The translations under genes and the position numbers were made by a program. Below, in pieces: positions 1 to 64,000 of a DNA stretch of 64,000 nt. Location of the stretch: NCBI RefSeq assembly GCF_009762325.1, contig NZ_CP034348.1, positions 874,501-938,500 on the forward strand, written 5' to 3'. Every line of letters begins with the position of its first letter. The stretch's first letter is position 1. Origin of the DNA: Roseovarius faecimaris. GTDB lineage: Bacteria; Pseudomonadota; Alphaproteobacteria; Rhodobacterales; Rhodobacteraceae. A model generated the notes under the pieces. The model was not told where the DNA came from, searched no databases, and saw only the letters and a list, made by a program, of their open reading frames with translations.

Positions 1-545
1 AGTTCGGCACCAGCCCCATGCCCGTGCGCGAGGCGCTCAAGCGGCTCGCCTCCGAACAGGCGCTCGAAAGCGAGGCCGCCAAGGCGTTCCATGTCCCCGA
101 CCTCAGCCCCAAGCGCGCCGCGGACCTCTTCGAGCTGCGCGCCCTGCTGGAAGGGGCGGCGGCCCGCGCGGCACTGCCCCGCCTGACGCCTGCGCGGCTG
201 GCCAAGCTGACCCTCATCAACGACCGCCTCTCGGCGCATCTCACCACCCAGGACGCGCCTGCCTACATGGCCGATAACCACCTGTTTCATTTCACGATTT
301 ATCGCCGTGCCGATAACCCGGACATGGTTTTCATGATCGAGCAGCTCTGGATGCAGACCGGCCCCTCCCTGCGCCTCGGGCTGGAACGCAGCACCGACAC
401 CGCCCCGCAATGGAACAGCGAACACACGCCCCTGCTCGCCGCGCTGCGCGCCGGTGACGCCGATGCCGCCGCGCGCGCGATGCAGGAAGACATCGCCTGG
501 GGCGCGCATTTCTACCGCCGCGCGGCGGGTCTTACTGGCCCTTGA
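1..545 (+). CDS. GntR/FadR-family transcriptional regulator, 5' end cut by window
   Basis: The open frame enters from the window edge, so the N-terminal part of the winged helix-turn-helix is missing. The visible start, SPMPVREALKRL, is the DNA-recognition helix of GntR proteins. It is followed by an all-helical FCD ligand-binding domain (LFELRALLEGAAARAA, then DNHLFHFTIYR with its metal-site His residues). FCD regulators usually repress a nearby catabolic or transport gene in response to an organic acid, but the effector cannot be told here. The 3' end overlaps the tail of the convergent tonB gene by 14 bp. Confidence 0.85.
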   Translation, partial: FGTSPMPVREALKRLASEQALESEAAKAFHVPDLSPKRAADLFELRALLEGAAARAALPRLTPARLAKLTLINDRLSAHLTTQDAPAYMADNHLFHFTIYRRADNPDMVFMIEQLWMQTGPSLRLGLERSTDTAPQWNSEHTPLLAALRAGDADAAARAMQEDIAWGAHFYRRAAGLTGP

Positions 546-1488
546 TCTTGATGCTGAACGACCGCTGCGCGCCCTTGGGCGGGGGCGGGAAGGGGGCCGC
601 CTTCTGGATGACGTTCAGCGCCGCCTGATCCAGCGCGCCCGACCCCGAACTGCGTGCCAGCGACAGCCCCGCAAGCCCGCCATTCGAGGCGATCTTGAAC
701 GACACCACCGCCGTGCCCTTGCTGCCCACGCGCGGTTTGCGCACGCGGCTGATTTTCTGCATCACCTTGCCGGGGTAATTGCTCACCGCCGCATTGCCGC
801 TCTGCTTGGCGGTGGTTTTGCCCGCGCTGGCGGTCCTGGTCTCGGCCTGCGTGCTGCCCTGTGCCGCTCCGGCCTTCGCCGTCTCGCTGGCATTGCCCTT
901 GGGCGCGGCCTGCTGCTTGACTGGCTTGCTCTTGCTCTTGCTCTTGCTCTCCGCTTTGGCCGGGGCAGGGGCAGGCTTATGCGCCTCCTCAAAGCTCTTG
1001 CTGCGCTGCTTCGGGCGCAGGGACCGGGCAACAGATGTCGCGGGTGCATCCAGTGGCGCCACCTCTTCCACCGGCAGGCTCGGACTCAGCCTTGGGACGA
1101 CCGGCTGCGCCTCCAAAGGCGTCGCGCGCAGAGGCTCGGCCTTCGACGCGCGCGTGCGCGCCATCGGCTCTGGCTGCACCATCGCCGCGACCGCCCTCTC
1201 CGGGCGAAGCGCCTCTGTCGGCTGCACGGGCGTCGCGGCCTCGGGCACCTGTAGAGCCTCGGCCATCTCGGCAGGGGCGGTCGGTGTCAACGCCTCGGCC
1301 ACATCGTCGGGCGCCAGAACCCCCGCGGCCATATCGGCAAAACTTGTCCCGATGCTCACCTCCGGCGCGCCCGTCGCCCCGTCTATGCTGACCGGTGCAT
1401 CGCCCGACAGGCCCCAGATCACCGCGCCATGCAGCGCCACCGCCCCCGAGGCGGCCAGCAGTTTGGCAATGGGCGACGAGGCGATCAT
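532..1488 (-). CDS. tonB: TonB-family energy transducer
   Basis: 318 aa. One N-terminal membrane anchor (about residues 8-28) is followed by a long Pro/Ala/Lys-rich periplasmic spacer with KSKSKSK and APAPAKAE stretches, then a C-terminal TonB domain (about 235-318) including YPGKVMQKISRVRKP and the AAPFPPPP motif. TonB proteins carry proton-motive energy from ExbB-ExbD to outer-membrane receptors for iron complexes, cobalamin or similar cargo. It is the last gene of a leftward operon and overlaps the upstream exbD gene by 4 bp (ATGA). No TonB-dependent receptor is visible in the window, so the substrate is unknown. Confidence 0.85.
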   Translation of the reverse strand: MIASSPIAKLLAASGAVALHGAVIWGLSGDAPVSIDGATGAPEVSIGTSFADMAAGVLAPDDVAEALTPTAPAEMAEALQVPEAATPVQPTEALRPERAVAAMVQPEPMARTRASKAEPLRATPLEAQPVVPRLSPSLPVEEVAPLDAPATSVARSLRPKQRSKSFEEAHKPAPAPAKAESKSKSKSKPVKQQAAPKGNASETAKAGAAQGSTQAETRTASAGKTTAKQSGNAAVSNYPGKVMQKISRVRKPRVGSKGTAVVSFKIASNGGLAGLSLARSSGSGALDQAALNVIQKAAPFPPPPKGAQRSFSIKIKGQ

Positions 1489-1871
1489 GGCAGCGCCCGT
1501 TCGGTCACGATCAGCACGCGCTCGGCCCCGCCCGCGCGCAGCTCTCTGGCCACCGCCACCAGCACCCCGGCGGGCAGCGCCCGGTCCGGGATCACCCGCA
1601 CCGTGCCGGGCGCGTCGCTCTCCAGCGCCGCCAGGTAATCCGCCGCACTCGCCAGCGCCGCGCCGCCATGGCTCATCCGCCCATCGGCATGCAGCACCAG
1701 CCCGTCCACCGGCGCCCGCCCGTCCAGCTCAGCCGTGTCCACAAGCCGCAAATCCCGGTCCAGGGGCTGCGTCAGCGTCCCCGCCACCATGAAGAACACC
1801 AGCATCAGAAAGACGATGTTGATCAGCGCAATGGTCGGCTCGCGGCGGGAGGCAGGGCGCGCGCGTCTCAT
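1485..1871 (-). CDS. exbD: ExbD/TolR-family protein, second copy, with Asn at the usual Asp position
   Basis: 128 aa. Short Arg-rich cytoplasmic N-terminus, one membrane helix (about 12-34) and a periplasmic domain, as in ExbD/TolR. In E. coli ExbD the helix carries an essential Asp (FIDVMLV). Here the aligned segment reads LINIVFLMLVFFM, so the protonatable Asp is Asn; the codon is AAC when read on the minus strand. The neighbouring ExbD retains Asp. The two may form a heterodimer in the ExbB pentamer with only one proton-carrying chain. This gene overlaps both neighbours by 4 bp. Confidence 0.85.
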   Translation of the reverse strand: MRRARPASRREPTIALINIVFLMLVFFMVAGTLTQPLDRDLRLVDTAELDGRAPVDGLVLHADGRMSHGGAALASAADYLAALESDAPGTVRVIPDRALPAGVLVAVARELRAGGAERVLIVTERALP

Positions 1872-2239
1872 GTCGCCTCCAGCACGGTCACGCTGACGCC
1901 GTCAATGCCCCGCAGGGCCACCAGCAGATCCGTCAGCCTCTGCGCCGTCACCCCGCCCTTCAGGCTGATCAGAACGCGCGGCGCCTCCAGCCCCCCCAGG
2001 GCGGCCGGCAACGCCTCCAGCGTCTGCACCTCGCCGTTCAGGGTCAGGGTATCATCCGCCAGTTGCACGAAAAGCGGTGCGGTTTCCGAAGGGGCCGCCC
2101 CTCCGCCGCGCGCCGCCGCCAGTTCCACCTCGGCAAAACGCGAAAAGGTCGAGGACAGCATGAAAAACAGCAGCAACAGGAAAATGACGTCGATCAGGGA
2201 CGTCATCGATTGCCGCCGCCGTGTCCGCCTCCTACGCAT
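1868..2239 (-). CDS. exbD: ExbD/TolR-family protein, first copy, catalytic Asp intact
   Basis: 123 aa with the same layout: Arg-rich start (MRRRRTRRRQSM), a single membrane helix containing SLIDVIFLLLLFFM, and a periplasmic domain ending in VSVTVLEAT. The Asp of LIDV matches the proton-carrying Asp of ExbD. It overlaps exbB by 8 bp and the second exbD by 4 bp, which suggests translational coupling. TolR is the alternative family, but the adjacent tonB gene and absence of tolA, tolB and pal favour ExbD. Confidence 0.85.
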   Translation of the reverse strand: MRRRRTRRRQSMTSLIDVIFLLLLFFMLSSTFSRFAEVELAAARGGGAAPSETAPLFVQLADDTLTLNGEVQTLEALPAALGGLEAPRVLISLKGGVTAQRLTDLLVALRGIDGVSVTVLEAT

Positions 2240-2885
2240 GGGCCGGGCTCGCGGTCTCGGTCAGGGCAACACCGCCCGCCCCCTGCGGGGTCAGCAATGT
2301 GGCGATGGCGCGCTCGGCGGTGACCCGCTCGGCATCCATCCGCGCCTCGAACCAGCTCAGCACCATCGACGTGGGCATTGCCACCGCCAGCCCCACCGCC
2401 GTGGTCAGCAGCGCCACCCAGATCCCGCCCGCCAGGGCCGACGGATCCACCTGCGCGCCTGCGGCCTGCATCGCCTGAAACGCCTCAATCATGCCCAGCA
2501 CCGTGCCGAACAGGCCCAGCAGCGGGGCCAGTTGCGCCACCGTATCGAGAAAGCGAAATCCCCCCTCCAGCCGGGCAAAACGGGTCTCGGCCTCGGCTTG
2601 AAGCCTTGCCGCATCGGGCCGGCCTGCCGAAAGCCCCATATCGACCACCGGCGCGAGATAGGAGGTCGAGCGCTCCAGCGCCGCCCGCGCGCCGCTCCGG
2701 TCGCCCCGGTCAAAGGCGGCCACCGCCTCCTGCAGCGCCCGGTGCCGTCCCACCCCGGCCGAGGAAAATTGCCACAGCTTGTAGAGCACCACCGTCAGCG
2801 TGATCACCGATACCGCGATCAGCAGCAGCACCACCGGCCCGCCCAGATCGGCCACCTGCCGCAGGCTCTGCATCAGCCCGCTCAT
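2232..2885 (-). CDS. exbB: ExbB/TolQ/MotA-family proton channel
   Basis: 217 aa with three predicted membrane helices: about 15-37, then the conserved pair containing LAPLLGLFGTVLGMI and WVALLTTAVGLAVAM. These are the signature segments of the ExbB/TolQ/MotA channel, which forms the pentamer around ExbD. It lies between a small secreted protein upstream (4-bp ATGA overlap) and the twin exbD genes. It should sit in the inner membrane and power the TonB protein of the same operon. Confidence 0.88.
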   Translation of the reverse strand: MSGLMQSLRQVADLGGPVVLLLIAVSVITLTVVLYKLWQFSSAGVGRHRALQEAVAAFDRGDRSGARAALERSTSYLAPVVDMGLSAGRPDAARLQAEAETRFARLEGGFRFLDTVAQLAPLLGLFGTVLGMIEAFQAMQAAGAQVDPSALAGGIWVALLTTAVGLAVAMPTSMVLSWFEARMDAERVTAERAIATLLTPQGAGGVALTETASPAHA

Positions 2886-3316
2886 CCCAGCACCTCGATC
2901 GCCACCCGGCTGTCCAGTTTCAGCCCGTTCACACAGGCGCCCGGCTCCAGCCCCTCACCCTCGCAGGCATGCGCGCCATTGATCAGAATGCGCCCCAGCC
3001 CCTCGCAGGTCATGCCCGGCACCGAAAACTGCCGCACCCGCGGCCGCCCCGGCGGCAGGGCGCCGAAGTCGAACAGCGTCAGCCGGTTCACGCCGCCCTC
3101 GCTGTCAAACAGCACCGTCTCATAGACAAGGCTGTCGATCTCGCTCTCATAGCCGTTGATGATCTGAAAGGTCAGCGTACAGGCCTCGCCCTGGCTCTGC
3201 GCCGTGTTCAGCTCCAGAAGGACCGTGTCGCTCAGCTCCTCCTGCGCCTGCGCCAGTGCGGCCAGGCCGGTCAGGGCGGCAAGAACAAGCGGGGCAAGGG
3301 CAGCACGATGGGTCAT
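2882..3316 (-). CDS. Small secreted protein of unknown function, first gene of the tonB operon
   Basis: About 144 aa. The chosen ATG opens MTHRAALAPLVLAALTGLAA and a typical Sec signal peptide ending ALAQAQ; a longer frame from 3376 would put 20 unlikely residues in front. The mature part has four Cys residues (EACTLTF, GMTCEGLG, HACEGEG, GACVNG), which suggests two disulfides in a beta-rich periplasmic domain. I do not recognise a named family. Its position in front of exbB with an ATGA overlap implies a role tied to this energy-transduction system, perhaps as a periplasmic partner; this is inference. Confidence 0.7.
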   Translation of the reverse strand: MTHRAALAPLVLAALTGLAALAQAQEELSDTVLLELNTAQSQGEACTLTFQIINGYESEIDSLVYETVLFDSEGGVNRLTLFDFGALPPGRPRVRQFSVPGMTCEGLGRILINGAHACEGEGLEPGACVNGLKLDSRVAIEVLG

Positions 3317-3483
3317 GGGCGCTCCGAAAAGGCGGGCAGGGGCAGGTATGAGCGATGGCATCTGCATGGCGATCAAGGCGTGAAAAGTAAATCACGAATG
3401 ACACGGCGCGACAATTCTCCGCGCGCACAGCCGCGACAGGTCGGACCTCTTGAGCGGCGAAACCGCGGCACGGATCGGGGAAA

Positions 3484-3560
3484 TGGCGATCCCGGAAGGA
3501 CTCGAACCCTCAGCCTGCTGATTAGAAGTCAGCTGCTCTATCCAGTTGAGCTACGGGACC
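3484..3560 (-). tRNA. tRNA-Arg(TCT)
   Basis: 77 nt on the minus strand including an encoded CCA. The acceptor stem is GGTCCCG paired with CGGGATC (one G-U pair), discriminator G, then CCA. The D arm starts TAGCTC, the anticodon loop is CTTCTAA with anticodon TCT, and the T arm is GAGGG-TTCGAGT-CCTTC. TCT reads the Arg codons AGA/AGG, which are rare in this GC-rich genome. It lies between the exbB-tonB operon and truA, all on the minus strand. Confidence 0.95.
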
Positions 3561-3611
3561 GCTTCGGTCAGCTTTACCCGCGTGTCCGGACAGGATCAAT
3601 GGGGGGCAGGA

Positions 3612-4397
3612 TCAATCGGACACAGAGCCCTGGCCGAACGGATCGACCGGATAGCGCACCGCCTCCAGATACAGCCCCTGCGGCGGGCAAACCGGCCCGC
3701 AGGCCGCGCGGTCCCTGGCCTCCAGCGCGTGTTTGACATCCTCGGGCGCCCAGGCCCCGGCGCCCACACGCTCCAGCGTGCCGACGAAGCTGCGCACCTG
3801 ATTGTGCAGGAACGACCGCGCCCGCACCCGGAACTGCACCTCCGGCCCGGACCGGCCCTCGATACGGGCAATCTCCAGCGCATCCAGCGTCTTGACCGGG
3901 CTCGCCGCCTGGCAGATCGACGACCGGAAGGTGGTGAAATCATGGTTGCCGATCAGATAGGCCGCGCCCGCCCGCATCGCATCCACATCAAGCGCGTGCT
4001 GCACCTGCCAGACCAGCCCCTTGTCATGGGTCGCCGGCGCGCGCCGCATCAGCAGGCGGAATAGATATTGCCGCTCTTCGGCCGAAAACCGCGCGTGCCA
4101 GTCATCCTCCATGCGCGCGCAGGCCACAATCGCCACCGGATCGGGCTTCAGATGATGGTTGAGCGCCTCGGACAGCCGGAACGGATCCCAGTCCTTGGCC
4201 ATGTCACACTGCGCCACCTGTCCCAGCGCATGCACGCCCGCATCGGTGCGGCCCGCAGCGGCAATCGTGTGCTCTCTCGGCTCCAGCCTGGCCAGCGCGG
4301 CCTCGATCGCGCCCTGTACCGACGGCTGATCCGCCTGGCGCTGCCACCCGGCAAAGGGCGCGCCGTGATATTCGACTTTGAGGGCATAGCGGGGCAT
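3612..4397 (-). CDS. truA: tRNA pseudouridine(38-40) synthase TruA
   Basis: 261 aa, the normal TruA length. The protein opens [12 protein letters not shown] and carries the catalytic motif GRTDAGVHA (residues 49-57), whose Asp is the nucleophile. Later LRQLF-type motifs are seen as [10 protein letters not shown], and the C-terminal half contains the expected [11 protein letters not shown] and the P-Q-GLYL motif. It isomerises uridines 38-40 in the anticodon arm of many tRNAs. The gene is followed by tRNA-Arg on the same strand. Its upstream region holds the large inverted repeat at 4487-4550. Confidence 0.95.
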
Positions 4398-4486
4398 ATC
4401 GGGGGCATAGCGCGCAGCGGGCAGGGGAACAATCCCCCAAAGCTCCCCTCTGGCAACCGGGGCCTTGGGTGGCTATCTTTGGATAT

Positions 4487-4550
4487 GAGTATTTTGGGAA
4501 CAATGAAAGCAACAGGGCGCGCCCCGCTTTTCATTGTTCTTCAAATACTC
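4487..4550. repeat. 64-bp inverted repeat built from two copies of a recurring GAGTATTT...GAACAATGAAA element
   Basis: The left arm (4487-4510) reads GAGTATTT, three bases, then GAACAATGAAAGC. The right arm (4526-4550) is nearly the exact reverse complement. The centre holds the perfect palindrome GGGCGCGCCC (4515-4524). The same unit occurs again at 14039-14062. The element sits between the divergent truA and ycjX genes, so it may bound or control both. It could fold as a long hairpin or cruciform, or be a pair of protein sites. Confidence 0.75.
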
Positions 4551-4603
4551 AAAACACATCAGGCGGCCCCAAAGCCCAAGGCAAGCAGTAAAGGCGCGCG
4601 AAC

Positions 4604-6019
4604 TTGGTCATATCCTCCATAGCCGACGGGATCACGCGCGGGTTCGAAACCCTGGGCGATACCGTCTCCGAGACGTTCTTCGAGCCGGTCATCCGGCTGG
4701 GCGTCACGGGGCTCGCGCGCTCGGGCAAGACGGTGTTCATCACCTCGCTGGTGGCCAATCTGATGGACCGCGCGCGCATGCCCGGGCTTCTGGCGGCCTC
4801 CGAGGGGCGCATCGCCGCGGCGTTCCTGCAGCCGCAGCCCGACGACACCGTGCCGCGTTTCGATTTCGAGGCGCATCTGGCCGATCTCACCTCGCCCACG
4901 CCCCATTGGCCAGACAGCACGCGCGCCGTCTCCGAACTGCGCCTGTCGCTGCGCGTGCGGCCTTCGGGGCTCTTGGCCGGGTTGCAGGGGCCGCGCACGG
5001 TGCATCTCGACATCGTGGATTATCCCGGCGAGTGGCTGCTGGATCTCGCCCTGCTGGACAAAAGTTATGACGAGTGGTCCGCCGAGGTGCTGAGCCGGAT
5101 CGCACCGCGCACGGAGGCCGCCGAGTATCTGTCTCAGGCGCAGGCCACCGATCCGCAGGCACGGCTGGACGAGCCGCAGGCCCAGGCGCTGGCCCGCGCC
5201 TTTACCGCCTATCTCGAGGCGGCCCGTGCCGCCGGGTTCTATGACTGCACTCCGGGCCGGTTTCTTCTGCCCGGTGATCTCGCAGGCTCGCCCGTGCTCA
5301 CCTTCGCGCCGCTGCCGCGCCCGGCGGACACCCCGCGCCGCTCGCTCTGGCGCGAGATGGAGCGCCGCTATGAGGCGTATAAGGCGCAGGTGGTCAAACC
5401 CTTCTTTCGCGATCACTTCGCCCGGATCGACCGGCAGGTGGTGCTGGTCGATGCCCTCGGGGCCATTCACAAGGGTCCGGCGGCGGTCGAGGACATGCGC
5501 CGGGCGATGGCCGATATCCTTGGCGCGTTCCGGCCGGGGCGAAACGCGTTTCTCACCCGGCTGTTGATGGGGCGGCGGGTCGAAAAGATCCTCTTTGCCG
5601 CCACCAAGGCGGACCATCTGCACCACGCCCAGCACGACAAGCTGGCCAATATCATGGCGGCCCTGACCCGCGAGGCGCGCGACCGCGCCGATTTCGCCGG
5701 GGCCGAGACGCAGGCCATGGCGCTCGCCGCCCTGCGTGCCACGGTCGAGGACAGGGTGACACATGACGGCACGCCCCTCGATGTGGTGCGCGGCACCCTG
5801 CTGGAGACGGGCAAGCGCGCGGCCTTTCATCCGGGCGAGCTGCCCGAGGACCCCGCGCATCTGCTCAGCCCGGCGCGCGACGGCGCCGAACGCTGGCTCG
5901 ATGCCGACTACCAGGTGATGCGCTTTGCGCCTGCGCCGCTGACGCTGAAACCGGGCGAGGGCCCGCCGCATATCCGGCTTGATCGCGCCGCGCAATTCCT
6001 GATCGGAGACCGGCTGTGA
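4604..6019 (+). CDS. ycjX: YcjX-family P-loop NTPase (DUF463)
   Basis: 471 aa, usual length for the family. A Walker A motif GLARSGKT lies at about residues 36-43, and the DIVDYPGEWLLDL motif corresponds to the G3/Walker B region. YcjX proteins are stress-linked GTPase-like proteins of unknown exact function that pair with the membrane protein YcjF. No ATG is available near the conserved N-terminus; TTG at 4604 is the only in-frame start that keeps the usual MxxSSIADGI-type beginning, with AAAGG about 10 bases upstream. The stop overlaps the next gene (GTGA), so the three genes form an operon. Confidence 0.88.
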   Translation: MVISSIADGITRGFETLGDTVSETFFEPVIRLGVTGLARSGKTVFITSLVANLMDRARMPGLLAASEGRIAAAFLQPQPDDTVPRFDFEAHLADLTSPTPHWPDSTRAVSELRLSLRVRPSGLLAGLQGPRTVHLDIVDYPGEWLLDLALLDKSYDEWSAEVLSRIAPRTEAAEYLSQAQATDPQARLDEPQAQALARAFTAYLEAARAAGFYDCTPGRFLLPGDLAGSPVLTFAPLPRPADTPRRSLWREMERRYEAYKAQVVKPFFRDHFARIDRQVVLVDALGAIHKGPAAVEDMRRAMADILGAFRPGRNAFLTRLLMGRRVEKILFAATKADHLHHAQHDKLANIMAALTREARDRADFAGAETQAMALAALRATVEDRVTHDGTPLDVVRGTLLETGKRAAFHPGELPEDPAHLLSPARDGAERWLDADYQVMRFAPAPLTLKPGEGPPHIRLDRAAQFLIGDRL

Positions 6020-6477
6020 GTGTTCAATCTGTCACGGGCGACGCGACCCTCCGGCACATGCCCGGCTGCCTCGCGGCACTCTGGGCGTTCTCGCGGCGCA
6101 CACCCTGGCTGCCGCGCGCGCGGGCCTGGTGGGAGGACACGCTGCTGATGGCGCGGCTCGTGCGCCGCGGCTGGGTGCGTTTCGTGCGCGACGCGCATGG
6201 CACTGCCGGGTTTCTGGCACGGGACGGCGCGCGCATTCATGCGCTCTATGTCCACCCGAGGGCGCGCGGGCAGGGGCTGGGCCGGGCGCTGCTGGAGGAT
6301 GCCAAGGCCGGGGCCGACCGGCTGGAGCTCTGGGTCGTGCACGCCAATGCCTCTGCGCGCCGGTTCTACGCTGCGCAGGGCTTTGAGGAAGTGCTGTGCA
6401 GCCAGGGGCTTGGCAATGACGAGAACCTGCCGGACGTTCTGATGGTCTGGCACAGACCGCAAGGACAGATGCCATGA
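6016..6477 (+). CDS. GNAT-family N-acetyltransferase
   Basis: 153 aa. The acetyl-CoA loop is seen as VHPRARGQGLGRALLEDA (R/Q-x-x-G-x-G/A), preceded by the beta strand AFLARDGARIHALYV-like core and followed by LWVVHANASARRFYAAQGF, the C-terminal GNAT strand and helix. Substrate cannot be inferred. The GTG start overlaps the ycjX stop and its own stop overlaps the next start by 4 bp, so it is translated with ycjX and ycjF. An acetyltransferase between these two partners is unlike the E. coli arrangement. Confidence 0.85.
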   Translation: MSVQSVTGDATLRHMPGCLAALWAFSRRTPWLPRARAWWEDTLLMARLVRRGWVRFVRDAHGTAGFLARDGARIHALYVHPRARGQGLGRALLEDAKAGADRLELWVVHANASARRFYAAQGFEEVLCSQGLGNDENLPDVLMVWHRPQGQMP

Positions 6478-7472
6478 GCAAAGGCCCGATCCTGATCGAC
6501 CTTGAGGATGCCCCCGCCGCGCCGGGCCCGTCCGAGGCGCCGCCGGTCCCCGACCCGGTGGAGCCGCCCGCGCTTGAGGGCCGCGCGATGCAGACCATCG
6601 CCACGCTCGCCGCGCGTCGCCCGTCGCGGCTGGCCCGGCTTTTCTGGGGGCTTCTCCTGGCCATTCTGGGGGCGGTCATCTCGGTGGCGGCCTGGGATTT
6701 CGTCACGGGTCTCATGAGCCGCGCGCCGGTGCTGGGCTATGCGGTCACGGCGCTGATCGCGGTGTTTCTGCTGGTCTTCCTGATCATCGCTCTGCGCGAG
6801 CTGGCCGCGTTTTCCCGCCTGGCGCGCATCGACACGCTGCACCGCTCGGCCGAGGCCGCGCTGGCCGGGAATGACCTGACCGCCGCGCGTGGCGTGACGC
6901 AAAGCCTGACCCGGCTCTATGCGCGGCGCGAGGATACCCGCTGGGGCCGGGAGCGGCTGGCGGAATACGGCCCTGAACAATTCGATGCCGCCGGTTTGCT
7001 GGGCCTGGCTGAAGCGGAACTGCTCACGCCCCTCGATGAGGCCGCCACCCGCGAGATCGAGGCCGCCGCGCGGCAGGTGGCCACGGTCACGGCGATCGTG
7101 CCGCTGGCCATGGCCGATGTGGTGGCCGCGCTCACGGCCAATCTCAGGATGATCCGGCGCATCGCCGAGATCTATGGCGGCCGGTCCGGCACCTTGGGAA
7201 GCTGGCGGCTGGCCCGCGCGGTGATGACCCATCTGGTGGCCACCGGGGCGGTGGCGGTGGGCGATGACCTGATCGGTTCGGTCGCGGGCGGCTCGGTTCT
7301 GTCCAAGCTGTCGCGGCGTTTCGGCGAAGGGATCGTCAACGGCGCGCTCACCGCCCGCGTGGGCGTGGCGGCAATGGAGGTTTGCCGCCCCTTGCCCTTC
7401 TCGCGGGTCAAACGGCCTTCGGTCACAGGTCTGGTGAAACGCGCCCTGACCGGGCTTTTCGGTCAGGGCTGA
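6474..7472 (+). CDS. ycjF: YcjF/TIGR01620-family membrane protein (DUF697)
   Basis: 332 aa. An acidic/proline-rich N-terminus is followed by two adjacent membrane helices (about 56-78 and 86-110: FWGLLLAILGAVISVAA, then VTALIAVFLLVFLIIA). The C-terminal DUF697 part includes MADVVAALTANLRMIRRIA and ends in a hydrophobic Gly-rich segment. It is the usual membrane partner of YcjX. An 8-bp inverted repeat (GTGGCGCA/TGCGCCAC, 7474-7504) follows the stop and may help end the operon. Confidence 0.88.
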   Translation: MSKGPILIDLEDAPAAPGPSEAPPVPDPVEPPALEGRAMQTIATLAARRPSRLARLFWGLLLAILGAVISVAAWDFVTGLMSRAPVLGYAVTALIAVFLLVFLIIALRELAAFSRLARIDTLHRSAEAALAGNDLTAARGVTQSLTRLYARREDTRWGRERLAEYGPEQFDAAGLLGLAEAELLTPLDEAATREIEAAARQVATVTAIVPLAMADVVAALTANLRMIRRIAEIYGGRSGTLGSWRLARAVMTHLVATGAVAVGDDLIGSVAGGSVLSKLSRRFGEGIVNGALTARVGVAAMEVCRPLPFSRVKRPSVTGLVKRALTGLFGQG

Positions 7473-7591
7473 GGTGGCGCAATCCAAAGGCGTGGCTGCG
7501 CCACACATTATGTTTTGATTGGGGCTGACCCCAAACCCTGGCGTAGTTCAGCCAGAAAGACGCCTGGCCCGGGTCTGGGCCATGGTCTGGG

Positions 7592-8095
7592 TCAGGGGAT
7601 CAGCACCTTGTCGATCACATGGATCACGCCGTTCGAGGCCATGATATCGGCGCTGATCACATTGGCGTCGTTCACCCGCACGGCCGCGCCATATTTGCCG
7701 CCCGTGCCATCCACGCGCACCGTGGCGCCATTGACCGTCGCCACATCCACCACCTGGCCCAGCACATCGCCGGCCACGTAAGAGCCGGGCAGGACGTGAT
7801 AGGTCAGGATGCTGCGCAGCTGATCCACGTTCTCGGGCATCAGCAGTGTCTCCACCGTGCCCGCGGGCAGCGCGTCGAAGGCCGCGTTCGTCGGAGCAAA
7901 CACCGTGAACGGCCCGTCGCCTTTCAGCGTGTCCACCAGACCCGCCGCCTGCACAGCAGCCACCAGGGTCGAGAAGTCGGGATTGCCCGCGGCGATATCG
8001 ACAATGTCGTTGCCCTTGGGCGCAGAGGCGCAGGCCCCGAGCGTCAGCAAAAGCCCCGAGGCGGTGGCGCTGGTGATCAATGTGCGGCGTTTCAT
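7592..8095 (-). CDS. Fasciclin-domain lipoprotein
   Basis: 167 aa. The N-terminus MKRRTLITSATASGLLLTLG leads into a lipobox LGAC with the lipidated Cys at 22. The rest is one fasciclin (FAS1/beta-Ig-H3) domain with the H1 motif GPFTVFAPTNAAFDALP and the H2 motif NGVIHVIDKVLIP. Such small secreted FAS1 proteins are common in alphaproteobacteria; from memory, a Rhodobacter sphaeroides fasciclin gene has been reported as a target of the singlet-oxygen sigma factor RpoE. A possible RpoE-type promoter is at 8164-8193. The AAGGATAG ribosome site supports the start. Confidence 0.9.
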   Translation of the reverse strand: MKRRTLITSATASGLLLTLGACASAPKGNDIVDIAAGNPDFSTLVAAVQAAGLVDTLKGDGPFTVFAPTNAAFDALPAGTVETLLMPENVDQLRSILTYHVLPGSYVAGDVLGQVVDVATVNGATVRVDGTGGKYGAAVRVNDANVISADIMASNGVIHVIDKVLIP

Positions 8096-8163
8096 GATGA
8101 ACTATCCTTGTCTTGATTGAATGAAAGCGAAGTCACTCGCAACCGGTACACTCGTTCCGTCCA

Positions 8164-8193
8164 GAACTACGGGAGGCGGGCGGATCCGGATCA
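8164..8193 (-). promoter_or_regulatory. Candidate RpoE (singlet-oxygen sigma factor) promoter for the fasciclin gene
   Basis: On the minus strand TGATCC (8193-8188) is followed after exactly 18 bases by TAGTTC (8169-8164), about 70 bases ahead of the fasciclin ATG. This resembles the TGATC-N18-TAAGA type promoter of the Rhodobacter RpoE-ChrR regulon; the -10 matches only its TA start. It is a motif match by eye only. Confidence 0.35.
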
Positions 8194-8259
8194 ATAATGT
8201 CTCTTCTGGGGGCTGAAACCGGCGGGGTTTCGCCATTTGCGGGCCGCGGCGTCGGCGGA

Positions 8260-8670
8260 TCAGCGCAGTTTCGGCACGCCGCCCGGCAAGGTGGACCGGT
8301 CCACCACGCCCGCGCGCAGGGATCTGCCGATGCGATGCGCCGTGGCCGACCAGGCGGCGGCCTGTTCGGGGGTCAACTCCGCGCGCAACACCGAATCGAA
8401 CAGATCGAGCCAGGTCGAGAACATGCCCGGCTGCACATTGCCCGCCTCCACATGCACCCGCATCGGATTGCCGTCATAGCTGCGCTCATGCAGCAATGCA
8501 TTGGCCCAGAAATCGACGATCTTCGCCTCGTGCCGGGGCCAGTCCTCCACATGCACGGCAAAGACCGGGCCAAGGCCGGGATGCGCGCGGATGGCCTCGT
8601 AAAAGGCTGCCACGACGCGGGCAATCTCGGCGCGGCTGATGTCGAACTTCGGAGGCAGGGCGGTGCTCAT
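8260..8670 (-). CDS. Group III truncated haemoglobin
   Basis: 136 aa. The fold signature is seen in ISRAEIARVVAAFYEAIRAH (A/B helices with a B10-type Tyr), DFWANALLHERSYDGNPM, and VHVEAGNVQPGMFSTWLDLF, which resembles the proximal part and WxxLF stretch of group III trHbs. Members bind haem and oxygen or nitric oxide and are thought to detoxify reactive nitrogen species or manage oxygen. It is 42 bp downstream of the PPOX-fold flavoprotein gene on the same strand, so the two may be co-transcribed. Confidence 0.85.
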   Translation of the reverse strand: MSTALPPKFDISRAEIARVVAAFYEAIRAHPGLGPVFAVHVEDWPRHEAKIVDFWANALLHERSYDGNPMRVHVEAGNVQPGMFSTWLDLFDSVLRAELTPEQAAAWSATAHRIGRSLRAGVVDRSTLPGGVPKLR

Positions 8671-8712
8671 GGGCTCATCTCATGCCCGCGTTGGACAAGG
8701 CGTTCAAGGCCG

Positions 8713-9345
8713 CTACTCGTCATAGAGCCGGTTTTCCTCGTTGTTGCGCAGATGCGCGGCGAGAGCGTCATAGTCTTCGCTCAGCCCGCCATGCGCGATC
8801 AGCGCCTCGGCATAGGTGGGCAGGCCGTCGACCGGCAGCTGCTTGTCCGGGTGCCACAGCCGCGACCGGATCACCGCCTTGCCGCAATGGAAAAACGCCT
8901 CTTCCACCCGCACCAGCACCGCATAATCGGGCACCCGGCCCTTGATCGCCAGGTCCTCGCGCACCGCCGCGTCGCGGATGATCTGGGCCGATCCGTTGAC
9001 GCGGACCACCTCGGTGCGGTTCGGCACCAGAAAGACAAGGCCGATCCGCCCGGTCTCCATGATGTTCCGGAACCCGTCATAACGGTGGTTGCCCGGCCGG
9101 TCGGGGATGGCCAGCGTCTTGGGGTCCAGCACTTTGACAAACCCCGCCGGGTCGCCCTTGGGCGCGACATCCATCCGCCCCGCCCGGTCCATTGTGGCCA
9201 TGGTCAGAAAGGTCGAATGCGCGATCCAGGCGGCGCAATGCGCGTCGATATGGTCAATGATTTTCAGGCGCTGGCTGTCATAGGGCTGACGCATGTCGGC
9301 ATAGACCTGGTCGATGGAGCTGAGCACGTCGGTGGGTTGGTACAT
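8713..9345 (-). CDS. Pyridoxamine 5'-phosphate oxidase-fold FMN flavoprotein
   Basis: 210 aa from the ATG at 9345 (MYQPTDVLSSIDQVYADMRQ); the frame is open further upstream but that part is Arg/Pro-rich and not protein-like. The split-barrel FMN core is seen in TFLTMATMDRAGRMDVAPKG, ALAIPDRPGN-like RPGNHRYDGFRNIMETG, and IGLVFLVPNRTEVVRVNG. It resembles the PPOX subgroup named after MSMEG_1061 rather than true PdxH, as the PLP-binding C-terminal motif is absent. Substrate unknown; probably a redox enzyme. Next downstream is the truncated haemoglobin gene. Confidence 0.8.
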   Translation of the reverse strand: MYQPTDVLSSIDQVYADMRQPYDSQRLKIIDHIDAHCAAWIAHSTFLTMATMDRAGRMDVAPKGDPAGFVKVLDPKTLAIPDRPGNHRYDGFRNIMETGRIGLVFLVPNRTEVVRVNGSAQIIRDAAVREDLAIKGRVPDYAVLVRVEEAFFHCGKAVIRSRLWHPDKQLPVDGLPTYAEALIAHGGLSEDYDALAAHLRNNEENRLYDE

Positions 9346-9418
9346 GGCAGGCCTCGGCAGTTGATCGGGGAAGGTTAGCACGGCTGCGCTGTGCCGCAAC
9401 CGCGCAAGCCGCGGGGGG

Positions 9419-10612
9419 TCAGGGCGCGTCAAGCCCGGCGCGCAGCGGCGCCAGCAGGTCCCCGCAGACAAGCCGTGACAAAAGCGCCGGAGCGGGCGGG
9501 ATACGCGACAGCGGGGCAAGAAGCCGGTCGCGCAACGCAGGCAATACCCGGCTCTCGGACTGGTAAAGCGGGGTGAAGACCGCGCTCATCAGCTGATAGG
9601 CCCACAGATGCCGCTTCCGGCTGCGATGATACCGGCTCAGCGCCGCTGCCAGGTCCGCCTCGTTCCGCAGCGCCTCGGCCAGCGCCCAGCCATCCAGCAG
9701 CGCCATGTTGGCCCCTTGCCCCAGTTGCGGGCTGGCGCGGTGCGCGGCGTCACCGATGTGAACAAGGCCCCTCTGCACCGGATCGCGCAGGCTGCCGTGG
9801 CTGTAGAACGCGGGCGTCATCTCGGAATGCGCACGCACGCCCTCGATATAAGGCGCGGCCTCGGGCCAGAGCCTTGTCGCCGCCTCCCGCCACGCCTCGA
9901 TGGGTGCGGTGCGCCAATCGGTCAGCTCCTCCGGCGTGAGCGACCAGAACACCGCGGCCTTGCGCGCCCCGCCACCCGGCAGACAGCCGATCGGCAGCAC
10001 CCCGACCATGCGCCGTGCCGCCTCGTAGCGCTGCGAAAGCTGGTGATCGGGCAGGGGGCCGGCCTCGGGCCAGTCCACCACGCCCCAGATCGCACCGAAG
10101 CGCAGGGCGCGAGGCTTCAGCGGTGAGAGGGCAGAGCCCGCTCCGCTTGCGTCTATGACCAGATCGAAGCGGGGGCTCTCGCGCCCATCCGCAAAGAGCA
10201 GCCTGCGTTGCGGCGCGGCGCTGACGCCCGTCACCTCATGCGCGGGCACAACCTCGGCCCCGGCCTGCCGGGCCGCCTCATGCACCGCATAAAACAGCGC
10301 GGCACGGTGCAGGGCGAGGCCATGGCGCCCGGGGCCGGGGCCGTATTTGACATCGAGGATGGGCAGCCGGATGCCCTGCGCATGGCCCAGCATATGCGTC
10401 ACCCTTTGGCCCAGCCCGTCGGCACGCTCCAGCGCCCCGATCCGCGCCAGCACCGCCTGACCCACGGGCTGAATGACAAGGCCGGACCCCACCGGACGGG
10501 GGCTGTCGAACTGGTCATAGACCACCACCTCGTGCCCCGCCCGGGCCAGCGCCGCCGCCACGGCCAGCCCGCCAATGCCCGCCCCCGCAATGCCGATGGA
10601 AAGCCTGCTCAT
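9419..10612 (-). CDS. FAD-dependent aromatic-ring-type monooxygenase
   Basis: 397 aa. N-terminal Rossmann motif GAGIGGLAVAAALARAGHEV with Asp at the end of the second strand (VYDQF), and the second FAD motif LVHIGDAAHRASPQLGQGAN near residue 290. This is the PHBH-fold group A flavoprotein layout used by UbiH, salicylate and 6-hydroxynicotinate hydroxylases. The substrate cannot be decided from sequence. It is transcribed leftward, away from ileS, with a 427-bp divergent intergenic region between them. Confidence 0.88.
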   Translation of the reverse strand: MSRLSIGIAGAGIGGLAVAAALARAGHEVVVYDQFDSPRPVGSGLVIQPVGQAVLARIGALERADGLGQRVTHMLGHAQGIRLPILDVKYGPGPGRHGLALHRAALFYAVHEAARQAGAEVVPAHEVTGVSAAPQRRLLFADGRESPRFDLVIDASGAGSALSPLKPRALRFGAIWGVVDWPEAGPLPDHQLSQRYEAARRMVGVLPIGCLPGGGARKAAVFWSLTPEELTDWRTAPIEAWREAATRLWPEAAPYIEGVRAHSEMTPAFYSHGSLRDPVQRGLVHIGDAAHRASPQLGQGANMALLDGWALAEALRNEADLAAALSRYHRSRKRHLWAYQLMSAVFTPLYQSESRVLPALRDRLLAPLSRIPPAPALLSRLVCGDLLAPLRAGLDAP

Positions 10613-10864
10613 GCGTGTTCAAGGCCCCTTGCTTTTGCCGCACCCTAGAGCGCGGGCGACGGACGGGGCAAGGCCCGTTGAGCGGCACTGCCCGGGCCTG
10701 CGACGATGCGCTCCACCGCCACCCTCTCCGCGCCGTGCAGGGCCACAAGGTCCACCCCTTCCCTGGCGCCGAAGCGGCGAGGCGGTACGGGCCTTGCGCC
10801 GCGTGCCGTCAATCCGCCTCACCGGCCCGTGTCACTTTGCTCCGATCCCTGCGCGTCGCCCCTC

Positions 10865-10893
10865 TGGACGCCGCCCCCTGTCCTGCCTATAAC
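10865..10893 (+). promoter_or_regulatory. Candidate ileS promoter, GC-rich discriminator
   Basis: TGGACG (10865-10870), a 17-base spacer and TATAAC (10888-10893), followed by GCCCCCC and then the A of the leader-peptide ATG at 10901. The TATAAC-GCCCCCC arrangement closely resembles the rpsL (TATACG-CCCCCC) and rplO (TATACG-CCCCC) promoters. A start at the first purine after the C tract would place +1 on the leader ATG. GC-rich discriminators are typical of stringently controlled translation genes. Confidence 0.5.
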
Positions 10894-10900
10894 GCCCCCC

Positions 10901-10951
10901 ATGATGATCCGCACACGCATCATTATTCGAATTATATGCCCGGCGCTCTGA
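10901..10951 (+). CDS. Putative ileS leader peptide, Ile-rich, probably leaderless
   Basis: Sixteen codons encode MMIRTRIIIRIICPAL and end in TGA. Six residues are Ile, five of them within positions 7-12, using ATC, ATT and even ATA in a genome that strongly prefers ATC. It ends 88 bases before ileS and begins right at the predicted transcription start, so it may be read without a ribosome-binding site, as described for the trp leader peptide of Sinorhizobium. Downstream sequence can fold: CCCGGCGCTC (10938-10947) with GAGCCGCCGGG (10960-10970), and GGCGCTTGG with CCACGCC beyond it. Stalling at Ile codons when charged tRNA-Ile is low would change this folding. No U-run terminator is visible, so the read-out may be translational or Rho-dependent. 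A 4-codon shift of the start (second ATG) is possible. Confidence 0.6.
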   Translation: MMIRTRIIIRIICPAL

Positions 10952-11039
10952 CCCAATCGAGCCGCCGGGATGAAGGCGCTTGGAATGCCACGCCGCCCCC
11001 TCACCAGATTGCAGAAGACCTATCCGAAGGACGCCACCC

Positions 11040-13961
11040 ATGTGCGCCGAGACGACCGAAACACACGATTACCGCGACACCCTGAACCTGCCCGAGACCG
11101 ATTTTCCGATGCGTGCGGGCCTGCCCAAACGCGAGCCGGAATGGCTGTCGCGCTGGAACGACATGCGCATCTATACCCGCCTGCGTGCCAAGGCCGAGGC
11201 GGCGGAGCGCCCGCCCTTCACCCTGCATGACGGCCCGCCCTACGCCAACGGTCATCTGCATATCGGCCACGCGCTCAACAAGATCCTCAAGGATATGGTG
11301 GTCCGCTCGCAGCAGATGATGGGCCGCGATGCGCGCTATATCCCCGGCTGGGATTGCCACGGTCTGCCCATCGAATGGAAGATCGAAGAGCAATATCGCG
11401 CCAAGGGCCGCAACAAGGACGACGTGCCGATCATCGACTTCCGCCAGGAATGCCGCAAATTCGCCGAGGGCTGGATCGACATCCAGCGCGACGAGTTCAA
11501 ACGCCTCGGCATCACCGGCAAATGGTCCAAGCCCTATCTGACGATGGATTTCCGCGCCGAGCGGATCATCGCGGAGGAGTTCCAGAAATTCCTGATGACC
11601 GGCACTTTGTACCAGGGCTCCAAGCCGGTCATGTGGTCGCCGATCGAGAAAACCGCCCTGGCCGAGGCCGAGGTGGAATATCACGACAAGGAAAGCTTTA
11701 CCATCTGGGTGAAGTTCCGCGTCGCCACGCCCGGCGATCTGGAAGGCGCGAATGTGGTCATCTGGACCACCACACCTTGGACCATCCCGTCGAACAAGGC
11801 GGTCGTCTATGGCGACAGCTTCGATTACGGCCTGTACGAAGTCACCGGCACGCCGGATGAATGCTGGGCCAATGTGGGCGACCGTTTCATCCTGGCTGAC
11901 AAACTGGCCGGCGATGTGATGGCCCGCGCCCGGCTGGAAGACGGCCAGTGGACCCGCCTGCGCGGTGTCAGTGCCGAAGAACTATCGGGCCTTTCGCTGG
12001 CCCACCCCCTCGCCGGGGCCGAAGGCGCGAACGGCGAATGGGATGACCTGCGTGATTTCCGCGCCGCCGATTTCGTGACCGATGAGGAAGGCACCGGTTT
12101 CGTCCATTGCGCCCCGTCCCACGGGATGGAGGAATATGAACTTTACCGTGATCTGGGCATGCTGGAACAGGTCATCACCTATAACGTGATGGACGATGGC
12201 AGTTTCCGCGCCGATCTGCCCTTCTTTGGTGGCAAATACATCCTCAGCCGCAAGGGCGGCGAAGGCGACGCCAACAAGGCGGTCATCGACAAACTGGTCG
12301 AGGTGGGCGGCCTGCTGGCACGCGGCAAGATCAAACACTCCTATCCGCATAGCTGGCGCTCCAAGGCGCCGGTGATCTATCGCAACACGCCGCAATGGTT
12401 CGCCGCCGTGGACCGGCCAGTGGGCGACGGGCAGGACACCTATGGCACCACGATCCGCGAACGCGCACTGCGGTCCATCGACGAGCTGGTGACATGGACA
12501 CCGCAGGCCGGGCGCAACCGGCTCTATTCGATGATCGAGGCGCGGCCCGACTGGGTGCTGTCGCGGCAACGCGCCTGGGGCGTGCCGCTGACCTGTTTCA
12601 CCAGACGCGGCGCTTTGCCGACGGACCCGGATTACCTCCTGCGCGATGAAAAGGTCAACGCGCGTATCCTTGAGGCGTTCGAGGCCGAAGGGGCTGACGC
12701 ATGGTACAAAGACGGCGCGAAAGAGCGGTTCCTCGGGAATGACTACAACCCGGATGAGTGGGAACAGGTGTTCGATATCCTCGATGTCTGGTTCGATTCT
12801 GGCTCGACCCATGCCTTTGTGCTGCGCGACCGCGAGGATGGCTCCGATGACGGGCTGGCCGATCTTTACCTTGAAGGCACCGACCAGCATCGCGGCTGGT
12901 TCCACTCCTCCATGCTGCAGGCCTGCGGCACCATCGGCCACGCGCCTTACCGCGGCGTGCTGACCCACGGGTTCACGCTCGACGAGAAGGGCAACAAGAT
13001 GTCCAAATCGCTGGGCAACACCGTGGCGCCCGAGGAAGTGGTCAAGCAATATGGCGCGGATATCCTGCGGCTCTGGGTGGCGCAGTCGGATTACACGGTC
13101 GACCTGCGGATCGGGCCGGAAATCCTGAAAGGCGTGGCCGATGGCTATCGCCGCCTGCGCAACACGATGCGCTTCATGCTGGGCGCGCTCGCGCATGTCT
13201 CGGAGGCCGACCGCGTGGCGCCCGCCGACATGCCCGAGCTGGAGCAGTGGGTGCTGCACCGGCTGGCCGAGCTGGATCACAAGGTGCGCACGGGCTATGC
13301 CGCCTATGATTTTCAGGGCGTGTTCCAGGCGCTGTTCAACTTCTGCACCGTGGAGCTTTCGGCCTTCTACTTCGATATCCGCAAGGATGCGCTCTATTGC
13401 GATGGCGACACCGCGCGCCGCCGGGCCGCGCGCACCGTGCTCGATATCCTGTTCCACCGGCTGACCACCTGGCTTGCCCCGGTGCTGGTCTTCACCATGG
13501 AAGAGGTCTGGCTCTCGCGCTACCCGGGCGACGACGCCTCGGTGCATCTGGAGGATTTCCCCGACACGCCCGCCGAGTGGCTGAACGAGCCGCTGGCGGC
13601 GAAATGGGCGCAGGTGCGCCGCGCGCGCCGGGCGGTGACGGCGGCCCTCGAGGTGCAGCGGACCGACAAGGTGATCGGTGCCTCGCTGGAGGCGGCTCCG
13701 GTGGTGCATGTGCGCGAGAAAGAGGTGCTGGAGCTGCTGAAATCGGTGGATTTCGCTGATATCTGCATCACCTCGGACATCTCGCTGACCGGCGATCCGG
13801 CCCCGGCCGAGGCGTTCCGCCTGCCCGAGGTGGACGGTGTGACCGTGGTGTTCGAGCGCGCCCCGGGCGAGAAATGCCAGCGCTGCTGGAAGATCCTGCC
13901 CGATGTGGGGCGGCATGCGCATGCGGGCGTCTGCGGGCGGTGTTCCGAGGCGCTGGGCTGA
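11040..13961 (+). CDS. ileS: Isoleucyl-tRNA synthetase
   Basis: 973 aa from ATG 11040, which has GAAGGA 9-15 bases upstream; a longer frame from 10980 adds unlikely residues. Class I signatures are present: HIGH (74-77, in GHLHIGHALN) and KMSKS (653-657). The editing domain includes WTTTPWTIPSN. The C-terminal zinc site has CxxC pairs at 946/949 and 965/968, as in the bacterial type that is naturally mupirocin-sensitive. It attaches Ile to tRNA-Ile in the cytoplasm. Likely controlled by the Ile-rich leader peptide upstream. Confidence 0.97.
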   Translation: MCAETTETHDYRDTLNLPETDFPMRAGLPKREPEWLSRWNDMRIYTRLRAKAEAAERPPFTLHDGPPYANGHLHIGHALNKILKDMVVRSQQMMGRDARYIPGWDCHGLPIEWKIEEQYRAKGRNKDDVPIIDFRQECRKFAEGWIDIQRDEFKRLGITGKWSKPYLTMDFRAERIIAEEFQKFLMTGTLYQGSKPVMWSPIEKTALAEAEVEYHDKESFTIWVKFRVATPGDLEGANVVIWTTTPWTIPSNKAVVYGDSFDYGLYEVTGTPDECWANVGDRFILADKLAGDVMARARLEDGQWTRLRGVSAEELSGLSLAHPLAGAEGANGEWDDLRDFRAADFVTDEEGTGFVHCAPSHGMEEYELYRDLGMLEQVITYNVMDDGSFRADLPFFGGKYILSRKGGEGDANKAVIDKLVEVGGLLARGKIKHSYPHSWRSKAPVIYRNTPQWFAAVDRPVGDGQDTYGTTIRERALRSIDELVTWTPQAGRNRLYSMIEARPDWVLSRQRAWGVPLTCFTRRGALPTDPDYLLRDEKVNARILEAFEAEGADAWYKDGAKERFLGNDYNPDEWEQVFDILDVWFDSGSTHAFVLRDREDGSDDGLADLYLEGTDQHRGWFHSSMLQACGTIGHAPYRGVLTHGFTLDEKGNKMSKSLGNTVAPEEVVKQYGADILRLWVAQSDYTVDLRIGPEILKGVADGYRRLRNTMRFMLGALAHVSEADRVAPADMPELEQWVLHRLAELDHKVRTGYAAYDFQGVFQALFNFCTVELSAFYFDIRKDALYCDGDTARRRAARTVLDILFHRLTTWLAPVLVFTMEEVWLSRYPGDDASVHLEDFPDTPAEWLNEPLAAKWAQVRRARRAVTAALEVQRTDKVIGASLEAAPVVHVREKEVLELLKSVDFADICITSDISLTGDPAPAEAFRLPEVDGVTVVFERAPGEKCQRCWKILPDVGRHAHAGVCGRCSEALG

Positions 13962-13981
13962 GCGGGCCGCTGTTAAAATGA

Positions 13982-14010
13982 GGGACTGCGTCCCGCTCTT
14001 TTCGTTTTTT
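13982..14010 (+). terminator. Intrinsic terminator after ileS (weak)
   Basis: GGGAC-TGC-GTCCC stem-loop (13982-13994) followed by a T-rich tract (GCTCTTTTCGTTTTTTG). The stem is short at 5 bp. A second hairpin, GGGGGC-TCT-GCCCCC (14015-14029), follows at once. Confidence 0.5.
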
Positions 14011-14014
14011 GAAT

Positions 14015-14062
14015 GGGGGCTCTGCCCCCAAACCCCCGGAGTATTTGCGGAACAATGAAAGC
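14015..14062 (+). repeat. GGGGGC hairpin plus GAGTATTT...GAACAATGAAA element overlapping a start codon
   Basis: The perfect hairpin GGGGGC-TCT-GCCCCC is followed by the recurring unit GAGTATTT-N3-GAACAATGAAAGC (14039-14062). This unit also forms both arms of the inverted repeat at 4487-4550. Here its internal ATG is the best start for the next gene, so the repeat supplies the first codons of a protein. Confidence 0.65.
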
Positions 14063-14573
14063 AGGGGCAAAGGGTTTGGACGATCTGGTTTTGACGCCAA
14101 TGGGCCTGCGTTTTGCCGGGCGGCGCTTTCCCTGCACGGTGGGGCAGGGCGGTATCGTGGCGGACAAGCGCGAGGGCGATGGCGGCACGCCGAAAGGGGT
14201 GCACCGGATCGTCGGCATGATGTACCGGCCGGACCGGATGGCGCGGCCCAGCCCCTGGGCCGAGCCGATCCGGCCCGGTGATCTGTGGTCGGATGCCTCT
14301 GGGGAGCCTGACTATAACCTATTAGTGTCAAGGCCTTATGCGCATTCGCATGAGGTGATGCGGCGCGGCGATCCGCTTTATGATCTGGTGCTGATCACCG
14401 ACTGGAACTGGCCCGAGGCCGAGCCGGGGCGCGGCTCCTGCATTTTTCTGCATCAGTGGCGCAGGCCGGGCTATCCCACGGCGGGTTGCGTGGCGTTCCG
14501 GCCCGATCACCTGCGCTGGATCGCGGCGCGGGTGGCCCCCGGCGCGCGGCTGATCGTGCGGGCTCAGCCGTAG
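14055..14573 (+). CDS. L,D-transpeptidase (YkuD-fold) family protein
   Basis: 172 aa from ATG 14055, which lies inside the GAGTATTT repeat. The YkuD catalytic region is seen as IFLHQWRRPGYPTAGCVAF, with the His and the Cys nucleophile in the HxxxxxxxxxTAGC arrangement. An N-terminal KREGDGGTPKGVHRI motif is the usual substrate-side strand. No signal peptide is visible, which is odd for a peptidoglycan cross-linking enzyme; the roseobacter subgroup often lacks one. The 3' end overlaps the convergent yggS gene by 10 bp. Confidence 0.85.
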   Translation: MKAGAKGLDDLVLTPMGLRFAGRRFPCTVGQGGIVADKREGDGGTPKGVHRIVGMMYRPDRMARPSPWAEPIRPGDLWSDASGEPDYNLLVSRPYAHSHEVMRRGDPLYDLVLITDWNWPEAEPGRGSCIFLHQWRRPGYPTAGCVAFRPDHLRWIAARVAPGARLIVRAQP

Positions 14574-15217
14574 TCGCGCGCGCCGAAAATGGCCGAGCCG
14601 ACGCGCACATGGGTGGCCCCAAGTGCCACGGCGCGCTCGAAATCGCCGCTCATCCCCATCGAAAGACCGGTCAGGCCGTTGCGCGCGGCGATCTTGGCCA
14701 GAAGCGCGAAATGCAGGGACGGCTCTTCGTCCACCGGCGGGATGCACATCAGCCCCTTGACCGGCAGATCCAGCGCGCGGCATTCGGCCACGAAATCATC
14801 CGCCTCGCGCGGCAGCACACCGGCCTTTTGCGGCTCTTCGCCGGTATTCACCTGTAAAAACAACTCGGGGCAATGCCCTTCCTCCTGCGCCAGCCGCGCG
14901 ATTGTATGCGCCAGTTTGGGCCGGTCGACCGAGTGGATCGCCTGAAACAGCCCGAAGGCCTGCCGCGCCTTGTTGGTCTGCAAGGGGCCGATCAGGTGCA
15001 GGTCGATCCCGTCAAACCGCTCGCGGAACTCCGGCCATTTGCCGGCCGCTTCCTGCACCCGGTTCTCGCCAAAACAGCGGTGGCCCTCTTCCAGCACCGC
15101 CTCGACCCGCGCGTTGGGCTGGACCTTGGAGACCGCGATCAGGCGCACGCTGCCGGTTTCGCGGCCTGCGTCGGCTTCGGCTTTGTGCAAACGGGCGGTG
15201 ATCTCTGCGAGGCTCAA
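14564..15217 (-). CDS. yggS: YggS-family PLP homeostasis protein
   Basis: 217 aa from TTG at 15217; on the minus strand GGGAG lies 8-12 bases upstream and no ATG/GTG fits the conserved N-terminus (LSLAEITARLHKAEADAG). PLP-binding Lys is in LIAVSKVQP, and the signature FGENRVQEA, HLIGPLQTNK and LSMGMSGDFERAVALG are present. These single-domain alanine-racemase-fold proteins (PROSC in humans) buffer free pyridoxal phosphate and have no known catalytic activity. A frame open further upstream is not protein-like. Confidence 0.93.
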   Translation of the reverse strand: MSLAEITARLHKAEADAGRETGSVRLIAVSKVQPNARVEAVLEEGHRCFGENRVQEAAGKWPEFRERFDGIDLHLIGPLQTNKARQAFGLFQAIHSVDRPKLAHTIARLAQEEGHCPELFLQVNTGEEPQKAGVLPREADDFVAECRALDLPVKGLMCIPPVDEEPSLHFALLAKIAARNGLTGLSMGMSGDFERAVALGATHVRVGSAIFGARDYG

Positions 15218-15399
15218 ATGCGGGCTCCCATCGGCTGATATCTCGCCTCCTGCTTGCCATAGCGGCCAAGGCGGGGGCAATCCCCCAAAACGGCCCGGAT
15301 GCGCCACTTGCCGATAACAAATGCCGCTTGGCGCCCAAACGGCTTGCCCCGACCGTCCAGCTTGGATAGTAGGGAAGGGCAACAATTTGAGACGCTGAC

Positions 15400-15891
15400 A
15401 TGATCTTTTCCCGCCTGAGAAACACCTTGCTTGTGCTCGCCGGTCTGGTGGTACTTGGCGCCTGCGGTCAGAATCAGAATATCGCGCTTGATCCGAACAC
15501 CGGTCAGGTGGCCAGCGGACGCGAAAGCTCGGGCGCGGCCCGGGTGCAGAGCGGCGGCTCGCTGTTTGACATCTTCAAGGGCGGATCGGGCGAAGTGAAG
15601 GTCAACCGCTTCCTGTGGACGGCCTCGCTGGAGGTACTCAACTTCCTGCCCATCGAATCGGCCGATCCCTTCACCGGCGTGATCAGCACCGGGTATGGCC
15701 GCCCGCCCGGCGGGGGCCGCGCCTATCGCGCCACCGTGCTGATTTCCGATCCGGCGCTGGATGCGCGTTCGCTCAATGTGGCGCTGCAAACCAGCGGCGG
15801 CGTGCCCGTCGCCGCAGGCACCCAGCGCGCTGTCGAAGATGCGATCCTGAACCGGGCCCGCCAATTGCGCATTCAGGCTGGCCGGTACTGA
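15400..15891 (+). CDS. DUF3576-family lipoprotein
   Basis: 163 aa. The signal segment LLVLAGLVVLGAC ends in a lipobox with Cys at about 23. The mature part carries the DUF3576 pattern: KVNRFLWTASLEVLNFLPI, ADPFTGVISTGYGRPPGG and RARQLRIQ at the C-terminus. Function unknown; it is conserved in alphaproteobacteria, commonly just upstream of leuS, lptE and holA, which suggests a role at the outer envelope. Here a glycosyltransferase gene on the opposite strand separates it from leuS. Confidence 0.88.
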   Translation: MIFSRLRNTLLVLAGLVVLGACGQNQNIALDPNTGQVASGRESSGAARVQSGGSLFDIFKGGSGEVKVNRFLWTASLEVLNFLPIESADPFTGVISTGYGRPPGGGRAYRATVLISDPALDARSLNVALQTSGGVPVAAGTQRAVEDAILNRARQLRIQAGRY

Positions 15892-15946
15892 TCCGGCGCG
15901 TCAGCCTTTAACGCCGCACCCGCCCGTCCCGGGTCCGACCGGGACG

Positions 15947-17197
15947 TCAGCCCTGATTGGTCGGCATCCGCATCAGCGCCTCCACCCACTCCAGCTGTCG
16001 CGGCAGGCAGATATCGTTAAGCTCGTATTGCTCGACCATCAGCGCCCGTGCCGCGCGGCCCAGCCGCGCGCGCTGTTCCGGGTCGTCGAGCAGCTCGCAA
16101 ACCGTCTCCACCAGAGCACCGGTATCGAAGAAATCGACCAGCCGCCCGGTTTCCCCATCGCTCAGCACCTCGCGCACCGGGGCCGTGTCCGAGGCCACGA
16201 TCGCCGCCTCACAGGCCATCGCCTCCATCAGCGACCAGCTCAGCACGAAGGGGTAGGTCAGGTAGACATGCACGCGGGAGACCTGCAACAGCCTGAGGAA
16301 CTGGTCATAAGGGATGCGCCCCAGGTAATGCACCCGCGCCCAATCGGCATCTGAAATCTGGCCGCGCACCTCGTCGATGAAGATCTGCTTCCAGGTCGTG
16401 CCCTTCGCGGGGCGCGCGCCATAGCTCACATCGTCGCCGCCCACGATCAGCACCTTCGCCTCGGGCCGCCGCTTGAGCAGCTCGGGCAGCGCCCGCATGA
16501 AACGGTGATAGCCGCGATAGGGCTCCAGATTGCGGTTGATGAAAGTGATCACCTCATCCTCTCGGGTCACATCCACCTGTCCCTCGATGCTCAGCCGCAC
16601 CTCCGGATCGGGGCGCGCCGTGCGGGTGTCGATCCCGTCATGGCTCACGGTGATCTTGTCGCGGAAGGGCTGCGGAAAGGTGTCGGCCTGAAACCGCGTC
16701 GGGCTGATGCCGGCATCCGCCAGGGGGAAGTGGATGTGGTTGTTCAGGTTCTTCAGCCTTATGCGCAGCGGGGCGGTGTCGCTTGGCATCTCGAATTCCG
16801 GGTCGAAATGCAGATGCGGGTAGTCCGACAAATGATAAAGCTCGCAATAAAGGCCCATCCGTGCCTCCGGCCAGACATCGCGCAGGAACATCGACTCGCC
16901 CCAGCCCGGATGCGCCAGGATCAGATCGGGGGTGAAACCGTCATCCCGCATCTTGCAGGCCGCGCGATAACACGCTTCGCCGCGCGTCACCTTGGTGTCG
17001 AGGTCCACGATCCAGGGGTGCACATTCTGACCCGTGCGATTGGGCAGCGCATAGGGCACCAGCCGCACCCCTTTCCAATTGCCCGGCTCCTTCACCCTGA
17101 GTGTCAGCGCCACGCAGTCATGCCCACGGGCGGCCAGGAGCGGGGCCAGATGCTTGTACTGACCCGGGAAATTCTGGTGGATGAACAGGATTTTCAT
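15947..17197 (-). CDS. GT4-family glycosyltransferase
   Basis: 416 aa. The N-terminus MKILFIHQNFPGQYKHLAPL is typical of GT-B glycosyltransferases of the WbuB-like group. The donor half includes FINRNLEPYRGYHRFMRALP and the E-x7-E region PFVLSWSLMEAMACEAAIVA, then SDTAPVREVLSDGETG. It probably transfers a sugar from a nucleotide donor to a surface polysaccharide; the acceptor is unknown. It is alone on its strand, lodged between the DUF3576 gene and leuS, and looks like an insertion into that otherwise conserved neighbourhood. A small GTCCCGG/CCGGGAC hairpin (15926-15945) separates the convergent ends. Confidence 0.88.
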   Translation of the reverse strand: MKILFIHQNFPGQYKHLAPLLAARGHDCVALTLRVKEPGNWKGVRLVPYALPNRTGQNVHPWIVDLDTKVTRGEACYRAACKMRDDGFTPDLILAHPGWGESMFLRDVWPEARMGLYCELYHLSDYPHLHFDPEFEMPSDTAPLRIRLKNLNNHIHFPLADAGISPTRFQADTFPQPFRDKITVSHDGIDTRTARPDPEVRLSIEGQVDVTREDEVITFINRNLEPYRGYHRFMRALPELLKRRPEAKVLIVGGDDVSYGARPAKGTTWKQIFIDEVRGQISDADWARVHYLGRIPYDQFLRLLQVSRVHVYLTYPFVLSWSLMEAMACEAAIVASDTAPVREVLSDGETGRLVDFFDTGALVETVCELLDDPEQRARLGRAARALMVEQYELNDICLPRQLEWVEALMRMPTNQG

Positions 17198-17272
17198 GGT
17201 CTGCGGTGCTCGATTTATCGTTTTGCCCGGTTATAGGCCGCTCTGCACGCTCTGCAAAGGCCCGCTTTGCTC

Positions 17273-17301
17273 TGGACCATAGCGCGTGTGCAGCCTATCA
17301 C
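17273..17301 (+). promoter_or_regulatory. Possible leuS promoter
   Basis: TGGACC (17273-17278), 17-base spacer, TATCAC (17296-17301), about 40 bases ahead of the leuS ATG. The -35 resembles that proposed for ileS (TGGACG). Only a moderate match. No Leu-rich leader peptide was found between it and leuS. Confidence 0.3.
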
Positions 17302-17344
17302 GCGTCAGGCAAAGACGAAGACAAGAGTAAGGGACACGGGGATC

Positions 17345-19868
<2,524 letters not shown>

Positions 19869-19882
<14 letters not shown>

Positions 19883-20360
19883 CCGCCGCCGCTTTCTCCT
19901 GCTCTCCGCCCTCGGCCTTGCCGGGTGCGGGTTCACGCCCGCCTACGCGCCCGGTGGGGCCGGAAACCGCCTGCAGGACAGTATCGAGGTCGATGCCCCC
20001 TCCGACCGTCCCGGCTATCTGCTCACCCGCCACCTCGAAGACCGGCTGGGCCGCGCAGGGGCCGCGCGCTATGGCCTCAGCTACGCCATTGAGCTCTCCG
20101 AGGCGCCGATTGCCATTTCGGCCAATAACGTGACCACCCGCTACAACGTGCTGGGCGAGATCACCTATGCCCTGCGCGACCTGACCTCCGGCGCCGTGCT
20201 GGCCTCCGGCAAGGTCGACAGTTTCACCTCCTATTCCACCTCGGGCACCACCGTGGCGACCCAGGCCGCCAAACGCGATGCCGAGGCGCGGCTGATGGTG
20301 GTTCTGGGCGATCAGATCGTCACCCGCCTTCTGGCCGCCTCGCCCGACCTGCCCGCATGA
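19869..20360 (+). CDS. lptE: LPS-assembly lipoprotein LptE
   Basis: 163 aa. Signal [12 protein letters not shown] gives a lipobox with Cys at 20, followed by GFTPAYAPG, the usual LptE beginning. The mature part has the repeated strand pattern of LptE ([20 protein letters not shown], then [20 protein letters not shown]). LptE plugs the LptD barrel that inserts lipopolysaccharide in the outer membrane. Its place between leuS and holA is the standard alphaproteobacterial context and supports the call. Confidence 0.92.
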
Positions 20361-21382
20361 AGCTCAGCCCCCGTGACGCCCCGGGCTATTTCGCCCGTCC
20401 CGAGCCTGACCGCACCGGGCTTCTGATCTACGGGGCCGACGCGATGCGCGTGGCGCTCAGGCGGCAGGAGGTGATCGCGGCCCTGATCGGCCCCCAGGGC
20501 GAGGAGGAAATGCGCCTCACCCGGATCTCCGCCGCCGATCTGCGCAAGGACAAGGCGTTGCTCATGGACGCGGTCAAGGCCGTCGGGTTCTTCCCCGGCC
20601 CGCGCGTGGCCTTCGTCGAGGATGCCAACGATACGCTCGCCCCCGTCATCACCGACGCGCTGACCGACTGGCAGCCGGGCGATGCGCAGGTCATCGTCAC
20701 CGCAGGCACGCTCAAGGCCACGTCGAAGCTGCGCAAACTCTTCGAGGGGCATCCCAATGCCTATGCGGCGGCCATCTATGACGACCCGCCCAGCCGGGCC
20801 GAGATCGAGGCCGAACTGAACCGCGCGGGGCTCGCCCGGATCAGCCCCGAGGCCATGACCGACCTGACCGGTCTGTCGCGCGTGCTCGACCCCGGTGATT
20901 TCCGGCAGACGATTGAAAAGATTGCGCTTTACAAACTCAGCGACCCCGCGCCGCTGACCTCCGAGGATGTCATCGCCTGCGCCCCCGGCTCGACCGAGGC
21001 GGATATGGACGACGTGCTGAATGTGGTGGCCGAGGCCCGCTCTGGCGAAATCGGCCCGCTCATGCGGCGGCTCAAGGCGCAGGGGGTCCAGCCCGTGGGC
21101 CTCTGCATCAACGCCACCCGCCATTTCCGCACGCTTTACGCGGCGGCCTCCGATCCGGGCGGGGCGGCGGCGGGGATCGCGCGCGTGCGCCCGCCGGTCT
21201 TCGGCCCGCGCCGCGACCGGATGCTGCGCCAGGCCCAGAAATGGGGCGCGCCCAAGCTGGAACAGGCGCTGGGCCTGCTGACCGAAACCGATCTCAAACT
21301 GCGCTCCGCCGGGCAATCCGCCCCCGACATGGCCCTCGTGGAACGCGCGCTCATCCGCTTGTCGCGCCTCGCCGCGCGCTGA
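20357..21382 (+). CDS. holA: DNA polymerase III subunit delta
   Basis: 341 aa, normal length. The start [21 protein letters not shown] is followed by GLLIYGADAMRVALRRQE, the clamp-loader delta N-terminal strand, then FFPGPRVAFVEDAND and a helical C-terminal collar domain (LNVVAEARSGEIGPLMRRLK). Delta opens the beta clamp as part of the clamp loader. ATGA overlap with lptE. A single GTAG-type REP follows immediately. Confidence 0.93.
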   Translation: MKLSPRDAPGYFARPEPDRTGLLIYGADAMRVALRRQEVIAALIGPQGEEEMRLTRISAADLRKDKALLMDAVKAVGFFPGPRVAFVEDANDTLAPVITDALTDWQPGDAQVIVTAGTLKATSKLRKLFEGHPNAYAAAIYDDPPSRAEIEAELNRAGLARISPEAMTDLTGLSRVLDPGDFRQTIEKIALYKLSDPAPLTSEDVIACAPGSTEADMDDVLNVVAEARSGEIGPLMRRLKAQGVQPVGLCINATRHFRTLYAAASDPGGAAAGIARVRPPVFGPRRDRMLRQAQKWGAPKLEQALGLLTETDLKLRSAGQSAPDMALVERALIRLSRLAAR

Positions 21383-21385
21383 GCC

Positions 21386-21409
21386 GTAGGGTGCGTGATC
21401 TCACGCACC
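21386..21409. repeat. REP-like palindrome (GTAG head), single copy
   Basis: GTAG followed by GGTGCGTGA-TC-TCACGCACC, a 9-bp perfect hairpin. It lies between the convergent ends of holA and the MFS gene. It belongs to the same family as the elements in the ribosomal region. Confidence 0.8.
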
Positions 21410-22627
21410 ATTCTCCCGTCTCTCCAGCGGTATCCGCCGGACACTCATCGCCAACACCGCCCAGAGCGCCAGACCGCCCAGCAGGAACCCCAGCAGGATC
21501 ACCTGCATCTCGCCATAGGCCATTTTGCCCACCGCGTTGCTGCTGCCCGCCGCCCAGAACAGCGCCGCCGCAAAGACGATCCGCCCGACAAAGCTTTTCA
21601 GCGACAGGAAAGTCGCGCGCAGATCGTCGCTCAGCTCCGGCTGGATGCGCGCCTGAATGAACGGGGTGGAGAGCGAGCTTGGCACCATCCGCAGGAACAA
21701 GAGCGCGATCACCCAGGGCGCATTGCTGGCCGCCAGCGCCCCGATCAGCCCCAGCTGCATCGCCAGCGCCAGCAAAAGCATCGCCGCCAGCCCGATCCGC
21801 GCCCTCAGGCCGCCCGCCACCAGCGAGGCCAGCACCGACAGCACCATCATCGTCGCACTCACCACGCCGCTGATCACCGGCGCCTCTCCCGCCAGTCCCT
21901 GCCGCTCCAGCGCCTCCAGGATGAAGGGCTGGCCAAAGACGAAAGGCACATGCCCCAGCACATAAAGCCCCACGCTCAGGCCGAACAGCCAGAGCAGCAG
22001 CGGCCGCGCAAACCACCCGCGCAAGACCCGCAACTGCGCGCCAAGCGGTTGATATTCCTGCCGGTCCTTTGCGGGCTCGCGCAGCCTGAGCGTCAGCGCC
22101 AGCATCCATGCCCCGGCCAGCGCGGTCGCCCAGAACGGCGCGGTCCCGGACCAGCGCGCCATCGCCCCGCCCGCCGCCGCCGACAGGGCAAGTGCTATGA
22201 ACATGACCCGCCAAATCACCAGTTCCTGCCGCTCCACCTCCGCCGAGCGCCCTTCGGCCCTGAGGCTCTCATATAGGATGGATGACCCGGTGCCCGACCA
22301 GAACGCCGTCGCCGCCCCCATCAGCACCTGTGCCGCCGCGAAAACAAGAAAGCCGCCCCCAAGCGCCAGCAACACCGCGCCCGCCGTCGCCGCCGCGGCG
22401 CTCGCGATCAGCGTCAGCCGCCGGCCCAGCCGGTCCGACATATAGCCCGACGGCACCTCCAGCACGGTCGCGGCCAGATCATAGACCACATAAAGCAGGA
22501 TCGCCTCGGCCGCCGATAGCTGCGCCTGGAAATACAGAAACCATACCGCCTGCCAGAACAGCAGCGACTGCGCGAAACTGATCCAGGGCAACAGGGCGAT
22601 ATTGCGGGCCGTACCGGTCGTCTGCAT
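21401..22627 (-). CDS. MFS transporter
   Basis: 408 aa with about 12 membrane helices. The loop 2-3 signature is seen as GYMSDRLGRRLTLIASA, and the protein starts in the family pattern LLPWISFAQSLLFWQAVWF. This resembles small-molecule efflux or uptake MFS proteins; substrate unknown. Downstream on the same strand, 6 bp before its ATG, the GFA-family gene ends, so the two may form an operon in the order GFA, MFS. The 3' end overlaps the REP element slightly. Confidence 0.85.
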   Translation of the reverse strand: MQTTGTARNIALLPWISFAQSLLFWQAVWFLYFQAQLSAAEAILLYVVYDLAATVLEVPSGYMSDRLGRRLTLIASAAAATAGAVLLALGGGFLVFAAAQVLMGAATAFWSGTGSSILYESLRAEGRSAEVERQELVIWRVMFIALALSAAAGGAMARWSGTAPFWATALAGAWMLALTLRLREPAKDRQEYQPLGAQLRVLRGWFARPLLLWLFGLSVGLYVLGHVPFVFGQPFILEALERQGLAGEAPVISGVVSATMMVLSVLASLVAGGLRARIGLAAMLLLALAMQLGLIGALAASNAPWVIALLFLRMVPSSLSTPFIQARIQPELSDDLRATFLSLKSFVGRIVFAAALFWAAGSSNAVGKMAYGEMQVILLGFLLGGLALWAVLAMSVRRIPLERRENGA

Positions 22628-22633
22628 CGGCGG

Positions 22634-23065
22634 TCAGCTTTCGGGCGGCGCAAACAGCGCCATCATCTCGGCCTCGGTCATCTTGTGCGTGTCTCCCGCA
22701 AAGGCATAGCCCTCGGGCTTGCGGTCGATGAAAATCTCCTCGGTCAGTGTGATGCCCGTGGTATCGTCCAGGCTGCCCAGCCCGAAATGATGCTGATCGT
22801 GATGCGGGCCCGGTGCGGTGACGCGGTAGAACAGGCTGCTCCCGCAGCGGGCACAGAACCCGCGCTCGGCCCAGGCGGAGGAGGCATAGCGGGCAAGTGT
22901 GTCGTCCGACTGGAACGTCACCTTCCCGCCCGGCACCTGCACCCCAAGATAGACCCCGCCCGAAAACTTGCGGCACATGCCGCAATGACAGGCCCCGGTC
23001 TGTCCGGGCACATCCCCGAGGGTGAATCGCACAGCCCCGCACAGGCATGATCCGGTCTTGTCCAT
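22634..23065 (-). CDS. GFA-family zinc protein (glutathione-dependent formaldehyde-activating enzyme-like)
   Basis: 143 aa from ATG 23065, which has GGAGGAGA just upstream; the open frame continues to 23092 without a better start. Zinc-binding cysteines are arranged as in the GFA/CENP-V fold: GSCLCGAVRF, GACHCGMCRKFSGG and FCARCGSSLFYR. The named activity (glutathione adduct formation) is established only for a few members, so the function here is open. Probably transcribed with the MFS gene that follows it 6 bp downstream. Confidence 0.88.
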   Translation of the reverse strand: MDKTGSCLCGAVRFTLGDVPGQTGACHCGMCRKFSGGVYLGVQVPGGKVTFQSDDTLARYASSAWAERGFCARCGSSLFYRVTAPGPHHDQHHFGLGSLDDTTGITLTEEIFIDRKPEGYAFAGDTHKMTEAEMMALFAPPES

Positions 23066-23201
23066 CTGGCTCTCCTCCGCTTTCCAAACCATAGCGCGAC
23101 CCTAGCCAGACGTCATGACAGTTTCCGACAGTATCATGCCCCTTGCCATTTGCCGGTGTGCGCGCGACGCTGCCGCCAAACCGTCACCCAAGGAGACCCC
23201 C

Positions 23202-23789
23202 ATGTACGAGATAATCGGCACCCGCGCCAGCCGCGCCATCCGGGTGCTCTGGCTGGCCGAAGAGCTGGCGCTGGACTACACCCATATCCCCGCCAAGCCC
23301 CGCAGCGACGAGGCCCGCGCCGCCAACCCCTCGGGCAAGATCCCGGCCCTGCGCGAGGGCGACGCGGTGATCACCGACTCGACCGCGATCATGACCTACC
23401 TCGCCGACAAACACGGCGCGCTCACCGCCCCTGCGGGCACCATCGCCCGCGCCCGGCAGGACGCCATGACCCAGACCATCCTCGACGATCTCGACGGCGT
23501 GCTCTGGACCGCCGCCCGGCACAGCTTCATCCTGCCCGAGGAACACCGCGTGCCCGAGGTCAAGGACAGCCTCAAATGGGAATACGCCCGCAACATCGCC
23601 CGTATCGAAGACGGGCTGTCCGGCCCGTTCGTGATGGGCGAGGCGATGAGCGTGCCTGACATCCTGCTCACCCATTGCCTGCGCTGGGCCGGGATGGCTC
23701 AGTTCCCCGCCCCGGGCGAGAAGCTGACGGCCTATCAGGAGCGGATGCAGGCGCGCCCGGCCTTTCAGAAGGTCATCGACATGCCGTGA
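23202..23789 (+). CDS. Glutathione S-transferase
   Basis: 195 aa from ATG 23202 with AAGGAG 7-12 bases upstream. N-terminal thioredoxin-like domain (MYEIIGTRASRAIRVLWLAE, NPSGKIPALREGDAVITDS with the cis-Pro and the TDSTAIMTYLA glutathione site), then an all-alpha C-terminal domain with PFVMGEAMSVPDILLTHCLR. It likely conjugates or reduces small electrophiles with glutathione. Divergent from the GFA gene, which also belongs to a glutathione-linked family. Confidence 0.92.
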   Translation: MYEIIGTRASRAIRVLWLAEELALDYTHIPAKPRSDEARAANPSGKIPALREGDAVITDSTAIMTYLADKHGALTAPAGTIARARQDAMTQTILDDLDGVLWTAARHSFILPEEHRVPEVKDSLKWEYARNIARIEDGLSGPFVMGEAMSVPDILLTHCLRWAGMAQFPAPGEKLTAYQERMQARPAFQKVIDMP

Positions 23790-23863
23790 CGGCCGCGCCG
23801 CGCCGCGGCGGGTGGCCCGGGGCGCAGCCGGCCCGATCAGGCGGATTTTCGCCCAGAATGTCG

Positions 23864-23906
23864 ATTGTACAATTCAGGGGGTCATTTTGTACAATTTGTA
23901 CAAAAT
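23864..23906. promoter_or_regulatory. Cluster of three TTGTACAA palindromes
   Basis: ATTGTACAAT (23864-23873) is followed by a 23-bp near-perfect palindrome (23884-23906) made of two overlapping TTTGTACAA-type units spaced 9 bp apart. The AT-rich cluster stands out in GC-rich DNA. It lies between the convergent ends of the GST and flavoprotein genes, an unusual place for an operator. It may be a regulator site, a bidirectional terminator-like structure, or a relic. It does not match the chromosomal parS sequence. Confidence 0.55.
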
Positions 23907-23913
23907 TTCGCGC

Positions 23914-25077
23914 TCACCCGTGGGTTCTGGCCCAATCCGCCGCGGCGCGCCCGGCCCAGAGCCCGGTGGCAAGACAGGCGGTGATCAGATAGCCGCCCGT
24001 CGGCGCCTCCCAGTCCAGCATTTCGCCCGCGGCAAAACTGCCGGGCCGGGTGCGCAGCATCAGGCCCCCGTCAAGCGCGTCAAACCGCAGGCCCCCGGCG
24101 GTTGAGATTGCCTGATCCATCGGGGCAGGGCCGGAATGTTTGACCTGCAAGCCCTTGATAACAGGTGATAAATCTTCGGGCAGGGGGCGGGTAAACTCCA
24201 TCAGCAAGGCCTGCTTTTCGGGCGGCAGTTTCAACGCCTTGCGCAGGTGGTTGCTCAGGCTCTGCTTGCCACGCGGCCGCGCCAGCCGCTCGCGGATCTG
24301 CGTTGCGCTAAGATCGGGCAGCAGATCGAGGATCAGCGGCGCACCGTCGCGCACCGCGCGAGACACTTCATACAGCCCGCCGCCCTCCAGCCCCTGCGCC
24401 GAAATCACCACCTCGCCCCGCGATTGTAAATCGCCCGCGCGCAGGGTTATGCCTTTGACAGGCTGTCCCAGATGCCGGGCCATATGCTCCGACCAATGGA
24501 TGCGAATCCCCATATTTGCGGGTTGAAACGGTGCGGTCTGACCGGGCAGATGCTTGGCCCAGACCCCGTCCGACCCCAACCGCGCCCAGCTCGCTCCGCC
24601 ACAGGCCAGCACCGTGACACGGGGGGTAAGTCGCTGATTTCCCTCAGGTGTTTCGAAGAGAACCGCGCCACCATCCCACCCCGTCCAGCGCCACCGTCGC
24701 CTGAGGTCGATGCCGAGCCGCTCCAGATGCGCGAGCCAGGCGCGCAGGAGCGGAGAGGCTTTCATCGCCGTGGGAAAAACCCGCCCAGTGCTGCCGGTGA
24801 AGAGCGGCTGCCCCAGCCCTTCGGCCCAGGCCATCACCTCTTGCGGACCAAAGGCTTCGAGCATCGGGCGGAGCGCGGGCACATCTCCATAAGCCTTTAT
24901 AAACGCTGCTGAATCCTGTGATTTTGTCAGGTTCAGCCCCGATTTTCCGGCCATCAGGAACTTGCGCGCCGGTGACGGTTTCGCCTCAGCCACCAGCACG
25001 CTCAGCCCAGCCTCCGCCAGGGCCTCCGCCGCCATCAGACCGGCGGGCCCCGCACCGATGACAAGCGCATCCGTCAC
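23914..25077 (-). CDS. TIGR03862/BaiN-like FAD flavoprotein
   Basis: 387 aa from a GTG that overlaps the stop of the upstream mscS-like gene (GTGA). FAD-binding Rossmann start VIGAGPAGLMAAEALAEAGL, then the HI0933/BaiN family signature KFLMAGKSGLNLTKS, and the C-terminal TAGGLRFDALDGGLML with GSFAAGEMLDWEAPTGGYLI. The family is close to the bile-acid flavoprotein BaiN, but most members have no assigned reaction. Confidence 0.88.
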   Translation of the reverse strand: MTDALVIGAGPAGLMAAEALAEAGLSVLVAEAKPSPARKFLMAGKSGLNLTKSQDSAAFIKAYGDVPALRPMLEAFGPQEVMAWAEGLGQPLFTGSTGRVFPTAMKASPLLRAWLAHLERLGIDLRRRWRWTGWDGGAVLFETPEGNQRLTPRVTVLACGGASWARLGSDGVWAKHLPGQTAPFQPANMGIRIHWSEHMARHLGQPVKGITLRAGDLQSRGEVVISAQGLEGGGLYEVSRAVRDGAPLILDLLPDLSATQIRERLARPRGKQSLSNHLRKALKLPPEKQALLMEFTRPLPEDLSPVIKGLQVKHSGPAPMDQAISTAGGLRFDALDGGLMLRTRPGSFAAGEMLDWEAPTGGYLITACLATGLWAGRAAADWARTHG

Positions 25078-26399
25078 GAGGCGGGCGGCTCCTGCCCGTT
25101 CAGCCCCACATGATGCACCACGCGCTGCGGGTAGGGGATCTCGATATTGTTGGCTTTCAAGGCGTTCCAGATCGCGAACAGCACCTGCGGCGTATACCGG
25201 TTTTTGCCGTCATCGATTCCGTTGACCCAGAATTCCACCGCGAAATCCACGCCGCTGTCACCAAAGCCGCGCAGCTCGCAATCGGGCGGATCAGGCTCTT
25301 GCAGGATGAAGGGAAGGGCGCTCACCGCCTCTTCGATCATGTCGGGAATGATATTGATATCAGTATCATAGCTGACCGAAAACGGCGCCTCATAGCGGTT
25401 CGCTGTGCCCTGGTCAGAATAGTTGATGACCCGCCCGGTGATGAAATCCTCGTTCGGGACCACGATCCAGCGGCCATCGAATGTCTCAAGGATCATCGCC
25501 CGCGCGGTGGTCTTCACGATGGTGCCGGCCTCGCCATCAAGCTCGACGTAGTCGCCCACCGTGGCCTGCCCTTCAAGCAGGAGGATCACGCCCGAGATGA
25601 AGTTGGACGCGATCTTTTGCAGGCCGAACCCAAGCCCCACGCCAATCGCGCCACCCAGCACGGCAAGGCTTGTCAGGCTGATTCCCATGATATTCATCAG
25701 GATCAGGAACGCCGCGCCGAAAATGGCGATTTCCGCTGCCTTTGCAGCCAGTTGCCGCGTGGCGGGGGGCATCTCGTCCTGTGACTGGATATAGCTGTGG
25801 GACTGGTCGTTGGACCAGCGGCCCAGCCAGAAGATCACGCTGCCAAGGGCAACGCCCTGGATCAGCCAGAGCAGGTTGAACGACATGTTGCCCAAGGGCA
25901 CAATTGTTGTCTCCAGCGCTTCGGCCACCACGTCGAGCAGACCCACGGCATAGAGGGCCGCAACTGGCAACAATATGTATTTGCCCAACAATTTGAGGAA
26001 CGGATCCTTCAGGATCTGCGTCACGAGGCTGCGCGCGGCGAGGAACAGAAAGACCCGTTTGCCAAAGGCGATCACTGCGCCGGAATCGAACAGAGACCGC
26101 ACCACCGTCTCGCCAATGGCGGTGAAACCATAGGCCAGCAACGGCAGAAGCAACGGCACGAAGACCAGCACGAACCGCCGCGCCGAGGCAAAGATCGACC
26201 GGCTCTCCGCCGCCGGTGTCAGCACCCGCCGCAGCACCGGCTTCAGCGTTCGCGCCAGCAGCCAGGCCAGCAGATACGCCGCCACCAGAAGCGCGAGCTG
26301 TGACCATGCCGCCGGGCTCATCGCCCAATCCCTGGCAATCTCCCAGCCCTGCATCGCGTAATCCATGGCCCGCGTTACGATCTCTGGCTGCCCTTCCAT
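25074..26399 (-). CDS. MscS-family mechanosensitive channel
   Basis: About 441 aa from ATG 26399 (GTG at 26402 is also possible; AAGGGG is upstream). Five or so membrane helices precede the pore-lining TM3 region, ILMNIMGISLTSLAVLGGAI then GVGLGFGLQKIASNFISGVI, which is the MscS core. The beta domain includes VGDYVELDGEAGTIVKTTAR and VVPNEDFITGRVINYSD. It should act in the inner membrane as an osmotic safety valve or small-conductance channel. The next gene downstream overlaps it by 4 bp. Confidence 0.92.
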   Translation of the reverse strand: MEGQPEIVTRAMDYAMQGWEIARDWAMSPAAWSQLALLVAAYLLAWLLARTLKPVLRRVLTPAAESRSIFASARRFVLVFVPLLLPLLAYGFTAIGETVVRSLFDSGAVIAFGKRVFLFLAARSLVTQILKDPFLKLLGKYILLPVAALYAVGLLDVVAEALETTIVPLGNMSFNLLWLIQGVALGSVIFWLGRWSNDQSHSYIQSQDEMPPATRQLAAKAAEIAIFGAAFLILMNIMGISLTSLAVLGGAIGVGLGFGLQKIASNFISGVILLLEGQATVGDYVELDGEAGTIVKTTARAMILETFDGRWIVVPNEDFITGRVINYSDQGTANRYEAPFSVSYDTDINIIPDMIEEAVSALPFILQEPDPPDCELRGFGDSGVDFAVEFWVNGIDDGKNRYTPQVLFAIWNALKANNIEIPYPQRVVHHVGLNGQEPPAS

Positions 26400-26470
26400 C
26401 ACACACCCCTTGCCGTTTGTGATACACGCCCCATCGTCATGCCCGTCGAACCAGAAAGGTGCAAGCGCTA

Positions 26471-26767
26471 GTGTCGGATCATCCCCTCTGCCCCCTGTGT
26501 GGCCGCGCCATTCCGCCCGAGGCGCGGCAGAGCCAGCATCACCTCACGCCCCGGCTCAAGGGCGGCAAGGGCGGGCCAACCGTCCTGTTGCACCAGATCT
26601 GCCATAACGAGATTCACGCCACCCTGACCGAGGCCGAACTGGCGCGCGACTTCAACACGGTCGAGGCCCTGCGCGCGCATCCCCGGCTGCAGAAATTCAT
26701 CGCCTGGGTGGCCAAGCGCCCGCCTGGCTTTCACTCCAAGACACCGGGCCGGCGGCGCAAGCGCTGA
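26471..26767 (+). CDS. Small HNH-nuclease-fold protein
   Basis: 98 aa from GTG 26471, with AGAAAGG 13-19 bases upstream (GTG 26459 is in frame but overlaps that site). Cys pair CPLC at 7-10, then SQHHLTPRLKGGKGG and LLHQICHNEIHATLT, which give the HH...N...H metal-binding pattern of HNH endonucleases. Such small orphan HNH proteins occur widely in alphaproteobacteria outside restriction systems; their role is unclear. It stands divergent from the MscS gene. Confidence 0.78.
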   Translation: MSDHPLCPLCGRAIPPEARQSQHHLTPRLKGGKGGPTVLLHQICHNEIHATLTEAELARDFNTVEALRAHPRLQKFIAWVAKRPPGFHSKTPGRRRKR

Positions 26768-26833
26768 GCCGGTGCTTGACCCGCGCCGATTTCTTCCCAT
26801 CCTTATCCGAAACGTCCCAGCGAAAGCCTGCCC

Positions 26834-28204
26834 ATGCTCACACGCCGCCAGCTTCTGACCCGGGCCGCAGCCCTGCCGCTTGTCGCCGGGGCAGGGGGCG
26901 CTCTGGCTTCGGCGCAAGCGCGCAGTCTGACGGCCGCCGCGACGGCGTTGCAGATCGCCCCGCCCGACTATCCGCGCACGCCGGTCTGGGCCTATAACGG
27001 TCAGGTTCCGGGCGAGCAGCTGCGCTATCGGCAGGGCGAGGTTCTGGATGTCCGTTTTGTCAACGGCCTGGACGAAGGCTCCACGATCCACTGGCACGGG
27101 CTGCGCCTGCCCAATGCGATGGATGGTGTTCCCTACATGACCCAGGCGCCGGTGATGCCGGGCGAAAGCTTCGACTACCGCTTCGCGCTCCGGGATGCGG
27201 GCACGTTCTGGTACCACCCGCATGCCAACTCGGTCGAGCAGATCTCGCGCGGGCTCGCCGGTGTGCTGGTGGTGGATGAGGCCACGCCGCCCGATGTAGA
27301 CCGCGACGAGGTGCTGGTGCTGGATGACTGGCGGATGACCGAGACGGCCGAGATCCACCCGTCCTTCGGGCACCGGCACGATATGTCCCATGCCGGGCGG
27401 CTGGGCAATTACGTGACGGTGAACGCGCGCGACGATCTGAGCTATCAGGTCCGCACCGGAGAGCGCTTGCGCCTGCGATTGGTGAATACCGCGACGGCCC
27501 GGATATTCCGGCTTGCCCTGCAGGGGATGCAGGGTTGGGTCGTGGCGCTGGATGGCATGCCCCTGCCTGCGCCTCAGCCAGCCAGTGAACTGGTCATCGC
27601 CCCCGCGCAGCGCGCCGATCTGATCGTGGACATCACCGCCGCCGACGAGGCGCTGATTGCTTCGGTGGAACGTCAGGGCACCTTTGCGCTGGTCAGCTTC
27701 GCCGTGTCCGGGGCCCCGCTCGCCCCCCGGCCCACGCCCGGGCCGCTGCCCCCTAATGATCTGCCATCGCTCGATCTGTCGGCGGCGCGCTCCTACCCTC
27801 TGGTGATGGAGGGCGGCGCGATGCGTGGCCTGCCGGAAGGCGCCATCTGGGACGGCAGGAAACTGGGCTTTCGCGAGCTCGCCGAGCAAGGTCAGTTCTG
27901 GGCCTTCAACGGCATTGCCGGGTCAACCGAAACACCCTTTCTCAGCGCCGCCCTGGGCGAGACGGTGCGCATACCCATCACCAACCGCACCGCCTGGTTT
28001 CACGCCATGCATCTGCATGGCATGCATTTCCGCGAGGTCCTGGCGGATGGCAGCTTCGGTCCCTGGCGCGACACGCTTCTCATTGCCCCTGACGAGAGCC
28101 GCGAGATCGCCTTTGTCGCCGACAACCCCGGCGACTGGATGTTTCACTGTCACATGCCGTCGCACCAGATGTCAGGCATGATGAACTGGGTGCAGGTCAC
28201 CTGA
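26834..28204 (+). CDS. Multicopper oxidase, Tat-exported
   Basis: 456 aa. The N-terminus MLTRRQLLTRAAALPLVAGA has a twin-arginine signal. Copper ligands are all in place: IHWHG, FWYHPHAN, HAMHLHGMHF and HCHMPSHQMSGM (type 1 Cys with a Met axial ligand). The three-cupredoxin layout and length match CueO/laccase-type enzymes. It may oxidise cuprous ions, metals or phenols in the periplasm. No copper-resistance genes adjoin it. Confidence 0.93.
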   Translation: MLTRRQLLTRAAALPLVAGAGGALASAQARSLTAAATALQIAPPDYPRTPVWAYNGQVPGEQLRYRQGEVLDVRFVNGLDEGSTIHWHGLRLPNAMDGVPYMTQAPVMPGESFDYRFALRDAGTFWYHPHANSVEQISRGLAGVLVVDEATPPDVDRDEVLVLDDWRMTETAEIHPSFGHRHDMSHAGRLGNYVTVNARDDLSYQVRTGERLRLRLVNTATARIFRLALQGMQGWVVALDGMPLPAPQPASELVIAPAQRADLIVDITAADEALIASVERQGTFALVSFAVSGAPLAPRPTPGPLPPNDLPSLDLSAARSYPLVMEGGAMRGLPEGAIWDGRKLGFRELAEQGQFWAFNGIAGSTETPFLSAALGETVRIPITNRTAWFHAMHLHGMHFREVLADGSFGPWRDTLLIAPDESREIAFVADNPGDWMFHCHMPSHQMSGMMNWVQVT

Positions 28205-28258
28205 TCGCCCGCCACTTGTGTTTGGCGAAACTACTCCCGCGTGGCGCGCAAGACACTC

Positions 28259-28867
28259 TTACCCGATCAGCCGTTTGATCGCCTCGGCATGTTCCCGCGT
28301 CGCACCCAGCGTGTCGGCTGCCAGCGCGCGGGCCTCGTCCAGCAGGGCGTCGGGCGCGACATGCCGCTCCACCAGCCCCCAGGCCAGCGCCTCTTCCGGG
28401 CTGACCTTGTGACCGCCCATCAGGATCATCTTGGCGCGAGACGCCCCGACAAGGGCGGCGAGCCGGCCCGGATCGGAGGGTTGCGGCAGAAACCCGAGCT
28501 TCATCACCGGATAGAACGCCTTGGCGGTGGGCACCGAAATCCGCAGATCACAGGCCAGCACCATGCCCATCGCCCCGCCCGCCACCGTGCCGTTCAGGGC
28601 TGCAATGCTGAGGCCGGGCAGCGCGGCAATAGCACCTGATAGTCGTTCCCAGACCGGGTTGGTCGGCAGGTCGGTTTTGGCGGCCTCCAGGTCCATGCCC
28701 GCGGAAAACACCTTGCCCGCGCCGGTCAGGATCAGCGCCCGCGCCGCCTGTGCGGCCTCGGCGATATCGGCCAGTTCCGACAACATCTCATAGGTCAGAG
28801 AATTGGCCTTGTCGGGGCGGTCGATCGTGGCGATCCAGAGCCCGTCATTCTTGTCCAGCGTAATCAT
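28259..28867 (-). CDS. Enoyl-CoA hydratase/isomerase-fold protein, short and lacking usual catalytic Glu
   Basis: 202 aa, shorter than the usual 255-265. The oxyanion-hole motifs FSAGMDL and NGTVAGGAMGMVLACDLRIS are present. The region that normally holds PExxxGxxP reads YPVMKLGFLPQPSD, so the expected Glu residues are missing; the chemistry may differ from hydration. The stop side overlaps nothing; the start overlaps the upstream SDR gene by 4 bp (ATGA), so the two form an operon, possibly for fatty-acid or aromatic acyl-CoA handling. Confidence 0.85.
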   Translation of the reverse strand: MITLDKNDGLWIATIDRPDKANSLTYEMLSELADIAEAAQAARALILTGAGKVFSAGMDLEAAKTDLPTNPVWERLSGAIAALPGLSIAALNGTVAGGAMGMVLACDLRISVPTAKAFYPVMKLGFLPQPSDPGRLAALVGASRAKMILMGGHKVSPEEALAWGLVERHVAPDALLDEARALAADTLGATREHAEAIKRLIG

Positions 28868-29613
28868 GTCAGCCCCACCTTTGTCCGAATCTCCGGGTCG
28901 CGCAGCGAAATTTCCTGGCCGAGATAGTCATCGGCCCCCGCCCCGCACATCCATAGGAGTGCCTGCGCGGGCCAGTCCGCCGGGATATGATCGGACCAGT
29001 CAAGCTGGGCGACCGGGTTCACGCCCGAGGCCTTGATCTGGTGCTGCATCTCCGTGGCCACCGTGCCGGGCGACAGCCCCATGGCGCGGATGCCGTGCGC
29101 GGCCCCTTCCTTGTGGGCGCACATGGTCAGCATCGCCGCCCCGGCCTTGGAGGTGCAGTAATGGCTCCAGCCCTCCAGCGCATTATGCGCGGCCCCCGAG
29201 GACACGGTCAGGATCGTCCCGCCGCCAGCCGCCTGCATCACCGGCATCGCCGCGCGCATCCCGTAATAGACACCCTTGAGATTGATATCGATGACCTTGC
29301 CCCAATCCTCCGGGTCCGACGCGGCAAGGTGGCTGATCGGCTCGATCACACCGGCATTGTTGATCAGGATATCCAGCCCCCCGAAGGTGCTCCGGCAGGC
29401 CTCGACCGCGCCCGCCACTTCCCAGTAGCGGCTCACATCGCAGGGAATGGCAATGGCCTGCGCCCCGATTTCGCCCGCCAGTTCGGCAATCTCCGCCTCC
29501 GAGCGCGCGACCAGCGCCACGCTGGCCCCCGCATTTGCAAAGACCCGTGCCGCGGCGGCTCCGATTCCCCGGCTCGCCCCGGTGATCAATGCGCATTTTC
29601 CGTGCAAATCCAT
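28864..29613 (-). CDS. Short-chain dehydrogenase/reductase
   Basis: 249 aa from ATG 29613 with CAGGAG upstream. NAD(P)-binding TGASRGIG (about 11-18), NNAG in ILINNAGVI, catalytic Ser in TVSSGAAH and Tyr/Lys in HYCTSKAG. It probably reduces a keto group or oxidises an alcohol; cofactor and substrate are not evident. Co-transcribed with the crotonase-like gene through a 4-bp overlap. Confidence 0.92.
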   Translation of the reverse strand: MDLHGKCALITGASRGIGAAAARVFANAGASVALVARSEAEIAELAGEIGAQAIAIPCDVSRYWEVAGAVEACRSTFGGLDILINNAGVIEPISHLAASDPEDWGKVIDINLKGVYYGMRAAMPVMQAAGGGTILTVSSGAAHNALEGWSHYCTSKAGAAMLTMCAHKEGAAHGIRAMGLSPGTVATEMQHQIKASGVNPVAQLDWSDHIPADWPAQALLWMCGAGADDYLGQEISLRDPEIRTKVGLT

Positions 29614-29744
29614 TGCCCACTCCTGTAATTTTCTTCTGTCGTACATAGGTAGATAGCCGTGGTCCAGCAACAACAGCCCTTGACCCTCAGGGCGCTAAGT
29701 CGGAAGCTGCGTGCCAGTGATTTGTTAGATAGAAAGGCTTGATA

Positions 29745-31268
29745 ATGCCCTTGATGCATAAAACGGCCGCCAGCGTGGCGGCGCTCAGTATTTTCATGAG
29801 TGGAACGGCCGCATTCGCCGAGGTTTCCGCGCAGGCGGTCTGGGACGACTGGAAAGGCTACATGACCGGCTTCGGCTACACGATCGACGGAAGCGAGGCG
29901 GCCTCCGGCGGCACGCTGACGGTCTCGGATGTGACCATGTCGATGCAGATCCCCGAAGAGGATGCGTCGGTTTCGATGACCCTGCCACAGCTCAGCTTTG
30001 TCGAAAACGGCGACGGCACCGTGTCGATTGAGCTGCCGCCGGTGATGCCGATGAATATCAGGGTCGACACGCCCGGCGACGACGATGCCGATATTGCCCT
30101 CGAATATGTCACCGACGCGTTCTCGATGGTTGTGTCCGGAGAGACGAATGATCTGCTCTATACCTATTCGGCCAATGCGGTCAGCCTGGCGCTGAAAACG
30201 CTGGTCGTGGAAGGTCAGACGATTGATGTCGGGGCCGCCGAGATGAGCGTGGCAAATCTGGCCGGCACCACGTCGATGAAGGTCGGCAACCTGCGCGTGA
30301 GCGAGCAGAGCATGACCACCGGCCCGGTAAGCCTCGTGGTGGATTTCAAGGATCCGTCGGGCAGCGGCTACCTGAAAATGAACAGCAAATACGACACGAT
30401 GAGTTTCGACGGCGGCGGCAGCTTCCCGATGAACATGAACCCCGATGACATGGCCGCGATGCTCAAGGCGGGCTTTGGTTTCAACGGCGGCTTCAGCTAC
30501 ACCGGCGGCGCCACCGATTTCGAATTCGAAGACCGTGGCGAGAGGGTGGAGGCGACCACAAGCTCTGACAGCGGCGCCTTGCAGATGGCGATGGACGAAA
30601 GTCAGCTTGCCTATGCCGGTACGGCCAGCAACATGAAAATGATGATGGCGGGGGGCGAGATTCCCTTCCCCGTGGAACTGGCCATGCAGGACACGGCCTT
30701 CAGCATGAAAATGCCGCTCTCCAAGAGTGACAGCGCGCAGGAATTCGCCCTTGGCCTCACCCTGGGCGATTTCACCATGTCGGACATGATCTGGGGCATC
30801 TTCGATCCCGCAGGGCAGCTTCCGCGCGATCCGGCGACCGTGGCGCTTGATCTGACGGGCATGGGCAAGCTCAATTTCGACGTGATGGACCCGGCCCAGA
30901 TGGAAGCGGTCGAGCGTGGCCAGATGATGCCCGGCGAGCTGAACGCGCTGACCCTTAAGGGCCTGACCGTGCGCCTTGTCGGTGCAGAGCTGACCGGCAA
31001 TGGCGATTTCACCTTCGACAACTCGAATCTTGAGACATTCGACGGCATGCCCGCGCCGGATGGGGCGGTGAACCTCAAGCTGACGGGCGGCAATGCCCTG
31101 ATCGACAAGCTTGTGGCCATGGGGCTGCTGCCGGAAGAGCAGGCGATGGGCGCGCGCATGATGATGGGCCTCTTTGCGGTGCCGGGTGAGGGCGAAGACA
31201 GCCTGACCTCCAAGATCGAGGTGAAGCCGGACGGGAAGATCCTGGCCAACGGGCAGCGCATTCAGTAG
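29745..31268 (+). CDS. DUF2125 exported protein, first tandem copy
   Basis: 507 aa from ATG 29745, with AGAAAGG upstream (TTG at 29739 is in frame but less likely). A Sec signal ends at AAFA near residue 25. The rest is Met/Asp-rich and beta-strand-rich, with a C-terminal block (FTFDNSNLETFDGMPAPDG, LIDKLVAMGLLPEEQAMGA, IEVKPDGKILANGQRI) that is repeated in the next gene. DUF2125 proteins are envelope proteins of unknown function confined mostly to alphaproteobacteria. Confidence 0.88.
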   Translation: MPLMHKTAASVAALSIFMSGTAAFAEVSAQAVWDDWKGYMTGFGYTIDGSEAASGGTLTVSDVTMSMQIPEEDASVSMTLPQLSFVENGDGTVSIELPPVMPMNIRVDTPGDDDADIALEYVTDAFSMVVSGETNDLLYTYSANAVSLALKTLVVEGQTIDVGAAEMSVANLAGTTSMKVGNLRVSEQSMTTGPVSLVVDFKDPSGSGYLKMNSKYDTMSFDGGGSFPMNMNPDDMAAMLKAGFGFNGGFSYTGGATDFEFEDRGERVEATTSSDSGALQMAMDESQLAYAGTASNMKMMMAGGEIPFPVELAMQDTAFSMKMPLSKSDSAQEFALGLTLGDFTMSDMIWGIFDPAGQLPRDPATVALDLTGMGKLNFDVMDPAQMEAVERGQMMPGELNALTLKGLTVRLVGAELTGNGDFTFDNSNLETFDGMPAPDGAVNLKLTGGNALIDKLVAMGLLPEEQAMGARMMMGLFAVPGEGEDSLTSKIEVKPDGKILANGQRIQ

Positions 31269-31289
31269 CGCCTCCCGCCCCGTATGACA

Positions 31290-31327
31290 TGAAGGCCCGC
31301 CGCATCGTCCGACTGGCGGGCCTTTCC
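31290..31327 (+). terminator. Intrinsic terminator between the two DUF2125 genes
   Basis: AAGGCCCGCC and GGCGGGCCTT form a 10-bp GC-rich stem with a 13-base loop, followed by TCCCTTTTCC. It implies that the second DUF2125 gene has its own promoter. Confidence 0.8.
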
Positions 31328-31377
31328 CTTTTCCCCGGGCCCTACGCCTTCGATACATTTCCATAAGGATTACTGAT

Positions 31378-32901
31378 TTGCGTTCCCTTTTGCCTTTTAC
31401 CGCCGCTTCCTCCCTTGCCCTCTTCGCCGCCGCGCCGACGCTGGCCGATGTCACCGCCGAGCAGGTCTGGACCAATATGCGCGCCCCAATCCTGGCCATG
31501 GGCGGTCAGATGGAGGCAAGCGCCACGCGCAAGGACAACCGGCTTGAGATCGGCGAGACGGTGATCCGCTTGGCCCTGCCGATGGGCGCGGGCGACGTGA
31601 GCATCACGACCTCTGGCATGAGCCTTGCCGAGAATGGCGATGGCACGGTTGCCTTGCTCCATCCCGCGCAGATGTACGCGCGTTTCCGGGTGGACGGGCC
31701 CCAAGGGCTGCTGGCTGCGGCGGCGATGACGATGGACGGGGCCAGCTACAGCGCCACCGCCTCGGGGGAGGCGGGCGATGTGACCTATGCCTATTCCCTT
31801 GGGAATGGCTCGTTCCGGCTGGGTGAGGTGAATGTGCCCGAGGCCCCGGATATGCAGATCGACATGAGCGGTAGCATGAGCGGAATGCAAGGCACCTATC
31901 GCATCCAGGAGGGCGAGTTGCTGACCGTCACCGGCGAGGGTGGCATGGGCGAGATGTCGTTTGACGTGGAGATGGTCGATGACCTTGGTATCTCCAGCAC
32001 CGGCAGGCAAGTCCTGTCAGGCGGGCAGTCCGGTTTCGCCATGACGATCCCGGCAGGCAAGATTGACCTCATGAACCTTGCGCAAGGGTTGCGCGACGGG
32101 CTTGCGGTAAAAGTTACCACAGAAGGCGCTCGGCTGGACAGCACCACGACGAGCACGCTTGATGGTGAGTTGCTGGCAGTCCAGAATTACGGCTACCTGA
32201 CCGACAGCATCAGCTATGTCCTCGACGCCTCGGGCCTGAACGCCACGGGGCGCAATTCCGATATCTGGATGGAATTCCAGGTCGCAGAGGCGCTGCCGAT
32301 CCCGATCAAGGCCACAGCCGGGGCGATGGAAGGCGCGCTGGTGATGCCGCTCAATGCAACTGAAGGCACGGGACCGTTCACACTGAACACCATGATCGAG
32401 AACCTGGCCATTGACGAGGCGCTCTGGGCCATGATCGACCCCGGCGCACAATTGCCGCGCGATCCGGCGAGCCTCACGCTGAACCTTTCAGGGCAGATCG
32501 AGCTTCTGATGGACCTGCTGGATCTCAACCGCTGGATGCAGATGGGCCCCGATGCGCAAAGCCCGGTGCTGCTGCACGGTCTGACACTCGATGCGCTCAG
32601 GCTTGATCTGGCCGGGCTCGCGGTGGATGGCGAGGGGTCGTTTACCTTCGACAATTCCGACTATGACACCTTTGACGGGATCCCCGCCCCGGAGGGCACG
32701 CTTTCACTGAACGCCTCCGGGGTGAACGGGTTGATTGACAACCTGATCGCGATGGGGCTGATAAGCGCCGGAGAGGCCTCGGGTTATCGGCTGATGATCG
32801 GCAGTGTCGCCGTGGCAGGCGACGGCGAGGATACGCTGCGCTCGGTCATCGAAGTGAAGCCCAACGGTCAGATCTCGGCCAACGGGCAGCGGCTGCGGTA
32901 A
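31378..32901 (+). CDS. DUF2125 exported protein, second tandem copy
   Basis: 507 aa, exactly the same length as the first copy. TTG start at 31378 with AAGGA 10-14 bases upstream; it opens MRSLLPFTAASSLALFAAAP, a signal peptide. It shares QLPRDPASLTLNLSG, FTFDNSDYDTFDGIPAPEG and IEVKPNGQISANGQRL with the first copy, but the middle has diverged and it has fewer Met. The tandem pair is an old duplication. Function unknown. Confidence 0.88.
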   Translation: MRSLLPFTAASSLALFAAAPTLADVTAEQVWTNMRAPILAMGGQMEASATRKDNRLEIGETVIRLALPMGAGDVSITTSGMSLAENGDGTVALLHPAQMYARFRVDGPQGLLAAAAMTMDGASYSATASGEAGDVTYAYSLGNGSFRLGEVNVPEAPDMQIDMSGSMSGMQGTYRIQEGELLTVTGEGGMGEMSFDVEMVDDLGISSTGRQVLSGGQSGFAMTIPAGKIDLMNLAQGLRDGLAVKVTTEGARLDSTTTSTLDGELLAVQNYGYLTDSISYVLDASGLNATGRNSDIWMEFQVAEALPIPIKATAGAMEGALVMPLNATEGTGPFTLNTMIENLAIDEALWAMIDPGAQLPRDPASLTLNLSGQIELLMDLLDLNRWMQMGPDAQSPVLLHGLTLDALRLDLAGLAVDGEGSFTFDNSDYDTFDGIPAPEGTLSLNASGVNGLIDNLIAMGLISAGEASGYRLMIGSVAVAGDGEDTLRSVIEVKPNGQISANGQRLR

Positions 32902-32979
32902 GTGCCGGTCCCGGGCTGAAACCCATTGTATCCCGGCGCGCGCCGCTCTACCTCTTTGCGCGGTAAAGGAGGCTGACCC

Positions 32980-34326
32980 ATGAGCGCATCGCTGGAGACC
33001 GTGACCCACGCATTGATCGACCGTGCGCTCAAGGCGGGGGCCGAGGCGGCGGATGTGCTGGCGGTGCAGGGCCATGCCATGACCATCGACATGCGCGGCG
33101 GGACGCTGGAACAGGCAGAGCGGGCCGAGGGCGTGGATATCGGCCTGCGCGTGCTTATCGGGCAGAAACAAGCCATCGTGTCGGCGGCCGATCTGCGCGA
33201 GGCAACGCTGGATCAGCTCTCCGAACGCGCGGTGGCCATGGCGCGCGAAGCGCCGGATGATCCCTATGTGGGCCTCGCCCGGCCGGACGAGTTGGCGCAA
33301 GGCTGGGACATGGCCGCGCTGGAGCTGTCCGACCCGGCCCCCGAACCCAGCCCGCAGGAGTTACAGGACGAGGCGGCGCGCGCCGAGGCGGCAGCGCTTG
33401 CGGTCAAGGGGATCACGCAGGTTCAATCCGCAAGTGCCGCCTATCACTGGCGCGAGATTTACCAGGCCGCAAGCAATGGCTTTTCCGCCGGGTTCACCCG
33501 CACCGACAGGGGGATCTCATGTGTGGCCATCGCGGGCACAGGGACCGGCATGGAGCGCGACTATGACAGCGACAGCCGGATTTTTCAGTCCGATCTGCGC
33601 AGCGCCGAGGAGATCGGGATCCGCGCCGGGGAGCGCACGGTCGCCCAGCTGGGCGCGCGCAAGCCCCCGACGGGGGCCTTTCCGGTGCTCTTTGACGAGC
33701 GCGTGGCGGGGACGCTGATCGGGCATCTTCTGGTGGCGGCCAATGGCGCTTCGGTTGCGCGCGGGGCCTCCTGGCTGCGCGACAGTCTGGGTGAGGCGGT
33801 GCTGCCCGCAGGGTTGAGCCTGCACGAAGACCCGTTGCGCCCGCGCGTTTCGGCGTCACGCCCCTTCGATGCGGAAGGCTTGCCGACAAAGCCGCGCGAT
33901 ATCGTCAAGGACGGTGTGCTGACCGGCTGGACGCTGGACCTGGCCTCGGCCCGGAAGCTGGGCATGACCTCGACGGCCAACGCCAAGCGCGGCCCCGGCA
34001 GCCCGCCAAGCCCGAGTTCGTGGAGCGTGGCTCTGACCCAGGGTGATCAAAGCCGGGACGACCTGCTGAAGGAAATGGGCACGGGCCTTCTGGTCACCGG
34101 CATGATCGGCTCGACGATCAATCCCAATACAGGCGATTATTCACGCGGGGCAAGCGGCTTCTGGGTGGAAAACGGCGAGGTGCAATACCCGGTCAACGAA
34201 TGCACCATCGCCGGCAGCCTGCCGAATATGCTGCGCCACATCACGCCTGCCAATGATGCGCGCGCCTGGGTCAGTCGCGTCGTGCCCTCGCTTCTGGTCG
34301 AAGGTCTGACCCTTGCCGGCGCGTGA
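32980..34326 (+). CDS. pmbA: TldE/PmbA-family metalloprotease subunit
   Basis: 448 aa. The N-terminal part has RALKAGAEAADVLAVQG and the RGGTLEQAERAEGVDIGLRV segment; the C-terminal part has DERVAGTLIGHLLVAANGAS, STANAKRGPGSPPSPSSW, GLLVTGMIGSTINPNTGDYS and ASGFWVENGEVQYPVNECTI, all diagnostic of the TldD/TldE superfamily. TldE lacks the zinc site and partners with TldD to trim peptides. TldD is not in the window. The gene overlaps cysQ by 14 bp. Confidence 0.93.
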   Translation: MSASLETVTHALIDRALKAGAEAADVLAVQGHAMTIDMRGGTLEQAERAEGVDIGLRVLIGQKQAIVSAADLREATLDQLSERAVAMAREAPDDPYVGLARPDELAQGWDMAALELSDPAPEPSPQELQDEAARAEAAALAVKGITQVQSASAAYHWREIYQAASNGFSAGFTRTDRGISCVAIAGTGTGMERDYDSDSRIFQSDLRSAEEIGIRAGERTVAQLGARKPPTGAFPVLFDERVAGTLIGHLLVAANGASVARGASWLRDSLGEAVLPAGLSLHEDPLRPRVSASRPFDAEGLPTKPRDIVKDGVLTGWTLDLASARKLGMTSTANAKRGPGSPPSPSSWSVALTQGDQSRDDLLKEMGTGLLVTGMIGSTINPNTGDYSRGASGFWVENGEVQYPVNECTIAGSLPNMLRHITPANDARAWVSRVVPSLLVEGLTLAGA

Positions 34327-35089
34327 TCTGCCGCTTCTGATCGAGGCGGCGCGGGCGGCGGGAGAGGTAGCGATGCGCTATGCCGGTGAAAGTGCCGTGC
34401 GCTGGGACAAACCGGAAGGTGCCGGGCCGGTCACCGAGGCCGATATCGCCGTGAACGATCTGCTGGAGCAGGAGCTGCGCGGAGCTCGGGGCGATTATGG
34501 CTGGCTTTCGGAGGAAAGTGCGGACGATGGTGCGCGGCTCAGCCGTGAGCGTGTCTTTATCATCGACCCGATCGACGGCACCCGCAGTTTCATCGAAGGC
34601 TCGAACACCTGGGCGCATTCCATCGCAGTGGCCGAGAAGGGCAAGGTGACAGCCGCCGTGATCTACATGCCGAAACGCGGCAAGCTCTATGCGGCGGCGG
34701 CGGGCGAGGGGGCCACGCTGAACAATGCGCCGATCCGGGTGGGCGTGGAGACGCGCCTCGCGCGGGCCACCGTTCTCGCGGCACGACCGGCGACCGAGCA
34801 AAAGCACTGGAAAGGCGGGCATGTGCCCGCGTTTCAGCGTGCCTACCGGCCCTCTCTTGCCTACCGGCTGGGGCTTGTCGCCGAAGGCCGGTTCGATGCG
34901 ATGATGACGCTCAGACGCAGCTGGGAGTGGGACATCGCCGCCGGTGATCTGATCCTGCGCGAAGCGGGTGCGGTGACGTCGGACCAGGCGGGGCAGGGGC
35001 TGATCTTCAACAACCCCGATCCGCGGCTCAATGGCGTGCTGGCCGCCAACCCCGCGCTGCACCGTCAGATCGCGCATGCCCTGAGTTGA
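34313..35089 (+). CDS. cysQ: 3'(2'),5'-bisphosphate nucleotidase CysQ (inositol-monophosphatase fold)
   Basis: 258 aa from TTG 34313 inside the end of pmbA; GAAGG is 8-12 bases upstream. Metal-binding motifs: WLSEESADD, then DPIDGTRSFIEG, and the C-terminal WEWDIAAGDLILREAGA. CysQ degrades the 3'-phosphoadenosine 5'-phosphate made during sulfate assimilation. The wider family includes inositol monophosphatases, but DPIDGTRSF with EESADD is more like CysQ. Two perfect hairpins follow the gene. Confidence 0.88.
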   Translation: MPARDLPLLIEAARAAGEVAMRYAGESAVRWDKPEGAGPVTEADIAVNDLLEQELRGARGDYGWLSEESADDGARLSRERVFIIDPIDGTRSFIEGSNTWAHSIAVAEKGKVTAAVIYMPKRGKLYAAAAGEGATLNNAPIRVGVETRLARATVLAARPATEQKHWKGGHVPAFQRAYRPSLAYRLGLVAEGRFDAMMTLRRSWEWDIAAGDLILREAGAVTSDQAGQGLIFNNPDPRLNGVLAANPALHRQIAHALS

Positions 35090-35097
35090 GCGCCAAT

Positions 35098-35142
35098 CGA
35101 AAATGACACATTTTCGAGACTGTTTTCTGTGCCAGAAAACAG
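35098..35142 (+). terminator. Two adjacent perfect hairpins after cysQ
   Basis: CGAAAATG-ACA-CATTTTCG (35098-35116) and CTGTTTTCTG-TGC-CAGAAAACAG (35120-35142), both with 3-base loops and no mismatches. Neither ends in a long T-run, so termination may depend on the T-rich 3' arms or the pair may protect the mRNA end. Confidence 0.55.
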
Positions 35143-35224
35143 GGGGTGGCAGATGATGCGCTCAATTCGCTTGCCGTACCGGGGGAACCGGGTCTAATGC
35201 GCCGGAACACTGGGGCAGGGCCAC

Positions 35225-36127
35225 ATGGTACGATCCGACAACTTGACTGGCGCGCTGCTGATGATGGCGTCGATGGCGTGTTTCGTGCTCAACGACACGT
35301 TCATGAAGCTCATGGCCGGGCAGATCCCGCTCAACCAGCTGCTGTTTCTGCGGGGGCTGCTGACCTCGCTGGCGGTGGCGGTGATGGCATGGCGGATGCG
35401 CGGCCTGATCGTGCGCCCGCCGCGCAGGGACCGGCGGCTCATCGTCTGGCGCACGCTGTCGGAAGTGGGGGCTGCGTATTTCTTTCTTACCGCGCTGTTC
35501 AACATGCCGCTGGCCAATATCACCGCGATCCTTGCGGCCTTGCCGCTGACCGTCACCCTGGGGGCGGCGATCGCCTATCGCGAGCCGATCGGCTGGCGGC
35601 GGATGCTGGCCATCATTGTTGGGTTCGGCGGGGTAATGCTGATCGTGCGGCCGGGCACCGATGGCTTCACTTTCTACTCGCTCTATGGTCTGGCCGCAGT
35701 CGCCTGCGTGACGATGCGCGACCTCACCACGCGGGGGCTGTCGAAAGAGACGCCGTCGATTTTCGTGACACTCATCAATTCGGTGGCGGTCATGGTGGTG
35801 TTCGGCCTGGCCAGCCTGCTGGAACCGTGGGCCGAGATGGACCTGCGCGCCGCCGCCCTGACCACGGGGGCCGCCGTGCTGATCATCGGCGGCTATCTCT
35901 TTTCGATCATGGTGATGCGCGTGGGCGAGATCAGCTTTGTCGCCCCGTTCCGCTATTCCGGCCTGATCTTCGCGCTGGGCCTTGGCTGGCTGGCGTTTGG
36001 CGACTGGCCCGATCCGCTGACGCTTCTGGGGGCGGGGATCGTCATGGGCAGCGGTCTGTTCACGCTGTATCGCGAGGCAAAGCTGGGTCGGAAAACACGC
36101 GCTTCACGTGCGCTTCGTCGACATTGA
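35225..36127 (+). CDS. EamA/DMT-family transporter
   Basis: 300 aa with about 10 membrane helices in two EamA repeats (first repeat starts ALLMMASMACFVLNDTFMKL; second ends LTLLGAGIVMGSGLFTLYRE). The family exports amino acids, nucleosides or metabolites; substrate not known here. The last 68 bp overlap the convergent rhamnosyltransferase-like gene, which is a long overlap for convergent genes and codes for the Arg-rich tail KLGRKTRASRALRRH. Confidence 0.87.
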   Translation: MVRSDNLTGALLMMASMACFVLNDTFMKLMAGQIPLNQLLFLRGLLTSLAVAVMAWRMRGLIVRPPRRDRRLIVWRTLSEVGAAYFFLTALFNMPLANITAILAALPLTVTLGAAIAYREPIGWRRMLAIIVGFGGVMLIVRPGTDGFTFYSLYGLAAVACVTMRDLTTRGLSKETPSIFVTLINSVAVMVVFGLASLLEPWAEMDLRAAALTTGAAVLIIGGYLFSIMVMRVGEISFVAPFRYSGLIFALGLGWLAFGDWPDPLTLLGAGIVMGSGLFTLYREAKLGRKTRASRALRRH

Positions 36128-36884
36128 ACTTGTCGCGGAAATAGGCCCGCTGCGCATCTGTGATGGGGGTCAGCACGCCGGTCTTGTAGGCGGCGGCGGA
36201 ATCGTTGTCGTCATGCTTGGCACGCAGATACATGTGCGGATGCGGGTTGATCATCGTCGGCATGTGGGTGTGCAGCTTGTGATGGGCATAGTTCATCACC
36301 GTCTTGCGGTCGCCCGGGCGGAACAGCACGGCGAGGCCACAGGCCCAGAAGGGCGACTGGATTTCCTCGGCCTTGATGCCGTCCGGGGACAGGCTCACCG
36401 AGTAGCCGGTGTTATATTCGAACGCCATGTTCTTCCAGCGTTTGCGCATCGGCTCGGTATGGCGGGCAAACCAGCGGGTTGAGCGCACGAAATTGATATT
36501 CACCGCGTCATCATCGTCGAGGCGGAACTGGATGTTTTCCTCGGTGTCCTCGCCCAGTTCTTCCTTGATGGCGATCTGCATGGCGAGGCGGTGCTTCATC
36601 GGCTCCATCGCGACGATCTTGATCTGGGGAATACCGGCACAGAGATCGCGGAGCCGGTCGCCATACACCTTTGGCAGGCTCTCCCCAATCAGGATGATGA
36701 AGGTAAAACGAGGGTCCTTCTGGGCCTTGATCGAGGGCAGGGTGAGCGCCTCGAAATGGGCAAATCGTAGCGCCATGCGGTCCGGGGCATAAAGATAAGC
36801 CTCGCGGTCTTCCACGCTGTCATGCATGCGTTTGAACCCGCCGAGGGCAGGGTAGGAAAAGCGACAGATGCCGATAACGCGCAT
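36060..36884 (-). CDS. Putative rhamnosyltransferase-family protein
   Basis: 274 aa from ATG 36884 (MRVIGICRFSYPALGGFKRM). It has the family pattern ALTLPSIKAQKDPRFTFIIL, a GT-A-like acidic cluster FRLDDDDAVN, and WACGLAVLFRPGD. Pfam names the family after rhamnosyl transferases but biochemical proof is thin. The 3' end overlaps the DMT transporter gene. A much longer open frame upstream is a shadow of the oppositely oriented Ldh gene. Confidence 0.8.
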   Translation of the reverse strand: MRVIGICRFSYPALGGFKRMHDSVEDREAYLYAPDRMALRFAHFEALTLPSIKAQKDPRFTFIILIGESLPKVYGDRLRDLCAGIPQIKIVAMEPMKHRLAMQIAIKEELGEDTEENIQFRLDDDDAVNINFVRSTRWFARHTEPMRKRWKNMAFEYNTGYSVSLSPDGIKAEEIQSPFWACGLAVLFRPGDRKTVMNYAHHKLHTHMPTMINPHPHMYLRAKHDDNDSAAAYKTGVLTPITDAQRAYFRDKFNVDEAHVKRVFSDPALPRDTA

Positions 36885-37142
36885 GAAGGGCCTGATGTCC
36901 GGACTGCTCTTGCCGCCATGGTTGCAAATGCCGCCGCGCCCGGCAAGCCGCAAATAGCCGCGGCAGGGAACACGCGGGATTGCAAGGCGCGGCCCGGACG
37001 GTTTCTCATCCCGGCCGCTGTATATGGCGGGGCAGGCGCGGCACAGCCTAAACCCGTGTTGCAGCTTTGTGGCAAAATCCCTTAGAGATGGCACCGCACC
37101 CTGTCCGCAGGCGCGCCGGTGATCAGGCAAAAGGATAATAGC

Positions 37143-38138
37143 ATGAGCACGACATCCCTCTCCCTCGACGACATTCAGGCGCTGGCGCAGAGCGCGCTGG
37201 TGGCCAATGGCTGTGATGCGGACAATGCCGGGGCGGTGGCCGATATCGTGACCCGCGCCGAACGGGATGGATCGCATTCGCACGGGCTCTTCCGCATCCC
37301 GGGCTATGTCAAGGCGCTGCGCAGCGGCAAGGTGAACGGCAACGCCCGGCCCCGGCTGAGCCACCGCAGCCCGGCGATTCTGCATGTGGACGGGGATGGC
37401 GGATTTGCGCCCCTCGCCCAGGCGACAGGGCTGAGCGCGCTGGCCGATGCGGCGCATCAGATCGGGGTGGCGGCATTGTCGCTGACCAACATTCACCATT
37501 TCGCGGCCCTCTGGCCCGAGACCGAGTTCCTGGCCGAGCGCGATCTGGCCGGGATTGCCTGCACCGCCTACATGCCGTCGGTCGCGCCGGCCGGGTCGAC
37601 CGAGAAGCTGTTTGGCACGAACCCGATCTCCTTTGCCTGGCCCCGCCCGGGAAAGGCGCCGGTCTGCTACGATATGGCGACGGCGGCGATGGCGATGGGC
37701 GATGTGATGATCGCGGCCCGCGACGGCAAAAGCGTGCCGCCCGGCACCGGGCTGGATGCCGAGGGCAACCCGACCACCGATCCGGCGCTGATCGCCAAGG
37801 GTGTGCTGCTGCCCTTCGGAGGCTACAAAGGGTCGGCAATTTCGCTGATGGTCGAGTTGCTGGCGGCGGGGCTGACCGGTGAGGCGTTCAGCTATGAGGC
37901 CGCGATACGTGACAATCACGATGGCGGTCCGCCCCGTGGCGGCGAGATGGTGATCGCGCTGTCGCCCGCCCTGCTGGCAGGGCCGGGATGGGAGGATCAT
38001 GTCGAGGGCTTCATGGACCGGCTGACCGCGCTCGAGGGCGTCCGCGTGCCCGGCGCACGGCGCCATGCCAACCGCAAAGACACCGGCCCGCGCGCCATCA
38101 ATGCCGAGCTGGTCGAAACGATCCGCGCATTGATCTAG
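37143..38138 (+). CDS. Ldh-family NAD(P)-dependent oxidoreductase
   Basis: 331 aa from ATG 37143 with AAAAGGAT upstream. The Ldh_2 fold (malate/L-sulfolactate dehydrogenase type, unrelated to common lactate dehydrogenase) is seen in RDGSHSHGLFRIPGYVKAL, ALTNIHHFAALWPETE-like SLTNIHHFAALW, GTNPISFAWPRPG and PFGGYKGSAISLMVELLA. Members reduce 2-keto acids such as sulfopyruvate, delta-1-piperideine-2-carboxylate or oxidise ureidoglycolate. The specific substrate is open. It stands directly upstream of the str operon, where many relatives have rpoC. Confidence 0.9.
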   Translation: MSTTSLSLDDIQALAQSALVANGCDADNAGAVADIVTRAERDGSHSHGLFRIPGYVKALRSGKVNGNARPRLSHRSPAILHVDGDGGFAPLAQATGLSALADAAHQIGVAALSLTNIHHFAALWPETEFLAERDLAGIACTAYMPSVAPAGSTEKLFGTNPISFAWPRPGKAPVCYDMATAAMAMGDVMIAARDGKSVPPGTGLDAEGNPTTDPALIAKGVLLPFGGYKGSAISLMVELLAAGLTGEAFSYEAAIRDNHDGGPPRGGEMVIALSPALLAGPGWEDHVEGFMDRLTALEGVRVPGARRHANRKDTGPRAINAELVETIRALI

Positions 38139-38549
38139 GCCTTTTCGGGGCCGATCAGCGGGCCCTTGGAGTTTGGAAATTGCATGTCCGGATATTTCCC
38201 GCAGAAGCGCAATCCGACAGGGTATGTGTCCGCCAAAGCGCCCCGGTTTGTCACTGTTTCGCTGAGACGCACGCGCCGTGTCAGGGTGCTGTTGACAACG
38301 CATCCGACTCCCCGTATACGCCCCCCAATCTCGGCTCGGGGGTCGCCCCGCAGGTCGATATCAAAACTGTAGTGGTCAAGATCCGGGCCGTTTGAGTGCC
38401 CCGATCCTCTGGGAACCCGCCGCGTCGTTCACCTCGGAATGGGAACGCATGCGGTGTTTGCGCTTTGCGGACGCGTGAGGTGCTCGAAGATTAACCGCAC
38501 GGCCTGGTCGTGCAAGACACATGTGTTGAGAGACGGGGAAAGAGACCCA
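38139..38549. other. 411-bp region holding the str operon promoter and leader
   Basis: The consensus-like rpsL promoter (38292-38320) is followed by a leader of about 225 bases that begins with the tetraloop hairpin CGGGG-GTCG-CCCCG (38337-38350). The 150 bases before the promoter show nothing clear. An in-frame extension of rpsL upstream to 38439 is not supported. Confidence 0.7.
38292..38320 (+). promoter_or_regulatory. rpsL (str operon) promoter
   Basis: TTGACA (38292-38297), 17-base spacer, TATACG (38315-38320), then CCCCCC and the expected start near A 38327. This is the best sigma-70-type promoter in the window. The C-rich discriminator is shared with the rplO and ileS promoters. Confidence 0.75.
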
Positions 38550-39405
<856 letters not shown>

Positions 39406-39428
39406 TAAAACCCTAGAGGCACATTCAA

Positions 39429-41552
<2,124 letters not shown>

Positions 41553-41556
41553 CTGC

Positions 41557-41614
41557 GGTGGGCCTGACAGGGGCCCACCCTACCACCCCCGTAGGGTGCG
41601 TGATGTCACGCACC
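41557..41614. repeat. REP-like inverted pair between fusA and tuf
   Basis: First palindrome GGTGGGCC...GGCCCACC with a CCTAC tail (41557-41583), then GTAG plus GGTGCGTGA-TG-TCACGCACC (41591-41614). The tails face each other as in a BIME-type pair. It lies inside the str operon message. Confidence 0.8.
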
Positions 41615-41643
41615 GCACGACTTAAAAAGAAGGAGCCAATACC

Positions 41644-42819
41644 ATGGCAAAGGAAAAGTTTGACCGTTCCAAACCGCACGTCAACATCGGCACCATCGGC
41701 CACGTTGACCACGGCAAAACCACGCTGACCGCAGCAATCACCAAATACTTCGGTGACTTCAAAGCCTACGACCAGATCGACGGCGCCCCCGAAGAGAAAG
41801 CCCGCGGCATCACCATCTCGACCGCACACGTCGAATACGAAACCGAGACGCGTCACTACGCGCACGTCGACTGCCCCGGCCACGCTGACTATGTGAAAAA
41901 CATGATCACCGGTGCCGCGCAGATGGACGGTGCCATCCTGGTGGTGAACGCAGCCGACGGCCCGATGCCCCAGACCCGCGAGCACATCCTGCTCGGCCGT
42001 CAGGTGGGTATCCCCTACATGGTCGTCTACATGAACAAGGTTGACCAGGTCGACGACGACGAGCTGCTGGAACTGGTGGAAATGGAAATCCGCGAGCTGC
42101 TGAGCTCCTACGACTTCCCCGGCGACGACATCCCCGTCATCCCCGGCTCGGCCCTGGCCGCAATGGAAGGCCGTGACCCGGAAATCGGCGAAAACTCGAT
42201 CCGCGCTCTGATGGCCGCTGTTGACGAGTACATCCCGACCCCGGCCCGTGCCGTGGACCAGCCCTTCCTGATGCCGGTCGAAGACGTGTTCTCGATCTCG
42301 GGTCGTGGTACGGTTGTGACCGGCCGTGTTGAGCGTGGCGTGATCAACGTTGGCGACGAGATCGAAATCGTCGGTATCCGCGACACCCAGAAAACCACCT
42401 GCACCGGTGTGGAAATGTTCCGCAAACTGCTCGATCGCGGTGAAGCCGGCGACAACATCGGCGCCCTGCTGCGCGGCATCGACCGTGACGGCGTTGAGCG
42501 TGGTCAGGTTCTCTGCAAGCCGGGTTCCGTGACCCCGCACACCAAGTTCGAAGCCGAAGCCTACATCCTCACCAAAGAGGAAGGTGGCCGTCACACGCCG
42601 TTCTTCGCCAACTACCGTCCGCAGTTCTACTTCCGTACGACGGACGTGACCGGCACCGTTGAGCTGCCCGAAGGCACCGAGATGGTTATGCCCGGCGACA
42701 ACCTGAAGTTCGGTGTCGAGCTGATCGCCCCGATCGCCATGGAAGACGGTCTGCGCTTCGCCATCCGTGAAGGCGGCCGCACCGTCGGCGCCGGCGTTGT
42801 CTCGAAAATCATCGAGTAA
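41644..42819 (+). CDS. tuf: Elongation factor Tu
   Basis: 391 aa. G1 GHVDHGKT (19-26), [22 protein letters not shown] and NKVD are all present; the C-terminal domain ends [11 protein letters not shown]. It delivers aminoacyl-tRNA to the ribosome. Many related genomes carry a second tuf elsewhere; only one is in this window. AAGGAG lies just before the ATG. Confidence 0.98.
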
Positions 42820-42941
42820 TCAACGTCTGACAAAACACCTCCATGGGCGCGCTGTACCGGCGCGCCCTACGGGTTCGACGAGGGGGGCCGGATGGTCCGG
42901 CCGTCCTCCTATCAACTCTCAAGCCTTGAAAGGCTAGACAT
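42820..42941 (+). promoter_or_regulatory. Structured leader of rpsJ (S10 cluster)
   Basis: Three hairpins in 122 bases: a REP-like GGGCGCGC/GCGCGCCC with CCTAC tail (42845-42870), GGCCGGA-TGG-TCCGGCC (42886-42902), and AGCCTT-GA-AAGGCT (42922-42935), the last just before the rpsJ ATG and able to affect ribosome access. No T-run terminator or clear promoter is seen, so str and S10 genes may be one transcript with regulation here. Confidence 0.45.
42845..42870. repeat. REP-like palindrome variant between tuf and rpsJ
   Basis: GGGCGCGC and GCGCGCCC around a 7-base loop, followed by the family tail TAC. It differs from the GGTGCGTG type in stem sequence but keeps the tail, so it is placed in the same family with less certainty. 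Confidence 0.5.
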
Positions 42942-43250
42942 ATGCAAAGCCAAAACATCCGCATTCGGCTGAAGGCGTTTGACTACCGTGTTCTGGACGC
43001 CAGCACGCAGGAGATCGTCAACACCGCCAAGCGCACCGGCGCTGACGTGCGTGGCCCGATCCCGCTGCCGAACAAAATCGAGAAATTCACCGTTCTGCGT
43101 GGCCCCCACGTGAACAAGAAATCCCGTGATCAGTTCGAAATCCGCACGCATAAGCGCCTGCTGGATATCGTTGACCCCACCCCGCAGACCGTGGACGCGC
43201 TGATGAAGCTCGACCTGGCCGCCGGTGTGGACGTTCAGATCTCGGTCTGA
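42942..43250 (+). CDS. rpsJ: 30S ribosomal protein S10
   Basis: 102 aa, start [20 protein letters not shown], with the conserved [20 protein letters not shown] loop. Besides its ribosomal role it pairs with NusB in antitermination. First gene of the S10 cluster, 14 bp ahead of rplC. Confidence 0.98.
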
Positions 43251-43264
43251 GGAGGGCAGTTGAA

Positions 43265-44131
43265 ATGTTGCGCTCTGGTGTAATCGCAAAGAAAGTCGGC
43301 ATGACCCGGCTTTTCATGGAGGACGGCAAGCAGATCCCTGTGACCGTGCTTCAACTGGACAGACTTCAGGTGGTCGGCAACCGCACCCCTGAGCAGCACG
43401 GCTACTCGGCGGTGCAGCTTGGTGCCGGGTCGATCAAGGCCAAGCGGGTGAACAAGGCCCAGCGTGGCGCCTTTGCCGCCGTGAAGGTCGAACCGAAACG
43501 CAAAGTGGCCGAGTTCCGCGTGGCCCCCGAGGCGATGATTGATGTGGGTGAGGAAATCACCGCCAACCATTACTTCGAAGGTCAGTTCGTGGACGTGTCG
43601 GGCACCTCGATCGGTAAGGGCTTTGCCGGTGCCATGAAACGCCACAACTTCGGCGGCCTGCGCGCCTCGCACGGTGTCTCGATCAGCCACCGCTCGCACG
43701 GCTCGACCGGTCAGTGTCAGGATCCGGGCAAGGTCTTCAAAGGCAAGAAGATGGCCGGCCATATGGGTGCCGCGAAGGTGACGACGCAGAACCTGCAGGT
43801 GGTCAAGACCGATGCCGACCGTGGCCTGATCATGGTCAAAGGCGCCGTTCCCGGCTCCAAGGGCGGATGGGTGACGATCAAGGACGCGGTCAAGAAACCG
43901 TTCCCTGAAAACGCCATTGTGCCCGCCGCGTTGAAATCGGCCGCCGAGGAAGCCGCGAAAGCCGCTGAAGAAGCTGCTGCCGCTGCAGCCGCCGAGGCCG
44001 AAGCCGCAGCCGCCGCCGCAGCCGAAGCCGAACAGGCCGCTATCGAGGCCGCCGAGGCCGAAGAGGCCAAGGTCGACAAAGTTGCTGAAGCTCAAGCCGC
44101 TGAAGCCGAGAAGAAGGAAGGCGAAGAATGA
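43265..44131 (+). CDS. rplC: 50S ribosomal protein L3 with long Ala/Glu-rich tail
   Basis: 288 aa against about 210-240 for the family. Residues 1 to about 215 are a standard L3 ([40 protein letters not shown]). The rest is a low-complexity Ala/Glu helix-forming tail ([20 protein letters not shown], ending AEKKEGEE), which should stick out of the ribosome. Such tails are seen in some Rhodobacterales but their role is unknown. Overlaps rplD by 4 bp. Confidence 0.97.
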
Positions 44132-44745
44132 AACTCGACGTGATCAAACTGGACGGCGGCAAGGCCGGCTCGGTCGATCTGGGCGAAGACATCTTCGGCC
44201 TGGAACCGCGCGCGGACATTCTGCACCGCGTCGTCCGCTGGCAGCGCAACAAGGCGCAGCAGGGCACCCACAAGGTCAAAACGCGGTCCGAGACCTCGTA
44301 TTCCACCAAGAAGATCTATCGCCAGAAGGGCACCGGCGGCGCACGCCACGGTGACCGCAACGCGCCGATCTTCCGCAAGGGTGGTATCTACAAGGGCCCG
44401 ACCCCGCGCAGCCATGCGCATGACCTGCCCAAGAAGGTGCGTCAGCTGGGTCTGAAACACGCCCTGTCGGCCAAGCTGAAAGCGGGCGAGCTCGTGATCA
44501 TCGAAGCCGCCGATGCCGCAGGCAAGACCAAGGAGCTGGCCAAGCAGATCAAGGATCTGGGCTGGAAACGCGCACTGGTCATCGACGGGGCTTCGGTCAA
44601 CGAAGGCTTCGCCAAGGCCGCGGCCAATATCGAGAACCTCGATGTTCTGCCGAGCATGGGCGCAAACGTATATGACATCCTCAAGCGTGACACCCTGGTG
44701 CTCACCAAGGCGGGTGTCGAAGCACTGGAGGCTCGTCTGAAATGA
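44128..44745 (+). CDS. rplD: 50S ribosomal protein L4
   Basis: 205 aa. The conserved exit-tunnel loop region [20 protein letters not shown] is present. In E. coli L4 also represses the S10 operon; whether it acts on the structured rpsJ leader here is not known. Overlaps both neighbours by 4 bp. Confidence 0.98.
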
Positions 44746-45038
44746 GCGCGAAACCAGAACATTACGACGTGATCCGCAAGCCGGTGATCACCGAGAAAGC
44801 CACCATGGCCTCCGAGGCCAACGCGGTGGTGTTCGAAGTGGCCATCGATGCGGCCAAACCGCAGATCAAAGAAGCGGTCGAGGCGCTGTTCGGTGTCAAG
44901 GTGAAGGCCGTGAACACGACCATCACCAAAGGCAAAAACAAACGCTTCCGTGGCCGTCCGGGCACCCGCAAGGATGTCAAGAAAGCCTATGTGACGCTGG
45001 AAGAAGGCAACACGATTGACGTGAGCACCGGTCTTTGA
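44742..45038 (+). CDS. rplW: 50S ribosomal protein L23
   Basis: 98 aa, starting [20 protein letters not shown] and containing [21 protein letters not shown]23 lies at the exit tunnel and docks SRP and trigger factor. Normally rplB follows at once; here the operon is broken just after this gene by a REP, a terminator and a foreign-looking gene. Confidence 0.98.
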
Positions 45039-45045
45039 TCGGTGT

Positions 45046-45067
45046 GGCGGGGTGAGCCTCGCCCTAC
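45046..45067. repeat. REP-like palindrome variant after rplW
   Basis: GGCGGGG...CTCGCC followed by the tail CTAC, 8 bp beyond the rplW stop. The stem is imperfect, so membership of the family is less sure than for the GGTGCGTG copies. Confidence 0.5.
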
Positions 45068-45084
45068 GGTAGACATTGAGAATC

Positions 45085-45117
45085 CCCGGCTGCGAAAGTG
45101 GCCGGGTTTTTCGTTTT
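45085..45117 (+). terminator. Intrinsic terminator after rplW
   Basis: CCCGGC-N10-GCCGGG stem followed by TTTTTCGTTTT. It cuts the S10 operon between rplW and rplB. Confidence 0.85.
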
Positions 45118-45157
45118 GCGTTGCAATTAGAGTGTCATGCTGCGACCAGTCGTAGCC

Positions 45158-45625
45158 ATGACCGAAGAAGAAGTAAAAGCCCTCAATGACATTAACGCCT
45201 ATGGTTGTCATGTTTTAAAGATACTTGGTGACGACCAAGTGCCGAATTTCGCTTACTCCATTGGGATCGAAGCGACTTCTCAGCAACCGGATCTTATTGT
45301 CGTTGGTTTGGACCTCGACGCAGCGCATTGGATCATCAACGAATACAATGAACGCATACGCCAAGGGGAGGAGTTCGTACAAAATAAAACGTACAATGAA
45401 TTCCTAGAGGGATATCCGGTCGTCTTTAGCCCGATGTTGAAACAGTACTATCGCGACTATCTCGGATGGGGTCTGTGGCTTTACCAAGGTGAAGACTTCA
45501 GAATGCTGCAGTTCATCTATCCCACTGCATCGAAGCAATGGCCTTGGGAAGACGGAGCTCCCGAAGAATTCAAATGGCATATGCGGCTGCTGTGCGAAAC
45601 GCCTCGATTACCTAACCAGCAATAG
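45158..45625 (+). CDS. DUF4262 protein lodged in the S10 operon
   Basis: 155 aa from ATG 45158 (MTEEEVKALNDINAYGCHVL); ATG 45137 is also in frame. The DUF4262 pattern FAYSIGIEATSQQPDLIVVG is clear, with a second half rich in Tyr/Trp (YYRDYLGWGLWLYQGEDFRM). Such proteins are mostly uncharacterised and patchily distributed. The gene is markedly less GC-rich than its neighbours and uses codons such as TTA, ATA and CGA, so it was probably acquired by transfer. It lies behind a terminator and before a copy of the dispersed repeat. Confidence 0.85.
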   Translation: MTEEEVKALNDINAYGCHVLKILGDDQVPNFAYSIGIEATSQQPDLIVVGLDLDAAHWIINEYNERIRQGEEFVQNKTYNEFLEGYPVVFSPMLKQYYRDYLGWGLWLYQGEDFRMLQFIYPTASKQWPWEDGAPEEFKWHMRLLCETPRLPNQQ

Positions 45626-45676
45626 TATTGTAAGACGTAAAGTGTTTTCGCTCCCATTTGCGGGGTTTGAAAACCA

Positions 45677-45852
45677 AACAGGCCGGTTAACAGCGCCAAA
45701 GGCGCCCGGCCATCGCCAGCCCCCCTCTTTGGGCTGGCGATATGATGGGGCTGGGCGCGCCGCTCGTCTCAAGTGCGGATGTGGCGGGGATAAAGGGCTT
45801 TAGAATAACGGTCAGGATCGCCATCCCGGGGGCTGGCGATGGCCGGGCGGCG
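45677..45852 (+). repeat. Dispersed ~175-bp repeat, copy A
   Basis: Starts AACAGGCCGGTTAACAGCGC, then an 11-bp perfect hairpin ATCGCCAGCCC/GGGCTGGCGAT (45712-45741), then GCTGGGCGCGCCGCTCG, GCGGATGTGGCGGGGATAAA and finally GTCAGGATCGCCATCCCGGG. The same blocks in the same order occur inverted at 56525-56700 and, more diverged, at 55145-55260. Confidence 0.8.
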
Positions 45853-45892
45853 TTGAGCGGGGTGAAAGCGCTGTTTTTCTTGGGCGAGGCGC

Positions 45893-45921
45893 TTGACGTA
45901 CACCCGGCCTTCCCCTACTAG
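45893..45921 (+). promoter_or_regulatory. Candidate rplB promoter
   Basis: TTGACG (45893-45898), 17-base spacer, TACTAG (45916-45921), then ACCCC. The -10 is weak, but the position after a terminator and repeat and before rplB fits a secondary promoter for rplB-rplP. Confidence 0.5.
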
Positions 45922-45935
45922 ACCCCATCGGCAAG

Positions 45936-45955
45936 GCCCCGGATTCGTCCGGGGC
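45936..45955 (+). promoter_or_regulatory. UUCG tetraloop hairpin at the start of the rplB leader
   Basis: GCCCCGGA-TTCG-TCCGGGGC, an 8-bp perfect stem with the very stable UUCG loop, about 8 bases after the predicted start, followed by TGTGCTTTTGG. It may be an early attenuator or a 5' stabiliser. Confidence 0.6.
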
Positions 45956-45973
45956 TGTGCTTTTGGTTTGTGA

Positions 45974-46034
45974 GGTGCGTGTAAACACACACCCTACATA
46001 TCGCACCGCCGTAGGGTGTGTGTTTACACGCACC
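45974..46034. repeat. REP-like inverted pair upstream of rplB
   Basis: GGTGCGTG-TAAA-CACACACC with CCTAC tail (45974-45997), 13-base spacer, then GTAG plus GGTGTGTG-TTTA-CACGCACC (46011-46034). Stem differences compensate between partners. Confidence 0.85.
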
Positions 46035-46138
46035 ATTCTAACCGGGCACCTACGGGGGCCTATACAACAGGTCACCTCTCGAGGGGGCTATCACATAGGC
46101 GGGGCAACCCGTCGTTTGCTAGACGGAAGACAGAAAGC

Positions 46139-46981
46139 ATGGCACTCAAGTCGTACAAACCAACGACGCCGGGCCAGCGTGGGCTGGTGCTGATTGACCG
46201 TTCGGAGCTGTATAAAGGACGTCCTGTCAAATCTCTCACCGAGGGTTTGACCAAGTCGGGCGGCCGCAACAACACCGGACGTATTACCTCGCGGCGGCGG
46301 GGTGGGGGGGCAAAACGCCTCTACCGGATCGTTGACTTCAAACGCAACAAATTCGATGTGGCCGCGACCGTTGAACGGATCGAATACGACCCGAACCGGA
46401 CCGCGTTCATCGCTCTCGTGAAATACGAGGATGGCGAGCAGGCCTATGTGCTGGCACCCCAGCGCCTCGCCGTGGGCGATCAGATCATCGCCTCCGCGAA
46501 GGCCGACATCAAGCCCGGCAACGCGATGCCCTTCTCGGGCATGCCGATCGGGACAATCGTGCACAATATCGAGCTGAAGCCCGGCAAGGGTGGTCAGATC
46601 GCGCGCGCCGCTGGCACTTACGCCCAGTTCGTCGGCCGCGACGGGGGATACGCTCAGATCCGCCTCAGCTCGGGCGAGCTGCGCATGGTGCGCCAGGAAT
46701 GCATGGCGACCGTCGGCGCTGTCAGCAACCCCGACAACTCGAACCAGAACTTCGGCAAGGCCGGCCGCATGCGTCACAAGGGCATCCGCCCGAGCGTACG
46801 CGGCGTGGTCATGAACCCGATCGACCACCCCCATGGTGGTGGTGAGGGCCGGACCTCGGGTGGTCGCCACCCGGTCACGCCCTGGGGCAAGCCGACAAAG
46901 GGTGCGCGCACCCGCAACAAGAACAAAGCGTCGCAAAAGCTGATCATCCGCTCGCGTCACGCCAAGAAGAAGGGGCGTTAA
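46139..46981 (+). CDS. rplB: 50S ribosomal protein L2
   Basis: 280 aa from ATG 46139 ([20 protein letters not shown]). The peptidyl-transferase-proximal region [20 protein letters not shown] with its essential His is intact. The open frame runs upstream through the REP pair but no start there is supported. First gene of the second S10 segment. Confidence 0.98.
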
Positions 46982-46984
46982 TCA

Positions 46985-47263
46985 ATGTCTCGTTCCGTAT
47001 GGAAAGGCCCTTTCGTGGATGCCTACGTGCTGAAAAAAGCCGAAGCATCGCGCGAGTCAGGGCGCAATGAAGTCATCAAGATCTGGTCGCGCCGCTCGAC
47101 GATCCTGCCCCAGTTCGTGGGCCTGACGTTTGGCGTCTACAACGGCAAGAAACACATCCCCGTCAATGTCACGGAAGACATGATCGGTCAGAAGTTCGGC
47201 GAATACTCCCCGACGCGGACCTATTATGGCCATGCCGCCGACAAGAAAGCCAAGAGGAAGTAA
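46985..47263 (+). CDS. rpsS: 30S ribosomal protein S19
   Basis: 92 aa, [20 protein letters not shown] and the conserved [20 protein letters not shown]. Three bases after rplB. Confidence 0.98.
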
Positions 47264-47266
47264 GCC

Positions 47267-47647
47267 ATGGGTAAGGATAAAAATCCCCGCCGCGTGGCGG
47301 ACAACGAAGCGATGGCGAAGCTGCGCATGCTGCGCACCAGCCCGCAGAAACTGAACCTGGTTGCGGCGATGATCCGGGGCAAGAAGGTGGACAAGGCTCT
47401 CAATGACCTGACCTTCTCGAACAAGCGGATTGCCGAGGATGTGAAGAAATGCCTTCAGTCCGCGATTGCCAATGCCGAAAACAACCACAACCTGGATGTG
47501 GACGAGCTGATTGTGGCCGAGGCCTATGTTGGCAAGAACCTCGTGATGAAGCGCGGGCGTCCGCGCGCGCGTGGCCGGTTTGGCCGCATCATGAAGCCGT
47601 TTTCAGAGCTCACCATCAAGGTGCGTGAAGTTGAGGAGCAAGCCTAA
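47267..47647 (+). CDS. rplV: 50S ribosomal protein L22
   Basis: 126 aa with [20 protein letters not shown] and the tunnel hairpin [20 protein letters not shown]. Its loop lines the exit tunnel and is the site of some macrolide-resistance changes; none is apparent. Shares one base with rpsC. Confidence 0.98.
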
Positions 47648-48354
47648 TGGGTAACAAAGTCAATCCGATTGGCATGCGTCTTCAGGTGAACCGCACCTGG
47701 GACAGCCGCTGGTATGCCGACACCAAAGATTATGGTGATCTGCTGCTGGAAGACATCGCGATGCGCGATTTCATCAAGAAAGAGTGCAAACAGGCCGGTG
47801 TGAGCCGCGTGATCATCGAACGTCCGCACAAGAAGTGCCGCGTGACGGTGCACACCGCGCGCCCGGGCGTGATCATCGGCAAGAAAGGCGCCGATATCGA
47901 AACCCTGCGCAAGAAGCTTTCGGCCATGACCGACAGCGAACTGCACCTGAACATCGTGGAAGTGCGCAAGCCGGAACTGGACGCGGCTCTGGTGGGTGAA
48001 AGCATCGCTCAGCAGCTGGAACGCCGGGTCAGCTTCCGCCGTGCCATGAAACGCGCCGTGCAGAACGCCATGCGCATGGGGGCCCTGGGCATCCGTGTGA
48101 ATGTCGCCGGCCGTCTGGGCGGGGCCGAGATTGCCCGCACCGAATGGTACCGCGAAGGCCGGGTGCCGCTGCACACGCTGCGCGCCGATATCGACTACGC
48201 CAATGTTGAAGCTGAAACCCCTTACGGGATCATCGGCATCAAGGTGTGGATCTTCAAGGGTGAGATCATGGAGCACGATCCGTCGGCTCGTGATCGCAAA
48301 GCCCAGGAACTGCAGGATGGTCCCGCGCCCCGTGGCGCTGGCGGCCGTCGCTGA
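47647..48354 (+). CDS. rpsC: 30S ribosomal protein S3
   Basis: 235 aa. KH-domain GxxG is in [20 protein letters not shown]; the C-terminal half has [20 protein letters not shown]. Ends with a Pro/Arg/Gly-rich tail. Part of the mRNA entry channel helicase. Confidence 0.98.
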
Positions 48355-48367
48355 GGAGGGTAGATAA

Positions 48368-48781
48368 ATGCTGCAACCAAAGCGCACAAAATTCCGCAAG
48401 CAGTTCAAGGGCCGCATCAAGGGTGAAGCCAAGGGCGGGTCTGACCTGAACTTTGGCTCCTACGGCCTGAAGGCCACGCAGCCCGAGCGCGTCACCGCAC
48501 GCCAGATCGAAGCCGCCCGCCGGGCCATGACGCGTCACATGAAACGTCAGGGCCGGGTCTGGATCCGGATCTTCCCGGATACGCCGGTGACCTCCAAGCC
48601 CACCGAAGTGCGGATGGGTAAAGGTAAGGGTTCGGTCGATTACTGGGCCTGCAAGGTCAAGCCCGGTCGCGTGATGTTCGAGATCGACGGTGTCAGCGAA
48701 GACATCGCCCGCGAGGCCCTGCGCCTGGCGGCGATGAAACTGCCGATCAAGACCCGCGTCGTCGAGCGTGAGGATTGGTGA
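48368..48781 (+). CDS. rplP: 50S ribosomal protein L16
   Basis: 137 aa with [20 protein letters not shown] and [20 protein letters not shown]. Last gene of this segment: the expected next gene rpmC is 1.7 kb away. The stop codon is inside a 26-bp perfect palindrome. Confidence 0.98.
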
Positions 48782-48855
48782 TTTTCGCTTAAGCGAAAAT
48801 CACCGCGGTTGAAAATAGAGACCCCCCGTCAGACCTGGCGGGGGTTTTCGTTTTG
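48778..48855 (+). terminator. 26-bp perfect palindrome plus intrinsic terminator after rplP
   Basis: GTGATTTTCGCTT and its exact reverse complement abut at 48778-48803, and the palindrome includes the rplP stop codon. At 48821-48855 an ACCCCC/GGGGGT-type stem with GTC...GGC is followed by TTTTCGTTTT. Together they close the rplB-rplP segment; the convergent lysozyme-like gene ends 1 bp later. Confidence 0.8.
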
Positions 48856-49569
48856 TCACCCGCCCAATATCGCCCGTACCTGCCGGGAATAGGTCGCATA
48901 GCTCATCGTGGCCTTGTTGCCCGCCACCCCGTCATAGTAGCTGCGCCCCGAGGCCACTGGCAGACCGGCCCAGATCCTGGCGAGGTTGAGCATGAAGGCG
49001 TCCAGTGTGATCTCTCCCGTTTTCACCTTCATCAGCCCGGCATCGCCCAGAAGCAGATCGGCCAGACGGTCCTGTGTGGCCGGGCTGAACCGGGTTTTGG
49101 GGGAGAGGCCAAGCCGCTTGGCGGAATGGCGCAGGGTGGCGGGGATGAACTGATACCGCCCGATGGCGTGGGGCTGACCCGGCGTGGCGTCGATCCAGGC
49201 ATAAATCTCTTGCAAGGTCATGTGTGTGGGGGCTTTGGGCGGCTTGATCCGCGCGCCGTGCTGTACCGCGTCATACCCCGCGCGCCCGGCTTCGGCGCTT
49301 GCGATCAGATCGCGCAGGCGCGCGGCTGTCCTGCCGCCACGCTGAAGCGGCGTGTCAAGACGGCCGGGCAGGGCGGCAAACAGCCCGCCTTCGGCCTCAC
49401 CTACGAAAAGACTGGCGGAGGTCACTGCCGTTTTGGCCCCGCCCTGCATGGAAAAGAGTGGCTGCCGTGCCGAAAGCAGGCTGCCTGTGGCCGGATCCGC
49501 CGCGGCGATACCGGTCAGGCTAGAGCATATGAAAACTGCAAAGGCGGCTCTGAACACAAAAGGCCCCAT
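48856..49569 (-). CDS. Exported lysozyme-like protein between rplP and rpmC
   Basis: 237 aa. A signal peptide (FRAAFAVFICSSLTGIAAAD) precedes a lysozyme/transglycosylase-like core: LIASAEAGRAGYDAVQHGAR has the catalytic-type Glu, LQEIYAWIDATPGQPHAIGR and YQFIPATLRHSAKRLGL resemble phage endolysin and GH104-like folds. It probably cleaves peptidoglycan, but this is inferred. It is transcribed against the ribosomal genes and is not found in the ancestral S10 order. Confidence 0.75.
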   Translation of the reverse strand: MGPFVFRAAFAVFICSSLTGIAAADPATGSLLSARQPLFSMQGGAKTAVTSASLFVGEAEGGLFAALPGRLDTPLQRGGRTAARLRDLIASAEAGRAGYDAVQHGARIKPPKAPTHMTLQEIYAWIDATPGQPHAIGRYQFIPATLRHSAKRLGLSPKTRFSPATQDRLADLLLGDAGLMKVKTGEITLDAFMLNLARIWAGLPVASGRSYYDGVAGNKATMSYATYSRQVRAILGG

Positions 49570-49649
49570 TCTGGTGCGTCCTGCCGGTTATGTCGCACAG
49601 AGCTGAAGAAATCCTTGCCTTTGCCCCGGTGCAGGGTAAGACGCGGGGT

Positions 49650-50270
49650 ATGCCCGATATCAAATCCCTCTTCGTGACCCGCCTCTACCGTGCCGCCTTG
49701 TCCGAACACGGCCCCGCCATCGACGCCGATGAGCTGGAAGCGTCCTGCTATTCCATCGCCGAGGATGATGAGGCCGGTCAGGAGTGGTGCGAGGAAAACG
49801 GCTATCCCGGCTATACCTCTTATGCCTCGCTCACCGATCTGCCCTGGCGGTTTCCGATCTTTGCCGATCTGGTGAAATCGCTCGATGCCCATGTCGCCGC
49901 CTTTTCGGAGGATCTGGAGTTTGACCTGGATGGCAAGGCGCTGGTGCTGGAAGACCTCTGGATCAACATCCTGCCAGAAGGCGGAACCCATTCCAGCCAT
50001 ATCCACCCGCATTCGGTCATTTCCGGCACCACTTATGTGGCCATGCCCGATGGCGCCTCGTCGCTCAAACTGGAAGACCCGCGCTCGTCCCGGATGATGG
50101 CCGCGCCTTCGCGCCGCAAAGACGCGCGCGAAGAGATGCGCCCCTTCATCTATGCCGCGCCCAAGGTGGGCGATGTGCTCTTGTGGGAAAGCTGGCTGCG
50201 GCATGAGGTGCCGATGAATATGTCAGAGGACGACCGGATCAGTGTGAGCTTCAATTACAAGTGGGAATGA
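49650..50270 (+). CDS. TIGR02466-family putative 2-oxoglutarate/Fe(II) oxygenase
   Basis: 206 aa from ATG 49650 (MPDIKSLFVTRLYRAALSEH); an earlier ATG at 49590 is in frame but overlaps the divergent gene's promoter region. The jelly-roll iron site may be the His residues in SHIHPHSVISGTTYVAM and WLRHEVPMN, with the Arg of DDRISVSFNYKW for the co-substrate. Family function is unknown. It lies between the rplP terminator and the rpmC promoter. Confidence 0.82.
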   Translation: MPDIKSLFVTRLYRAALSEHGPAIDADELEASCYSIAEDDEAGQEWCEENGYPGYTSYASLTDLPWRFPIFADLVKSLDAHVAAFSEDLEFDLDGKALVLEDLWINILPEGGTHSSHIHPHSVISGTTYVAMPDGASSLKLEDPRSSRMMAAPSRRKDAREEMRPFIYAAPKVGDVLLWESWLRHEVPMNMSEDDRISVSFNYKWE

Positions 50271-50308
50271 ATGGCTGCCGCCACGCCTAAGTTTCTCTTC
50301 AAACCCCC

Positions 50309-50337
50309 TTGCCCTCTATCCTCACCTCCCTTATAGA
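50309..50337 (+). promoter_or_regulatory. Candidate rpmC promoter
   Basis: TTGCCC (50309-50314), 17-base spacer, TATAGA (50332-50337), start expected near 50344. It would restart transcription of the spc segment after the lysozyme/TIGR02466 insertion. Confidence 0.55.
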
Positions 50338-50350
50338 GCGGCATCGCACC

Positions 50351-50370
50351 TCCCCGGGGTTCCCCGGGGA
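50351..50370 (+). promoter_or_regulatory. GC-rich hairpin at the start of the rpmC leader
   Basis: TCCCCGGGG-TT-CCCCGGGGA, only about 7 bases after the predicted transcription start, followed by TTCGTGTTTTATG. It could act as an early attenuator or 5' cap-like stabiliser; each half is itself palindromic. Confidence 0.55.
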
Positions 50371-50462
50371 TTCGTGTTTTATGCAACGCATCCACCGGGT
50401 TTCTGCGTGACCCTGAGCCAAAAGTCAGGGGCGAGCCGGTGTTATGAGAAGGAAAAAGGCCG

Positions 50463-50666
50463 ATGAACGCTGCCGAGCTGCGTGACAAAACGCCCGACCA
50501 GCTGCGCGAAGAGCTGGTGAACCTCAAGAAAGAGCAGTTCAACCTGCGCTTTCAGGCCGCCACTGGCGCGCTTGAGAACCCCGCACGTATGAAAACCGTC
50601 CGCCGCGATGTCGCGCGCGTGATGACCGTGCTGAACGAAAAAGCTGCTGCCGCAGCAAGCGAATAA
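50463..50666 (+). CDS. rpmC: 50S ribosomal protein L29
   Basis: 67 aa, [20 protein letters not shown], two-helix protein at the exit tunnel. First gene of a nine-gene run ending at rplR. Confidence 0.97.
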
Positions 50667-50678
50667 GGAGAGCGACCC

Positions 50679-50909
50679 ATGCCCAAGCGTATCCTGCAAG
50701 GCGTCGTGACCTCCGACGCAAACGAACAAACCGTCACCGTGTCGGTCGAGCGCCGCTTCACGCATCCGGTTCTGAAGAAGACCATCCGTAAGTCCAAGAA
50801 GTACCGGGCTCACGATGAGAAGAACGCCTACAAGGTGGGAGACACGGTCCGCATCATCGAATGCGCCCCGCGCTCCAAGACGAAACGCTGGGAGGTTCTG
50901 GAGGCGTAA
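50679..50909 (+). CDS. rpsQ: 30S ribosomal protein S17
   Basis: 76 aa with [20 protein letters not shown] and the OB-fold loop [20 protein letters not shown]. Followed by a 78-bp gap before rplN that shows only a small AAAGG/CCTTT hairpin. Confidence 0.98.
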
Positions 50910-50987
50910 GCCAAAGGAACCTTTTGGTTTGAACGAAACCATGGGGACAAGGCCAGAGAGAGCCCCCCAAAGGTCAGGAGAAACCCT

Positions 50988-51356
50988 ATGATCCAGATGC
51001 AGACCAATCTGGATGTTGCTGACAACTCCGGCGCACGCCGGGTGCAGTGCATCAAGGTCCTGGGTGGGTCCAAGCGGAAATACGCGAGTGTCGGTGACAT
51101 CATCGTCGTGTCCGTGAAGGAAGCCATCCCGCGCGGCCGCGTGAAAAAAGGCGACGTTCGTAAAGCCGTCGTCGTACGCACCGCCAAGGAAATCCGCCGT
51201 GAAGACGGCACCGCCATCCGCTTTGACCGCAACGCCGCCGTGATCCTGAACAACGCAGGTGAGCCGGTTGGCACCCGTATCTTCGGGCCGGTCGTGCGCG
51301 AACTGCGGGCCAAGAACTTCATGAAAATCATCTCGCTCGCCCCGGAGGTGCTGTAA
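50988..51356 (+). CDS. rplN: 50S ribosomal protein L14
   Basis: 122 aa, [20 protein letters not shown] and the conserved [21 protein letters not shown] single base separates it from rplX. Confidence 0.98.
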
Positions 51357-51357
51357 G

Positions 51358-51669
51358 ATGGCTGCCAAACTGAAAAAAGGCGACAAGGTCGTCGTTCTGG
51401 CCGGCAAGGACAAGGGCAAGGAAGGCACCATTGCCTCTGTTGACCCCAAGGCCGGCAAGGCCGTCGTTGATGGCATCAACATGGCCATCCGCCACACCCG
51501 CCAGAGCCAGACCTCGCAAGGCGGCCGCCTGCCCAAGGCGATGCCGATCGACCTGAGCAACCTGGCCTTCGTTGACAAAAACGGCAAACCCACCCGCGTC
51601 GGCTTCAAGATCGAAGACGGCAAGAAGGTGCGTATCGCCAAAACCACGGGGGACGTGATCGATGCTTGA
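51358..51669 (+). CDS. rplX: 50S ribosomal protein L24
   Basis: 103 aa, KOW motif in [20 protein letters not shown]. Overlaps rplE by 8 bp. Confidence 0.98.
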
Positions 51670-52225
51670 TAGTGCAGCTTACACCCCGCGTCTGAAAACC
51701 CAGTACCGCGACAGCATCCGTGCGGCTCTGAAAGAAGAGTTCGGCTACAAGAACGACATGCAGATCCCGCGTCTGGAAAAGATCGTCCTGAACATCGGCT
51801 GTGGCGCTGAAGCTGTGAAAGACAGCAAGAAAGCCAAATCCGCCCAGGAAGACCTGACCACCATCGCAGGTCAGCACGCTGTTGTGACCACCGCGAAGAA
51901 CTCCATCGCCGGCTTCCGCGTTCGCGAAGGCATGCCGATGGGCGCCAAGGTCACCCTGCGCGGCGACCGCATGTATGATTTCCTCGATCGCCTGATCACC
52001 ATCGCCATGCCCCGTATCCGCGACTTCCGCGGTGTGCCGGGTAAGAGCTTTGACGGACGTGGCAACTACGCCATGGGCATCAAGGAACATATCGTGTTCC
52101 CCGAGATCAACTTCGACAAGGTCGACGAAGTGTGGGGCATGGACATCGTTATCGCAACCACGGCGCAGACCGACGCTGAAGCCAAGGCGCTGTTGAAGCA
52201 TTTCAACATGCCCTTCAACAGCTGA
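51662..52225 (+). CDS. rplE: 50S ribosomal protein L5
   Basis: 187 aa. Conserved [20 protein letters not shown] and [20 protein letters not shown]. Binds 5S rRNA. Confidence 0.98.
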
Positions 52226-52244
52226 GCCGGGGAGGACACACGAC

Positions 52245-52550
52245 ATGGCAAAAAAAGCAATGATCGAACGCGAGAAGAAGCGTCAGAAGCTGGTGGAGAA
52301 ATACGCCGCCAAGCGCGCCGCGCTCAAAGAGATCATCAATGATGAATCCAAGCCGATGGAAGAGCGTTTCCGCGCCTCCCTGAAGCTGGCGCAACTGCCC
52401 CGCAACAGCTCGGCCACACGGTTGCACAACCGCTGCCAGCTGACGGGCCGTCCGCATGCTTACTATCGCAAGCTGAAAATCAGCCGGATCGCCCTGCGTG
52501 ATCTGGGCTCCGCCGGCCAGTTGCCCGGCGTTGTGAAATCGAGCTGGTAA
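52245..52550 (+). CDS. rpsN: 30S ribosomal protein S14 (zinc-independent type)
   Basis: 101 aa, the long form without CxxC pairs. [20 protein letters not shown] is the signature. This is the standard type in alphaproteobacteria. Confidence 0.98.
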
Positions 52551-52562
52551 GGAGGGTATGTG

Positions 52563-52955
52563 ATGAACGATCCTATCGGCGATATGCTCACCCGTATCCG
52601 CAACAGCCAGATGCGCGGCAAGTCCACCGTGACCTGCCCGGCATCGAAGCTGCGCGGCTGGGTTCTGGATGTGCTGGCCGACGAAGGCTACATCCGCGGC
52701 TATGAGAAAGTGACGGGCGACGATGGTCACCCGGCGCTGGAAATCAGCCTGAAATATTTCGACGGCGCTCCCGTCATTCGCGAGATGAAGCGGGTCTCCA
52801 AGCCCGGTCGTCGCGTGTATATGGGCGTCAATGACATCCCCGTTGTCCGTCAGGGCCTGGGCGTGTCGATTGTCTCCACGCCCAAGGGTGTGATGTCGGA
52901 CGCAAGTGCCCGCGCTGCCAATGTTGGTGGCGAGGTCATCTGCACCGTATTCTAA
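52563..52955 (+). CDS. rpsH: 30S ribosomal protein S8
   Basis: 130 aa from ATG 52563; GTG 52560 directly before it is in frame, but AAGGAGG spacing favours the [23 protein letters not shown] and [20 protein letters not shown] are conserved. In E. coli S8 represses the spc operon. Confidence 0.98.
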
Positions 52956-52968
52956 GGAGGGCAGCGTA

Positions 52969-53502
52969 ATGTCTCGTATCGGCAAACAACCGGTCGCCCT
53001 TCCCAGCGGCGTGACGGCGACCCTGAACGGTCAGACCATCGAGGTCAAAGGCCCGAAGGACACCCAAAGCTTCACCGCCACGGATGACGTGACCATCGCC
53101 ATCGAAGAGGGCCAGATCACGGTCAGCCCCCGTGGCAAGTCCAAGCGCGCGCGCCAGCAATGGGGCATGACCCGTACGGTCATCGCCAACCTGGTGCACG
53201 GGGCCTCGGACACGTTCAAGAAAGAGCTGGAGATCCGCGGCGTGGGCTACCGGGCTCAGATGCAGGGCAATGTCCTGAAGCTGAACCTCGGCCTGTCGCA
53301 TGATGTGGATTTCGAAGTACCTGCTGGAGTGACTGTCACTGCGCCCAAGCCCACCGAACTGGTGGTCGAAGGCCATGACAAGCAGCTCGTCGGTCAGGTC
53401 GCGGCCAATATCCGCGACTGGCGGCGCCCCGAGCCCTACAAGGGCAAGGGCATCCGCTACAAGGACGAGTATATCTTCCAGAAGGAAGGCAAGAAGAAGT
53501 AA
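52969..53502 (+). CDS. rplF: 50S ribosomal protein L6
   Basis: 177 aa from ATG 52969 with AAGGAGG upstream. [20 protein letters not shown] and [20 protein letters not shown] match the family. Confidence 0.98.
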
Positions 53503-53514
53503 GGACGCAAAGAG

Positions 53515-53871
53515 ATGGCAAACAGCAAACGACAACTGTTCATCAAACGCCGCCTGCGCGTTCGGAACAAACTTCGCAAGGTCAATGCAGGGCGTCCGCG
53601 CCTCAGCGTGCACCGGTCGTCCAAGAATATCAGCGTGCAGCTGATCGACGATCTGAACGGTGTGACCCTGGCGTCGGCATCGACTATGGAAAAGGCCCTG
53701 TCGACCGGCAAGAACGACATCGCCGCCGCCACCAAAGTGGGCGAGGCGATTGCCGAGCGCGCCAAGAAGGCGGGCGTCACCGAGGCCTATTTCGACCGGG
53801 GCGGGTTCCTGTTCCACGGTCGTATCAAGGCCCTGGCCGACGCCGCGCGTGAAGGCGGGCTGAAAATATAG
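53515..53871 (+). CDS. rplR: 50S ribosomal protein L18
   Basis: 118 aa with [20 protein letters not shown] and [20 protein letters not shown]. Binds 5S rRNA. Its stop codon is the first base pair of a REP pair; rpsE, usually adjacent, follows after 157 bp. Confidence 0.98.
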
Positions 53872-53926
53872 GTGCGTGAGATCACGCACCCTACGGTCAG
53901 CTGTAGGGTGTGTGCTTGCACGCACC
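53871..53926. repeat. REP-like inverted pair between rplR and rpsE
   Basis: GGTGCGTGA-GA-TCACGCACC with CCTAC tail, 8-base spacer, then GTAG plus GGTGTGTG-CTTG-CACGCACC. It begins on the last base of the rplR stop codon. There is no terminator or clear promoter in this gap, so the pair sits inside the spc message. Confidence 0.85.
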
Positions 53927-54028
53927 ATGCGTTGAAGGCGGTTCGCCGCCTCGATGATCCGGGCGCAAATATCGCACTGGGATTGAGACAATCAGGGCCT
54001 TGGGCCCGCAAGACAAAGGACGCCAACA

Positions 54029-54592
54029 ATGGCAAGAGATGACAACCGGGGCCGGGGTCGCGACCGCGAAGAAGCTCCAGAATTCGCCGACCGCCTGGTC
54101 GCGATCAACCGCGTTTCCAAAACCGTCAAGGGTGGTAAGCGCTTCGGCTTCGCCGCGCTCGTCGTTGTGGGCGACCAGAAAGGCCGTGTCGGCTTCGGCA
54201 AGGGCAAGGCCAAAGAGGTGCCAGAGGCGATCCGCAAGGCCACCGAGCAAGCCAAGCGCCAGATGATCCGCGTGCCGCTGCGCGAAGGCCGCACCCTGCA
54301 CCACGATATCGAGGGGCGTCATGGCGCCGGTAAGGTGGTCATGCGCACTGCCCCCACGGGGACCGGTATCATCGCCGGTGGTCCGATGCGGGCCGTCTTC
54401 GAGATGCTGGGCGTGCAGGACGTTGTTGCCAAATCCATCGGCTCGCAGAACCCCTATAACATGATCCGCGCCACCATCGACGGGCTGCAAAAAGAAGCCA
54501 GCCCCCGCATGGTCGCCCAACGCCGTGGCAAGAAAGTCGCCGACATCCTGAAAAAGGATGACGCACCGGCTGCTGCCGACGCGGAAGCCTGA
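54029..54592 (+). CDS. rpsE: 30S ribosomal protein S5
   Basis: 187 aa with [20 protein letters not shown] and the dsRNA-binding [20 protein letters not shown]. The N-terminus is Asp/Arg-rich ([20 protein letters not shown]). Spectinomycin-site loop appears normal. Confidence 0.98.
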
Positions 54593-54603
54593 GGAGAGAG
54601 ACA

Positions 54604-54792
54604 ATGGCCAAGACCATCGTGATCAAACAGATCGGCTCCCCGATCCGCCGCCCCGCCAAACAGCGCCAGACGCTGATCGGCCTGGGCCTGAACAAAATGC
54701 ACAAGGTGCGCGAGCTGGAAGACACCCCCGCCGTGCGCGGCATGATCAACAAGATCCCGCATATGGTGGAGATCATCGAAGAAAAAGGGTGA
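54604..54792 (+). CDS. rpmD: 50S ribosomal protein L30
   Basis: 62 aa, [20 protein letters not shown] and the [20 protein letters not shown] region. Last gene before the second-largest break: rplO is 2.1 kb away. Confidence 0.97.
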
Positions 54793-54798
54793 GATCGC

Positions 54799-54822
54799 GG
54801 TGCGTGAAATCACGCACCCTAC
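54799..54822. repeat. REP-like palindrome after rpmD
   Basis: GGTGCGTGA-AA-TCACGCACC with CCTAC tail, six bases after the rpmD stop, just ahead of a terminator. Confidence 0.8.
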
Positions 54823-54834
54823 ACCTGAATTAGG

Positions 54835-54868
54835 CACCCCGGTCAGGACTGGCCGGGGTGTTTTCGTT
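54835..54868 (+). terminator. Intrinsic terminator after rpmD
   Basis: CACCCCGG-N10-CCGGGGTG, an 8-bp perfect stem, followed by TTTTCGTT. It ends the rpsE-rpmD transcript. Confidence 0.85.
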
Positions 54869-54889
54869 CCAATTGCCTGATGCTACCCT

Positions 54890-55105
54890 ATGCTTATGCG
54901 CAGATTTGCCATCATACGTGTGCCCACAAACGGACCGCCTGCCTTGATCAACATGGATAGTGTCTTCGAGAGCGAAGCCGAGGCACGCGCGAAGTTGGCT
55001 GGTCTGGAAGAAACGCAATTGAAAACGCACCATACATATCTCGATATCGTGGCGTTCGAAGGAAATTTGCAGGACGCGATGAGCAGGTTGGGTATTGTGT
55101 TTTAG
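54890..55105 (+). CDS. Hypothetical 71-aa protein between rpmD and rplO
   Basis: MLMRRFAIIRVPTNGPPALI begins a small predicted alpha/beta protein with a helix SEAEARAKLAGLEET. No family recognised and no clear ribosome-binding site. Base composition is less GC-rich than the ribosomal genes, as for DUF4262. ATG 54896 is an alternative start. It may be a recently acquired gene or a decaying fragment. Confidence 0.5.
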   Translation: MLMRRFAIIRVPTNGPPALINMDSVFESEAEARAKLAGLEETQLKTHHTYLDIVAFEGNLQDAMSRLGIVF

Positions 55106-55144
55106 GTCGCCGCTTTGCCATCTCCAAAGTCTGGACGAAGCACC

Positions 55145-55260
55145 AACAGCGCGGAATCAAGGCGAAGCCGCCGCGCCATCGCCGGGCCGCCCCCCGGCAC
55201 GGCGTTATGTTGACGCTGGGCGCTCCGCTCGATCTGCACGCGCGCCGACAGGGATAAAAC
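55145..55260 (+). repeat. Dispersed repeat, diverged copy C
   Basis: Matches copy A in order: AACAGCGC, CCATCGCCGGGCC, then TATG-TGACGCTGGGCGCTCCGC, and CGCCGACAGGGATAAAAC. The hairpin arms have changed (GCCGGGCCG/CCCCGGC), and the last block is missing. Confidence 0.55.
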
Positions 55261-55311
55261 GCTGCAGATCAACCGTTGGATCGCCGCACCGCGGCCCAAC
55301 GATCGCGCGGC

Positions 55312-56019
55312 TCACCCAGATCGGCGCAGGCTTGGCCTCATCCCGATCAAATCACACCCCAGCGTCACCCGCAAAGCCTCGGCCAGTTCCTCCACCGTCT
55401 CGGTGTTCACATACATCCCCCCCGTCGCATCCGACAGGCACTTGGCCACGCTATCCGCGCCGGTGAACACACCCGCCTCGGGGCTGTTCCAGGCAAAGGG
55501 GTCAAAGGCCACGCGGAAGCCGATCACATGCACGGTCAGCCGCGTCTCCTCCGCCAGCCGCCGCCCGAGCGCACAGGGCCGCCCACCGCAGGTCTCGTTT
55601 CCATCCGTCACCAGCACGATGATCCCGCGCGAGCCGAGCACATCGGCGGCGGCCTCGACCGAGGCGGCCAGTGGTGTCATCCCGCCGGGGATCAGCCCAC
55701 CGATCTCTTCCGCCACCGGCCCGGCGGCATCGCGCACCGGCGCAAAGCGCAGGGAAATGCCGGTGCAGCCCTCATCCCCGCCGGGGCCATAGACCAGCAA
55801 GCCCACCCGCCGGATCGGGGCGATCTGCGGCATCGCCAGGGCCATGGCCGCGCGGGCGTCGTCGATGCGCGTGGGCGCGGTGAGGTCAAAGCCCTTCTCG
55901 TCCATCGAGGCGGAGCCATCCATCACCAGCATCGCATCGCGCGCGCAGCCATCCTGCGCAAGGGCAGGGGCAAGACCCACCGAGAGGGCAAGGACAGAGG
56001 CGCATAGAGACCGCAACAT
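55312..56019 (-). CDS. Secreted von Willebrand factor A-domain protein
   Basis: About 235 aa from ATG 56019 (MLRSLCASVLALSVGLAPAL, a signal peptide); GTG 56031 is in frame upstream. A VWA domain starts right after it with the MIDAS motif DGSAS in LVMDGSASMDEKGF, the Thr of LIPGGMTPLAASVEAA and the Asp of ILVTDGNETCGG. The C-terminus reads GGMYVNTETVEELAEALR. VWA proteins bind divalent metal and protein partners; this one acts outside the cytoplasm. It faces the ribosomal genes and is part of the rpmD-rplO insertion. Confidence 0.85.
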   Translation of the reverse strand: MLRSLCASVLALSVGLAPALAQDGCARDAMLVMDGSASMDEKGFDLTAPTRIDDARAAMALAMPQIAPIRRVGLLVYGPGGDEGCTGISLRFAPVRDAAGPVAEEIGGLIPGGMTPLAASVEAAADVLGSRGIIVLVTDGNETCGGRPCALGRRLAEETRLTVHVIGFRVAFDPFAWNSPEAGVFTGADSVAKCLSDATGGMYVNTETVEELAEALRVTLGCDLIGMRPSLRRSG

Positions 56020-56056
56020 ACCCCATGACACACCGAGACAGCGTTGAAATCAATCT

Positions 56057-56076
56057 GTAGGGTGGGGCGCACCCCA
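56057..56076. repeat. REP-like element before ectC
   Basis: GTAG followed by GG and the short palindrome TGGGG-CGCA-CCCCA. A reduced member of the GTAG-headed family, 25 bp ahead of the ectoine synthase ATG. Confidence 0.5.
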
Positions 56077-56100
56077 TCTTGCACGGAACGGAGCCATCAC

Positions 56101-56484
56101 ATGTTCGTCAAAACCCTCGCCGATATTCTCGATACCGACGCTCATGTTACCGGTGACGCCTTTGAAAGCCGTCGGATCCTGCTGGCGTCGGACGGGCTGG
56201 GCTATTCCTTCCACGACACGGTGATCAAGGCGGGCACAACGCAGCATCTGCATTACAAGAACCATATCGAGGCGAATTACTGCATAGACGGGCAGGGGGA
56301 GGTGGAATGCGTGGCCACGGGACAGGTCTGGCCGCTTGGCCCTGGGTCGATGTATGTGCTCGACCAGCATGACGCGCATATCGTGCGGGCTGAGACAGAT
56401 ATGCGGTTGATCTGTATTTTCACACCGGCGCTGACCGGGCAGGAGACGCATGATCCTGATGGAAGTTACGCCGCGCCGGAGTGA
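56101..56484 (+). CDS. ectC: Orphan ectoine synthase EctC-like protein
   Basis: 127 aa, close to the usual 128-137. The cupin core matches EctC along its length: SRRILLASDGLGYSFHDTVI, HYKNHIEANYCIDGQGEVE and MYVLDQHDAHIVRAETDMRL. Residues that I recall as the iron ligands of a characterised EctC (Glu57, Tyr85, His93) fall at exactly these numbers here, and Arg25, Thr40, Cys105, Phe107 and Glu115 are also kept; the Trp at 21 is Phe. EctC cyclises N-gamma-acetyl-diaminobutyrate to the osmolyte ectoine, but ectA, ectB and ask are absent nearby. Solitary ectC genes are known and may use supplied substrate or have another role. Confidence 0.85.
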   Translation: MFVKTLADILDTDAHVTGDAFESRRILLASDGLGYSFHDTVIKAGTTQHLHYKNHIEANYCIDGQGEVECVATGQVWPLGPGSMYVLDQHDAHIVRAETDMRLICIFTPALTGQETHDPDGSYAAPE

Positions 56485-56524
56485 ATGGCGGGCAAGCGGG
56501 GCGAAGCTGCCATTCAACCGGCGC

Positions 56525-56700
56525 GCCACAGGCGGCCCATGGCCAGCCCCCGGGATGGCGATCCTGACGGACGTTCCGGGGCACTTTATCCCCGCCACAT
56601 CCGCGCGCAGAACGAGCGAAGCACCCAGCTTACCCTATCGCCAGCCCAGGTAGGGGGGCTGGCGATGGGCCGGGCGCTTCGCGCTGTTAACCGGCCTGTT
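56525..56700 (-). repeat. Dispersed ~175-bp repeat, copy B (inverted)
   Basis: On the minus strand it starts AACAGGCCGGTTAACAGCGC as copy A does, followed by CATCGCCAGCCCCCCTA, GGGCTGGCGAT, GCGGATGTGGCGGGGATAAA and GTCAGGATCGCCATCCCGGG. Most of its length aligns with copy A with scattered changes. Confidence 0.8.
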
Positions 56701-56764
56701 GTGTATCGCTCGAAGGTCCGCAAAGGGCTCAAAGCTGCCGCCCGCCAAAGCAGCAGCTCCCCCC

Positions 56765-56793
56765 TTGATCCCCCGCACCATCCCGTCTATACG
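56765..56793 (+). promoter_or_regulatory. rplO promoter
   Basis: TTGATC (56765-56770), 17-base spacer, TATACG (56788-56793), then CCCCCGG. The -10 and C-rich discriminator match those of rpsL. It restarts transcription after the VWA/ectC insertion. Confidence 0.65.
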
Positions 56794-56890
56794 CCCCCGG
56801 TGGCGCTTTGCGTCATGGAATCAAAACCAAGAAACGCCGCGGTTGGCCCCATCACGCTTCGGGGGTCACATCCGGCTCAGGAGAAGCGAT

Positions 56891-57364
56891 ATGAAACTGC
56901 ATGAACTGCGCGACAATGACGGCGCAACCAAGAAACGCACCCGCGTAGGCCGTGGTCCGGGCTCGGGCAAGGGCAAGACCGGTGGCCGGGGTATCAAAGG
57001 TCAGAAATCCCGCTCGGGCGTGGCGATCAAAGGGTATGAAGGCGGGCAGATGCCGCTCTACCAACGCCTGCCGAAGCGCGGCTTCACCAAGCCGAACGCC
57101 AAGAAATTTGCCGTGGTCAACCTCGGCCTGATCCAGAAATTCGTGGACGCCAAGAAGCTCGACGCCAAAGGCACGATCACCGAGGACGTGCTGGTGGAAA
57201 GCGGCCTGGTGCGCCGCAAGCTCGACGGTGTGCGCGTGCTTGCCAAGGGCGACGTGACCGCGAAACTGAACATCGAAGTGACCGGCGCGTCCAAATCGGC
57301 CATCGAGGCGGTCGAGAAGGCGGGCGGCTCACTCAAGGTCACAACCGCGCAGGCGGCTGAATAA
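56891..57364 (+). CDS. rplO: 50S ribosomal protein L15
   Basis: 157 aa from ATG 56891 ([20 protein letters not shown]). [20 protein letters not shown] and [20 protein letters not shown] are conserved. First gene of the rplO-secY-adk segment. Confidence 0.98.
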
Positions 57365-57368
57365 GAGG

Positions 57369-57397
57369 TTGTGAGCGGGCCGCGCGCCCCTTACATA
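57369..57397 (+). promoter_or_regulatory. Possible secY promoter
   Basis: TTGTGA (57369-57374), 17-base spacer, TACATA (57392-57397). Weak match; supported only by the hairpin that follows, as at other ribosomal promoters here. Confidence 0.3.
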
Positions 57398-57416
57398 GCT
57401 CTTAGTTTTCCAAAAC

Positions 57417-57451
57417 ACGCCGCCCGGCCGGAAAACGGCTCTGGGCGGCGT
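57417..57451 (+). promoter_or_regulatory. Nested GC-rich hairpin ahead of secY
   Basis: ACGCCGCCC and GGGCGGCGT form a 9-bp perfect stem; inside it GCCG-GAAAA-CGGC can form a second hairpin. No T-run follows, so it is more likely a leader structure or processing site than a terminator. It ends 20 bases before the secY ATG. Confidence 0.55.
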
Positions 57452-57471
57452 TGTCATAAAGAGAGAGCCGA

Positions 57472-58836
57472 ATGGTATCCGCAGCTGAACAAATGGCCGC
57501 CAACACGAGCTGGTCGGCCCTGGGCAAGGCCACTGATCTCCGCAACCGTATCTTTTTCACGCTGGGTCTGCTCTGCGTCTATCGCCTGGGCACCTATATT
57601 CCCGTGCCGGGCATCGACGGGGCCGAGCTGCGGCAATTCATGGAGCAGGCGGCCACCGGCATCGGCGGCATCCTGTCGATGTTCACCGGCGGCGCGCTGG
57701 GGCGGATGGGGATCTTTGCCCTTGGCATCATGCCCTACATTTCGGCCTCTATTATCGTTCAGCTTCTGACGGCCATGGTGCCCGCGCTTGAGCAGCTCAA
57801 GAAAGAGGGCGAGCAGGGGCGCAAGAAGATCAACCAATATACCCGCTATGGCACGGTGTTTCTGGCCACGCTGCAAAGCTATGGCCTCGCCATGTCGCTG
57901 CAATCGGGCGATATCGTGACCAATCCGGGCGCGTTCTTTGTGGCGTCCTGCATGATCACCCTGGTGGGTGGCACGATGTTCCTGATGTGGCTGGGTGAGC
58001 AGATCACCGCGCGCGGTGTGGGCAACGGCATCTCGCTGATCATCTTCGTCGGTATCATCGCCGAAGTTCCGGCCGCTCTGGCGCAATTCTTCGCCTCTGG
58101 CCGCTCGGGCGCCATCAGCCCGGCGGTGATCATCGGCGTGATCCTCATGGTCATCGTGACCATCGGCTTTGTGGTGTTCATGGAGCGCTCGCTTCGCAAG
58201 ATCCATATCCAGTATCCCCGCCGCCAGGTCGGGATGAAGGTCTATGACGGGGGCTCCTCGCACCTGCCGGTCAAGGTCAACCCCGCAGGCGTGATCCCGG
58301 CGATCTTCGCCAGCTCGCTTTTGCTTCTGCCGATCACCATCGGGACGTTCTCGGGCAATTCGACCAACCCGGTCCTGTCGACCATTCTGGCCTATTTCGG
58401 CCCGGGCCAGCCCGCCTATCTGGCCTTCTTCACCCTGATGATCGTGTTCTTCACCTATTTCTACACGTTCAACGTGGCCTTCAAACCCGATGACGTGGCG
58501 GACAACCTGAAGAACCAGAACGGCTTCGTTCCCGGTGTGCGCCCGGGCAAGAAGACGGCGGAGTATCTGGAATACGTGGTCAACCGCGTGCTCGTGCTGG
58601 GCTCGGCCTATCTGGCCCTCGTGTGTCTTCTGCCCGAGATCCTGCGCGCGCAGCTCAACATTCCGTTCTATTTCGGCGGCACCTCGGTTCTGATTGTGGT
58701 CTCGGTGACGATGGACACGATCCAGCAGGTGCAAAGCCATCTTCTGGCGCATCAATATGAAGGGCTGATTGAAAAGTCGCAGCTCAGCGGCAAGGGCAAG
58801 AAACGCGCCCGCAGAAAAGGGACTGGACGAAAATGA
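57472..58836 (+). CDS. secY: Protein translocase subunit SecY
   Basis: 454 aa with about 10 membrane helices. Conserved [40 protein letters not shown] (TM2) and the cytoplasmic [20 protein letters not shown] are present. Channel of the Sec pathway. The rpmJ gene that often follows secY is not here. Overlaps adk by 4 bp. Confidence 0.98.
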
Positions 58837-59477
58837 ACATTATCCTTCTCGGACCGCCGGGCGCCGGCAAAGGCACGCAGGCACATATCCTCGTCGAAGG
58901 GCGCGGGATGATCCAGCTTTCGACCGGTGACATGCTGCGCGAAGCCAAGGACAGCGGAACCGAGATGGGCAAGATCGTGGCCGACGTGATGGCGCGCGGC
59001 GATCTGGTGACGGATGAGATCGTGATCGGCCTGATCCGCGAGAAGCTTCAGGGCGACAAGCAGGGCGGCTTCATCTTCGACGGCTTCCCCCGCACCCTGG
59101 CCCAGGCCGATGCGCTGGCCGATCTGCTGGCCGAGAATGGCGAGACGCTGGATGCCGTGGTGGAAATGCAGGTGGATGACGATGCCCTGGTGCAGCGGAT
59201 CACCGCGCGATCGACCTGTGGCGGCTGCGGCGCGGTCTATAACGACATCACCAAGCCCTGGCCCGCCGATGGCAAATGCGCCAATTGCGGCTCGACCGAG
59301 GTCAAGCGCCGGGCGGATGACAATGAGGAAAGCCTCAAGAACCGCCTGATGGAGTATTACAAGAAAACCTCGCCGCTGATCGGGTATTACTACGCCAAGG
59401 GTCAGCTGCGCTCGGTCAACGGTCTGGGCGAGATCGACGAGGTGTCCGCGTCAATCGCAGGCGCGCTGGACGGGTAA
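58833..59477 (+). CDS. adk: Adenylate kinase, zinc-lid type
   Basis: 214 aa. P-loop GPPGAGKGT (7-15), substrate motif [14 protein letters not shown], and a lid with four Cys at 129, 132, 149 and 152 that would bind zinc. It balances ATP, ADP and AMP. Coupled to secY. The ribosomal order is interrupted after it by the BLUF gene. Confidence 0.97.
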
Positions 59478-59524
59478 TCCCGGCTGGCCCTGTCCAAGGC
59501 CATGCCTGGGCAGGCGGGCGGATG

Positions 59525-59935
59525 TCAGTGGCTCGCAATCCGTTTGATCTGGGCGATGATCGCGTCCGCGTCGCCTTCGGGGCCATGGGGGCTTTCGCTG
59601 ATCCCGCCTGGGGCGAGGCCGGAAAGGCGGGCCACCTGATATCCCATAGACCAGTCTGCGAAGAGCGGTTTGTCCACCGCTTCGAATTTGAGGCATTCAA
59701 CATCCGTGTGACGCTGATCCCGGCAAATTCGTGCGAATAGAAGCCTCAGCCTGTCCTCGGAGCCTTCCAGCACCTGATAGAAGAGCCGCTGATCGCGCAG
59801 CAGATACCCGGAAATGCCTGCCAGCTTGTTGGCGGCAATGGCGTGGTTCAGAATATCCATATCGCTGCTATGCCATTTGCTATGGTTGGAGACGCTGCGA
59901 TACAAGAGTTGAAAGTCCATGAAATTGCCGTCCAT
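59525..59935 (-). CDS. BLUF-domain blue-light sensor between adk and rpsM
   Basis: About 136 aa (ATG 59935; ATG 59920 is an alternative; no strong ribosome site for either). BLUF flavin-photocycle residues are complete: Tyr in FQLLYRS (12), Asn in IAANKLAGISG (36), Gln in FYQVLEG (54), and Trp/Met in FADWSMGY (95, 97). A short C-terminal tail follows, with no output domain, so it should act by contacting a separate partner. It is transcribed against the ribosomal genes and is less GC-rich than they are. Confidence 0.88.
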   Translation of the reverse strand: MDGNFMDFQLLYRSVSNHSKWHSSDMDILNHAIAANKLAGISGYLLRDQRLFYQVLEGSEDRLRLLFARICRDQRHTDVECLKFEAVDKPLFADWSMGYQVARLSGLAPGGISESPHGPEGDADAIIAQIKRIASH

Positions 59936-60060
59936 TGCCGCTGTTGAAGAAGTAGTGCCTTGGCAGGTATTGAGGTCTTGTTGCAGCAGCGTACGGTCGC
60001 CTTGATGGTGCGGCGCCAGAGAGCCGGGCAACAGGGCGCAAAGACCTTTGGCGTTTGGGG

Positions 60061-60089
60061 TTGACGCCCCTGTCAAACCTGACTAGACC
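60061..60089 (+). promoter_or_regulatory. Possible rpsM (alpha operon) promoter
   Basis: TTGACG (60061-60066) with a TAGACC-like -10 after 17 bases. The -35 and the CTAGACC sequence recur at the rplB promoter, but with different spacing. Weak. Confidence 0.3.
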
Positions 60090-60164
60090 GCACCATCTCT
60101 AAGAGAAAATGATTCCTTGACGGGTCGCGCCCGCCACCGAATCGATCACCTGAAGTCAGCTGCG

Positions 60165-60221
60165 GCCCGAGCATCATGCCTCGGGCTTACGTTGTGAAAA
60201 AAGGGTCTGGAGCTACGGACC
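60165..60221 (+). promoter_or_regulatory. Two-hairpin leader of rpsM
   Basis: GCCCGAG-N8-CTCGGGC, then GGGTC-N10-GACCC 25 bases before the ribosome site AAAAAGGAAAG. In E. coli the alpha-operon leader folds as a pseudoknot bound by S4; rpsD is not in this operon here, so the regulator, if any, would differ. Confidence 0.4.
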
Positions 60222-60245
60222 CGCAACGAAAAAGGAAAGTGACAC

Positions 60246-60614
60246 GTGGCACGTATCGCCGGCGTAAACATCCCGACCCACAAACGGGTCCCGATCGCCC
60301 TCACCTATATCACCGGTATCGGCCATGCTTCGGCCAAAGCCATCTGCGAAGCCGTGAACATCGACGCTGCCCGTCGTGTGAACGAGCTCTCCGACGCCGA
60401 AGTTCTTGCCGTGCGCGAGCATATCGACGCCAATTACAACGTCGAAGGCGACCTGCGCCGTGAAGTGCAGATGAACATCAAGCGCCTGATGGACCTCGGC
60501 TGCTACCGTGGCCTGCGCCATCGCCGCAATCTGCCCGTGCGCGGCCAGCGCACCCACACCAATGCGCGCACGCGCAAAGGTCCGGCGAAACCCATCGCCG
60601 GCAAGAAGAAGTAA
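60246..60614 (+). CDS. rpsM: 30S ribosomal protein S13
   Basis: 122 aa from a GTG start (60246) with AAAAAGGAAAG upstream. [20 protein letters not shown] and [20 protein letters not shown] are typical. Confidence 0.98.
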
Positions 60615-60629
60615 GGGAGGGCAGAGCAC

Positions 60630-61019
60630 ATGGCACGTGATACCCGTCGCGCAAAGCGCAAGGTCTCCAAGAACATCGCCACCGGTGTGGCGCATGTGAA
60701 CAGCTCGTTCAACAACACCAAGATCCTGATCTCGGACGTGCAGGGCAACGCGATTGCCTGGTCCTCGGCCGGGACCATGGGCTTCAAGGGCTCGCGCAAA
60801 TCGACCCCTTACGCGGCCCAGATGGCTGCGGAGGATGCGGGCAAGAAAGCTCAGGAGCATGGCATGAAGACGCTCGAAGTCGAAGTGCAAGGCCCCGGCT
60901 CTGGCCGTGAAAGCGCGCTGCGCGCCCTGGCGGCGATTGGTTTCAACATCACCTCGATCCGTGATGTGACCCCGATTGCCCACAATGGCTGCCGCCCGCC
61001 GAAACGCCGCCGCGTTTAA
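60630..61019 (+). CDS. rpsK: 30S ribosomal protein S11
   Basis: 129 aa. [20 protein letters not shown] and the C-terminal [20 protein letters not shown], whose Asn-Gly often becomes isoaspartate, are present. Followed by rpoA after 116 bp with no evident terminator. Confidence 0.98.
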
Positions 61020-61135
61020 GCATTCGTATTCCGGGTGGGGCCGCGTGAGACGTCACGGCCCCATTCCGCATTTTTGAAACCTCGGGCGTCGTCCACCTTT
61101 GGACATGGGGGGGCGACAGGTATGGAGGGAAGAGC

Positions 61136-62152
61136 ATGATCCATAAGAACTGGGCCGAATTGATCAAACCGACACAGCTCGACGTGAAGCCGGGCAATGA
61201 CCCGCTGCGTCAGGCCACCATCGTGGCCGAACCGCTGGAGCGCGGCTTTGGCCTGACCATGGGCAACGCCCTGCGCCGCGTGCTGCTGAGCTCGCTGCAA
61301 GGCGCCGCCATCACCTCCGTGCAGATCGACAACGTCCTGCATGAGTTCTCCTCGGTTGCCGGTGTGCGTGAAGACGTGACCGACATCGTGCTGAACCTCA
61401 AGGGCGTCGCCCTGCGCATGGAAGTCGAAGGGCCCAAGCGCCTGTCGATCAATGCCAAGGGGCCGGGCGTCGTGACCGCGGGCGATATCTCCGACAGCGC
61501 GGGCATCGAAGTGCTGAACAAAGAGCACGTGATCTGCCACCTCGACGATGGCGCCGATCTCTTCATGGAACTCACCGTGAATACCGGCAAAGGCTATGTC
61601 TCGGCAGACAAGAACAAGCCCGAGGATGCGCCCATTGGCCTGATCCCCGTCGATGCGATCTATAGCCCCGTGATCAAGGTCAGCTATGACGTACAGCCCA
61701 CCCGTGAGGGCCAGGTGCTGGACTATGACAAGCTGACCATGAAAGTGGAAACCGATGGCTCGATCACCCCGGACGATGCCGTGGCCTATGCCGCGCGTAT
61801 CCTGCAGGATCAGCTCAGCATCTTCGTCAACTTCGAAGAGCCTGAGAGCGCCGGCCGTCAGGACGAGGACGATGGTCTGGAGTTCAACCCGCTTCTGCTG
61901 AAGAAAGTGGACGAGCTGGAGCTTTCCGTGCGCTCGGCTAACTGCCTGAAGAACGACAATATCGTCTATATCGGCGACCTGATCCAGAAAACCGAAGCCG
62001 AGATGCTGCGCACCCCGAACTTCGGCCGCAAGTCCCTGAACGAGATCAAGGAAGTGCTGTCTGGCATGGGTCTGCACCTGGGTATGGATGTCGAAGACTG
62101 GCCTCCCGACAATATCGAGGACCTGGCCAAGAAATTCGAAGACCAGTTTTAG
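61136..62152 (+). CDS. rpoA: RNA polymerase subunit alpha
   Basis: 338 aa. N-terminal dimerisation domain ([20 protein letters not shown]) and C-terminal domain for promoter and activator contact ([36 protein letters not shown]). The stop codon abuts a REP pair. Confidence 0.98.
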
Positions 62153-62208
62153 GTGCGTGTGAACACGCACCCTACCGCCAGGATGTAGGGTGCGTGATTT
62201 CACGCACC
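62152..62208. repeat. REP-like inverted pair between rpoA and rplQ
   Basis: GGTGCGTG-TGAA-CACGCACC with CCTAC tail (62152-62175), 9-base spacer, then GTAG plus GGTGCGTGA-TT-TCACGCACC (62185-62208). The first base is the last base of the rpoA stop codon. Confidence 0.85.
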
Positions 62209-62289
62209 ACCGGGCAATCCCGCCCCAAGGAGAGCGGCTGACACGCATCAGACCGCCGGACAAAGCAAAACCAAGAAGGAACCAGAAAA

Positions 62290-62715
62290 ATGCGTCACGC
62301 ACGAGGATACCGCCGCCTGAACCGCACTCATGAGCACCGCAAGGCGCTCTTTGCCAACATGGCCGGCTCGCTCATCGAACATGAGCAAATCAAGACCACC
62401 CTGCCCAAAGCCAAGGAACTGCGCCGCGTGGTGGAAAAGCTGATCACCCTGGGCAAGCGCGGCGATCTGCACGCGCGCCGTCAGGCCGCATCGCAGCTCA
62501 AGCAGGACATGCATGTGGCCAAGCTCTTTGACGTGCTTGGACCGCGCTATGCCGAACGTCAGGGCGGGTATGTCCGCGTGCTGAAGGCCGGCTTCCGCTA
62601 TGGCGACATGGCTCCGATGGCGATCATCGAATTCGTCGATCGTGACGTCGATGCCAAGGGTGCCGCCGACAAGGCCCGCGTGGCCGCCGAAGAGGCAGCC
62701 GGCGACGACGAATAA
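62290..62715 (+). CDS. rplQ: 50S ribosomal protein L17
   Basis: 141 aa, [20 protein letters not shown] and the [20 protein letters not shown] stretch. Last gene of the ribosomal supercluster. ACCAGAAAA precedes the ATG; AAGGAACC lies a little further up. Confidence 0.98.
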
Positions 62716-62719
62716 ATTG

Positions 62720-62770
62720 AATTCCCGAATGGGAATTGGGGCCCCTGCCGGATCGGCGGGGGCTTTTCTT
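62720..62770 (+). terminator. Terminator at the end of the ribosomal supercluster
   Basis: AATTCCC-GAAT-GGGAATT (62720-62737) followed by a fully paired 9-bp stem GCCCCTGCC/GGCGGGGGC (one G-U pair) and TTTTCTTTT. Confidence 0.9.
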
Positions 62771-62798
62771 TTGGGTCATTTGCAGCCTAACTGCAGCT

Positions 62799-63851
62799 AT
62801 GCGCCTTGACGAACTTCCCCCCGCATTCACCGGCCCCGCGGCCTGGATCGGCCGCGATCTGGCGGCCCGGCCCGAGACATGGCACGTCGCCCTTTCCGAT
62901 GCACAGATCGCTGATCTTGAACAGGCGGCTGAGGCCTATCTCGCCCTTGGCCGCGACATCGGTGAGATCACGGCAGAGGCGTTTCCGCTGGGCCCGTTTG
63001 CCAGCCATGTGACCCGGTTGCGTGACAAGCTGATCAAGGGTATCGGCGTTGAGGTGCTGAGCGGCCTGCCCGTGCAGCGGTATAGCCAGGAGATGGCCGC
63101 CACCATCTTCTGCGGGATCGGCGCGCATCTGGGGCGGGCGCGCTCGCAGAATGCCGCCGGGCACATCCTGGGCCATGTGCGCGATACAGGGGCGGACCCC
63201 AACGACACCAACACCCGCATCTATCAGACCTCCGCGCGCCAGACCTTTCACACCGACAGCGCCGACGTGGTGGGCCTGATGTGCCTGCGCGATGCCAAGG
63301 AGGGCGGCGATAGCCTTCTGGTCAGCGCCGAGACACTCTTTAACCGCATGCGCGCCACGCGCCCGGACCTTCTGGCGCTGCTCTTTGACCCCATCGCCAC
63401 CGACCGGCGCGGCGAGGTTCCCGAAGGGATGAAGCCTTTCATGGAAATCCCGGTGCTGAGCTGGCACGCGGGTCATCTGACCGTTTTTTACCAGCGGCAG
63501 TATATCGACAGCGCGCAGCGGTTTCCCGACGCCATGCGCCTGACCGAGCAGCATATCGAGGCGCTCGATATGTTCGACGCCCTTGCCAATGATCCGGAGT
63601 TGCACATCCAGATGCGCCTCAAGCCGGGCGATATGCAGTTTGTCTATAATCACGCGCAACTGCACGACCGGACCGGCTTTGTCGACTGGCCCGATAGGGA
63701 CAAGCGGCGGCACCTGATGCGGCTGTGGCTGTCTGTTCCGGGGGACAGGCCGCTGCCGGAATGCTTCCGGCAACGCTATGGCTCGATCGAGATTGGCAAT
63801 CGCGGCGGGATCGTCACTGCCGGCACAAGGCTGCACGCCCCGCTGGACTGA
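62799..63851 (+). CDS. TauD/TfdA-like Fe(II)/2-oxoglutarate dioxygenase family protein
   Basis: 350 aa from ATG 62799 (MRLDELPPAFTGPAAWIGRD). The iron site is HTD in ARQTFHTDSADVVGLMCL, with the distal His in MQFVYNHAQLHDRTGF and the co-substrate Arg in DKRRHLMRLWLS. Related proteins hydroxylate small organic acids, sulfonates or amino acids; the substrate is not known. No clear ribosome-binding site is seen and the gene stands alone after the L17 terminator. Confidence 0.85.
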   Translation: MRLDELPPAFTGPAAWIGRDLAARPETWHVALSDAQIADLEQAAEAYLALGRDIGEITAEAFPLGPFASHVTRLRDKLIKGIGVEVLSGLPVQRYSQEMAATIFCGIGAHLGRARSQNAAGHILGHVRDTGADPNDTNTRIYQTSARQTFHTDSADVVGLMCLRDAKEGGDSLLVSAETLFNRMRATRPDLLALLFDPIATDRRGEVPEGMKPFMEIPVLSWHAGHLTVFYQRQYIDSAQRFPDAMRLTEQHIEALDMFDALANDPELHIQMRLKPGDMQFVYNHAQLHDRTGFVDWPDRDKRRHLMRLWLSVPGDRPLPECFRQRYGSIEIGNRGGIVTAGTRLHAPLD

Positions 63852-63931
63852 GAGCTGCCTCGCCGCCCGCGCGGCTTGCAATCCGGCGGCGCGCGGCTCA
63901 TATCCTGATCAGCGCCACCGCCGGAGTGACC

Positions 63932-64000
63932 ATGTTTCGCGCCACGCTCGCTTGCCTCATACTGCTGACAAGCCCGCTCTGGGCTGAAACCCGCGTGCCT
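63932..64000 (+). CDS. Start of a secreted protein, cut by window end
   Basis: ATG 63932 with GGAG 5-8 bases upstream opens MFRATLACLILLTSPLWA, a signal peptide with a likely cut after WA, then ETRVP. Only 23 codons are visible. In many roseobacters a secreted DegP/Do-type protease lies near rplQ, but nothing here proves that. Confidence 0.6.
   Translation, partial: MFRATLACLILLTSPLWAETRVP

Follow-up and report, generated by a model that had tools for sequence, protein, structure and literature searches.

The ilv and trp attenuators of Escherichia coli combine ribosome pausing at a run of control codons with mutually exclusive hairpins and a U-run end, while in TnaC-like leaders the ribosome is arrested by the nascent peptide. 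T-box elements, which precede ileS in other phyla, bind tRNA directly and involve no translation. In Sinorhizobium meliloti, the trp attenuator contains the leaderless trpL, which encodes the peptide peTrpL and also yields the small RNA rnTrpL (PMC10117765). The ilvBN attenuator of Caulobacter crescentus has Ile and Val codons ahead of a Rho-independent terminator, and an ileS leader CDS, CCNA_03934, has been annotated in the same organism in a ribosome-profiling study (PMC4117421). On leader peptides controlling aminoacyl-tRNA synthetase genes in Alphaproteobacteria, the literature searched offers nothing more than the names of leader CDSs for ileS and trpS in Caulobacter. Here we describe an element upstream of ileS in Roseovarius faecimaris, lying in a window of 64,000 nucleotides (the whole stretch of DNA analysed). 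It was found neither in the openly readable literature searched nor in Rfam. We read it, with a probability of about 0.6, as a ribosome-operated gauge of the charging of tRNA-Ile.

The leader and its promoter

The features of the locus, numbered from the first letter of the window, are as follows.

10864..10870, + strand: -35 region CTGGACG (TGGACG at 10865-10870); the alignment column reads CTGGAC, CTTTAC or CTTG-- in most relatives displayed
10888..10893, + strand: -10 box TATAAC; a TATA-like box lies 6-10 nt ahead of the in-frame leader start in 80 sequences
10901..10951, + strand: predicted leaderless leader ORF MMIRTRIIIRIICPAL with stop TGA; the frame is kept ahead of ileS in relatives
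10919..10927, + strand: three Ile codons, ATC ATT ATT, preceding the core; across 80 loci, 196 of the 240 codons at these positions encode Ile
10928..10934, + strand: core CGAATTA (CGA, ATT and the first base of the following codon); CGA in 78, ATT in 79 and the following A in 79 of 80; recurs class-wide
10935..10938, + strand: 4-nt spacer TATG, constant in length across 80 loci
10939..10969, + strand: stem 1, CCCGGCGCTC / GAGCCGCCGGG, with the leader TGA within the loop; 5 of 10 pairs changed on both sides
10975..10994, + strand: stem 2, GGCGCTTGG / CCACGCC; 3 of 6 pairs changed on both sides (window and 80 relatives)
11026..11031, + strand: likely Shine-Dalgarno sequence of ileS, GAAGGA; AAGGAC is common ahead of the start in the displayed alignment
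11040..13961, + strand: ileS, isoleucyl-tRNA synthetase; TIGR00392 above cut-off

The Ile-rich frame of 16 codons that the earlier note had placed 88 bases ahead of ileS is present at 10901-10951 (ATG ATG ATC CGC ACA CGC ATC ATT ATT CGA ATT ATA TGC CCG GCG CTC TGA); six of its 16 codons specify Ile, and 88 nt lie between its TGA and the ileS ATG (11040). As a caveat, the same frame is also open further upstream, as far as an ATG at 10706. In the promoter proposed for it, TGGACG (10865-10870) and TATAAC (10888-10893) are separated by 17 nt, TATAAC and the leader ATG by 7 nt, and the box is conserved; a consensus scanner, however, found no sigma-70-like promoter in 10600-11200, and the promoter claim therefore rests on the conserved box and its conserved spacing.

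This spacing bears on how the leader is translated. In the window and 79 loci, the box is 7 nt from the start in 43 sequences, 6 nt in 25 and 8-10 nt in 12, and the in-frame start is ATG in this set of 80 except for GTG in L008. At 37 of 92 class-wide sites an ATG lies behind a -10 match of at least 4/6; 36 of these ATGs share the frame of CGA, and the remaining one ties with another frame. At 3 of the 92 sites the best -10 match (weak, 2/6) precedes an ATG in another frame. In six genomes carrying the promoter string of Methylorubrum ileS, the published start site of that gene falls within 1 nt of the leader AUG. Leaderless translation, as suggested earlier, is thus supported by box-to-start spacing, by the reading frame and by the start site mapped in this one relative, and the leader transcript probably begins at the leader AUG. 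The same promoter string is present in genus g222, in which core and frame were found in 20 of 20 loci examined, and we infer, partly from this string, that g222 points to Methylobacterium. Its identification as Caulobacter, made on the presence of RF01867, was dropped after the string had been found; the Fae family TIGR03126 gave no match among 40 genomes searched.

Conservation of the core

Among the ileS relatives compared (the best 80 of 593), the core stands ahead of ileS in all 80 fetched loci when small variants are allowed and as strict CGAATTA in 77, and the Ile-rich frame in 70; the absence from close relatives that the earlier note had named as a refuting result was not observed. 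Because of this conservation the observation is judged to be real, despite a weak single-sequence fold and the frame open upstream, and conservation, reading frame and spacing rule out chance or an ordinary upstream ORF. The Ile codons ahead of the core are conserved as amino acids, with the third base most variable at the two nearest to it, which is the pattern that the earlier note had asked for. Its view of an Ile-rich run as the control signal holds for this conservation but is too narrow: in the class-wide set, 10 of the 38 leaders of ileS lack any further Ile ahead of the core AUU. The key feature is a single in-frame AUU within a near-invariant CGAAUUA at a fixed distance from a hairpin, not the Ile run. 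Both codons are rare in the fetched ileS genes, where CGA accounts for 1.8% of the Arg codons and ATT for 11% of those for Ile, yet the leaders keep CGA in 78 and ATT in 79 of 80. When spacer lengths of 0-10 were scanned class-wide, a spacer of 4 was found at 93 places and the ten other lengths together at 33, against 22 hits summed over all eleven lengths in a backward control.

The recurrent peptide pattern R-I-x-x-P-A/V might itself arrest the ribosome in the manner of TnaC, and its Pro is encoded in 80 of 80 sequences, each time by CCG. CGA, AUU and CCG are, however, fixed as codons, and the residue following the core Ile varies (I, T, S, M, N, K or R). As the codons are fixed and those for Pro and Ala lie within the hairpin arm, constraint on the RNA explains the peptide pattern, and we regard arrest by the nascent peptide as the least probable of the alternatives.

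Across the class, the DNA pattern of CGAATTA, 4 nt and a GC hairpin was found in 75 of 289 alphaproteobacterial genomes; among 149 genomes from the rest of the phylum, a single one had it. An RNA model, R1, trained on 81 near relatives matched only 12 of the 289 and is too narrow for the class, where the DNA pattern performs better; a second R1 match in the genome of the window (E 0.64) was discarded, there being no ileS behind it. In 73 of 100 additional class-wide ileS upstream regions none of the patterns tried was present. In three family-level groups (L201 and L206; L210, L213 and L230; L251), CGA-ATT-A forms the in-frame end of the gene preceding ileS, which is riboflavin kinase in L210. 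A clean hairpin follows such a gene-end core with a spacer of 4 in L251 and of 5 in L210 and L213, while L201, L206 and L230, in their most stable predicted structure, do not form a simple hairpin where one would be expected. The element is thus more widespread than had been proposed.

Genes downstream of the element

The genes behind 92 sites are ileS at 38, an ACT protein at 39, both at 3 and neither at 12, so that most targets fit the link of the leader to Ile genes suggested earlier. At L127, one of the 12, the downstream gene best matches threonine ammonia-lyase, below the cut-off. ACT is followed by IlvA (above the cut-off) at L094 and by a citramalate synthase fragment (below it) at L098. 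An AAA_33 protein stands behind the element at 5 sites and a protein without family match at 3 (one of each scanned), neither with an evident role in Ile metabolism. Ile makes up 11.4% of leader residues preceding the core at ileS sites (38 leaders), 9.8% at ACT sites (40) and 3.6% at others (9), in comparison with 4.1% when all codons of the fetched ileS genes are counted.

None of 13 members of the ACT protein family scanned matched Pfam or NCBIfam at E 0.001. Below this level there are ACT_5 (0.017), ACT_AHAS_ss (0.028) and the acetolactate synthase small subunit (0.011), and in a comparison with PDB a xylanase came first (0.29) and the acetolactate synthase small subunit 2fgc second (0.6). 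These weak matches are the basis of the fold assigned to the ACT-domain protein, which weakly resembles the acetolactate synthase small subunit.

A fixed RNA string and a hairpin ahead of ileS would also suit binding by IleRS or another protein that represses its own synthesis. Such binding has no use for the conserved reading frame and sits poorly with an element that also precedes genes other than ileS, and by eye no tRNA-Ile-like fold was noticed; this explanation is improbable, a little more so than the attenuation discussed below.

Secondary structure

The stem over the last leader codons and the second stem before the ileS ribosome site, both foreseen in the earlier note, were found, and both have pairs changed on the two sides. 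Stem 1 pairs 10939-10948 with 10959-10969 in the window, and one pair of stem 2 swaps C-G for U-A in 27 of 78 alignment cells. Folded as a single sequence, the element gains nothing over shuffled versions (z -0.64). No Rfam 15 family exceeds its gathering threshold over the window or at six other loci. A T-box was considered and rejected, as its covariance model matched nowhere in the window at the gathering threshold and, up to E 5, nowhere in 10850-11060. A downstream pairing partner for CGAAUUA was sought by eye and none was seen.

The two stems invite classical attenuation, in which stem 1, a 2:3 antiterminator and stem 2 would be mutually exclusive and stem 2 would end transcription. The two-sided changes in both stems agree with this, partial pairing is possible between the 3' arm of stem 1 and the 5' arm of stem 2, and outside the family L089 shows, on inspection by eye, a second stem similar to stem 2. 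The alternative 2:3 pairing, however, lacks covariation beyond that of shuffles, 132 of 500 of which attain as much pairing as observed, and a scan of 10600-11200 found no intrinsic terminator with a U-run, as had been noted before. Classical attenuation is therefore distinctly unlikely.

The fixity of CGA, AUU and the following A as nucleotides exceeds what codon sensing alone would need, which counts against the gauge. RNase E prefers RN|WUU, into which GAAUU fits, and CGAAUUA might be a nuclease processing site at which a translating ribosome gates the cut, with RNA stability as the output. The conservation of the heptamer beyond its codons and its position next to a covarying hairpin speak for such a site, which is also compatible with Ile sensing, so that both could coexist. 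A cut alone, on the other hand, requires neither the reading frame (36 and one tie of 37), nor the exact 4-nt spacer, nor the link to Ile genes, and the heptamer is stricter than the motif of RNase E. A processing site is unlikely, if less so than the other alternatives.

Proposed mechanism

If the element is a gauge of Ile-tRNA charging, the transcript would start at the leader AUG and be translated without a ribosome-binding site. With AUU in the A-site and CGA in the P-site, the hairpin would start at nucleotide +12 from the first P-site base, a geometry read from the sequence, which the ribosome footprint places at the mouth of the ribosome. When charged tRNA-Ile is scarce, the ribosome would wait at AUU and the hairpin would remain folded, whereas when it is plentiful the ribosome would enter and melt the hairpin and often terminate inside it. 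Together with the ribosome waiting at it, the folded hairpin would promote expression of the downstream gene, by keeping Rho off, through RNA stability or by freeing the start site. In relatives of the window, up to three additional Ile codons stand ahead of the core.

A wider proposal, which we hold tentatively and at slightly less than even odds, is that many Alphaproteobacteria gauge the charging of Ile-tRNA without a series of control codons or competing hairpins, one AUU in CGA-AUU-A setting the front edge of the waiting ribosome exactly against the hairpin. The module would be portable, occurring in leaderless mini-genes, at the end of ribF and in tandem copies, and ileS, threonine ammonia-lyase, citramalate synthase and the AHAS-like ACT protein would form an Ile regulon. 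If true, the element would directly exemplify sensing through the geometry of the ribosome, by means of a near-invariant codon and a fixed ribosome-hairpin distance. It would also give leaderless translation a role and predict an Ile regulon, among whose members would be an ACT-like protein family outside Pfam and NCBIfam in the members scanned.

Comparison with known systems

The T-box regulates ileS by tRNA charging, as the proposed gauge would; the T-box does so without translation, and an Rfam match is absent at the element of the window. Attenuators of the E. coli ilv and trp type have a run of control codons, exclusive hairpins and a U-run, whereas the present element has neither a supported antiterminator nor a U-run. 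With that type it appears to share a short leader carrying codons for the regulated amino acid, and in both a ribosome pausing at control codons would alter RNA folding. The C. crescentus CCNA_03934 resembles our leader in being annotated as an ileS leader CDS; it serves as a negative control in the part of that study drawn on here, which gives no motif, conservation or mechanism (PMC4117421). The trpL of S. meliloti, as far as the cited portion of its description goes, is a tryptophan attenuator with the small RNA rnTrpL, while the ileS leader involves Ile, a near-invariant codon context and fixed hairpin spacing with no terminator seen; what the two have in common is a leaderless leader ORF in an alphaproteobacterium (PMC10117765).

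Conservation of the leader and its core

The features of the window are as follows.

10901-10951: leader ORF MMIRTRIIIRIICPAL, stop codon TGA within the loop of stem 1
10939-10969: stem 1, the GC hairpin of the element
10975-10994: stem 2, between stem 1 and ileS
11040: start of ileS, 88 nt after the leader stop
3484-3560, minus strand: tRNA-Arg, anticodon TCT
46070-46136, plus strand: L2-Alphaproteobacteria ribosomal protein leader RF03142 (Rfam, 54.7 bits)

The Ile-rich frame that the earlier note had placed before ileS was recovered exactly, with a -10 box (TATAAC) ending 7 nt upstream of its ATG. Since simple scanners detected no consensus promoter and no terminator in 10600-11200, and the fold of its single sequence is unremarkable (z -0.64), the window alone would not decide whether the leader is real, which is left to the sequences of relatives. 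Among the best 80 of 593 confirmed ileS matches to a protein query, mostly Rhodobacterales by title, an Ile-rich frame recurs on the upstream side near the ileS start in 70 loci, and was not found in the other ten (L019, L040, L041, L044, L047, L048, L052, L060, L061 and L064). The core is present at a single position in all 80 when small variants are permitted; strict CGAATTA is found in 77 (the heptamer deviates in L068, L071 and L073) and CGAATTA-N4-CCCGG in 76.

Codons were counted in 80 sequences, the window and 79 loci (L023 was not caught by the pattern). The Arg codon of the core is CGA in 78, the following Ile codon is ATT in 79, the base after it is A in 79, and the leader Pro codon is CCG in all 80. 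The ileS genes of these loci themselves use CGA for 1.8% of Arg and ATT for 11% of Ile. Because CGA-AUU-A is nearly fixed in the leaders while these codons are scarce in ileS itself, the core is conserved as RNA. Its fixity at the nucleotide level could also serve a nuclease, a point against reading the element as a gauge of Ile. The three codons upstream of the core appear to be conserved as amino acids: Ile occupies 196 of the 240 positions (94 ATT, 90 ATC, 12 ATA), and in the two codons nearest the core it is the third base that varies most (1.27 and 1.35 bits versus 0.40-0.69), unlike in the farthest. Conservation of the amino acid with a free third base is the usual sign of control codons.

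Spread across the class

A search of Alphaproteobacteria with CGAATTA-N4-CCCGG-N(8-30)-YCGGG gave a match in 75 of 289 genomes versus 2 for the backward pattern, and in a draw from the whole phylum, split by hand, the pattern occurred in 17/51 genomes of the class and 1/149 others. When the spacer was freed from 0 to 10, 93 distinct places had 4 nt versus 33 for the ten other lengths combined, with at most 8 places for any one of these; a backward control made by hand gave 22 matches summed over all eleven spacers. A further 106 ileS genes were judged to lack a match, and 100 of their upstream stretches were read: the motif is complete in 11, closely similar in 2 and looser in 5; 9 have CGAATTA alone and 73 none of these. 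The element is thus common but not universal.

Six of the nine CGAATTA-only stretches, spread over three family-level groups, carry CGA-ATT-A in frame at the end of the gene preceding ileS (L201, L206, L210, L213, L230 and L251; riboflavin kinase in L210, the one scanned), so the reading frame of the element is preserved even without a leaderless start. A clean hairpin follows at a spacer of 4 in L251 and of 5 in L210 and L213, and the lowest-energy fold is more complex in L201, L206 and L230. This form accounts for 2 of the 33 places with a spacer other than 4.

Downstream genes

Of 92 distinct sites, all outside the genome of the window, 38 have ileS downstream (within 1.6 kb, with a ribF-like frame intervening in L152), 39 a small ACT-like protein, 3 an ACT gene and then ileS, and 12 none of these. 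The ACT-like proteins (42 sites, e.g. L104, L119 and L123) have about 100 residues; 13 were scanned and none reached E 0.001 in Pfam or NCBIfam, with several weak matches to ACT domains of the acetolactate synthase (AHAS) small subunit, which was also the second match in PDB, after a xylanase. An ACT gene is followed by a biosynthetic threonine ammonia-lyase over the cut-off in L094 and by a citramalate synthase fragment below the cut-off in L098; at L127, one of the 12, threonine ammonia-lyase is the best match of the downstream gene, with E 1e-101 and a score below the curated cut-off. These two enzymes are the two entries into isoleucine synthesis. Among the residues preceding the core, Ile accounts for 11.4% at ileS sites, 9.8% at ACT sites and 3.6% at the remaining sites.

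Also among the 12 are an AAA_33 kinase-like gene at five (L143, L160, L162, L163 and L175; L162 scanned), a family-less protein at three (L107-L109; L108 scanned) and three that look like chance matches (L147, L148 and L168). Neither the AAA_33 group nor the family-less one has a known role with Ile, and both count against reading the element as a gauge of Ile, as does the lack of the CGAATTA string at most other ileS genes examined in the class.

hisZ follows the ACT gene at one site and a DUF4743-NUDIX protein at another. Behind the element, ten loci (L095, L101, L104, L124, L126, L153, L154, L158, L171 and L173) have a frame in common, which in L126, the one scanned, is a DUF4743-NUDIX protein adjoining the ACT gene. 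Three genomes (G260, G033 and G162) carry a tandem pair of elements 182-200 nt apart upstream of one ACT gene (L159, L161 and L164) and a third copy upstream of the AAA_33-type gene (L160, L162 and L163).

Hairpins and possible mechanism

In an alignment of 81 rows (80 distinct), stems 1 and 2 are both supported, with 97.1% of cells paired and two-sided changes in 8 of 16 pairs versus 2.6 in shuffles, none of 500 reaching that number. Pairing of the 3' arm of stem 1 with the 5' arm of stem 2 was no better than in shuffles. A classical antiterminator, which requires this alternative pairing, is therefore not supported.

With CGA in the P-site and AUU in the A-site, the base of the hairpin is nucleotide +12, which footprint data place at the ribosome entrance. 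A ribosome awaiting Ile-tRNA would leave the hairpin folded and one moving on would melt it. We infer both the sensing of Ile-tRNA and the direction of control. The leader stop lies within the hairpin at 33 of the 38 ileS-only sites, and the leader frame continues past it at 22 of the 42 ACT sites. In 28 of these 42 the earliest candidate start of the ACT gene is 30-50 nt downstream of the hairpin, so ribosomes passing the hairpin might cover it. In L123 and L117 the leader frame extends beyond the likely ACT start in a different frame, which suggests translational interference or coupling. RNA past the hairpin is C-rich in the 80 relatives (C/G 1.53 versus 0.90 upstream) and less so class-wide (1.29 and 1.23 versus 1.01 and 1.02), a hint that would fit Rho.

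Leaderless start and comparison with known leaders

The spacing from a TATA-like box to the in-frame start is 6-10 nt in the 80 sequences. Class-wide, an ATG at leaderless distance follows a -10 match of 4/6 or better at 37 of the 92 sites; it shares the frame of CGA at 36 of them, and at the remaining one a second frame scores equally. With a 3/6 match all 24 are in frame, with 2/6 10 are in frame and 3 out of frame, and with 1/6 3 are in frame; 15 sites have no ATG at this distance.

In a dRNA-seq report on Methylorubrum extorquens DM4, the ileS promoter is given as TTCCCC-17-TAGAAGcgctcca A, lying 150 nt ahead of the gene (PMC9320726). Of 111 genomes of genus g222, six contain this string, and all six read TAGAAGCGCTCCATG. 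There the ATG begins a leader such as MFGLILVPPRITGPASA, with the A of the ATG 149-151 nt before ileS (exactly 150 in four). Since the string as printed, taken literally, puts the start one base after the leader A, the published start and the leader AUG of these six agree within 1 nt. A 271-nt query stretch was matched in 41/41 genomes of the genus, with the core and an in-frame start in 20/20 loci read. The box-to-start spacing, the frame bias and the DM4 start together support the leaderless start that had been predicted. An ileS leader CDS, CCNA_03934, is also named in a ribosome profiling study of Caulobacter crescentus, where it serves as a negative control (PMC4117421).
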